From: Fusobacteriaceae bacterium | Lineage (GTDB): Bacteria; Fusobacteriota; Fusobacteriia; Fusobacteriales; Fusobacteriaceae | Reading direction: 5' to 3' | DNA length: 38,538 nt | Assembly (NCBI GenBank): GCA_031272945.1 | Contig: JAISST010000007.1 | Coordinates: forward strand, 1 to 38,538 | In this document: one piece after another, positions 1 to 38,538 of the stretch | Layout: every line of letters starts with the position of its first letter | How positions within the stretch are numbered: the first letter of the stretch is position 1 | Program-made: the position numbers and the translations under genes | The notes under the pieces: generated by a model | What the model was told of the DNA's origin: nothing | Database searches by the model: none | Seen by the model: the letters and a program-made list of their open reading frames with translations, nothing else

Positions 1-2931
1 ATCCGGAGCATCAAAGATGATAAAGAGACGGAGTTTATCGCCTCCAAAGAGTTTGTATCGACGGAGGAGCCCTATGTCATTGATTATGTTCCCGAAGAGG
101 AGGGGGAATACTATCTCGAGGTGACGGATCTCGAGACAAATCAGACAACGGGAACGTCCTTCTACGCCTCGGATTGGACGAACCCCGCCGACGTCGTCCG
201 CCTGAACGGCCTCAAGATTTCCGCCGACAAAGCGAAATATACTTCCGCCGATACGGCCGTCGTCTCCTTTGAGGGAATCCGGGGCGCAAAAGCGCTTATT
301 GCCCTGGAGAAAAACGGAAAGATTGTCAGCCGAAAGATCCGGGATATCGGCGAAGAACTCGTAAAAGAAGAAATCGAGCTCGACAAATCCATGGTTCCCA
401 ATCTCTATGTCCATGTATCTTTGCTCCAGAACTATGACAAGAAGAACGACCGTTCCCTGAGATTATACGGCGCCGTACCTCTGTTGATTGAGGACGAGGA
501 TACAAAGCTCCATATCAGTCTCGAAACGCCGGAATCCATCCGACCCCAGGAGACATTTTCCGTAAAAGTCAAAAGCGACAAGAACAGGAAAATGGAATAT
601 GCCGTCGCTGTGGTGGACGAAGGGTTGCTGGATCTGACGACCTTCAAGACCCCTGATCCCTGGACGTTCTTTTACCAGAAACTGGCTTCCAGAGTGGAAC
701 TGTTCGACAACTATGACAGCATTATGGAAAAACCCTTCGGGGAGATTCATCAAATCCTGCAAGTGGGCGGCGAACTTCTGGAAAGAATGGCAATGCCCGC
801 CGCCAGGCGCGGCGCCGATCTCGGTTTTGAGGACGCCGAGCGCTTCAAACCCGTCTCCCTGTGGCAGGGAACCCTGGTGACGAACGAGAAGGGCGAGGGG
901 ACTGTCGAATTTACAATGCCCAATTATATGGGCTCCGTGCGGATCATGGCCGTGGCCGCCGACGGACCCGCCTACGGCTTTGCGGAAAAAACCATGGCGG
1001 TCAAAGCCCCCGTGGTGGTTCTGGAATCTCTGCCCCGTACGCTGAAAGCGGGCGACGACTTCGTATTCCCTGTGAAAGTATTCGCTTTGGAGGAAAATAT
1101 AGGGGATATCGAAGTATATTACTCCTTTAACGGCAGAACCCAGAGCCAGGTCGTCAATCTGAAAAAAGGAGAAGAAAAGACCGTTTATTTCAGCGAGCAG
1201 ATCGAACCCGCCGTGGGTCTGAACAACGTGGCCATCGGCGTAAAAAGCGGCGTATACAACTATGAAGAGACCGTGGAAATGGCGGTCAATTCCGACGCGC
1301 TCCCGGTCTCCCGCAGCGAAAGCGCGATGATCAAAGATAACGAAACCGCAACGTTCGTCCAGAACAAGAATTATGTGAAAAATACCGTAAAAAGTTCCAT
1401 CGTCATCTCCAATACGCCTGCATTGGGGATCGATCAGAGATTGCGCTATCTCATCGCCTATCCCTACGGTTGCGTGGAACAGACCACTTCCGCCGTATTG
1501 CCCCAGCTGTTTCTGGAACGTCTGATGACAGACAAGCAGTACGACAAAAAAGAAGTGATCCAGAATATCAACGCGGGAATCAAACGGCTCGTAAACAATT
1601 TCCAGACCTCCGAGGGCGGATTCTCCTACTGGCCGGGCGAACACTACACCGATGAGTGGGGAACCGGCTACGCGGCCACATTTTTGATCCTGGCCCGGCA
1701 GCAGGGCTATTACGTCCCCGATAACGCCTACTCCAAGCTGCTGAATTATCTCAAGAAAAGGATCCGGGAGCGTAAAATTCCCGATAATTCCGGTTACGGC
1801 GCGGACACTTACTATCTGATGAGATCTTACGGGCTCTATCTGCTGGCCCTTTCGGGCAGTCCCCTGCTCAGCGAAATGAATTACACCTACGCCGGAGAAT
1901 ATGACAAGCTTAACGTCATCTCGAAGCTGTACCTGGCGGGCGCCTATCAATTGGCGGGCGAAGAAAAGACCGCCAGGGAAATTCTGGAAAAGAGCAACGC
2001 CAAAGAGAAGATTCTGGCGACAGCCGATGTCCCCGAATACTACCGCTACAGTTACGGATCCGTATTGCGGGATCTGAGCGTCTATCTCCATATCTACTAT
2101 ACGCTTTACGGTTCTTTTGATCCCGACGCGCTGGATACGGTCCTGTTGTGGCTCCGTTCAGACAGCTGGTACAATACCCAGGCCACGGCCTGGGCGCTGT
2201 TGGCTCTTTCCAATTTTGTCGAAGACAGCAGCGACAAGAACATCAAAGGCGCCGTTGTCATAGACGGGGTCGCCACAACCTATGAAGGCGTCGGCGCAAC
2301 CCGGATGACAATCCCCGAAACCGCCCGGGAAGTGAAGATCACCCCCGAAACCCCCGGCAATACCTTTGTGACCTATTATTGGGAAGGGACGCCGCTCAAT
2401 GAAAAAACGGAGAATATCGTAAAAGGTTTCACCTTGGAGCGAAAGTTTTACGATACGGAAGGAAAGACCATCAACCCGAGGGAATTGGAATCAGGGAGGA
2501 CATTCTGGCTGGAAGTGGCCGTGACCCCCACGACGGACAAGCGCTACATCAGCAAGGAAAATATGGCCCTCGTCCAGATTCTGCCCACCGGTTGGGAAAT
2601 CGAAAACACGCGGCTCAGCGGAGAACAGAATCCCCAATGGATCCGTGAAAAGCTGGGAAATATCGAGAGTTGCGCGCGTTATATGGATATCCGCGACGAC
2701 AGGATTCTTTGGTTCTTCGACTACCAGCCTTACGGAGGCGCGCAGGGAAGCGGCGTTTACCGGTTCTTTGTCAAGATCAATACCGTCACGAGAGGAACCT
2801 TCGATTTCCCCGGTACAAAGCTTGAGGCCATGTATGATTACAACTTCCAGTCCTACTTGAACGGCTATCCGGTGAGGGTCGTGGATAAGAACATGCCCGC
2901 GGTAGCGGAAAATCCCGACAGCAACAAATGA
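1..2931 (+). CDS. Alpha-2-macroglobulin family protein, C-terminal part (gene truncated by left window edge)
   Basis: Frame 1 is open from base 1 (IRSIKDDKETEF...), so the listed start at 121 is not the real one. Contains YPYGCVEQTTSAVLPQLF thioester motif and MG/TED-type sequence (VSLWQGTLVTNEKGEGTVEFTMPNYMGSVRIMAVA). Confidence 0.93.
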   Translation: MRSIKDDKETEFIASKEFVSTEEPYVIDYVPEEEGEYYLEVTDLETNQTTGTSFYASDWTNPADVVRLNGLKISADKAKYTSADTAVVSFEGIRGAKALIALEKNGKIVSRKIRDIGEELVKEEIELDKSMVPNLYVHVSLLQNYDKKNDRSLRLYGAVPLLIEDEDTKLHISLETPESIRPQETFSVKVKSDKNRKMEYAVAVVDEGLLDLTTFKTPDPWTFFYQKLASRVELFDNYDSIMEKPFGEIHQILQVGGELLERMAMPAARRGADLGFEDAERFKPVSLWQGTLVTNEKGEGTVEFTMPNYMGSVRIMAVAADGPAYGFAEKTMAVKAPVVVLESLPRTLKAGDDFVFPVKVFALEENIGDIEVYYSFNGRTQSQVVNLKKGEEKTVYFSEQIEPAVGLNNVAIGVKSGVYNYEETVEMAVNSDALPVSRSESAMIKDNETATFVQNKNYVKNTVKSSIVISNTPALGIDQRLRYLIAYPYGCVEQTTSAVLPQLFLERLMTDKQYDKKEVIQNINAGIKRLVNNFQTSEGGFSYWPGEHYTDEWGTGYAATFLILARQQGYYVPDNAYSKLLNYLKKRIRERKIPDNSGYGADTYYLMRSYGLYLLALSGSPLLSEMNYTYAGEYDKLNVISKLYLAGAYQLAGEEKTAREILEKSNAKEKILATADVPEYYRYSYGSVLRDLSVYLHIYYTLYGSFDPDALDTVLLWLRSDSWYNTQATAWALLALSNFVEDSSDKNIKGAVVIDGVATTYEGVGATRMTIPETAREVKITPETPGNTFVTYYWEGTPLNEKTENIVKGFTLERKFYDTEGKTINPRELESGRTFWLEVAVTPTTDKRYISKENMALVQILPTGWEIENTRLSGEQNPQWIREKLGNIESCARYMDIRDDRILWFFDYQPYGGAQGSGVYRFFVKINTVTRGTFDFPGTKLEAMYDYNFQSYLNGYPVRVVDKNMPAVAENPDSNK

Positions 2932-2941
2932 CAGCCAAGTT

Positions 2942-2969
2942 TTGAAAATCACCAAAAATTCAGTATAAT
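2942..2969 (+). promoter_or_regulatory. Putative sigma70-type promoter upstream of SPFH gene
   Basis: TTGAAA - 16 nt - TATAAT, followed by GGGAGGA RBS before ATG 2993. Confidence 0.65.
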
Positions 2970-2992
2970 CACAGTCAAGGGAGGAATTTAGC

Positions 2993-4348
2993 ATGGGATT
3001 GTTGAAAGCAGCGTTAGGAGCAGCCGGCGGTACGCTGGCCGATCAGTGGAAGGAGTTTTTCTACTGTGAATCCATCAGCAAGGATGTCCTTGTAACAAAA
3101 GGACAGAAGAGGATTACCGGTCGTTCGTCCAACACAAAGGGCAACGACAACATCATTTCCAGCGGCAGCGGCATCGCCGTGGCCGACGGACAATGCATGA
3201 TCATTGTCGAACAGGGAAAAGTCGTGGAGGTCTGCGCAGAACCCGGGGAATTCACATACAACGCATCCACGGAACCGAGTATTTTCGCGGGCGGTCTGAA
3301 TTTTGAAAGCATCAAAAAGACCTTTGCCACCATCGGAAAACGCTTCACCTACGGCGGGGACACCGGCAAAGACCAGAGGGTCTACTATTTCAACACAAAG
3401 GAAATCATCGACAACAAATTCGGTACGGCAACGCCGATCCCTTTCCGGGTCGTAGACGCAAAAATCGGCCTTGACATCGACGTTTCGGTCCGCTGCAACG
3501 GCATATTCACATTTAAAATCGTGGATCCGCTGCTGTTCTATACAAACGTAAGCGGCAACGTGCAGAATGAATACGTGAAAGAAGAAATCGCCGATACGCT
3601 GAAATCCGATATTTTGACATATCTGGCCCCCGCTTTTTCAGCCATCTCCGATCTGGGGATCCGGCCGAACCAACTGGCCGCACAGAACATCGCCATCAGG
3701 GACGCGCTGAAATTGCAGCTTTCCCCCGAATGGTCCGACAGAAGAGGTCTCGAGATCGTCAACATCTCCTTCAATTCCGTGACGATTCCCAAGGAAGATG
3801 AGGATCTGATCAAACAGGCCCAGCGGGCAGCCATGCTGCAAAATCCCAATTACGCGGCGGCGACCATTGCCGCGGCGCAAAGCGACGCCATGCGGGCTGC
3901 CGCCTCCAATCCCAACGGGTCCATGGGGGCCTTTGTGGGCATGGGAATGGCTCAGGGCGTAGGCGGCATGAACGCCGGAGAGTTATTTAAAATGGGCGCG
4001 GCGCAAACCGCGGCTGCCCAGGGAGGAGCAGCGCCGGCGGTCGGAGGCGCGGCCGCGGCATCGTCGGGTTGGACTTGCCCGGCCTGCGGCACAGCGGGAA
4101 ATACCGGTAAATTCTGTCTCAATTGCGGAAAACCGAAGCCGGAGCCGACACAGGGCTGGACATGCCCCAAATGCGGAACGGTAAACCAAGGGAATTTCTG
4201 TATCAACTGCGGAGAAAAACGCCCGGCGGGCGCGCCGCTGTACAAGTGCGACAAATGCGGCTGGATTCCCACCGATCCCAAAAATCCTCCGAAATTCTGC
4301 CCCGAATGCGGAGATATTTTCGACGACAACGACAAGACAAAGGGGTAA
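2993..4348 (+). CDS. SPFH/virion-core-like protein with three C-terminal zinc ribbons
   Basis: Band-7/SPFH-like N-terminal region; C-terminus has three CxxC...CxxC ribbons (WTCPACG..FCLNCG, WTCPKCG..FCINCG, YKCDKCG..FCPECG). RBS gggagga. Confidence 0.82.
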   Translation: MGLLKAALGAAGGTLADQWKEFFYCESISKDVLVTKGQKRITGRSSNTKGNDNIISSGSGIAVADGQCMIIVEQGKVVEVCAEPGEFTYNASTEPSIFAGGLNFESIKKTFATIGKRFTYGGDTGKDQRVYYFNTKEIIDNKFGTATPIPFRVVDAKIGLDIDVSVRCNGIFTFKIVDPLLFYTNVSGNVQNEYVKEEIADTLKSDILTYLAPAFSAISDLGIRPNQLAAQNIAIRDALKLQLSPEWSDRRGLEIVNISFNSVTIPKEDEDLIKQAQRAAMLQNPNYAAATIAAAQSDAMRAAASNPNGSMGAFVGMGMAQGVGGMNAGELFKMGAAQTAAAQGGAAPAVGGAAAASSGWTCPACGTAGNTGKFCLNCGKPKPEPTQGWTCPKCGTVNQGNFCINCGEKRPAGAPLYKCDKCGWIPTDPKNPPKFCPECGDIFDDNDKTKG

Positions 4349-4372
4349 TCTTACAAAATCCGAGGTGATAAA

Positions 4373-5452
4373 ATGGGCTCCCTAATGGAATTTAAATGCC
4401 CCAATTGCGACGCATCGATTCATTTTGACAGCGGCGCGCAGAAAATGAAATGTCCCTACTGTGGTACGGAACTGGAGATCAGCGCGCTCAAAGCCTATGA
4501 CGACGTGTTGCGGAAGGAAAAACCGGCCGGGGAAAACTGGGAAAAAGAAGCGGGATCCGACTGGCAGCCGGGAGAAAAGGAGGGAATGGTCATCTATTCC
4601 TGCAAATCCTGCGGCGGGGAAATTCTGGTCGACAAGAATACGGCGGCCACGTCCTGTCCCTTTTGCGGCAATACGGTCATTATGCCGAAAGAACTGGCGG
4701 GGGATCTGCGGCCCGACTGGGTCGTCCCCTTCAAATATGACAAAAACAGCGCCAAGGAAGCCTTGCGCAGGCATATGGCCGGAAAAAAGCTCCTGCCGAA
4801 AGTATTCAAAGACGAGAATCATATCGATGAGATCAAGGGCCTCTATGTGCCTTTCTGGTTGTATGACTGCACGGCCGACGCCCATATGCGCTATCAGGGG
4901 GCAACCTACCGGAGCTGGAGCGACGGAAGTTACAATTACAGAGAGCGGCAGGTCTACGCCATTACCCGGGAAGGGACGCTGGATTTTCATAATGTGCCCG
5001 TGGACGGATCCAGCAACATGCCCGACGAACTGATGGAATCTATCGAGCCTTATGATTTCAAGGAGGCTGTGGATTTTCAGGCCGCGTATCTGGCGGGGTA
5101 TCTGGCCAGCCGTTACGACGAGGACGCAGAAACGGGCAAGGCCAAGGTCAACAAAAGGATTCAGGCCAGTACGACAGCGTCTTTTGACGCGACCGTCAGA
5201 GGATTTTCCGAAGTCACGGTCCAGAACAGGACCATCAACCTGATCCACGGAAAAGTACGTTACGCCTTGCTGCCGGTGTGGATGCTCAATACGACCTGGC
5301 GCGGCGCCCGCTACACCTTTGTGATGAACGGACAGAGCGGAAAATTCGCCGGGGACCTCCCCGTGGACCAGGGCGCCTACTGGCGCTGGTTCGGCATGTT
5401 GTTCGGAATTGTTGCGGTGGTGGCTTTTATCGCGGCCAAGATGTTTCTGTAG
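4373..5452 (+). CDS. Membrane-anchored protein with two TFIIB-like zinc ribbons
   Basis: FKCPNC..MKCPYCG and YSCKSCG..TSCPFCG ribbons; C-terminal TM helix (FGMLFGIVAVVAFIAAKMFL); RBS gaggtg. Confidence 0.75.
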   Translation: MGSLMEFKCPNCDASIHFDSGAQKMKCPYCGTELEISALKAYDDVLRKEKPAGENWEKEAGSDWQPGEKEGMVIYSCKSCGGEILVDKNTAATSCPFCGNTVIMPKELAGDLRPDWVVPFKYDKNSAKEALRRHMAGKKLLPKVFKDENHIDEIKGLYVPFWLYDCTADAHMRYQGATYRSWSDGSYNYRERQVYAITREGTLDFHNVPVDGSSNMPDELMESIEPYDFKEAVDFQAAYLAGYLASRYDEDAETGKAKVNKRIQASTTASFDATVRGFSEVTVQNRTINLIHGKVRYALLPVWMLNTTWRGARYTFVMNGQSGKFAGDLPVDQGAYWRWFGMLFGIVAVVAFIAAKMFL

Positions 5453-5464
5453 GAGGCGAAGGAT

Positions 5465-6250
5465 ATGAATAAGATGAAACTTGTGAGAAATATCATGATC
5501 GCCTTGTTGCTGGGATTGTTTTTCGGAACGGGCCTTGCGGCCGCGCCCCGGGTGGTAGACCAGGCAGGGCTTTTGAGCGCCCGGGAAGCGCAGGAGCTGC
5601 TCCGGAATCTCGATGCCGTCGCGGCAAAATATAACAATTGCGACGTGGTGATCGTCACGCTGCCTTCTTTGCAAGGAAATACCGCCGAAGCGGTTGCCGA
5701 CGACTTTTTTGACTATCAGGGTTACGGAATCGGCGCGGAGCGCAGCGGGATTCTCTTTCTGATCTGCCCCCAGGAGCGGGATTGGGCCATTTCCACAAGA
5801 GGCTACGGGATCAAAGCCTTTACAGACTGGGGAATTGATCAGATTTTTGAAAAAATGCGGAAGAATTTGTCCAATGATAATTACTACGGCGCTTTTACGA
5901 CCTATGCTTCCGAGTGCGACCGCTATCTTGCGGCCGCCGCCAAGGGAAAGCCCATCGACAAGGACAATACGTTCATGTCCGGCATCATTTCTCTTGTGGC
6001 GGGATTGATCGCCGCTCTGGGCGGGACCACGGGCATGAAAAGCCAGCTGAAAAGCATACGTCGGCAAGGAGCGGCGCAAAATTACGTACAAACCGACAGC
6101 TTGAGCCTTGCGGCCCAGAACGCTCTCTACCTTTTCAGCAATGTTTCGCGGACGCCTATTCCCAAGTCCGGCAGCAGCGGAGGAGGCGGCAGCAGCACGC
6201 ATGTGGGGTCTTCCGGCGCTACCCACGGCGGACGTTCGGGGAAATATTAG
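5465..6250 (+). CDS. TPM-domain (YgcG-like) exported protein with Gly/Ser-rich C-terminus
   Basis: Signal peptide, then PRVVDQAGLLSAREAQELLRNLD...CDVVIVTLPSLQGNTAEAVADDFFDYQGYGIG; C-terminal GSSGGGGSSTHVGSSGATHGGRSGKY; RBS aggagg. Confidence 0.8.
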   Translation: MNKMKLVRNIMIALLLGLFFGTGLAAAPRVVDQAGLLSAREAQELLRNLDAVAAKYNNCDVVIVTLPSLQGNTAEAVADDFFDYQGYGIGAERSGILFLICPQERDWAISTRGYGIKAFTDWGIDQIFEKMRKNLSNDNYYGAFTTYASECDRYLAAAAKGKPIDKDNTFMSGIISLVAGLIAALGGTTGMKSQLKSIRRQGAAQNYVQTDSLSLAAQNALYLFSNVSRTPIPKSGSSGGGGSSTHVGSSGATHGGRSGKY

Positions 6251-6253
6251 CAA

Positions 6254-8557
6254 ATGCTGAAATCCAAAAAACAAGTTCATTTCTTGTGTATGGCGATCAT
6301 TGCCGGAATTGCCGGATTTCTGTTTCTTGAAATCCGGACGCTTTGGTTGCGTTACGATATCCCGGCGCTGCTGAAAAACGTGGAACATTCCTACAGTCCC
6401 GCGCTCCTGGATAAAAATGACAGGATTCTTTCGGTGCAATTGAATGAAAAACAGCAGTGGCATATCAAAAGCCCGGAGAATGTTCCGGAAAACCTCAAGG
6501 CGGCTGTTTTGACCTATGAGGATAAAAATTTTTACCGGCATAGAGGGGTCGATATCCCGGCGCTTTTGCGGGCTCTCCGGAACAATTGGACCGGCCGCAG
6601 AAAAAGCGGCGCCAGCACCATCACCATGCAGGTGGTCAAGGTTCTTTCCCCCGGAAAACGGACCTATCTCAACAAAATCAAAGAAATCATCGCGGCGGTC
6701 AAACTGGACGCCTCTCTTACCAAGGATGAAATTCTGTCCCTTTATCTCAACAACGCCCCCTACGGGGGAAATATCACAGGTTACGGGACCGCTTCCCGCC
6801 TGTATTTTGAAAAAAGTCCCGGGGAACTTTCCTGGGGGGAGGCGGCTCTTCTGGCCGTCCTCCCCAACGCGCCCGGACTCATCAATGTGGAAAAAAATAG
6901 GGACTTGCTGCTTTCCAAACGAAACGACCTCCTGAAGCGTCTCCACGGGAAGGGCTTGATCCGGGAAAACCTGTATCAGTTGTCTTTGCGGGAGCCTCTC
7001 CCTGAAAAAATTCATCCTTTTCCGCGCATAGCGCCCCATCTGCTTCGAAGGTTGACGGAAAACGCGGACGAAAGGATGTTGCGCAGCACGATTGACGGGT
7101 ATTTGCAACAGCGATTGGAAGAGGTCTGCCGGACGTACGCGGATTTTATGAAGAATGAGGGGATCGCAAACCTCGCTCTGCTGGTGATCGAAAATCAGAC
7201 CCGGGCGGTAAGAGCCTATGTGGGGTCTCAGGATTTTCTCGATTTTGCCAATCACGGACAGGTGGACGGCATCACCGCAAGGCGTTCCCCGGGATCCGTT
7301 CTGAAGCCTTTTCTCTATGCCCTCGCCATGGACGCGGGGCTTGTGGCGCCCCAGTCCCTGCTCCCCGACGTCCCCCTGTATTTTTCAAATTTCAAGCCCA
7401 GAAACGCCAACGCGCGCTACAATGGTATGATCCAGATCCGCCTCGCGCTGATTCGTTCGCTGAATATTCCTTTTGTGCGTCTTCTGGAAGAATACGGCTA
7501 TGAGCGCTTTTACTATTTTTTGAAGAACGCACTGGGATTTGGGGAAAATGACCCCGACCGCTACGGACTTTCCCTGATTTTGGGGACGAAAGAGTTCTCC
7601 ATGGAAGATATGGGCGTTCTGTACGCCGGGTTGGCCGATTACGGAAATTTTCAGCCTCTCCGCTACTTGCGAAACCGCGAGAAAGATTCCCCGGCGGCGC
7701 GGCGGCTGATCTCCCCGGGCGCGGCGTGGCTGACATTACAGACCATCAAAGAGCTCGAACGTCCCGGTTATGAGAATTTTTACAAATGGAAGAATCCGAT
7801 TTCCTGGAAAACCGGAACGAGCTACGGGAGAAAAGACGGTTGGGCCTGCGGCGTTACGCCCGAGTATACGGTCATTGTCTGGACGGGGAATTTTACGGGT
7901 AAGGGCAATCCGAACCTCTCGGGGATTGTTTCGGGCGGCAGACTGCTCTTTAATGTCTTCAACGAATTGGTTTTGAAATACGCCGAATTCAAAACGCCGC
8001 CGGATTTGAAAAAAGTGGAAGTCGACGCGCGCACAGGCTACCGTCCGGCATGGCCCGGAATGAACGTCAAAGAAATCGACTATCCGGCGGATGCCCTGCC
8101 GCTGAAAGCGTCCCCTTACTACAAAAAAATTTACGTCAACGCCGCCGGAGAAGAAATTGATTCCCGGGATCCCGCTTTTGCCGAACGCAGAGAAAAAATC
8201 GCGCCGAATTATCCTCTGGAGGTCATCAATTACCTGATCCGGGAAAATATCGAGACGGACCATATTTTTGACCCGGGATTGAAAAATACGCCGACGCTGA
8301 AAATCCTGTACCCGGCTGAAAACGCGACAATCCTTTTGCCGAGGGATTTCGACGGAGAAAAGGAATTGATCGTCAAAATCGCCAATATCAAAGAACAGGA
8401 CGTCTACTGGTATCTGGACAATCGCTTTTTGGGTGTGGACAGCGTTTACGAAAAGCGGATCAAAACCCTCAGCGGAACCCATACCTTGACGATCATGGGC
8501 GAAAACGGGGAAATACGAAAAACAAGATTTACGATCAAAAGAACGACGGACCAGTAA
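6254..8557 (+). CDS. pbpC: Penicillin-binding protein 1C (transglycosylase/transpeptidase)
   Basis: GT51 motifs (TYEDKNFYRHRGVD, SGASTITMQVVK), transpeptidase SVLK and KTGTS motifs, C-terminal Ig-like BiPBP_C-type tail. Confidence 0.9.
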   Translation: MLKSKKQVHFLCMAIIAGIAGFLFLEIRTLWLRYDIPALLKNVEHSYSPALLDKNDRILSVQLNEKQQWHIKSPENVPENLKAAVLTYEDKNFYRHRGVDIPALLRALRNNWTGRRKSGASTITMQVVKVLSPGKRTYLNKIKEIIAAVKLDASLTKDEILSLYLNNAPYGGNITGYGTASRLYFEKSPGELSWGEAALLAVLPNAPGLINVEKNRDLLLSKRNDLLKRLHGKGLIRENLYQLSLREPLPEKIHPFPRIAPHLLRRLTENADERMLRSTIDGYLQQRLEEVCRTYADFMKNEGIANLALLVIENQTRAVRAYVGSQDFLDFANHGQVDGITARRSPGSVLKPFLYALAMDAGLVAPQSLLPDVPLYFSNFKPRNANARYNGMIQIRLALIRSLNIPFVRLLEEYGYERFYYFLKNALGFGENDPDRYGLSLILGTKEFSMEDMGVLYAGLADYGNFQPLRYLRNREKDSPAARRLISPGAAWLTLQTIKELERPGYENFYKWKNPISWKTGTSYGRKDGWACGVTPEYTVIVWTGNFTGKGNPNLSGIVSGGRLLFNVFNELVLKYAEFKTPPDLKKVEVDARTGYRPAWPGMNVKEIDYPADALPLKASPYYKKIYVNAAGEEIDSRDPAFAERREKIAPNYPLEVINYLIRENIETDHIFDPGLKNTPTLKILYPAENATILLPRDFDGEKELIVKIANIKEQDVYWYLDNRFLGVDSVYEKRIKTLSGTHTLTIMGENGEIRKTRFTIKRTTDQ

Positions 8558-8592
8558 TCCGTACAGTAGAATCAATAATGAAAAGGAAAACC

Positions 8593-9756
8593 ATGACGGA
8601 ATTATTTATCGCAAAAAAATATATCACGGAGCGTAAACGACAGAGCGTGATCTCCATCGTGGGCATAGCGCTGGGCGTGGCGGTACTGACGGTATCCATT
8701 GCCATCGCCAACGGTCTCAACCAGAATATGATCCGCAATATCCTGTCGGTCACAAGCCATATTTTTATAGGAAACTACGGCAGAATAGAGGATTACCGTG
8801 AGCTCTCCACGGCCGTGGAGGCCTTGCCGGGCGTCAAAGGCGCCGTTCCCGCCATTGAGACCCAGGGCATTATCAAGCACCAGGGCCCCTATGGACTCTA
8901 TATCGCGGGGGTCCGTCTCGAGGGATACGCCCTTGACAAAATCGGGCGGGCCATGGATTTTGACGCGAAAATTGTCGAAGGGGAGATTCTGCCGGACAAG
9001 ATCGACGGACTCCTGATCGGAAAGGAGCTGCAAAAGATTACCGGCGCCGTGCTGGGAGACGAGGTCACCGTAATTTCTTCCGAAAACAAAGAAGTGAACT
9101 TCAAGCTGACGGGAATTTTCCAGAGCGGTTATTACGATTATGATGTGAATATGGTGATCTTGCCTCTGCAAGCCGTACAGTATCTCATGCAAAGCGGAGA
9201 CGCGGCCAACAAGATCAATATCATGCTCGAAAATCCCTACAAAGCGGAGCAAATCCGGATGGAAATCGAGGGAATTACCGGAAAAAAAGCCGTGACTTGG
9301 GGCGAGGTCAACAAAAACCTGCTGCAGGCTCTCTCGCTGGAGAAAACGGTCATGATCCTGGTCTTTTCTCTGATTGTGATCATAGCGGGCTTTGTGGTCT
9401 GGGTTACGTTGAACAACCTCGTCCGGGAAAAAATACGGGATATCGGGATATTGCGAGCCATGGGCTATTCCAGGGGCCGCGTCGTCAAAATTTTTCTGTT
9501 GCAGGGGATCGTCCTGGGGATTCTGGGTATTCTCGCGGGACTGGGACTGTCCCGGGCCGTGATTTATTATCTGCAAAACTACAATCTCGCCTTTGTGACT
9601 TCCGTTTATTATCTGACAAAAGTCCCGGTGGAAATTTCCACAAAGGAAGTCCTCTGTATCACGGGAGCCAATCTGGTCGTAATCCTTCTTTCCAGTATCT
9701 TTCCGGCCCGACGGGCAGGCAAGCTGGAAACCGTGGAGGCGTTGCGCTATGAGTGA
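8593..9756 (+). CDS. LolC/LolE (FtsX-like) ABC transporter permease
   Basis: N-terminal FIAKKYITERKRQSVISIVGIALGVAVLTVSIAIANGL and C-terminal FtsX-type TM region with RDIGILRAMGYSRGRVVKIFLLQG. ATG 8593 has AAGGA upstream; ATG 8578 is the alternative. Confidence 0.87.
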   Translation: MTELFIAKKYITERKRQSVISIVGIALGVAVLTVSIAIANGLNQNMIRNILSVTSHIFIGNYGRIEDYRELSTAVEALPGVKGAVPAIETQGIIKHQGPYGLYIAGVRLEGYALDKIGRAMDFDAKIVEGEILPDKIDGLLIGKELQKITGAVLGDEVTVISSENKEVNFKLTGIFQSGYYDYDVNMVILPLQAVQYLMQSGDAANKINIMLENPYKAEQIRMEIEGITGKKAVTWGEVNKNLLQALSLEKTVMILVFSLIVIIAGFVVWVTLNNLVREKIRDIGILRAMGYSRGRVVKIFLLQGIVLGILGILAGLGLSRAVIYYLQNYNLAFVTSVYYLTKVPVEISTKEVLCITGANLVVILLSSIFPARRAGKLETVEALRYE

Positions 9757-10435
9757 ACTGCTGTGTCTCGAAAGCATCCGGAAAAACTACCGGACAAAGA
9801 CCGACGAATTGCATATTCTGCGGGATCTGGATTTTTCGGTCGAAGCCGGGGAGTTCGCCGCCGTATTGGGACGATCGGGATCCGGTAAATCAACGCTTTT
9901 GAATATCATGGGCCTCCTGGACAAACCCGACGGCGGAAAGATTTATTTTGAAGGAAAAGAAATTACGGAACGCCGCGAAAAAGAAATAGACAGCCTGAAA
10001 AATCAATTTTTGGGCTTTGTGTTCCAGTTCAACCATTTGCTGCCGGAATTTACAGCTTTGGAAAATGTGCTACTGCCGGCTTTGGCTTCTCCGAAAACCA
10101 AACGGGGCGACGCGCTGGACAGGGCGCAATTTCTGCTGACCCGGATGGAATTGGGGGATCGTCTGCAACACAAGCCCAACCAACTCTCGGGAGGGGAAAA
10201 GCAGCGCGTGGCAATTGCCCGGGCCCTGATGAACAACCCCAAAATCCTGCTGGCCGACGAACCCACGGGCAATCTCGACGAAGAGACCAGCGAAACGATT
10301 TTTAAACTGTTTCTTGATTTAAACAGAGAATTGGGACAGACCCTGGTCGTCGTGACCCATTCGCGGGATTTGGCCCGCTTGGCTGACAGGCGCTATTCCC
10401 TGAAAAAAGGAATCCTGACGACGGAAACGGACTGA
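9749..10435 (+). CDS. lolD: LolD-type ABC transporter ATP-binding protein
   Basis: Walker A GRSGSGKST, signature LSGGEKQRVAIARAL, Walker B ILLADEPTGNLD; overlaps upstream permease gene by 8 nt. Confidence 0.88.
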   Translation: MSELLCLESIRKNYRTKTDELHILRDLDFSVEAGEFAAVLGRSGSGKSTLLNIMGLLDKPDGGKIYFEGKEITERREKEIDSLKNQFLGFVFQFNHLLPEFTALENVLLPALASPKTKRGDALDRAQFLLTRMELGDRLQHKPNQLSGGEKQRVAIARALMNNPKILLADEPTGNLDEETSETIFKLFLDLNRELGQTLVVVTHSRDLARLADRRYSLKKGILTTETD

Positions 10436-10449
10436 AAAAAGGAGGAGGT

Positions 10450-11085
10450 ATGATTTCAAAAGAGAAGCTTGTGGCGATATTTGCGGGAGCCGCTACTGAA
10501 ATGATCCGTTCTAAAGATGAACTGACCGCGATTGACGCGAAATTTGGCGACGGGGATCATGGCATTACCATGGAAAAAATCGCCAAGGCCTTTCTCACAT
10601 CCATGGAAAAGGACCTGAAAAACGACGCGGGCGTGAAGACAATCCTAGAAAACGCGGCGGACGCTGTCATGTCCATAAACGGAGGCGCGGCCGTCCCCCT
10701 TTGGACCACTGTTTTCAGCGGCTTTGCCGAAGCTATTCCCGAGGAGAAAACGCAAATCACGGAAGAAGAATTCAGGGCAATGTTTTCATGCGCCCTTGAG
10801 TCTATAAAAGATCTCACAAAAGCAAGAATCGGAGACAAGACCTTGATGGACGCCCTGATCCCGGGGGCCGAGGCAATCATCGGCCATTCCGGAGACGATT
10901 GGAAAGAAATGTTGCGGGAAGGGGCGGAAGCGGCGGAAAAAGGAGCCGCGGCCACCAGCGGATTTGTTTCCCGCTACGGGCGGGCCAAAAACTACAAAGA
11001 GGCGACAATCGGCGCGATGGACGCAGGCGCCGTATCCATGGCGCGGTTTTTTACCGGTATGTACAATGCTTATAACGGCGGATAA
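10450..11085 (+). CDS. DhaL-type kinase subunit (dihydroxyacetone kinase family)
   Basis: AIDAKFGDGDHGITMEKI nucleotide-binding motif; RBS aaaggaggagg. Substrate not determined. Confidence 0.85.
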   Translation: MISKEKLVAIFAGAATEMIRSKDELTAIDAKFGDGDHGITMEKIAKAFLTSMEKDLKNDAGVKTILENAADAVMSINGGAAVPLWTTVFSGFAEAIPEEKTQITEEEFRAMFSCALESIKDLTKARIGDKTLMDALIPGAEAIIGHSGDDWKEMLREGAEAAEKGAAATSGFVSRYGRAKNYKEATIGAMDAGAVSMARFFTGMYNAYNGG

Positions 11086-11117
11086 CGTCGTATACTATAT
11101 CTGCAAAGGAGGGAACT

Positions 11118-12125
11118 ATGGCTATGAAAATGAAGAAATTCATCAATCAGGCGGAAACTCTGACACAGGAATTATTGGAAGGGCTGGCGCTCGCCCACGG
11201 AGATGTGGTGGAGCTGGTCGCGGGAAATCTCGTTGTGAGTAAAAGCCTGAAAGACGCCGACAGGGTGACGATCGTCACGCTGGGGGGAACCGGTCATGAA
11301 CCGGCCCTGAGCGGCTTTGTGGGAGACGGAATGCTGGATATTTCCGTAGCGGGAGACATCTTTGCCGCCCCGAATCCCCAGGCCGTCTTTGAGGCGATCA
11401 AGTTAGCGGACAAAGGAAAGGGCGTCCTGCTCCTGGTCCTGAACCACGCGGGGGACATGCTTACGGGGAATATGGCCGTAAAACTCACGGAAAAAGCGGG
11501 AATCAAAATCCGGAAAGTGGTCACCCAGGAAGACATTTCCAACGCGCCCCGCTCCAACGCCGACGACAGGCGCGGACTGGCGGGCGCCATCCCCATGTAT
11601 CACATTCTGGCGGCGGCTGCCAAAGAGGGTCGTTCTCTCGATGAAGTGGCCGATCTGGCCCAGCGTTACGCGGATTCCATGGCTACCATCGCCGTAGCGG
11701 CCCGCTGCGCTACACATCCCGCCACGGGCGCGGAATTTGGAGACCTGGGCGATACGGACATGGAGATCGGCATGGGACAGCACGGAGAAGGGGGCGGCGG
11801 AAGACAACCGCTGAAGAGCGCCAAAGAAACGGTGGAAATCGTGGCAAACGCCCTGGTGAAGGATATCCCTTTGCAAAAAGGCGACAGCGTCTTTGTGATG
11901 ATCAACGGCTCCGGCGCCACCACGCTGATGGAAATGTTTATCCTGTACAAGGATTGCGTACATTATCTCGAAAGCCTCGGGATCAAGACCGTGGCCAACA
12001 TGGTAGGGGAAATTCTCACGGTGCAGGAGCAGGCGGGCTTCCAGCTGAATATCGCCAAATGGGATGAGGAATTTCTGCGGCTCTGGAATACGCCGGCGGA
12101 ATCTTTCGCCTTCTGGAAGAAATAA
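11118..12125 (+). CDS. DhaK-type kinase subunit (dihydroxyacetone kinase family)
   Basis: GGTGHEPALSGFVGDGMLD, LNHAGDMLTGNMA, GMGQHGEGGGGRQPL: catalytic His/Asp positions of DhaK retained. RBS aaaggaggg. Confidence 0.87.
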   Translation: MAMKMKKFINQAETLTQELLEGLALAHGDVVELVAGNLVVSKSLKDADRVTIVTLGGTGHEPALSGFVGDGMLDISVAGDIFAAPNPQAVFEAIKLADKGKGVLLLVLNHAGDMLTGNMAVKLTEKAGIKIRKVVTQEDISNAPRSNADDRRGLAGAIPMYHILAAAAKEGRSLDEVADLAQRYADSMATIAVAARCATHPATGAEFGDLGDTDMEIGMGQHGEGGGGRQPLKSAKETVEIVANALVKDIPLQKGDSVFVMINGSGATTLMEMFILYKDCVHYLESLGIKTVANMVGEILTVQEQAGFQLNIAKWDEEFLRLWNTPAESFAFWKK

Positions 12126-12159
12126 TTGACTTATACTTGATTTGCACAAAGGAGGGAAT

Positions 12160-12492
12160 ATGGCTGCGACATATATGCACGTAGGAATACCCGTTACGAA
12201 TAAAAAACCCGGCATGGTCTATCAGGAAGGATTGAAAATCTGGATCAATCCCTCGGTGGACGAATATGACTACAAGATCGAATATCTGAAATTTGAGGAA
12301 GGGACCCCCTTCCCGGAAATTATGCACAAAAATCCCCATGTGGCCTATAAGGTGGATGACATGGAAAAATACCTCAAAGACGCGGACCGGGTGATTTTTG
12401 AGCCGCTCACGATAGCCCCCGGCGTGCGGATCGCCTTTGTGATCAAAGACGAAGCGATCTTCGAGCTCTATGAGGACAAGAATAACGCTTGA
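12160..12492 (+). CDS. Small VOC/glyoxalase-like protein
   Basis: Short protein beginning MAATYMHVGIPV...IAFVIKDEAIFELYED, consistent with one VOC module; RBS aaaggaggg. ORF-track start 12142 also has MHKGGN; ATG 12160 fits the RBS better. Confidence 0.6.
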   Translation: MAATYMHVGIPVTNKKPGMVYQEGLKIWINPSVDEYDYKIEYLKFEEGTPFPEIMHKNPHVAYKVDDMEKYLKDADRVIFEPLTIAPGVRIAFVIKDEAIFELYEDKNNA

Positions 12493-12506
12493 CCGGAGTC
12501 CGCCCC

Positions 12507-12534
12507 TTGACAAAGAAAAAATATATAGTATAAT
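12507..12534 (+). promoter_or_regulatory. Putative sigma70 promoter for hpf
   Basis: Consensus TTGACA - 16 nt - TATAAT. Confidence 0.75.
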
Positions 12535-12602
12535 CTTATTAAGCGGTACGGTGTGATTGATGGGATTTTCCCGTACCCGAAACACAATAAAGGGGTGGTC
12601 CT

Positions 12603-13166
12603 ATGAAATTATCGATTTACGGCAAAGACATCACGGTGACTGCAGCGATCAAAAAGTATGTGGAAACGAAAATCGGCCGGGTGGAAAAATTTCACGACGG
12701 AATCATCAATCTCGACGTATACCTCGCGGCCAAAAAAGTCAAGACAGGCAATTTTGTCAAGGTGGACGCGCTGGCATACCTTGAAGGAACTACGATCAAG
12801 TGTACGAAAGAAGACAGCGATCTCTACGCGGCTGTGGATGTGATCTCCGACATGCTGGAACGGCAGTTGCGGAAAAAGAAGGAAAAGGGGATCAAAGCAA
12901 AGCAGAGCAAGGAAAAAGTGACAAAACACCTGCACTATTATGAGGTGGCGGCGGAAACGACGGCCGACGGGCAGACAACAGAGGAAAACGACGGAAAGAA
13001 CGTTGTGAAAGTTCTTCTGCCCCCGAAGCCCATGGCTGTCGATGAAGCGATCCTGCAACTGGAGGCTATGGACAGAGTCTTCTATGCCTTTGTCAACATC
13101 CGCACAGGCAGAATGAACGTGGTGTACAAAAGAAAAGACGGCGATTACGGATATATCGAATCATAA
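12603..13166 (+). CDS. hpf: Ribosome hibernation promoting factor, long form
   Basis: N-terminal MKLSIYGKDITVTAAIKKYVETKIGRVEKF and C-terminal KPMAVDEAILQLEAMDRVFYAFVNIRTGRMNVVYKRKDGDYGYIE. Confidence 0.93.
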   Translation: MKLSIYGKDITVTAAIKKYVETKIGRVEKFHDGIINLDVYLAAKKVKTGNFVKVDALAYLEGTTIKCTKEDSDLYAAVDVISDMLERQLRKKKEKGIKAKQSKEKVTKHLHYYEVAAETTADGQTTEENDGKNVVKVLLPPKPMAVDEAILQLEAMDRVFYAFVNIRTGRMNVVYKRKDGDYGYIES

Positions 13167-13193
13167 AAAATACCCCTTCGGGGGTGTTTTTTA
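13165..13193. terminator. Probable bidirectional Rho-independent terminator
   Basis: aaaaaatacccc-ttcg-ggggtgttttttatt directly after hpf stop, between convergent genes. Confidence 0.85.
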
Positions 13194-13205
13194 TTGGCTT
13201 ATTCA

Positions 13206-14207
13206 TCAGTGAAGCGTAAAGACCGGCGTCAGTTTGCCGATGGGAACGCCTGTATCATTGAGATTGTCAGGCTCGGCAAAGGGCGCGAGACCGGCGATTT
13301 CTTCAGGGCTCAGCAGATCGAGCTGCTTCAGCGTATGCATCACGGCAGGGTAGAGCGCCCGGAAATTGCCGTCGGAGATTTTGACGGCTATTCCCATATT
13401 TTTTCCTTTGACGCCGATGCAATACAGTCCTTCGGCCCCGATTTTTCCGCAGAACCGGCCGCCTGTGGCTTTGAGAAATTCCGTACAGAAGCCGCCCGTA
13501 CCGGCGATCATTTCGGGAGCGGCGTTCATGGCGTCGAATATTTTTTCGCAGGCCGCCCGGTAATTGCTCTCCAATTGATCCGGCGCGGCGAAACGGGCGT
13601 AACCTCTGGCCATATTGAGGATGGGCATGGCGTGAACCGGTACGCTGCAACCGTCGACGCCGATCTTGATTTTATCGGCGGGGAGTGCACACATGCGGGA
13701 CATGATTTCAAGGATCTCCCGTTGCATGGGGTGATCCGGCCTGTTGTAGGCGGCAATCGGATAGCCCCTGGCGAGACAGACCGCGAGAAAGCCGCAGTGC
13801 TTGCCCGAGCAGTCGGAACAGGTCTCATCAATGATCTCATGTTCGCTCAGCTGCTTTCGCATTTGCGCGGGGTTGATGGAAAGGGGCGCGCCGCACAAAA
13901 GATCGCGGGTGGAGAGACCCAATTTTTCAAGAACCCGGTAAATCACCTGCCGGTGCATTGTTTCCCCGTAGTGGGAAGAGCACATCAGGGCAAGTTCTTC
14001 CGTACTCAGGTCAAATTTTTTGTCCGCCCCGGAAAAAATGATATTCAAAGCCTGCATCGGCTTCGCGGCGGAACGGATATAGGTCACAAGCTCCGGCGAG
14101 CCCGCCGAGGCAAGCACTTTTCCGTCGCCGTCCGCCACAACTACACAACCCCTGTGCCGTGATTCCACGACTTCCCCTCTTGTCACTTCCACAAGCGTTT
14201 CATCCAT
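13206..14207 (-). CDS. Asparaginase II family protein
   Basis: VESRHRGCVVVADGDGKVLASAGSPE, TCSDCSGKHCGFLAVC, GVDGCSVPVHAMPI; RBS aaaggag. Confidence 0.83.
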   Translation of the reverse strand: MDETLVEVTRGEVVESRHRGCVVVADGDGKVLASAGSPELVTYIRSAAKPMQALNIIFSGADKKFDLSTEELALMCSSHYGETMHRQVIYRVLEKLGLSTRDLLCGAPLSINPAQMRKQLSEHEIIDETCSDCSGKHCGFLAVCLARGYPIAAYNRPDHPMQREILEIMSRMCALPADKIKIGVDGCSVPVHAMPILNMARGYARFAAPDQLESNYRAACEKIFDAMNAAPEMIAGTGGFCTEFLKATGGRFCGKIGAEGLYCIGVKGKNMGIAVKISDGNFRALYPAVMHTLKQLDLLSPEEIAGLAPFAEPDNLNDTGVPIGKLTPVFTLH

Positions 14208-14288
14208 GCCGCATCTCCTTTGAATCGTAGTCGTCTCGTATCATTTCCTTTGGATTTTCAAAACGCCATCAGAACCCCTTTTCAGCCC

Positions 14289-14942
14289 TTACTCGCGACG
14301 CCGCAATTCTTCCGCCACATCTTCCCAGCTTACGCCTTGTTGCGCCATCAGCACGGTCAGATGATAAAGGAGATCCGCCGTTTCCATCCGGATCTGATTT
14401 TTGTCCGCGTTTTTGGCCGCTATGATGGTTTCGGCGGCTTCTTCCCCCACTTTTTTCAGGATTTTATCGAGCCCTTTCTCCAAAAGATAATTTGTGTAAG
14501 ATCCCTCCACGGGGTTTTCCATACGATCCTTTATTTTTCCCTCCAGTCTCTCGAGCATGGGATCCGGGGCGCCTTCATTGGAATTTTGACGATCGGACGC
14601 TTCCGGCAATTCCGAGATTTCTCTGTAAAAACAGGTCTTGTGTCCCGTATGACAGGAGATGCCTCCCGCTTGCTCAATCTGGATCAGGAGACAGTCTCCG
14701 TCGCAATCGATTTCCATTTTCCTGAGATATTGAAAATGTCCCGACGTCTCTCCCTTGACCCACAATTCCTGCCGGGAACGTGAAAAATAGCAAACCGTTC
14801 CCGTGGCCAGCGTCTTTTCAAGGGCTTCCCGGTTCATCCAGGCCATCATGCGCACATGCTTCGAGTGATAATCCTGGGCGATGACCGGGACAAGTCCTTT
14901 TTCATCAAATTTTACGATTTTCAGCAATTCCTCTTTTGTCAT
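14289..14942 (-). CDS. hisI: Bifunctional phosphoribosyl-AMP cyclohydrolase / phosphoribosyl-ATP pyrophosphatase
   Basis: HisI part ([55 protein letters not shown]) fused to HisE part ([16 protein letters not shown]). Confidence 0.94.
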
Positions 14943-14952
14943 TTCTTACTCC

Positions 14953-15711
14953 CTAACTGAGCCGGACCGGAATTCCCTCCCGATCCAGATATTGCTTCAA
15001 ATCCAGGATATCCATTTCCCGGAAATGAAAGAGACTGGCGGCAAGCGCGGCGTCCGCGAGTCCGTCCCGGAATACATCCCGGAAATGCTCCATATTTCCG
15101 GCGCCGCCGCTGGCGATGACCGGAATCCGGACTTCCTCCCCGATGGCTTTCGTCAACCGGATTTCATAGCCGTTTTTCGTACCGTCTGTATCCATGGATG
15201 TGAGGAGAATTTCGCCTCCGCCCAATTCTTCCGCTTCCTTCGCCCATTTGACGGCGTCTTTTCCCGTGGGGGTCCTTCCGCCGTTGATGTAGACTTCATA
15301 ATAATTCCCGTTCCACTTGGCGTCGATGGCGACAACGATGCACTGGCTTCCGAAACGCAGACTGCTTTTCCGGATCAGTTCGGGGTCCTTGACCGCGGCC
15401 GTATTGAGAGAAATCTTATCGGCCCCCGCGTTCAAAACTTCCCTGATATTTTCGATGTTTCGAATGCCGCCCCCTACGGTCAGCGGAATGAATACCTCCC
15501 GCGCCGCCCGGCGGATGACGTCGATCAAAATTCCCCTGTTGTCGGAAGATGCCGTAATATCCAGAAATACCACTTCGTCGGCCAGAGAATTGTTGTAGGC
15601 CTTCGCCACTTCCACAGGGTCGCCGGCATCGATCAGGTTTACAAAATTGACTCCTTTTACCACGCGCCCATTTTTGATGTCCAGGCAGGGAATAATTCTT
15701 TTTCCAAGCAT
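14953..15711 (-). CDS. hisF: Imidazole glycerol phosphate synthase cyclase subunit
   Basis: [23 protein letters not shown]...[24 protein letters not shown]. Confidence 0.95.
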
Positions 15712-15783
15712 ATCTTGAACCCCCTTGATAAACTCAAAAGTTAATTCCTTATGGATCTCCCGGAAATCGGGAGAGGCTTGCTG

Positions 15784-16491
15784 TCATACCGCCAACGCTT
15801 CTTTCAAATCAATCGTCCCCGTATAGAGAGCTTTTCCGATAATGGCGCCGACACAACCGGCTTCTTTCAGGGCAAGGAGATCGGCAAGGGAAGTAACGCC
15901 TCCGGAAGCTGTGATTTGTACGCCGGTATCAATCATACCCTTGATTTCAGGCAGATTGATCCCCGTGAGCGCCCCGTCCTTGGCGATATCCGTATAAATA
16001 ATTTCCCGTACGCCGAATTTCTGTAATGTGTAGGAATAATCCGCCGCGCGCAGATCCGTTATTTCTTTCCAGCCGCTGATGGCGACCATTCCGCCCAAGG
16101 CGTCAATCCCCGCGATAATTTTTTCAGGGCCGTAGACGTCCACAAGGGATTTCAGAACCTCGACTCGACTGACGGCGACGCTGCCCAATATAACCCGCGC
16201 AACACCCAGATCCAGCCATTTCTTGGCGGCCTCAAAAGAGCGAATGCCGCCGCCTAATTCCACCCGGAGCTTTGTCTCGCCGATTATCTTCCGAACAAGC
16301 TCCTCATTTTTTACATTGCCTTTCAGCGCTCCATCCAAATCCACCAGGTGCAAATATTCCGCCCCCGCCTCCTCGAAGGCTTTGGCAACGGCCAAGGGGT
16401 TGTCGCTGTATTCCGTGACGCGGTCGTAGTCTCCCCGGTAAAGTCTCACGCATTTTCCCGCAATCAAGTCTATGGACGGTATGATCTTCAT
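15784..16491 (-). CDS. hisA: Phosphoribosylformimino-5-aminoimidazole carboxamide ribotide isomerase
   Basis: MKIIPSIDLIAGKCVRLYRGDYDRVTEYSDNPLAVAKAFEEAGAEYLHLVDLDGALKG. Confidence 0.95.
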   Translation of the reverse strand: MKIIPSIDLIAGKCVRLYRGDYDRVTEYSDNPLAVAKAFEEAGAEYLHLVDLDGALKGNVKNEELVRKIIGETKLRVELGGGIRSFEAAKKWLDLGVARVILGSVAVSRVEVLKSLVDVYGPEKIIAGIDALGGMVAISGWKEITDLRAADYSYTLQKFGVREIIYTDIAKDGALTGINLPEIKGMIDTGVQITASGGVTSLADLLALKEAGCVGAIIGKALYTGTIDLKEALAV

Positions 16492-17087
16492 CGCATATCA
16501 CCGAAGTTTTTCAGAATCTGCAACCCTGCTTTTCCGCTTTTTTCCGGATGAAATTGGACGCCGAAAATATTGTCCTTTTCGATACTGACGGGGAATTTGA
16601 CCCCGTATTCCGTATAGCAACTCACAAAATCCGCAGCGGAGTCCAGGTAGTAGGAATGGACAAAATACACGTACTGCCCGGTGTTCACCCCTTTAAACAA
16701 TCGCGAATCAAAGGCTTTCCACAGGGAATTCCAACCCACGTGGGGGATTTTCAAGGGGACGTCCAATTTTTTGATTTCCCCCGGAAGCAGGCCCAGACCA
16801 TCATATTCACCAAATTCCCAGCTTTTTTCAAACAGGAGCTGATAGCCGAGGCAGATCCCCAACAGCGGTTTTCCATCGGCGACGATTTTCCCGATCAAGC
16901 TGTCGTAGCCGCCTTCCCGCAGCGTCGCGATGGCGTCGGCAAAAGCGCCCACCCCCGGGAGGATTACTCTGTCCGCCGAGGCAATTTCTTCTTTGTCCGC
17001 GGTGATTTTGTTTTCCAGGCCCAAATAATCCAGCGCGTTTTTTACGCTGCTCAGATTTCCCATTCCGTAATCGATTATGGCGATCAT
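16488..17087 (-). CDS. hisH: Imidazole glycerol phosphate synthase glutaminase subunit
   Basis: IDYGMGNLSSVKNAL, PLLGICLGYQLLFE, GVQFHPEKSG. Confidence 0.95.
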   Translation of the reverse strand: MIAIIDYGMGNLSSVKNALDYLGLENKITADKEEIASADRVILPGVGAFADAIATLREGGYDSLIGKIVADGKPLLGICLGYQLLFEKSWEFGEYDGLGLLPGEIKKLDVPLKIPHVGWNSLWKAFDSRLFKGVNTGQYVYFVHSYYLDSAADFVSCYTEYGVKFPVSIEKDNIFGVQFHPEKSGKAGLQILKNFGDMR

Positions 17088-17668
17088 AATACCCCCTTCG
17101 TAGATAGAATATCAGTATTTTGTGTCCGGGATACCGCATCTTTCAGCGCCCTTCCGAAACTTTTGAACATGGCTTCGGCAATATGATGGTTGTTCACGCC
17201 CCGATAAACGAGAATATGGATGTTGATTCCGGCGTTTGCCGCCGTCGCTCTAAAGAATTCCGGAATCATTTCCACGTCCAATTCTCCGATTTTCGCAGTG
17301 GTAAAGGGATTGTCCACATAGGCGCCCGCCCGATTGCAGCAATCAATGGCGCAAAGAGCCAGGGCCTCATCCATGGGGACAAGAGCGGATCCGTAGCGGC
17401 AGATGCCTGAAAAATCCCCAAGGGCGGCGCGTAACGCCTGACCCAGAGCAATCCCCACGTCTTCCGCCGTATGATGACAATCCACATGGAGATCTCCTTT
17501 CGCTTCGATCACAAGCCCTAAATTGCCGTGTCTGGCTACCTGGGAAAGCATGTGATCAAAAAAACCGACGCCTGTATTTATTGCGGAGTCGCCCCCGTCC
17601 AGAGACAACTCCACCCGTATGGCCGTTTCTTTTGTATTTCGTTCGATTTTACCCTGTCGTGTGTTCAT
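17084..17668 (-). CDS. hisB: Imidazoleglycerol-phosphate dehydratase (monofunctional)
   Basis: TGVGFFDHMLSQVARHG, DCHHTAEDVGIALGQAL, NNHHIAEAMFKSFGRAL; no phosphatase domain. Confidence 0.95.
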   Translation of the reverse strand: MNTRQGKIERNTKETAIRVELSLDGGDSAINTGVGFFDHMLSQVARHGNLGLVIEAKGDLHVDCHHTAEDVGIALGQALRAALGDFSGICRYGSALVPMDEALALCAIDCCNRAGAYVDNPFTTAKIGELDVEMIPEFFRATAANAGINIHILVYRGVNNHHIAEAMFKSFGRALKDAVSRTQNTDILSTKGVL

Positions 17669-18702
17669 GATATCTTCTCCTGAGATCGTTCTTCTTTGAG
17701 TATTTGTAAAAATATATCCATTTCTTCTTTCGTCCCGACGGTCACCCGGGTGTAGTCTCCGAGATAGCGTAAATAAACATGGTTCTCCTGCATTTTCGCC
17801 TTCTGTTCCGGAGACAGAACCATATACAGAAAATTCGTATGAGAGGGCCAGACTTCGATTCCCAGGAATTTCAATTCCTTATACAGATATTCCCGGAGCG
17901 CGATGGTCTCTTTGATTTTCTCCCGGTAGAGCCGGTGGTTGTCCATGGCGCAGGCGGCGATCTCCTGGGAGATGGTATTCATAATATAAGGAGACCGGAC
18001 CGTATCGATCATTTCAATGATCTCCCGATCCGCTATGGCGTAGCCGAAACGGATGGACGCCAGGGCGTAGGCCTTTGAAAATGTCCGCAGCACGCAAAGA
18101 TTGGCGTATTTTTCAATCAGCGGAATACAGGAGTCGTTGAAGAAATCCTCATAGGCCTCGTCCACAGCCACGATCCCCTGCCTCAGGGAAATGACTTTTT
18201 CAAGTTCCCCGGAACTTACGGCGGATCCCGTGGGATTGTTCGGATTGCAAAGAAATGTCACAATGGGTTTTTCTTTGAGGACCGCCTCCCTGACGCGCCC
18301 GATATCACAGGTGAAATCCTCATTCAACGGGATTTTTACAAATTCCCCCTCATTGATCTTCGTCAGCAGGGCGTACATGGAAAAGGAAGGATCCAGCGAA
18401 AGCACTTTTTTCGACGAGGCCGTGGACCGGAGCAGAATATCCAGAAGATCGTCGGATCCGACCCCTACGGCCACATTTTTTTCCGAAACCCCGTACCGAC
18501 GGGCGATGGCTTTTTTGACCTTTTCGCAGGAATCATCGGGATAGCGATTCAGATTGTGCACCATGATATAATTGGAAATGTATTTTTTGATTTCATAGGG
18601 CGTATCGTAAAAGGCCTCGTTGGCGTTGAGATAAATCCCTTCGTCATGCCCCGTCGGCGTATAGGGAATTAAATCCTTGAACTGTTCTTTCAGATATTTC
18701 AT
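17665..18702 (-). CDS. hisC: Histidinol-phosphate aminotransferase
   Basis: Fold-type I PLP enzyme: YLNANEAFYD, VGVGSDDLLDILLR, CNPNNPTGSA, RTFSKAYALASIRFGYA; in his operon. Confidence 0.93.
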   Translation of the reverse strand: MKYLKEQFKDLIPYTPTGHDEGIYLNANEAFYDTPYEIKKYISNYIMVHNLNRYPDDSCEKVKKAIARRYGVSEKNVAVGVGSDDLLDILLRSTASSKKVLSLDPSFSMYALLTKINEGEFVKIPLNEDFTCDIGRVREAVLKEKPIVTFLCNPNNPTGSAVSSGELEKVISLRQGIVAVDEAYEDFFNDSCIPLIEKYANLCVLRTFSKAYALASIRFGYAIADREIIEMIDTVRSPYIMNTISQEIAACAMDNHRLYREKIKETIALREYLYKELKFLGIEVWPSHTNFLYMVLSPEQKAKMQENHVYLRYLGDYTRVTVGTKEEMDIFLQILKEERSQEKIS

Positions 18703-19976
18703 AGCAACCTCTCCCTGACGGAGCGGGCGTGCCCGTCCAGTCCCTCTTCTTCCGCGAAGGCCTCCACTTTTTCAGCCAAAGACCGAAAGGCGGCTTCGGG
18801 AAAAGAAATCACGCTTGTTCTTTTGAGAAAATCCTGCGCGCTCAGCGGAGAAAAGAAGCGCGCGGTCCCGTTTGTGGGCAGTACATGGTTCGATCCCGCC
18901 AGATAATCTCCGAGGGCTTCCGGCGTATAATGGCCCAGAAATATGGCGCCTGCGTTTCGTATATGAGGAAGCAGGGAAAAGGGATCGGCAACGGCCAGTT
19001 CCAAATGTTCGGGAGCAATCCGGTTTGCGATTTCGACCGCTTCTTCTATATCTTTTACCAAGAGGATTCCGCAATATTTTTGTAAGGAACTCCGCAGGAT
19101 TTCCTTGCGGGAAAGGAGGGAAAAAAGCCGCTCGATTTCTTTGCGGGCGCTTTCCGCCAGTTCTTTGCTGTCTGTGATCAAAATGCCGCTGGCCAGGGGA
19201 TCGTGCTCCGCCTGGCTCAGAAGATCCGCCGCCACGAAATTGGGGCGGGCGCTATGATCGGCAATGATGAGAATCTCGCTGGGTCCGGCGATGGAATCAA
19301 TTCCTGCAAGACCGAATACTTCCTTTTTGGCCAAAGCGACGTAGATATTCCCGGGACCGACGATTTTATCGACCTTGGGCACGCTCTCCGTACCATAGGC
19401 CATGGCCGCGATGGCCTGGGCCCCTCCGATCTTGTACACTTCCGAGACGCCCGCCGCGTAGGCCGCCCCTAAAACGGTCCCGTTAGGCTTTCCTTCCGGC
19501 AGCGGCGTCGCCAGGAGGATCTCTTTCACGCCCGCCACGACGGCGGGGAGGGCGTTCATCAATACGCTGGAGGGATACGCGGCTCTTCCGCCGGGGGCAT
19601 AGAGCCCCACCCTTTCCAAAGGCTGCACTCTGGTTCCCAGAAATCCGCCGCCAGGTTCCGTCATAAACCAGGAATTTTGCAATTCCCGCCTTTGAAAACG
19701 GCAAATGCGTTCTTTCGCCAGCAATAGAATCTCCTTCAAATGCGGGTCCAGCGTCTCATAGGCCTCCCGCAACTCGTCCCGGGTAAATTTCAGATTCCCC
19801 GGATGGATATCCCAATGGTCAAACTGTTTCGTGTAAGAAAAAAGCGCGGCGTCTCCGTGAAGAGCTACATTTTGGACGATTTCCCGGACGGTCTTCGCAT
19901 GGGCTTCGTTGTCGGATCCAGCCCTTTCCCGCAGTCTTTTCAGAAAAGGTTCGTAATCCTCAATGATTTCAATCAT
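18699..19976 (-). CDS. hisD: Histidinol dehydrogenase
   Basis: PLERVGLYAPGGRAAYPSSVLMNALPAVVAGV, VDKIVGPGNIYVALAKKEVFGLAGIDSIAGPSE, SNHVLPTNGTARFFSPLSAQDF. Confidence 0.96.
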   Translation of the reverse strand: MIEIIEDYEPFLKRLRERAGSDNEAHAKTVREIVQNVALHGDAALFSYTKQFDHWDIHPGNLKFTRDELREAYETLDPHLKEILLLAKERICRFQRRELQNSWFMTEPGGGFLGTRVQPLERVGLYAPGGRAAYPSSVLMNALPAVVAGVKEILLATPLPEGKPNGTVLGAAYAAGVSEVYKIGGAQAIAAMAYGTESVPKVDKIVGPGNIYVALAKKEVFGLAGIDSIAGPSEILIIADHSARPNFVAADLLSQAEHDPLASGILITDSKELAESARKEIERLFSLLSRKEILRSSLQKYCGILLVKDIEEAVEIANRIAPEHLELAVADPFSLLPHIRNAGAIFLGHYTPEALGDYLAGSNHVLPTNGTARFFSPLSAQDFLKRTSVISFPEAAFRSLAEKVEAFAEEEGLDGHARSVRERLL

Positions 19977-20596
19977 TTTATTCCCTCACATTCCCTGACG
20001 TTTTTCAGATTATTGATCAATTTCCAGATCGCTTCATGTTTCACATTGAGACTGGCTTTGTTGACAATGACCCGGGCCGAAATATCACAGATTTTCTCAA
20101 GGACGTAGAGATTGTTTTCCTCAAGGGTTCTGCCGCTTTCGACGATATCGACGATGACGTCGGCCAGCCCCACGATACAGCCCAGCTCAACGGATCCGTT
20201 CAGCTTGATGATTTCCGCCTTCTGGTTTCTTTTATCGAAATAATCCTTGGCGATGTTGGGATATTTTGTGGCAACCCGGACAAAATCGTAATTCTTGATC
20301 TCTTTGTTGCCCGCCACGGCCATAATGCAGCGGCCGATACCCAAATCCAGGATTTCATACACGTTTCTCTTTTCCTCGAGGATCGTATCCTTTCCGGCGA
20401 TCCCGACGTCGGCCGCCCCGTATTCCACGTAAGTCGGTACATCTCCGGGCTTTGAGAGGAAAAACGTATTCGTACCGCACTGAAACACCAGTTTTCTTGA
20501 ATTGTCTATGTTGGTCTTCAGACCGATCTTATCGAAAAGGGCGACGGCATCATCCGTCAGTCTGCCTTTGGATAAGGAAAATGTCAAATTCTCCAT
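19973..20596 (-). CDS. hisG: ATP phosphoribosyltransferase, short catalytic form
   Basis: FSLSKGRLTDDAVALFDKIG; 207 aa short form, consistent with adjacent HisZ. Confidence 0.94.
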   Translation of the reverse strand: MENLTFSLSKGRLTDDAVALFDKIGLKTNIDNSRKLVFQCGTNTFFLSKPGDVPTYVEYGAADVGIAGKDTILEEKRNVYEILDLGIGRCIMAVAGNKEIKNYDFVRVATKYPNIAKDYFDKRNQKAEIIKLNGSVELGCIVGLADVIVDIVESGRTLEENNLYVLEKICDISARVIVNKASLNVKHEAIWKLINNLKNVRECEGIK

Positions 20597-20600
20597 TCAT

Positions 20601-21704
20601 CTACTCCCCGAAAAAAAGAAATTCGTCGCAATGAAGTTTTTCCGCTTCCGCCCTGGCCTCTTCCATGGTATCGGCGCCGCTGACCGTGACGATCTTTCCT
20701 TCTTTCACAAGCCTGTCCGCCTTTTCCCAGGCGACGCCGGCATTCCCCCCGTAAGCGATCAGGATATGCTTTTTGCCGTTTTTGAGATCAATTTTTCCGA
20801 TCAGAGGATTGATCTCCATGCCGAAACCTACGGACGAGATCGTTTTATGGTTGATGTCTTCCGTGTACCGTCCTCCGGAAATGACCGCCCGTCCCACGCC
20901 CTTCACAAAGGCCTGGAATGTGACGCCGCTGTAATAATCCCAGTAGGAGAGCAGGGAAAAATCAAAATTGATATAATTATCATAGTCCCGCACGTTGTCA
21001 TAGATTTCGGAAAGTCTCTTCAAGGAAGGATCCTCGGGAAATTTCCGGGTGATCTTTTCTAAAAGCTCATACTTTCCGACTCGCGAGGTCAACTCAAGAA
21101 TCATGTCCAGCGTATCGCCCGGCACGTTTCCCTTGAGACAATTCTCCAAAGTCACGCCGTCTGAATTCCGGATGGCCTCAAGGGCCAGCTCCGTATTTCC
21201 CGAAATGTTCAGGATGGATTTCAGAAAGTCGCTGCTGCCGATATGGATGCTGAATTTTTCAAGCCCGATTTCCCGCAGGGACAAAATCGCCAGACGGATG
21301 GCCTCCACGTCGGCCTTGACCGTATCCGTATCGGTCAGCTCAATGCCCGCCTGGGTGAACTCATGCAGCTTTCCCGCATACTGGCGGGGATAGCGATAAA
21401 TATTCGTCACATAGCAGAGGCGCTTGCAATCCATATTGGACAACACGCGGGATACGGATTTCGTCATATCCGAACGCAAAGCCAAAATTTCCCCGTTCCG
21501 GTTTGTCAGCGTATACAGATTGGGATTTTGGATGCAATTGTCGTTAAATACGTCCACATATTCCCAGGTAGGCGTTTCCAGAAGCGAATAGCCGTAACGG
21601 ATGTAGAGATTTTTCAGGGTTGTCGCGATGAAGTCTTTTTTCATCATATCGCTGTCGCAATAGTCGCGCACGCCCTCCGGAAGCATTTTTCTGTAATTAT
21701 TCAT
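20601..21704 (-). CDS. hisZ: ATP phosphoribosyltransferase regulatory subunit
   Basis: HisRS-like: LPEGVRDY, LRSDMTKSVSRV, GKLHEFTQAGIEL, next to short hisG. Confidence 0.9.
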   Translation of the reverse strand: MNNYRKMLPEGVRDYCDSDMMKKDFIATTLKNLYIRYGYSLLETPTWEYVDVFNDNCIQNPNLYTLTNRNGEILALRSDMTKSVSRVLSNMDCKRLCYVTNIYRYPRQYAGKLHEFTQAGIELTDTDTVKADVEAIRLAILSLREIGLEKFSIHIGSSDFLKSILNISGNTELALEAIRNSDGVTLENCLKGNVPGDTLDMILELTSRVGKYELLEKITRKFPEDPSLKRLSEIYDNVRDYDNYINFDFSLLSYWDYYSGVTFQAFVKGVGRAVISGGRYTEDINHKTISSVGFGMEINPLIGKIDLKNGKKHILIAYGGNAGVAWEKADRLVKEGKIVTVSGADTMEEARAEAEKLHCDEFLFFGE

Positions 21705-21804
21705 GAACCGTTTTCTGTTAAAAATGCCTTCAATCCGGTCATTTAAAACATTTCCTCCTTTAGTACTTTATCAAGCTAAGTTAATAAACCGCGTCGCAGA
21801 TTTT

Positions 21805-21833
21805 ATTATACTCTTTTTTTGCAAATTTTGCAA
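21805..21833 (-). promoter_or_regulatory. Putative sigma70 promoter of the his operon
   Basis: On minus strand TTGCAA - 17 nt - TATAAT about 100 nt upstream of hisZ. Confidence 0.65.
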
Positions 21834-21943
21834 GCGTTTTTTCACACGGATTTCATTTTTCACGGAAAAAGCCGCATATCTTTGATTTTACCATACCCTT
21901 CGAGGATAATCAATAAAAATATTTTGCGAAGACCCGCCCATCC

Positions 21944-21973
21944 AAAAGAGACGCGCCGCGGCGCGTCTCTTTT
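21944..21973. terminator. Terminator hairpin downstream of fprA
   Basis: Perfect 30-nt palindrome AAAAGAGACGCGCCGCGGCGCGTCTCTTTT between fprA stop (22000) and his promoter. Confidence 0.8.
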
Positions 21974-21999
21974 GCGTTTTTATATTTACAGGATCACTT

Positions 22000-23217
22000 T
22001 TATGCTTCTTTGATGGAATCCACAAGGGCGTCGGCCAGTTGCTCCAGATCGTTGGCGCTCGTCTCATTGAGAGAGGAGAGCACGCTGACCTCGTCATTGA
22101 GGACCGTGATTTCCTTCAACTGCTCATCGAGGAACTCCCGGATCAGGGAACCGGACTTCGGCGCCCAGGAACCGTTCTCGATAACCGCGAATGTTCTCTT
22201 CTGGAGATTGAGCGCTTTCATGTCCTCCAGGTAATTGTGCATTACCGGATAGATTCCGAGATTGTAGGTCACGCAGGCAAGTACCACATGGCTGTATTTG
22301 AAGGTATCCGCGATCAGGAACGACACATGGGTCTTGGACACGTCGTACATTTTGATATTTGTGATACCCTTTTCCACAAGCCGGGTCGCGAAATTGTTCG
22401 CTACGGCTTCGGTATTGCCGTACATGGAGGCATAGATGATGAGAACCCCTTTTTCCTCGGGTTCATAGGTGCTCCACTTGATGTATTTGTCGAGGATGTA
22501 GCCGAAATCACTGCGCCATACGGGTCCGTGCAGCGGGCAGATGATCTTGATGCTGCCGAGGATCGTCGAGGCTTTCTTCAAAAGGAGCTGCACGTGGGGG
22601 CCGTATTTTCCCACGATATTCGTATAATACCGCCGCGCGTCGTCAATCCAGTCCCTGTCAAAATTCACCTCATCGTTGAAAAGCCTGCCCGAAAGCTTTC
22701 CGAAGGAGCCGAAGGCGTCCGCCGCGAAGAGTACGCCGTTTGTAATGTCAAAGGTCACCATGGCCTCGGGCCAGTGCACCATGGGGGCCGCGATGAACGT
22801 CACCGTATGCTTTCCGAATGTCTCGGTATCCCCTTCTTTTACTTCCTTCAGCGTATGTCCGTCAATTTTGAATCCGAACTGACGCATGATCATGAAGGCC
22901 TTTTCGGTACTGATAATCGTTACGTCTGGGTAGCGCAACAGGATTTCCTCAATGGATCCCCCGTGATCGGGCTCCATATGATTGATCACGAGATAGTCAA
23001 GGGGTCTGCCGTTGAGCACATACTCGATATTTTCCAGAAATTGGCGGCATACTGCCCAGTCCGCCGTATCAAAGAGCACGGTCTTCTTGTCCAGCAGCAG
23101 ATAGGAATTGTAGGACACGCCGTTTTCAATGGGATGAATATTTTCAAACAAAGCCAATCTGTTTTCATTGGCGCCGACCCAATACAGATCGTCTGTAACT
23201 TTTCTTACGCAATACAT
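22000..23217 (-). CDS. fprA: Flavodiiron protein (rubredoxin:oxygen/nitric oxide oxidoreductase family)
   Basis: Metallo-beta-lactamase diiron motif NHMEPDHGGSIEE and C-terminal flavodoxin domain IIYASMYGNTEAVANNFA. ATG 23217 chosen because GGAGAG lies upstream; ORF-track start 23298 has no such support. Confidence 0.92.
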   Translation of the reverse strand: MYCVRKVTDDLYWVGANENRLALFENIHPIENGVSYNSYLLLDKKTVLFDTADWAVCRQFLENIEYVLNGRPLDYLVINHMEPDHGGSIEEILLRYPDVTIISTEKAFMIMRQFGFKIDGHTLKEVKEGDTETFGKHTVTFIAAPMVHWPEAMVTFDITNGVLFAADAFGSFGKLSGRLFNDEVNFDRDWIDDARRYYTNIVGKYGPHVQLLLKKASTILGSIKIICPLHGPVWRSDFGYILDKYIKWSTYEPEEKGVLIIYASMYGNTEAVANNFATRLVEKGITNIKMYDVSKTHVSFLIADTFKYSHVVLACVTYNLGIYPVMHNYLEDMKALNLQKRTFAVIENGSWAPKSGSLIREFLDEQLKEITVLNDEVSVLSSLNETSANDLEQLADALVDSIKEA

Positions 23218-23316
23218 TATATCACTCTCCTTATTTACAACAACATGATTTTGATCTTTGTTTGTTGCGGGCGGGGTCATCTTCTTTCGGACCCGCAATG
23301 CGCCCCTACGGGGTCC

Positions 23317-25224
23317 TCACGCCTTGATAAAACTGTCTTTGGACTCGCCGCATTCAGGGCAGATCCAATCTTCGGCCAGCTTTTCAAACGTGGTTCCGGC
23401 GGCCACATCCGCTTCGGGATCCCCGAATTCCGGATTGTATTCATAGCCGCAACCGCCGCAGACATAGACATCGTATCTGGATTTTTCCTTTTTGATCGTC
23501 GGTCTCTTCATCTTCTTGGCAGGCGGCGCGTCAATCTTGGGCGCGCCCGTATCGAGGGCGGCTGTCAGCAGAGGCAGGATTTCCTCTACGGTCCCGATGA
23601 TCCCGTAGTCTGCGTTTTTAAAGATCGGCGCATTTTTGCTTTTGTTGATGGCCACAATGGTCGTGGCGTTCTTGATCCCCTTCAAATGCTGACCCGCGCC
23701 GGAAATACCGCAGGCGATATAGAGATTGCCGTTGAATTTCTGGCCCGACATGCCCACATAGCGATTCAAGGGGACATATTTCAGCGTTTCGGCCACGGGT
23801 CTCGAAGAGCCCAGAGCCGCTCCGGCCTGCAATGCAAGCGCTTCCACCAATTTCATATTTTCCTTGGGGCCGATGCCCTTTCCGGCGCTGACCACGCGAT
23901 CCGCCTGGGAAATGGGCGTATTGATGTCGATCCCCACCGTAAAATCGTATCCGTCTTTCTTCAGGGCGGCCACGAGGGCGTTCACTTTCTCCTGCGCGGA
24001 GCCGTCCGTAAAGATCTGCTTCTTCCGGACTCCCGTAATGGGTCCCTTGGCTTTGGCGGGGGGCGCCGCCGCTCCGGTCTTGATCTTTCCCACCAGGGAG
24101 GCGCCGATTACAACGCGCTGGATTTCGTTTGTCCCCTCATAAATGGTGGTGATTTTGGCGTCCCGGTAAGCCCGCTCCACCAGCATGCCTTTCATAAATC
24201 CGTTGCCGCCGTGAATCTGCAGGGCGTCATTGGTCACTTCCAGCGCGATATCGGAGGCGTACATCTTGGCCATGGCCGCTTCCATGGCGTAGGGAGCGTG
24301 GGCTTCCTTGAGCTCCGCGGCGCTGTAAATGAGGTATCTGGCAGCCCGCAGCTTTGTGGCCATATCGGCGAGTTTGAAAGATACGGCCTGCTGTCCCGCA
24401 ATGGGATAGCCGAATTGATTCCTTTCCTTTGCGTATTCCAGGGCTTCCTCATAGGCGCCCTGGGCGATTCCCAGCGCCTGCGCGGCGATTCCGATCCGGC
24501 CTCCGTCCAAGGTCGCCATGGCGATCTTGAATCCTTCCCCTTCCTTTCCGAGGAGATTTTCCTTCGGGACTTTCACGTCCTCAAAGACGAGTTCCGTCGT
24601 TGCCGAAGAACGGATTCCCATTTTGTTGTAATGTTCCCCGAACGTAAATCCTTCCCAGCCTTTTTCCACAATAAAGGCGCTGATGCCTCTCGTTCCGATT
24701 CCGGGCGTCGTCACCGCGAAGACCACGTAGGTATCTGCGGGACCGCCGTTTGTAATGAAGATCTTGCCGCCGTTGAGGAGGTAATAATCCCCTTCGAGGA
24801 CTGCGGTCGTTTCCGTGCCGCCGGCGTCGGATCCGGCATTGGGTTCCGTCAGGCCGAAAGCCCCTAATTTTTCACCTTTTGCAAGAGGTACGAGGTATTT
24901 TTTCTTCTGCTCCTCAGTCCCGAAAGCGAAGATCGGCCAGGATCCCAGCGATACATGGGCCGACAGGATGACGCCCGTGCCGCCGTCCACCCGGGACAGC
25001 TCTTCTACGGCGATGGCGTAAGACAGTACGTCTTCCCCCAGTCCGCCGTATTCTTTCGGAAAGGGCGTTCCGAGGACCCCCATCTCGCCCAGCTTTTTCA
25101 CCGCTTCTTCGGGGAATTCGTTTTCCTGATCCCAGGTAAAAGCGTTGGGTTTTACTTCCGTTTCAGCAAATTCCCGAATCTTTTTTCTGAATTCTTCATG
25201 TTTCTCGGTTGTTTGAAACAACAT
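23317..25224 (-). CDS. Three-domain fusion: acyl-CoA dehydrogenase - EtfA C-terminal (FAD) domain - rubredoxin
   Basis: ACAD: GAFGLTEPNAGSDAGGTETTA, QIHGGNGFMKGMLVERAYRDAKITTIYEGTNEIQR; EtfA-like: VSAGKGIGPKENMKLVEALALQAGAALGSSRPVAETL..QKFNGNLYIACGISGAGQHLKGIKNATTIVAINKSKNAPIFKNADYGIIG; rubredoxin: YVCGGCGYEYNPEFGDPEADVAAGTTFEKLAEDWICPECGESKDSF. GGAGGT is 7 nt from ATG 25224. Confidence 0.93.
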   Translation of the reverse strand: MLFQTTEKHEEFRKKIREFAETEVKPNAFTWDQENEFPEEAVKKLGEMGVLGTPFPKEYGGLGEDVLSYAIAVEELSRVDGGTGVILSAHVSLGSWPIFAFGTEEQKKKYLVPLAKGEKLGAFGLTEPNAGSDAGGTETTAVLEGDYYLLNGGKIFITNGGPADTYVVFAVTTPGIGTRGISAFIVEKGWEGFTFGEHYNKMGIRSSATTELVFEDVKVPKENLLGKEGEGFKIAMATLDGGRIGIAAQALGIAQGAYEEALEYAKERNQFGYPIAGQQAVSFKLADMATKLRAARYLIYSAAELKEAHAPYAMEAAMAKMYASDIALEVTNDALQIHGGNGFMKGMLVERAYRDAKITTIYEGTNEIQRVVIGASLVGKIKTGAAAPPAKAKGPITGVRKKQIFTDGSAQEKVNALVAALKKDGYDFTVGIDINTPISQADRVVSAGKGIGPKENMKLVEALALQAGAALGSSRPVAETLKYVPLNRYVGMSGQKFNGNLYIACGISGAGQHLKGIKNATTIVAINKSKNAPIFKNADYGIIGTVEEILPLLTAALDTGAPKIDAPPAKKMKRPTIKKEKSRYDVYVCGGCGYEYNPEFGDPEADVAAGTTFEKLAEDWICPECGESKDSFIKA

Positions 25225-25300
25225 AGACATTACCTCCTTTTGAATTGATCCTGTAAAATTATCCGTCAAACGAGTTGTATTTGAATCATTCTGTGTATTT

Positions 25301-25306
25301 ATCATA
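25301..25306 (-). promoter_or_regulatory. Putative -10 element (TATGAT) of the ACAD-EtfA-Rd gene
   Basis: Minus-strand TATGAT in AT-rich region, no good -35, consistent with activator dependence. Confidence 0.4.
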
Positions 25307-25328
25307 ACATTATTTTGAAAAATTTTAT

Positions 25329-25342
25329 GTTGCATCCGCAAC
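25329..25342. promoter_or_regulatory. Candidate Crp/Fnr-family operator palindrome GTTGC-ATCC-GCAAC
   Basis: Perfect 5-4-5 inverted repeat in the divergent intergenic region; overlaps the -35 of the Crp/Fnr gene promoter. Confidence 0.5.
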
Positions 25343-25358
25343 TTTTTTGTAGTAAAAT
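25330..25358 (+). promoter_or_regulatory. Putative promoter of the Crp/Fnr regulator gene
   Basis: TTGCAT - 17 nt - TAAAAT. Confidence 0.5.
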
Positions 25359-25398
25359 TTACAGAGAACACATTTTTTTTCGGGGAAAAGGAGGAAAA

Positions 25399-26040
25399 AT
25401 GCAAAATTTCACAATTGATAACGGGATCCCCCGGGAGGAAATCCGGGAAATGATTTCCTGCTTCCAACCGGAGCTGAGGACATATTCAGCCAATGAGACC
25501 ATTTTATGCTATTCGGACAAAAAAAACAAAATCGGGGTGTTGCTCACGGGAAGCGCGCATCTCTACGCCATCAACAGCGAAGGCGAGTACCAGGAACTGG
25601 AGACCTACAGAGTCCGGGACGTCTTCGGGGAGATCTTTCATGTCCCCATCGAAAACTTCGAATACATCATTGAGTCCACCAGCTACGCCAAGGTCATGTT
25701 CATCGACTACAAACACATCATCACCCCCTGCAGTAAAATATGCGAACACCATACCCAGCTCATCAACAATCTTTTTCATATGACCGCCAAAAAAGTGCAG
25801 CTTTTATCCCTGCATCTCAGCATCATCAGCCAGAACACGATCCGGAAAAAACTGCTGGCCTATTTGAAGTACATCCGGCATACGGCCGGATCCAATCCCT
25901 TCACGATCCCTCTCTCCCTCATCTCCCTGTCGGAATACCTCTGCGTGGACCGCAGCGCAATGATGCGCGAGATCAGCCACTTGAAGAGGGACGGCGTCCT
26001 CAGCTCCCAAGGAACCAGATTTTATTTGAGCGAAGCCTGA
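25399..26040 (+). CDS. Crp/Fnr family transcriptional regulator
   Basis: cNMP-binding-like N-terminal domain and C-terminal HTH (IPLSLISLSEYLCVDRSAMMREISHLKRDGVL). ATG 25399 follows AAAGGAGG. Confidence 0.87.
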   Translation: MQNFTIDNGIPREEIREMISCFQPELRTYSANETILCYSDKKNKIGVLLTGSAHLYAINSEGEYQELETYRVRDVFGEIFHVPIENFEYIIESTSYAKVMFIDYKHIITPCSKICEHHTQLINNLFHMTAKKVQLLSLHLSIISQNTIRKKLLAYLKYIRHTAGSNPFTIPLSLISLSEYLCVDRSAMMREISHLKRDGVLSSQGTRFYLSEA

Positions 26041-26153
26041 GCGCAAATCTTAACGGAACAGCCCTTTTCGTCTTGAAATAAGGCGTTTTTTTCTTTGTCC
26101 GGCACATTTCCGGTCACATAGGCTCTGTGGCTTCTTAGAGAAAAAAAATCCGC

Positions 26154-26182
26154 TTGCGTGAAAGCGTATTTTATGGTATAAT
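26154..26182 (+). promoter_or_regulatory. Putative sigma70 promoter upstream of mtnN
   Basis: TTGCGT - 17 nt - TATAAT. Confidence 0.6.
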
Positions 26183-26246
26183 AACATGAATACTATGAAT
26201 TGGCCGGTATGTTTTTTATTTTAAACGGCGCCAGGGTTGTTTGCGT

Positions 26247-26966
26247 ATGTTCAAGTTTGGAATCATCGGCGCTATGCCGGAAGAAACGGAAAGATTGAAA
26301 AAGGAGATAGAGGACATAGAGGAAAAATCCACTCCCGTACGCGTTGTGGCGGGAAGCCTGGAATTTCTCGAAGGTAGCCTGGCCGGAAAACCTGTCGTTT
26401 TGGCTCAATGCGGAATCGGCAAAGTGAACGCGGCCATTGTGGCGTCTCTGCTCATTTCCCGCTTTCAGGTGAACGCGGTTTTATTCACGGGCGTGGCCGG
26501 CGCTCTTGATCCTTCGCTCGATATCGGAGACATTGTGATCGGCGATGAACTTTTGGAACACGATTTTGACGTAACGGCCTTCGGAAAAAAACCCGGAGAG
26601 ATTCCGGGAATGGATACGTCACGTTTTCCCTGTGACCCCCGTCTCGTGGAAATGGCGGAAAAATCGGCAATAAAATTATTTACGGATATAAAGATTGTCA
26701 GGGGCAGGATATTGAGCGGCGATGTGTTTATTGCCTCCCCGGAGAAAATCAGGCGGCTGCGGTCGCAGTTTGGCGGAATGTGCACGGAAATGGAAGGAGC
26801 CGCTGTGGCTCACGTCTGTCATGTCCTTCACACGCCCTGCCTTGTGATTCGGGCTGTTTCTGATAAAGCGGACGGCGACGCCAACGCCGACTTCAAAAAA
26901 TTTGTGGATTCATCGGCGGAACGATCGGCGCGTCTGTTGCGAGCGCTCGTGCAAAATTACGCCTGA
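26247..26966 (+). CDS. mtnN: 5'-methylthioadenosine/S-adenosylhomocysteine nucleosidase
   Basis: FGIIGAMPEETERLKKEI, AQCGIGKVNAA, FTGVAGALDPSLDIGDIVIGDELLEHDFD, CTEMEGAAVAHVCH, RAVSDKADGDA. Confidence 0.92.
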   Translation: MFKFGIIGAMPEETERLKKEIEDIEEKSTPVRVVAGSLEFLEGSLAGKPVVLAQCGIGKVNAAIVASLLISRFQVNAVLFTGVAGALDPSLDIGDIVIGDELLEHDFDVTAFGKKPGEIPGMDTSRFPCDPRLVEMAEKSAIKLFTDIKIVRGRILSGDVFIASPEKIRRLRSQFGGMCTEMEGAAVAHVCHVLHTPCLVIRAVSDKADGDANADFKKFVDSSAERSARLLRALVQNYA

Positions 26967-26969
26967 AAA

Positions 26970-28262
26970 ATGATGATAGAAATGACGGAACAAACTTTCG
27001 ATCAGGAAAAACTAAAAAAAACGGAAGCCCTGCTGGAAGAGCTCTACGCGTATTCCATGCACGGCATCAAACTGGGTTTGGAAAATATCCGGAAAATTTG
27101 CGGGGAATTGGGGAACCCCCAGGATTCCTTCAAGATCATCCACGTGGCGGGAACAAACGGAAAGGGTTCCGTAACCGCCGCCATTGCAAATTGCCTTCAG
27201 GCGGCCGGTTATCATACGGGGCGCTATATCTCCCCGCATATTCTGAGGTTCAACGAGCGGATTTCCCTGGACGGCAGAGACATCGGCGATGAAGAAATCG
27301 CGTGTTATTATGAGCTTACGAAAAAAGCGATTGCCAGAGCGGGCGTCCATCCCACATTCTTTGAAGTGACCACCGCCATGATGTTCCGGTATTTTGCCGA
27401 TGCGGGCGCGGAGTATGTCGTACTTGAAACCGGTATGGGCGGACGTTTTGACGCCACCAATATCTGTGACGACCTCATTTGCGTCATTACCAACGTATCG
27501 CTGGAACACACGGAATATCTCGGAAATACCATAGCGGAAATCACCCGGGAAAAGGCCGGTATTATTAAAAATTGCGAAAATGTTGTCGTAGGAGACAATA
27601 ATCCTGATTTCCTGCGGGTCGTCCGCGTGCATATGCCCCAGGGCTTCGCTCCGACAAATGTGTTGGAAAAGTATAAGAACGCGTCATATCATTTGGATTA
27701 TGAGCGTTTTCACACCCTTGTTACGATTGATGACAAGACTTGGGATTTCGCTCTTTTCGGCGATTATCAGTTCCAGAATTTTCTTTGCGCCTATGAAGCG
27801 CTCCGTCTGCTGCCCGTAGGGGAAGCGGCGCTCCGGAAAGGTTTTGCCGGCGTCCGCTGGGAATGCCGCTTTGAGGTATGGTCACGACAACCTCTTGTGA
27901 TTTTGGACGGCGCCCACAACGAGGCGGGCATGGCGGAACTTGCAAAAATTATCCGGAAAGCTTACCGGAGAGAGGACACCGTGATCCTGACCTCCATCCT
28001 CCGGGACAAAAACATAGAAAAAATGACGGAAATTCTCGATTCGCTGGCCGATACGATTATCTTTACGGAGATTTCCCACAATCCACGAGGACTGAAGGGA
28101 GAAGAAATCCGGGAGAGAGCGGCGGGCCGCAAAGAGGAGTACATCGTGGAAGACAACCTGGAAAAAGCCTGGCGGATCGCTCGGGAAAAAGGGAAAAAGC
28201 TTACGCTTATATGCGGTTCTTTCTATTTGCTCAGCGAATTTAAAGAAAAATACCGCCCATAA
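26970..28262 (+). CDS. folC: Folylpolyglutamate synthase / dihydrofolate synthase
   Basis: IHVAGTNGKGSVTAAIANCLQAAGYHTGRYISPHILRFNERI, LETGMGGRFDATN, DGAHNEAGM. Confidence 0.93.
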   Translation: MMIEMTEQTFDQEKLKKTEALLEELYAYSMHGIKLGLENIRKICGELGNPQDSFKIIHVAGTNGKGSVTAAIANCLQAAGYHTGRYISPHILRFNERISLDGRDIGDEEIACYYELTKKAIARAGVHPTFFEVTTAMMFRYFADAGAEYVVLETGMGGRFDATNICDDLICVITNVSLEHTEYLGNTIAEITREKAGIIKNCENVVVGDNNPDFLRVVRVHMPQGFAPTNVLEKYKNASYHLDYERFHTLVTIDDKTWDFALFGDYQFQNFLCAYEALRLLPVGEAALRKGFAGVRWECRFEVWSRQPLVILDGAHNEAGMAELAKIIRKAYRREDTVILTSILRDKNIEKMTEILDSLADTIIFTEISHNPRGLKGEEIRERAAGRKEEYIVEDNLEKAWRIAREKGKKLTLICGSFYLLSEFKEKYRP

Positions 28263-28282
28263 ACTTATAGAGGTTTTCTGAT

Positions 28283-28636
28283 ATGAAGGTCACAGATTTA
28301 CGCGGTAACGCGCCGGCGGGGCAACTGTCCGCGCCGTGGGAAAGAAAGACCCAGAAAAAACAAACGACCGTCTTCTCATTTTGCACGATGCTCGTGATCG
28401 TGACGGTTTTTTTCGGAACGGAGTTTTTCATCTTTCAAAACATCCGAAAAATGGAAGAAGAACGGACGCTGAAGAAAGAGAATTTTACCGAACTTGCCGA
28501 CGGCGCGTTTCGAAGACGGGACGCCCAATTCTTCCGCAATGAGGAATATGTAAAGCAGCACAGAACCAAAGGCGTTGTCGCGCCTGTCATCATATCCCGC
28601 AACCGGGAAAAGGAAGGCGGCGATTTGATTGAGTAA
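28283..28636 (+). CDS. Small single-TM protein with short coiled coil, DivIC/FtsB-like topology
   Basis: One TM segment (FSFCTMLVIVTVFFGTEFFIF) followed by charged coil; located between folC and the HprK-like gene. Family assignment is weak. Confidence 0.45.
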   Translation: MKVTDLRGNAPAGQLSAPWERKTQKKQTTVFSFCTMLVIVTVFFGTEFFIFQNIRKMEEERTLKKENFTELADGAFRRRDAQFFRNEEYVKQHRTKGVVAPVIISRNREKEGGDLIE

Positions 28637-30587
28637 TTTCCTGTCCCATGAAAAAATGAACCCTACGATCCAGGATCTCATTGACAAACTGGAACTGGAG
28701 GTTTTGAATCCCGGCGATCCCGCGAGGCAGATAGAACGTCCCAACATCTACCAGATCGGCTATGAATTGACGGGTTTTTTTAGTTACAGCGGAGAAGATC
28801 TGGAGCAGAGCGTTCAGGTCTGCGGCAGAAAAGAACTGATGTATATGCGCACGCTGTCGGAGCAGGTGCTGATCGCCCTTCTGACGAAGTATTTCTCTTA
28901 TCGCTTCCCGGCCCTGGTGATCACCTGGGACGACGAAGCCATGGAGCGCATCCTCGTTCGCTTGGCGACAATCCACAACGTAACGCTTCTCAAAAGCAAA
29001 AAGGACACGCCGGTTACAATCCGGGAACTGAAATTCTTTTTGCAGAAAAATTTTGTGGAGGAAATGATCCTGCCGGGGTACACATTCCTTGAAATCTACG
29101 GAATCGGCGTTTTGATCACAGGCTATGAGGACGCCAAGATCGGCGTCGCCATCGAACTTCTGGACCGGGGTCACCGGATCATCACCGACGACAATGTCCT
29201 GATCCGGCGTCTGGCGGAAAACTATCTCGAGGGCTGCAATCGCCTCGACAAAAGCGTCGAAGACAGCCACTTCTTTCTGCAAAACCAAAAAGACGGCACG
29301 AAAATCGATGTGACGACCCAATACGGCATCAAATCCACCCGGGCCAAGAAAAAAATTGATCTGCTGATTGTCTTGGAGGAATGGAATGAGAAAGAGTTTT
29401 ACGATCGACTGGGTCTCGATGAAATCTACGCGGAATTTTTGGGGGAAAGGGTTCCCAAAATCGTATTGCCGGTCCGTAAAGGACGAAACCTTGCCGTGAT
29501 TCTCGAAGCGGCGGCAATGAATTCGCGGCTCAAAATAATCGGGGAGAATTCCGCCGAGATCTTCGTAGCCGAAACGAAAAAAATCATCGAGGAAAATAAA
29601 AAAATGCAAGGGGATAAAGATATGGACAAAAAGCGAATCGGCGTGCTGGCATTGAAAAATCAGTTCGGCCTCAAGGTCATCACCGGTGAAAAAGCGCTGG
29701 AGACAACCCAGGTGACGACGGTTTCCATCCACCGTCCGGCCCTGGCCCTCTCGGGTTTTTTCGATATCTATGAGGATCCGGAAAACATTTGCATCCAGAT
29801 CTTTTCCAATGACGAATTTCGCTACCTCAACGGACTTCCCGGAGAAAGACGCAATGAGATTCTGGAAAAATACCTGAGTTACCCCTTTCCCATGCTGGTA
29901 ACCACGGTCGATACGGAAGTTCCCTCCTGGTTTCTGGAGCTCGTCCGGAAAAGGGGCCTGATTTTATGCAAAAGTCCCTATAAAAAGGTTTCCCAGGTGA
30001 TCGCCAATTTCAACGGTTATCTCGAAACAGCCTTCAATCCCACGTTATCCGTTCACGGGGTTTTTCTGGAGCTCTACGGTTTCGGAGTCCTGATCATCGG
30101 AAAAAGTCAGATCGGGAAAAGTGAAACGGCGCTGGAGCTCATTCACCGGGGGCATCGGCTCGTCGCCGACGACTTTGTCAAATTTTCCCGCGACACCGGC
30201 GGCGCAGTCGTCGGAAGAGCGGCGCGGCTGCCTTATTTTATGGAAGTCCGGGGTCTGGGGGTCATTGACATCAAGGCTCTCTACGGTCTGGGCGCCGTCC
30301 GGCTCAACAAGAGGCTGGATTTTGTGATTGAAATGCGCGAACAGAAGACCGAGGACTACCTGACCTCCCTCCATTATGAAAGCGGCGCCTATGAAATTCT
30401 GAACAAGAACATCCCCAAAATTGTGCTGTACATGTCTTCGGGAAGGAACGCGGCGGCCATGGTGGAAATCGCGGTCATGAACCGGATGGCCAGAGCGCTG
30501 GGGCATGATCCCGATAAACTGTACCGGGAAGGGTTGAAAAAACTCACCGACGAAGAAAGAAAACTGATAGAGGAGAATCCCAGATAA
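28629..30587 (+). CDS. Tandem HPr kinase/phosphorylase-like protein (two HprK copies in one ORF)
   Basis: Two successive HprK-like units: FLEIYGIGVLITGYEDAKIGVAIELLDRGHRIITDD...YDRLGL...VPKIVLPVRKGRNLAVILEAAAMN and SVHGVFLELYGFGVLIIGKSQIGKSETALELIHRGHRLVADD...FMEVRGLGVIDIKALYGLGAVR. TTG start with AAGGAAGG upstream; ATG 28656 alternative. Confidence 0.88.
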   Translation: MSNFLSHEKMNPTIQDLIDKLELEVLNPGDPARQIERPNIYQIGYELTGFFSYSGEDLEQSVQVCGRKELMYMRTLSEQVLIALLTKYFSYRFPALVITWDDEAMERILVRLATIHNVTLLKSKKDTPVTIRELKFFLQKNFVEEMILPGYTFLEIYGIGVLITGYEDAKIGVAIELLDRGHRIITDDNVLIRRLAENYLEGCNRLDKSVEDSHFFLQNQKDGTKIDVTTQYGIKSTRAKKKIDLLIVLEEWNEKEFYDRLGLDEIYAEFLGERVPKIVLPVRKGRNLAVILEAAAMNSRLKIIGENSAEIFVAETKKIIEENKKMQGDKDMDKKRIGVLALKNQFGLKVITGEKALETTQVTTVSIHRPALALSGFFDIYEDPENICIQIFSNDEFRYLNGLPGERRNEILEKYLSYPFPMLVTTVDTEVPSWFLELVRKRGLILCKSPYKKVSQVIANFNGYLETAFNPTLSVHGVFLELYGFGVLIIGKSQIGKSETALELIHRGHRLVADDFVKFSRDTGGAVVGRAARLPYFMEVRGLGVIDIKALYGLGAVRLNKRLDFVIEMREQKTEDYLTSLHYESGAYEILNKNIPKIVLYMSSGRNAAAMVEIAVMNRMARALGHDPDKLYREGLKKLTDEERKLIEENPR

Positions 30588-30589
30588 CC

Positions 30590-31576
30590 ATGACGGCAAG
30601 CTTGAAAGAAATAACGGAAAAATTGAAGCAAGGCGGGCGCATGATCCTGACGACCCATGTCAATCCCGATGGCGACGCCATCGGCGCAACCCTCGGCCTC
30701 TATCACGGGCTAAAAAAACTCGTCCCCGACGGAAGAATCCAAAGCCTGCGGATCGTGCTCCAGGACAAGGCCCCGGATACCACGAGATTTCTGGACGGTT
30801 TTGACCGCATTGAGCAATATCGGGAGGAAGAGCGCTATCCCTGTGATATCCTGGTCTGCCTGGACAGCGCCGATCTCAAACGCTGCGGGAAAACGGCGGC
30901 CCTTGCCGAAAACACTTATGTCGTCAACATCGACCACCATATCACGAACCCGGGTTATGGCCGCTTGAACTATGTGAGAGATATCTCCTCCACAAGCGAA
31001 ATCATCTATGACTTGCTGAAAGACGCCGGTATCTCCGTGGATGTCGCCGTCGGCGAATGTCTATACACCGGTCTTGTGAATGATACGGGCAATTTTTCTC
31101 ACGATAATGTGAGCCCAGCCACCTTCGCCATGGCTGCGGACCTGATCGGAGCAGGCGTCGACAACGCCAGGGTCATCCGGGAATTTTTGCAGAAAAAATC
31201 CTGGGGCGCCGTCAAGCTCATCGGCGAAGCCATGTTTCGCATGGCGTATTTTCCGGAGGAGCGTCTTGCGTTTTTTTCGCTGTCCTATGAAGAAATGCGG
31301 CGCTTGAACGGGAGAAAAGAAGATACCGAGAGTATCGTCGAGCGTCTGATCGAATATGAGGAAGCGTTGACGGCTCTTTTCCTGCGGGAAGAGGAAGACG
31401 GAAGCATAAAAGGAAGCTTGCGTACGAAAAGCGTCGCCTGCGATCTTTCCAAAATCGCCGTTTCTTTCGGCGGCGGGGGTCATAAAAAGGCGGCCGGATT
31501 TTCTTCCAAGCTCAAAGCCGGAGAGATTCTGAAAAAAATCCGGAAAATTTTACGGGAAATTGAAAATTATAGTTGA
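30590..31576 (+). CDS. nrnA: DHH/DHHA1 phosphoesterase, NrnA-like (nanoRNase/pAp phosphatase)
   Basis: TTHVNPDGDAIGATLGL, NIDHHITNPGYGRLNYV, VNDTGNFSHDN, SFGGGGHKKAAGF. Confidence 0.88.
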   Translation: MTASLKEITEKLKQGGRMILTTHVNPDGDAIGATLGLYHGLKKLVPDGRIQSLRIVLQDKAPDTTRFLDGFDRIEQYREEERYPCDILVCLDSADLKRCGKTAALAENTYVVNIDHHITNPGYGRLNYVRDISSTSEIIYDLLKDAGISVDVAVGECLYTGLVNDTGNFSHDNVSPATFAMAADLIGAGVDNARVIREFLQKKSWGAVKLIGEAMFRMAYFPEERLAFFSLSYEEMRRLNGRKEDTESIVERLIEYEEALTALFLREEEDGSIKGSLRTKSVACDLSKIAVSFGGGGHKKAAGFSSKLKAGEILKKIRKILREIENYS

Positions 31577-31601
31577 AAAAAATCCGGAAAAAGATTATGA
31601 T
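31573..31601 (+). promoter_or_regulatory. Putative sigma70 promoter upstream of sepF-like gene
   Basis: TTGAAA - 17 nt - TATGAT. Confidence 0.55.
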
Positions 31602-31650
31602 TATAAGAGAGAACGGTTCAGGTTTTCAGATTATCGTATGGAGGTAAGGG

Positions 31651-31923
31651 ATGGAGATAGTTTTTATCAAACCCAACGGAGTGGAAGATTGCGGAAAGTG
31701 TATTTCAGTCATCAAGGACAACAAAATCCTGCACATCAATTTGTCTGACGTGGGAAACGACAATGCCCGACGGATCATTCATTACCTGAGCGGCGCCATG
31801 TTTATGCAGGACGGGATCCTCTATTCCCCGGCGGACAAAATCTTCTGCACAATTCCCAAAGGCGTCAAATATTCTTCTCTGTCGCCGGAAGACGACGAAC
31901 CGGAAATCACGATAGACCGATAA
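31651..31923 (+). CDS. sepF: SepF-like cell division protein, minimal (90 aa)
   Basis: KILHINLSDVGNDNARRIIHYLSGAMFMQDGILYSPADKIFCTIPKGVKY matches the SepF core pattern; RBS GGAGGT. Confidence 0.78.
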   Translation: MEIVFIKPNGVEDCGKCISVIKDNKILHINLSDVGNDNARRIIHYLSGAMFMQDGILYSPADKIFCTIPKGVKYSSLSPEDDEPEITIDR

Positions 31924-31944
31924 CAGCCCCTTTGCCAAAATGAT

Positions 31945-31963
31945 GCCCCGCCAGTGACGGGGC
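31945..31963 (+). terminator. Possible terminator/hairpin after sepF
   Basis: GCCCCG-CCAGTGA-CGGGGC followed by a weak T-rich run. Confidence 0.45.
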
Positions 31964-31984
31964 TTATCTTTGCGGGAGATTTTT

Positions 31985-33193
31985 ATGGAAATAAAAGAAG
32001 TCAATGAGAACAGAAATATCCGGGAAATCAAAGCCCGGCAGGTTGAAATGGAGATCGCCAAGAGAAAAAAAATCCGCATCCGCGTGATTCTAGCGGTGAT
32101 TGTGATCCTGGTGGCCGTGAGTATCATCAACATGTACAGCACAAACATCCTCGATGAAAAATTCAAAGGAATCATGCAAAAGCACGTGATATTCCTCCTC
32201 GGCGCCGTTTCCGTCTCCGCCGTCTGTTCCAATATCCCCTACCGTCTGCTGGACAGCAAACGGTTCAGTCTGCTGATCCTTTTGGGCTCCGTCTTTGCCC
32301 TTTTTTTCATGTTGGCGGGTGGAAAGCTGCTGCCCGGTCTCATTCCCAACGTGAAAGGCACAAAGGGTTGGATCAAACTGGGACCCTTGGGTTTGCAACC
32401 TGCGGAATTCCTGAAACTTCCCTTTATTATTCTCATCGCCCATCATCTGGCCGCCTGTGAAAGAAAAAACATCCGGAATTTGGGAATCGTGGCCAATGTT
32501 TTTCCGGTTTTCGCCATATTTGCCCTGTTGATTTTCTTGCAGAACGACACCGGGACTTGCATCCATTACGCCTTGATTTGGGGCTTCATGCTGCTTTTCG
32601 CCAACATCGATCTGAAATATATCGCCTATGCCACAATCTTTATTGTTTGCGGGATTGGGGGACTGATCTCCTATGTTCTGGGCCAGAGCGGAGACGGCCT
32701 CAGCGGATACAAACTCAAGCGAATCCGGTTTTTTATCACGGGCCTTATGACCGGACAATACGACAGGGAAATCGGCTACCAGGTAGGGCAGTCCATCCTC
32801 GCTTTCGGAAACGGCGGTTGGAAAGGGCGCGGTTACTTCAACGGGACGCAAAAATACGGCTATTTGCCTGAGGTCCGCACCGATTTCATCCTGGCGACGA
32901 TCGGAGAGGAATTCGGGTTTATCGGGCTTCTGATGGTCTTTATCCTGTTTTTCCTGCTTTTCAATGTCACGCGCAGCACGGCCATGGATCTGGACAATCC
33001 TTTCGGGAAATATCTCGCGGTAGGGATCGGCGGTTTTATCATCTCCCAGATGTTTATCAACCTCTTTGTGGTCATCGGGCTCATGCCGGTCATGGGGGTC
33101 CCCATGCCCATACTCAGCAGCGGTGGCACTTCGATTTTCACGATATTTTTGAGTCTCGCCATTATCACAAACATGAATTTCAATAATAATTAA
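31985..33193 (+). CDS. FtsW/RodA/SpoVE family SEDS protein, RodA-like
   Basis: [83 protein letters not shown] 31985 preceded by GGGAG. Confidence 0.92.
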
Positions 33194-33216
33194 TTATCTC
33201 AATGGAGGAATATATA

Positions 33217-34608
33217 ATGAAAGACAGCAGTGTAAAAGAGATCTTCAGACAAAGCGGGGCGTACCTCGGAAAGGAGGTCAAGCTTTCCGGCTGGGTCAAG
33301 AAAATCAGGGTTTCCAAGAACTTGTGTTTTATCGAGCTTTCCGACGGAAGTTTTTTCAAGGGAATCCAGATCGTCTGCGACGCATCGCTCCCCAATTTTG
33401 ACGAAGTGTCGCGCCTTTCGATCATTTCTTCGATCGTCGTGACGGGACCCGTCGTGGAATCACAGGGGGCGGGACAGGATGTGGAGGTCCACGCCGCCGC
33501 CGTGGAGGTTTGCCAGAAGGCCGATCTCGATTATCCTCTGCAAAACAAGCGTCATTCCTTTGAATTCTTGCGGACCATGGCCCATCTGAGGCCCAGGACC
33601 AATACGTTTACGGCCGTATTTCGGGTGCGTTCCGTCGTGGCCTACGCCATCCACAAATTTTTCCAGGAACGGGGCTTTGTCTATGTGCATACGCCGATTA
33701 TTACGGGATCCGACGCCGAAGGGGCCGGAGAGATGTTCCGGGTCACGACCCTCGATCTCGCCAATGTACCGAAAAATCCCGACGGGACCGTGAACACCAA
33801 AGAGGACTTTTTCGGAAAAGAGACAAATCTTACGGTCTCGGGCCAGCTCAATGTGGAAACCTTCTGCGCCGCCTTCCGCAACGTCTATACCTTCGGGCCC
33901 ACGTTCCGGGCGGAAAACTCCAACACGGCCAGACACGCGTCGGAATTCTGGATGATCGAACCCGAACTGGCCTTCGCCGACCTCGAGGCCAATATGGAGA
34001 CCGCCGAGAGCATGGTCAAGTTTATTATTCAATATGTCAAGGACAACTGCCCCGAGGAACTGGCGTTTTTTGACCAGTGGATCGAAAAGGGCCTGATCGC
34101 CAAGCTCGACAATGTTCTGCACAGCGAATTCGCAAGGCTTTCCTATACGGAAGCCATTGAGGTGTTGAAAAAATCCGGCCGGAAGTTCGAATATCCTGTG
34201 GAGTGGGGAATTGATCTCCAGAGCGAGCATGAGCGCTATCTGGCCGAAGAGCATTTTAAAAAGCCGGTATTTTTGATCAATTATCCCAAGGACATCAAGG
34301 CCTTTTACATGAAGCTCAATCCCGACGGAAAGACCGTCCGGGCCATGGATCTGCTGGCCCCCGGCATAGGCGAAATCATCGGCGGCTCCCAGCGTGAGGA
34401 CAATTATGATTTACTCTTGAAGCGCATCGAGGACGACGGCATGAAAAAAGAGGACTACGGTTTCTATCTCGACCTGAGAAAATACGGGTCTTTTCCGCAT
34501 TCTGGCTACGGTCTCGGCTTTGAGCGGATTCTGATGTACATTACGGGCATGCAGAACATCCGGGACGTGATCCCCTTCCCGAGAACGCCCAAAAACGCGG
34601 ACTATTGA
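33217..34608 (+). CDS. asnS: Asparaginyl-tRNA synthetase
   Basis: OB-fold [91 protein letters not shown] 33217 is 8 nt from GGAGG. Confidence 0.96.
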
Positions 34609-34628
34609 TGAAAAGGAGGTTGCCTGTC

Positions 34629-35357
34629 ATGAAAAAAAAATTCTGGAAAACCGTCTTCCTTGCGGCCGCGCTTCTTCTTTCCCCGCCTCCTTTGTTTTCA
34701 AAGGGGGCGAAAGCTCCGCAAGACATCCTCAAAGGACGGATCATCTGTATTGATCCCGGTCACGGACTGACCAAAAAAAAATACAATGAGAAAATCGCGC
34801 CGACATCTACGAAAACGAAACCGGCTTTCGTATCGGGTACAAGGGGCGCCAAATACACGGAAGAACAGCTTGTGCTGATTGTGGGGAAAAAATTGCAGAC
34901 CCGACTGCAGGAATTAGGGGCCACGGTCCTGATGACCAGGGAGACCCATGAAGCGGAACGAAGCAATATCGAACGAGCGGTATTGGCCAACGAAGCCGGG
35001 GCGGACATGGCCGTCCGTCTCCACGCCGACGCGGGTCCCACAAAGGCAGTGAGCGGCATGCACATGCTCGTACCCTCTTCCGAGTATGTAAAAACGCCGG
35101 GCGTGGTGGCCGAAAGCAAAAAGCTCGCCCAACTCGTCCTCAAAAACTGTGTCGCTGAAACGGGGGCAAAAAACAGAGGCGTCATGGAACGTTCGGATAT
35201 GACAGGGCTCAACTGGTCCACGGTTCCCGTGATCCTGCTGGAGATGGGATTCATGACAAACGCGCAGGAAGATGCGCTCTTATCCACAGACGCCTATCAG
35301 GAGAAGATCGTGAACGGAATCGTCCGTGGTATTCTCGAATACTACGGCGTAAAATAA
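34629..35357 (+). CDS. Exported N-acetylmuramoyl-L-alanine amidase
   Basis: Signal peptide plus RIICIDPGHGLTKKKYN, LGATVLMTRETHEAERSNIERAVLANEAGADMAVRLHADAG, PVILLEMGFMTNAQED; RBS aaaggagg. Confidence 0.92.
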   Translation: MKKKFWKTVFLAAALLLSPPPLFSKGAKAPQDILKGRIICIDPGHGLTKKKYNEKIAPTSTKTKPAFVSGTRGAKYTEEQLVLIVGKKLQTRLQELGATVLMTRETHEAERSNIERAVLANEAGADMAVRLHADAGPTKAVSGMHMLVPSSEYVKTPGVVAESKKLAQLVLKNCVAETGAKNRGVMERSDMTGLNWSTVPVILLEMGFMTNAQEDALLSTDAYQEKIVNGIVRGILEYYGVK

Positions 35358-35389
35358 ACAAATTAAACAAAAGAAACACGGGGGTTAAC

Positions 35390-36085
35390 ATGCCAAATGA
35401 GGTTTTCTGGTTTTTGATGTTGTTCGCGAATTTCGCGGCCATCATGCTGATTTATTATTTTTTCGGTCTGACCGGGCTTTACTGCTGGATTCCCATTTCC
35501 ACCATCCTGGCCAACATCCAGGTCACCATGTTGGTGGACCTGTTCGGTTTTACCACGACGCTGGGAAATATCCTCTATGCGGGAAGTTTCCTTGTGACGG
35601 ACATTCTCTCGGAAAATTACGGGAAAAAAGAGGCCTTGCGGGCGGTAAAAATAGGATTTTTCGCGATGATCGCAACCACGGTCATCATGAAATGCGCCAT
35701 ATCCATGGCGCCTTCGACGACGGAAGGCGGCGGCATCTCCTTTGAAGGGGTCCGGAATATTTTTGAGTTTATGCCGAGGCTTTCGTTCGCTTCGCTGACG
35801 GCCTATCTGATCTCCCAGACCCATGACGTATGGTCTTATTTCAAGTGGCGCTCGATTTTTCCCGCCAAAAAACTGATGTTTATCCGGAATAACATGAGCA
35901 CTCTGGTCAGTCAGGCCATCGACAATGTGATTTTTACGGCCATCGCTTTCTGGGGAGTCTATCCTTTCGAGGTATTGGTACAGATTTTCTTTTCCACCTA
36001 CTTGCTGAAGTTTATCATTGCCCTTTGTGATACGCCTTTTTTGTATCTCGCGGATTTTATGAAGACAAAGGGCGTCGTGGAATAA
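35390..36085 (+). CDS. Queuosine precursor transporter family (YhhQ/VUT)
   Basis: Multi-TM; LYAGSFLVTDILSENYGKKEALRAVKIGFFAMI, LMFIRNNMSTLVSQAIDNVIFTAIAFWGVYPF. Confidence 0.88.
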   Translation: MPNEVFWFLMLFANFAAIMLIYYFFGLTGLYCWIPISTILANIQVTMLVDLFGFTTTLGNILYAGSFLVTDILSENYGKKEALRAVKIGFFAMIATTVIMKCAISMAPSTTEGGGISFEGVRNIFEFMPRLSFASLTAYLISQTHDVWSYFKWRSIFPAKKLMFIRNNMSTLVSQAIDNVIFTAIAFWGVYPFEVLVQIFFSTYLLKFIIALCDTPFLYLADFMKTKGVVE

Positions 36086-36111
36086 AAAACGGCTTGCCAT
36101 TGCGCAAGCCG
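36084..36111 (-). terminator. Rho-independent terminator for the minus-strand gene ending at 36154
   Basis: Minus-strand CGGCTTGC-GCAATG-GCAAGCCG-TTTTTT. Confidence 0.8.
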
Positions 36112-36153
36112 GAATTTAACGCTACAACCTGGATTCAAAAGGTCGGGAAAATT

Positions 36154-36849
36154 CTATTCCGTGGTTTTCCCGCCTTTTCTCTTTTTTTGCCAAACCCAGA
36201 AAACCCACAGGAGAATCAGCATCCCGCCGACCGCTTTGGAAAAAATCCCGGGGAACTTATCCGTGATCCCGGGTCGGTAAGCGGCGACATCATCAAAGCG
36301 CAAAGAATCCCGGATCGTTCTGATGTCGGGCAGGTATTCCACATAGGCCTTTTCTTCCAGATAGAAGGTGGCGTTCATGATGCGCTCTTTTCCGGGAATC
36401 ATGACAATGATCAGCAGAATCCCGTCGGCGCCCGGTTGGCCGATGATATTGTACATCGTAATTTTGTGATTCGCCTCGTCTATTTCGGTATCGGCATAGT
36501 GTTGGATTCCCGGGGTTCCCGCTTCTACGGCTTTTTCCCGGTCCTGCTCCTGTTTTTTCACAAGAGCCAGCAGTTTATTCCAAGTAAGGGTTCCCAAAAA
36601 TTGTGCCACATAGACCTTGGGATTGGCCGCAAGCGCGGGATTACCCGCCTCAAAGCCGGTCATATTGAGCACTTTGGAACCGAGAGGCATTTTTTCCAGA
36701 TCTTTCGCCAGCACGTCGTCGGGGATTTTCGTCCATCCCTCCGGAATCTCCAAAGAGTAGTCGGCGCCTTCATTGTGGTATAGTTCTCCGGAAAAGAGAG
36801 AAATTCCCGCAAATACCAGCAGGATCAAAATCATACATCGCTTCTTCAT
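36154..36849 (-). CDS. Hypothetical exported protein with C-terminal TM anchor
   Basis: Signal peptide MKKRCMILILLVFAGISLFSGELY, PsbP/DUF-like YSLEIPEGWTKIPDD, C-terminal TM GGMLILLWVFWVWQKKRK. Confidence 0.6.
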   Translation of the reverse strand: MKKRCMILILLVFAGISLFSGELYHNEGADYSLEIPEGWTKIPDDVLAKDLEKMPLGSKVLNMTGFEAGNPALAANPKVYVAQFLGTLTWNKLLALVKKQEQDREKAVEAGTPGIQHYADTEIDEANHKITMYNIIGQPGADGILLIIVMIPGKERIMNATFYLEEKAYVEYLPDIRTIRDSLRFDDVAAYRPGITDKFPGIFSKAVGGMLILLWVFWVWQKKRKGGKTTE

Positions 36850-36873
36850 GGCTTACTCCCGTATCTGTATTTT

Positions 36874-37785
36874 TTAAAAATTGTGGGACATGCCGACGCC
36901 TACGGAATGTCGGCGGTTCTTTTCTCCGAAAACCCCGTCGTATTGCACATAGAGGGCAAAATCCGGAGAGGTGTAACAGGCCACGGACACATGAACCGCG
37001 CCGGTATTCCGATCCGCCCCTTGCCGCGAGATCTTTCCGCCGAAAATAGAAACTTCCCCGCGATCTTCAAATTCATGCCGCCAGGTAAAATCCGCGCTCA
37101 GCAGAATACTTTCCGTCAAAAAGCTGTAAATTCCAAGGCCCGCTTCTCCCTCCGGCACGCGCTCCCGGGATTTCGGGACGCCGCCATAGGCGGATTTCCT
37201 GTAATCCGTATAGCTTACTCCCAAATGGGGATAAAAGGTCAGAAAATTGTCGCCCAACGCAAAATACCGTCCCATTTCCGCTCCGCCGAAAAAATTCCGG
37301 TCATGGATACGGGCAGAAGGGATTCCCGTTGCGTAAAGATTCTCCCTTGCCCAGACAGAGCCCGCCTGAGCAGAAAACTGCCAGACGCCGGGCGTATAAG
37401 CCGCAAACATCTGCAATCCGTGAGATCTTGTTTTCGTTTTGGCGGCATGCCCTTGGAAGCGCTCGGTCGTTTTGAGGTAGCCGTAGCCCATACCGAGACG
37501 CAAGTCCGGATTCTTGGGGAAATTGCTGATCGTACCCGCAAGCAGTCCCCGGGGATAAAAATACTCCACATATTGGTTGCTGCCGCTACGGCCTTGTTTC
37601 CCGGCCTTTTGCAGGATCACCTGCTCCCGTAACTGAAAACGGCCGCGGTCTTGCAGGATTTGCCGGTGGAACGCGCCGGCGGAATCATTCAGATGGATTT
37701 GGGCGGCCCAAAGGGAAAAAGGCGCTGTGCAAAGCGCCAATATCCAGCATGTTTTTTTCAGAAAGCCCCTGTGATTCTTCCGCAT
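36874..37785 (-). CDS. Stand-alone outer-membrane beta-barrel (autotransporter-barrel-like)
   Basis: Signal peptide, alternating aromatic strands, repertoire ending SVGVGMSHNF with C-terminal Phe; ATG 37785 preceded by GGGGGA. Confidence 0.65.
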   Translation of the reverse strand: MRKNHRGFLKKTCWILALCTAPFSLWAAQIHLNDSAGAFHRQILQDRGRFQLREQVILQKAGKQGRSGSNQYVEYFYPRGLLAGTISNFPKNPDLRLGMGYGYLKTTERFQGHAAKTKTRSHGLQMFAAYTPGVWQFSAQAGSVWARENLYATGIPSARIHDRNFFGGAEMGRYFALGDNFLTFYPHLGVSYTDYRKSAYGGVPKSRERVPEGEAGLGIYSFLTESILLSADFTWRHEFEDRGEVSIFGGKISRQGADRNTGAVHVSVACYTSPDFALYVQYDGVFGEKNRRHSVGVGMSHNF

Positions 37786-37820
37786 TTTTCCCCCGCACGC
37801 CATAGAGTATCCACAAAATC

Positions 37821-38538
37821 TCAGTTTCTTCTTTTTCCGAAGATTCTCAGCGCATAGAGAAACAGGTTGATAAAATCAAGATAGAGTTCCAGGGCTCCGA
37901 TGATTCCCATTTTTGCAGCCATGGCGGGATCCTCCCGGATCAGCTCCTCAGACCAACGCTTGATCCTGTTGACGTCATAGGCGATCAAAAGCGTGAATAT
38001 GGCTACTCCTGCTACGGTCCCGATCCAGTACAGGGTGGAGGCGTTCAAGAAGAGATTGACTACCGAAAGGAGGATCAGGGACAAAAGTCCGATCATGAAA
38101 AACTTTCCATAGCCCCGCAGATCTTCCTTTGTAAGATAACCGTAGACAGATAGCGCCGCGAAGATCGTCAGGGTGATCGCAAAGGTATAAAGTACGCTTG
38201 CGGGACTGTACAGAGCCCCTACGTAGGCAAAGGTCACGCCGGTCAGGGCCGAGTATAAATAAAAGAGAATCACGGCCGTCACAAAAGAAATTTTCCGGAT
38301 GGAAAAACTCAGGAATAAAACGACGACAAGTTGAATTACGCCGATAACCCGGACGTCTCTGATCGCAAAGAATATCCTCCGGTCAAAGAACAGAAAATAG
38401 ACGGCAACCGCCGCGGGTACCAGAATGCCCATAGTCATATGCAAAAACGATTTGCGCAGAAAATGAAAACCCGACAAATCCACAGTGGTTTCTTGAATTT
38501 CCGCGGGATTATACCCGTCTTCCCTTTGATAACCTTCC
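37821..38538 (-). CDS. Bax inhibitor-1 (BI-1/YccA) family membrane protein, 5' end beyond window
   Basis: Multi-TM; FAYVGALYSPASVLYTFAITLTIFAALSVYGYLTKEDLRGYGKFFMIGLLSLI, LYLDFINLFLYALRIFG. The frame stays open upstream of GTG 38483 to the window edge (EGYQREDGYNPAEIQETTVDLSG). Confidence 0.88.
   Translation of the reverse strand, partial: EGYQREDGYNPAEIQETTVDLSGFHFLRKSFLHMTMGILVPAAVAVYFLFFDRRIFFAIRDVRVIGVIQLVVVLFLSFSIRKISFVTAVILFYLYSALTGVTFAYVGALYSPASVLYTFAITLTIFAALSVYGYLTKEDLRGYGKFFMIGLLSLILLSVVNLFLNASTLYWIGTVAGVAIFTLLIAYDVNRIKRWSEELIREDPAMAAKMGIIGALELYLDFINLFLYALRIFGKRRN

What the first reader, a model, noticed from the sequence alone, without database searches (positions are those of the whole stretch)
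28629..30587. Tandem HPr kinase/phosphorylase with complementary motif loss between the two halves
Seen: one uninterrupted 652-codon ORF holds two full HprK-like units. The C-terminal unit keeps the catalytic-site elements known from HprK: SVHGV, P-loop GKSQIGKSETA, RLVADD and the signature VRGLGVIDI. It has lost the usual W...YDRLG region (LTSLHYESG) and the PVRxGRNLA loop (LYMSSGRNAAA). The N-terminal unit shows the reverse. Its His is replaced (ILPGYTF), the P-loop is broken (GYEDAKIGV, one residue shorter) and RGLG is absent, but EFYDRLGLDE and VPKIVLPVRKGRNLAVILEAAAMN are near canonical. Established: HprK is a hexamer, with neighbouring subunits involved in HPr binding. Inference: the two halves may have split the work, one binding nucleotide and the other supplying the HPr-facing/phosphorylase loop in trans, or the N-half may be a regulatory pseudo-kinase.
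Basis: partly seen in the sequence, partly recalled or inferred. Interest (0 to 1): 0.85.

Follow-up and report, generated by a model that had tools for sequence, protein, structure and literature searches.

The report
Split-site tandem HPr kinase of Fusobacteria
A sugar-metabolism control enzyme that is normally one unit has been doubled in an entire bacterial class, and each copy has lost exactly the half of the active site that the other keeps, so the two copies appear to make one working enzyme between them; one relative has even deleted the spare halves.

Summary
One 652-codon ORF encodes two complete HprK units. The complementary motif loss is not a peculiarity of this sequence: in all 64 tandems aligned (Fusobacteriales; also F. 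vincentii and a second order of the class) the C-half keeps His140, P-loop, Asp179, Glu204 and RGxG and lacks Arg245, Pro266 and basic 268; the N-half shows the reverse. In published HprK structures these two residue sets come from two adjacent subunits that share one substrate site. The split therefore follows a subunit interface: one composite site (C core + N loops) is kept, the other is lost on both sides. Each half is monophyletic and under purifying selection. One genome (G087) carries at the same locus a 269-aa "mini-HprK" retaining only the N-half's loops and the C-half's core, a naturally permuted catalytic domain. All 69 HprK+ genomes of the order have an HPr with Ser46 motif NG[KR]SIMGLM; none of 28 HprK- genomes does (20 have Asn46). 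The tandem itself was noted for F. nucleatum in 2008; the reciprocal loss, its class-wide fixation and the mini form were not found described. In-trans contact was not shown structurally here (AlphaFold failed for lack of an alignment).

The parts
28629..30587 (+). tandem HprK gene, 652 codons, TTG start
28629..29621 (+). N-half: HprK N-terminal domain + kinase-fold domain with dead catalytic core
   Evidence: (PF02603 + PF07475)
29070..29081 (+). N-half, His140 position replaced (LPGY)
   Evidence: His in 0 of 64 N-halves
29121..29144 (+). N-half, broken P-loop GYEDAKIG
   Evidence: Gly160 and Ser162 in 0 of 64 N-halves
29277..29297 (+). N-half, signature EIRGLG absent (LQNQKDG)
   Evidence: Arg206 in 3% of N-halves
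29382..29414 (+). N-half, flexible loop W..FYDRLG with Arg245 equivalent (R260)
   Evidence: Arg245 in 64 of 64 N-halves, 4 of 64 C-halves
29469..29495 (+). N-half, K3 (phosphorylase) loop PVRKGRNLA
   Evidence: Pro266 64/64 vs 0/64; Arg/Lys268 64/64 vs 0/64
29517..29603 (+). N-half, C-terminal helix region (HPr-contacting in published structures)
   Evidence: Phe297 64/64 vs 5/64, Ile305 64/64 vs 0/64
29622..30584 (+). C-half: HprK N-terminal domain + kinase domain with intact catalytic core
30054..30056 (+). C-half, catalytic His140 equivalent (H476)
   Evidence: 64 of 64 C-halves
30099..30122 (+). C-half, P-loop GKSQIGKS
30165..30173 (+). C-half, ADD (Asp178/Asp179 equivalents)
   Evidence: 64 of 64
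30243..30260 (+). C-half, signature EVRGLG
   Evidence: 64 of 64 at Glu204, Arg206, Gly207, Gly209
30360..30383 (+). C-half, DRLG loop replaced (LTSLHYES)
30429..30455 (+). C-half, K3 loop replaced (YMSSGRNAA)
   Evidence: Ser268 in 60 of 64, Ser269 in 59 of 64 C-halves
30590..31576 (+). downstream DHH/DHHA1 phosphoesterase; conserved neighbour, also beside the mini-HprK of G087 (L064)

Best explanation
A tandem HPr kinase/phosphorylase that makes one composite active site per polypeptide. The C-half supplies the catalytic core (P-loop, His, Asp, Glu, RGLG signature). The N-half supplies the elements that in ordinary HprK come from the neighbouring subunit: the Arg245 loop, the K3 phosphorylase loop and the HPr-contacting C-terminal helix. 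After an ancestral duplication and fusion, the second composite site (N-half core + C-half loops) was redundant and both of its parts were lost. The substrate is the HPr paralog with the Ser46 motif NG[KR]SIMGLM. Shown: the invariant class-wide partition, single origin of each half, purifying selection on both, the reduced mini form, co-occurrence with HPr-Ser46. Inferred: physical complementation, retention of both kinase and phosphorylase activity (kinase likely; phosphorylase about 0.7), and pairing within one chain rather than between chains. Oligomeric state is unknown; a hexamer of three tandems (about 0.5) requires that the shared site lies on a two-fold interface, which I could not verify.
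For: (1) 64 tandems, L. casei numbering, N-half vs C-half: His140 0/64 vs 64/64, Ser162 0 vs 64, Asp179 9 vs 64, Glu204 10 vs 64; Arg245 64 vs 4, Pro266 64 vs 0, basic 268 64 vs 0, Phe297 64 vs 5, Ile305 64 vs 0. (2) Published HprK substrate site: Arg245, Thr294, Leu301, Ile305 of one subunit with His140', Ser157', Asp179', Arg180', Glu204' of the other; the K3 loop of an adjacent subunit occupies the site next to the P-loop (PMC9399212); HPr binds where two subunits overlap (PMC9138534). The two sets map onto N-half and C-half, for the residues that are conserved in the family. (3) 49 of 53 canonical-conserved positions are kept by at least one half. (4) N-halves monophyletic 100/100, C-halves 100/99. 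(5) dN/dS well below 1 in both halves in five species pairs. (6) Mini-HprK of G087 (L064:2112-2921): the N-part matches the N-half profile (49 bits; C-half profile 15), the C-part the C-half profile (130 bits; N-half profile 41); against canonical HprK the two segments cover positions 226-309 then 136-237 of the profile once each; same gene neighbours. (7) HPr with NG[KR]SIMGLM in 69 of 69 HprK+ genomes of the order including G087, in 0 of 28 HprK- genomes, 20 of which have Asn46 in the matching paralog. (8) Same split in G098, another order of the class.
Against: Alpha-proteobacterial HprK lacks the C-terminal conserved region yet is a kinase (PMC2937029), so the C-half might phosphorylate HPr without help. 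If the shared site in canonical HprK lies on the three-fold rather than the two-fold interface, three N- and three C-halves cannot alternate around a ring of three, and a different assembly would be needed. Thr294 and Leu301 of the published contact list are not conserved as such in either half. The HprK/HPr-Ser46 correlation rests on one or two loss events.
Confidence: 0.82

Rival explanations
1. The C-half is an autonomous HPr kinase and the N-half is a regulatory pseudo-kinase (effector sensing or allosteric control) that does not contribute active-site residues.
For: N-half has no working P-loop, yet residue 161 stays basic in 59 of 64 N-halves, which could mark a phosphate or effector site; short alpha-proteobacterial HprK works as a kinase without the C-terminal region (PMC2937029); in plant PDRP a two-domain chain has one active and one proposed allosteric domain (PMC9138534).
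Against: What the N-half conserves absolutely is the set of residues that contact the neighbour's active site in HprK structures; the mini-HprK has discarded nearly all of the N-half except those elements, including both N-terminal domains; the C-half has replaced the same elements in 60-64 of 64 sequences.
Confidence: 0.12
2. The N-half is a decaying leftover of a duplication with no remaining function.
For: Loss of the P-loop, His and signature motif.
Against: dN/dS in the N-half about 0.03-0.13 in the pairs tested; Arg245, Pro266, Gly270, Arg271, Phe297 and Ile305 positions invariant in 64 of 64 N-halves; tandem in essentially every HprK+ genome of the phylum.
Confidence: 0.02
3. The mini-HprK of G087 is a pseudogene or an assembly chimera rather than a working reduced enzyme.
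For: One draft genome (88% complete, 100 contigs); its sister lineages have lost the gene altogether.
Against: Intact 269-codon ORF between the expected neighbours; catalytic-core and loop motifs present once each; its genome retains HPr-Ser46, unlike its HprK-less relatives.
Confidence: 0.2

Closest known systems
Canonical bifunctional HPr kinase/phosphorylase (HprK/P; L. casei 1JB1/1KKL, S. xylosus 1KO7, M. pneumoniae 1KNX)
   Same: Same two-domain family (PF02603 + PF07475), same catalytic residues, same neighbour-derived Arg245/K3/C-terminal helix elements, same presumed substrate HPr-Ser46
   Different: Canonical enzyme is a homohexamer in which every subunit carries both parts; here the two parts sit on different halves of one polypeptide
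Tandem HprK of Fusobacterium nucleatum (Comas et al. 2008, PMC2405797)
   Same: Same architecture; the window gene is an ortholog by family and order-wide presence
   Different: The passages read only record two HPrK domains in tandem; no motif partition, mechanism or reduced form
Alpha-proteobacterial short HprK (Brucella; PMC2937029)
   Same: Lacks the N-terminal domain and the C-terminal phosphorylase region, as the C-part of the mini form does
   Different: A single unit with kinase but poor phosphorylase activity and no second copy supplying the missing region
Plant PPDK regulatory protein (PDRP) as described in PMC9138534
   Same: Two like-folded P-loop domains in one chain, the C-terminal one active, bifunctional kinase/phosphorylase
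   Different: Different protein family; its N-domain is proposed to be allosteric, not an active-site donor
Asymmetric ABC-transporter nucleotide-binding pairs with one consensus and one degenerate site (own knowledge)
   Same: Works like it: of two composite sites, one is kept and the other is lost from both partners
   Different: Unrelated protein family; an analogy only

Membership tests
HprK/P (TIGR00679, PF02603 + PF07475) | N-terminal and C-terminal Pfam domains | tested here: met
   Both halves above the gathering scores
HprK/P | Equivalog score TIGR00679 >= 240 bits | tested here: met
   Full length 480, C-half 271.6; N-half alone 213.7 does not reach it
HprK/P | Walker A P-loop GxxxxGKS | tested here: met
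   C-half 64/64; not met by any N-half
HprK/P | Signature E[IV]RG[ILMV]G and catalytic His140/Asp179 | tested here: met
   C-half 64/64; N-half not
HprK/P | Arg245 loop and K3 loop PVxxGRN | tested here: met
   N-half (Arg245, Pro266, Gly270, Arg271 64/64); C-half not, except the GRN core
HprK/P | All catalytic elements on one unit | tested here: not met
   They are divided between the two halves
HprK/P | Hexameric assembly with HPr bound between two subunits | not testable with these tools
   AlphaFold run failed (pLDDT 33)
HprK/P | HPr with Ser46 present in the genome | tested here: met
   G000 HPr NGRSIMGLM; 69 of 69 HprK+ genomes of the order
HprK/P | Kinase and phosphorylase activity | not testable with these tools
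   needs biochemistry
CcpA-dependent catabolite repression | CcpA equivalog (TIGR01481) in the genome | tested here: not met
   0 of 97 genomes of the order above the cut-off; two of the 14 control genomes are above it

The most novel reading that the evidence does not exclude
Fusobacterial HprK evolved from a symmetric oligomer to a one-site-per-chain enzyme by reciprocal loss, and in one Leptotrichiaceae-type lineage the dead half-sites were then deleted, giving a naturally circularly permuted, 269-residue HPr kinase/phosphorylase that may no longer need a homo-oligomer to complete its active site.
Probability: 0.55. Interest if true: 0.8.

Novelty: new variant of a known kind. Interest (0 to 1): 0.72.

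Why it matters
HprK is the sensor of carbon catabolite repression in many bacteria, and how its two opposing activities share one site and how its subunits cooperate has long been asked. Here evolution has run the cross-complementation experiment: catalytic core and neighbour-supplied loops are on separate, separately mutable halves of one chain, so the part each plays in kinase versus phosphorylase activity can be tested without subunit averaging. The linked loss of HprK and of HPr-Ser46 in Leptotrichiaceae-type genomes also indicates that this branch of carbon control is dispensable in some Fusobacteria.

Tried and rejected
Three original HprK structure papers are not in the paper library, so whether the shared site lies on the two-fold or three-fold interface could not be settled. 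One genome-contig scan with the full protein returned a single named relative. A viral-contig scan returned one single-unit HprK, used only as a reference row. PF00562 (RpoB) was not found in the incomplete G087 genome, so the DHH neighbour was used to place it. Fisher test for rarer-than-expected joint loss over all conserved positions gave p = 0.07; not used as evidence, because positions kept by both halves dominate it. Rejected: frameshift or chance ORF (no stop; conserved in 18 genera), simple decay of the N-half (dN/dS, invariance), recent duplication (each half monophyletic).

Full report
What is there. The ORF at 28629-30587 (+) is intact, 652 codons, and holds two full HprK units. phmmer against solved structures aligns the C-half's residues 341-566 and the N-half's residues 240-314 to the two successive parts of a single S. 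xylosus HprK chain, i.e. the best single HprK is assembled from both halves. The genome is a Fusobacteriaceae-type draft (nearest named record: Fusobacteriaceae bacterium Pq454_bin26). The gene lies between a folylpolyglutamate-synthase-like Mur ligase and a DHH phosphoesterase, followed by SepF, FtsW/RodA, an AsnRS-like synthetase and an amidase.

Distribution. The other genomes of that fourth family have none. A second order of the class (G098) also carries the tandem. Fusobacterium vincentii has it (sequence). Single-unit HprKs from Bacillota, Chlamydiota, Xanthomonas and Mycoplasmopsis fetched for comparison are of the ordinary kind.

The reciprocal loss is universal. Using L. casei numbering on 64 tandems, C-halves keep His140, Ser157, Gly160, Lys161, Ser162, Asp178, Asp179, Glu204, Arg206, Gly207 and Gly209 in 64 of 64, whereas N-halves have His140, Gly160 and Ser162 in 0 of 64, Asp179 in 9 and Glu204 in 10. 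N-halves keep Glu235, Arg245, Leu246, Gly247, Pro266, a basic 268, Phe297 and Ile305 in 64 of 64; C-halves have Arg245 in 4 and Pro266, basic 268 and Ile305 in none. With 12 canonical HprKs as reference, 53 positions of the catalytic domain are conserved; 17 are kept by both halves, 22 by C only (all at 140-210), 10 by N only (9 of them at 234-297), 4 by neither.

Why this partition. The published description of the substrate site (PMC9399212) takes Arg245, Thr294, Leu301 and Ile305 from one subunit and His140', Ser157', Asp179', Arg180', Ile198', Leu199' and Glu204' from the other, and places the K3 loop of an adjacent subunit next to the P-loop. HPr binds where two subunits overlap (PMC9138534). 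Among these, the residues that are conserved at all follow the N-half/C-half division. A fused pair has two composite sites; losing one frees the N-half core and the C-half loops together, which is what is seen. This is an inference from sequence plus published contacts; I could not obtain a structure.

Evolution. N-halves and C-halves are each one clade (100/100 and 100/99), so one duplication precedes the whole order, and G098 pushes the split back to the class. Both halves are under purifying selection (dS 0.5-1.7; dN 0.009-0.16).

A natural deletion. G087 encodes, between the usual MTA/SAH-nucleosidase side and the DHH gene, a 269-aa protein (L064:2112-2921). Its first part belongs to the N-half (49 bits against 15 for the C-half profile) and its second to the C-half (130 against 41); together they cover canonical profile positions 226-309 and 136-237 once each, in permuted order. 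Both N-terminal domains, the N-half P-loop region and the C-half phosphorylase elements are gone; WNKEEHFDRLG, IPIKKGRD, HGV, GKSGVGKSE, ADD and EVRGLG remain. This is the outcome the split-site model predicts and the pseudo-kinase model does not. It rests on one draft genome.

Substrate link. All 69 HprK+ genomes of the order have an HPr with NG[KR]SIMGLM around Ser46, including G087. None of the 28 HprK- genomes has it: 20 carry the matching paralog with Asn46, the rest lack it, have only other HPr types, or (one incomplete genome) gave no HPr match. On a DHH tree starred branches force two changes in HprK presence; RpoB, which lacks G087, shows one. So the correlation is complete but rests on one or two events. 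No CcpA equivalog reaches the cut-off in the order, so the target of P-Ser-HPr is open.

Known and new. Comas et al. 2008 (PMC2405797) state that F. nucleatum encodes two HPrK domains in tandem. Eight paper searches found no description of the complementary loss, the class-wide fixation, the mini form or the HPr Ser46-to-Asn change; the library holds open-licence papers only, so absence there is weak evidence.

Limits. Activity, oligomeric state, intra- versus inter-chain pairing, and the geometry (two-fold or three-fold) of the shared site are untested. The conserved remnants at the lost site (basic 161 in 59 of 64 N-halves; Ser268-Ser269 then GRN in about 60 of 64 C-halves) suggest that it kept a structural or effector-sensing role.

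Noticed in passing
window 23317-25467 (-): One 716-codon ORF appears to join an acyl-CoA dehydrogenase, an electron-transfer-flavoprotein alpha-type domain and a C-terminal rubredoxin-like domain (CGGCGYEYNPEFGDPE...CPECG). Judged by eye, not scanned.
   Followed up: no
HPr loci L150, L170-L178, L193-L201: In HprK-less Leptotrichiaceae-type genomes the IMG-type HPr paralog has Asn at position 46 in 20 genomes, while HprK+ genomes always have Ser.
   Followed up: yes
97 genomes of the order: No CcpA equivalog although HprK and HPr-Ser46 are kept, so the output of the pathway is unknown; LacI-type regulators are numerous in some genera.
   Followed up: partly
window 28283-28636 (+): 117-codon ORF with no Pfam match directly upstream and overlapping the HprK start; G087 has a 199-aa protein (looks SPOR-like by eye) at the same place (L064:1495-2094).
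   Followed up: no
window 31651-31923 (+): SepF next to FtsW/RodA, downstream of HprK and the DHH phosphoesterase: a division-gene cluster.
   Followed up: no
window 29136-29138 (N-half residue 170) and 30435-30449 (C-half residues 603-607): The lost second site keeps its own conserved remnants (basic residue at 161 in 59 of 64; SSGRN in most C-halves), hinting at a structural or effector site.
   Followed up: partly
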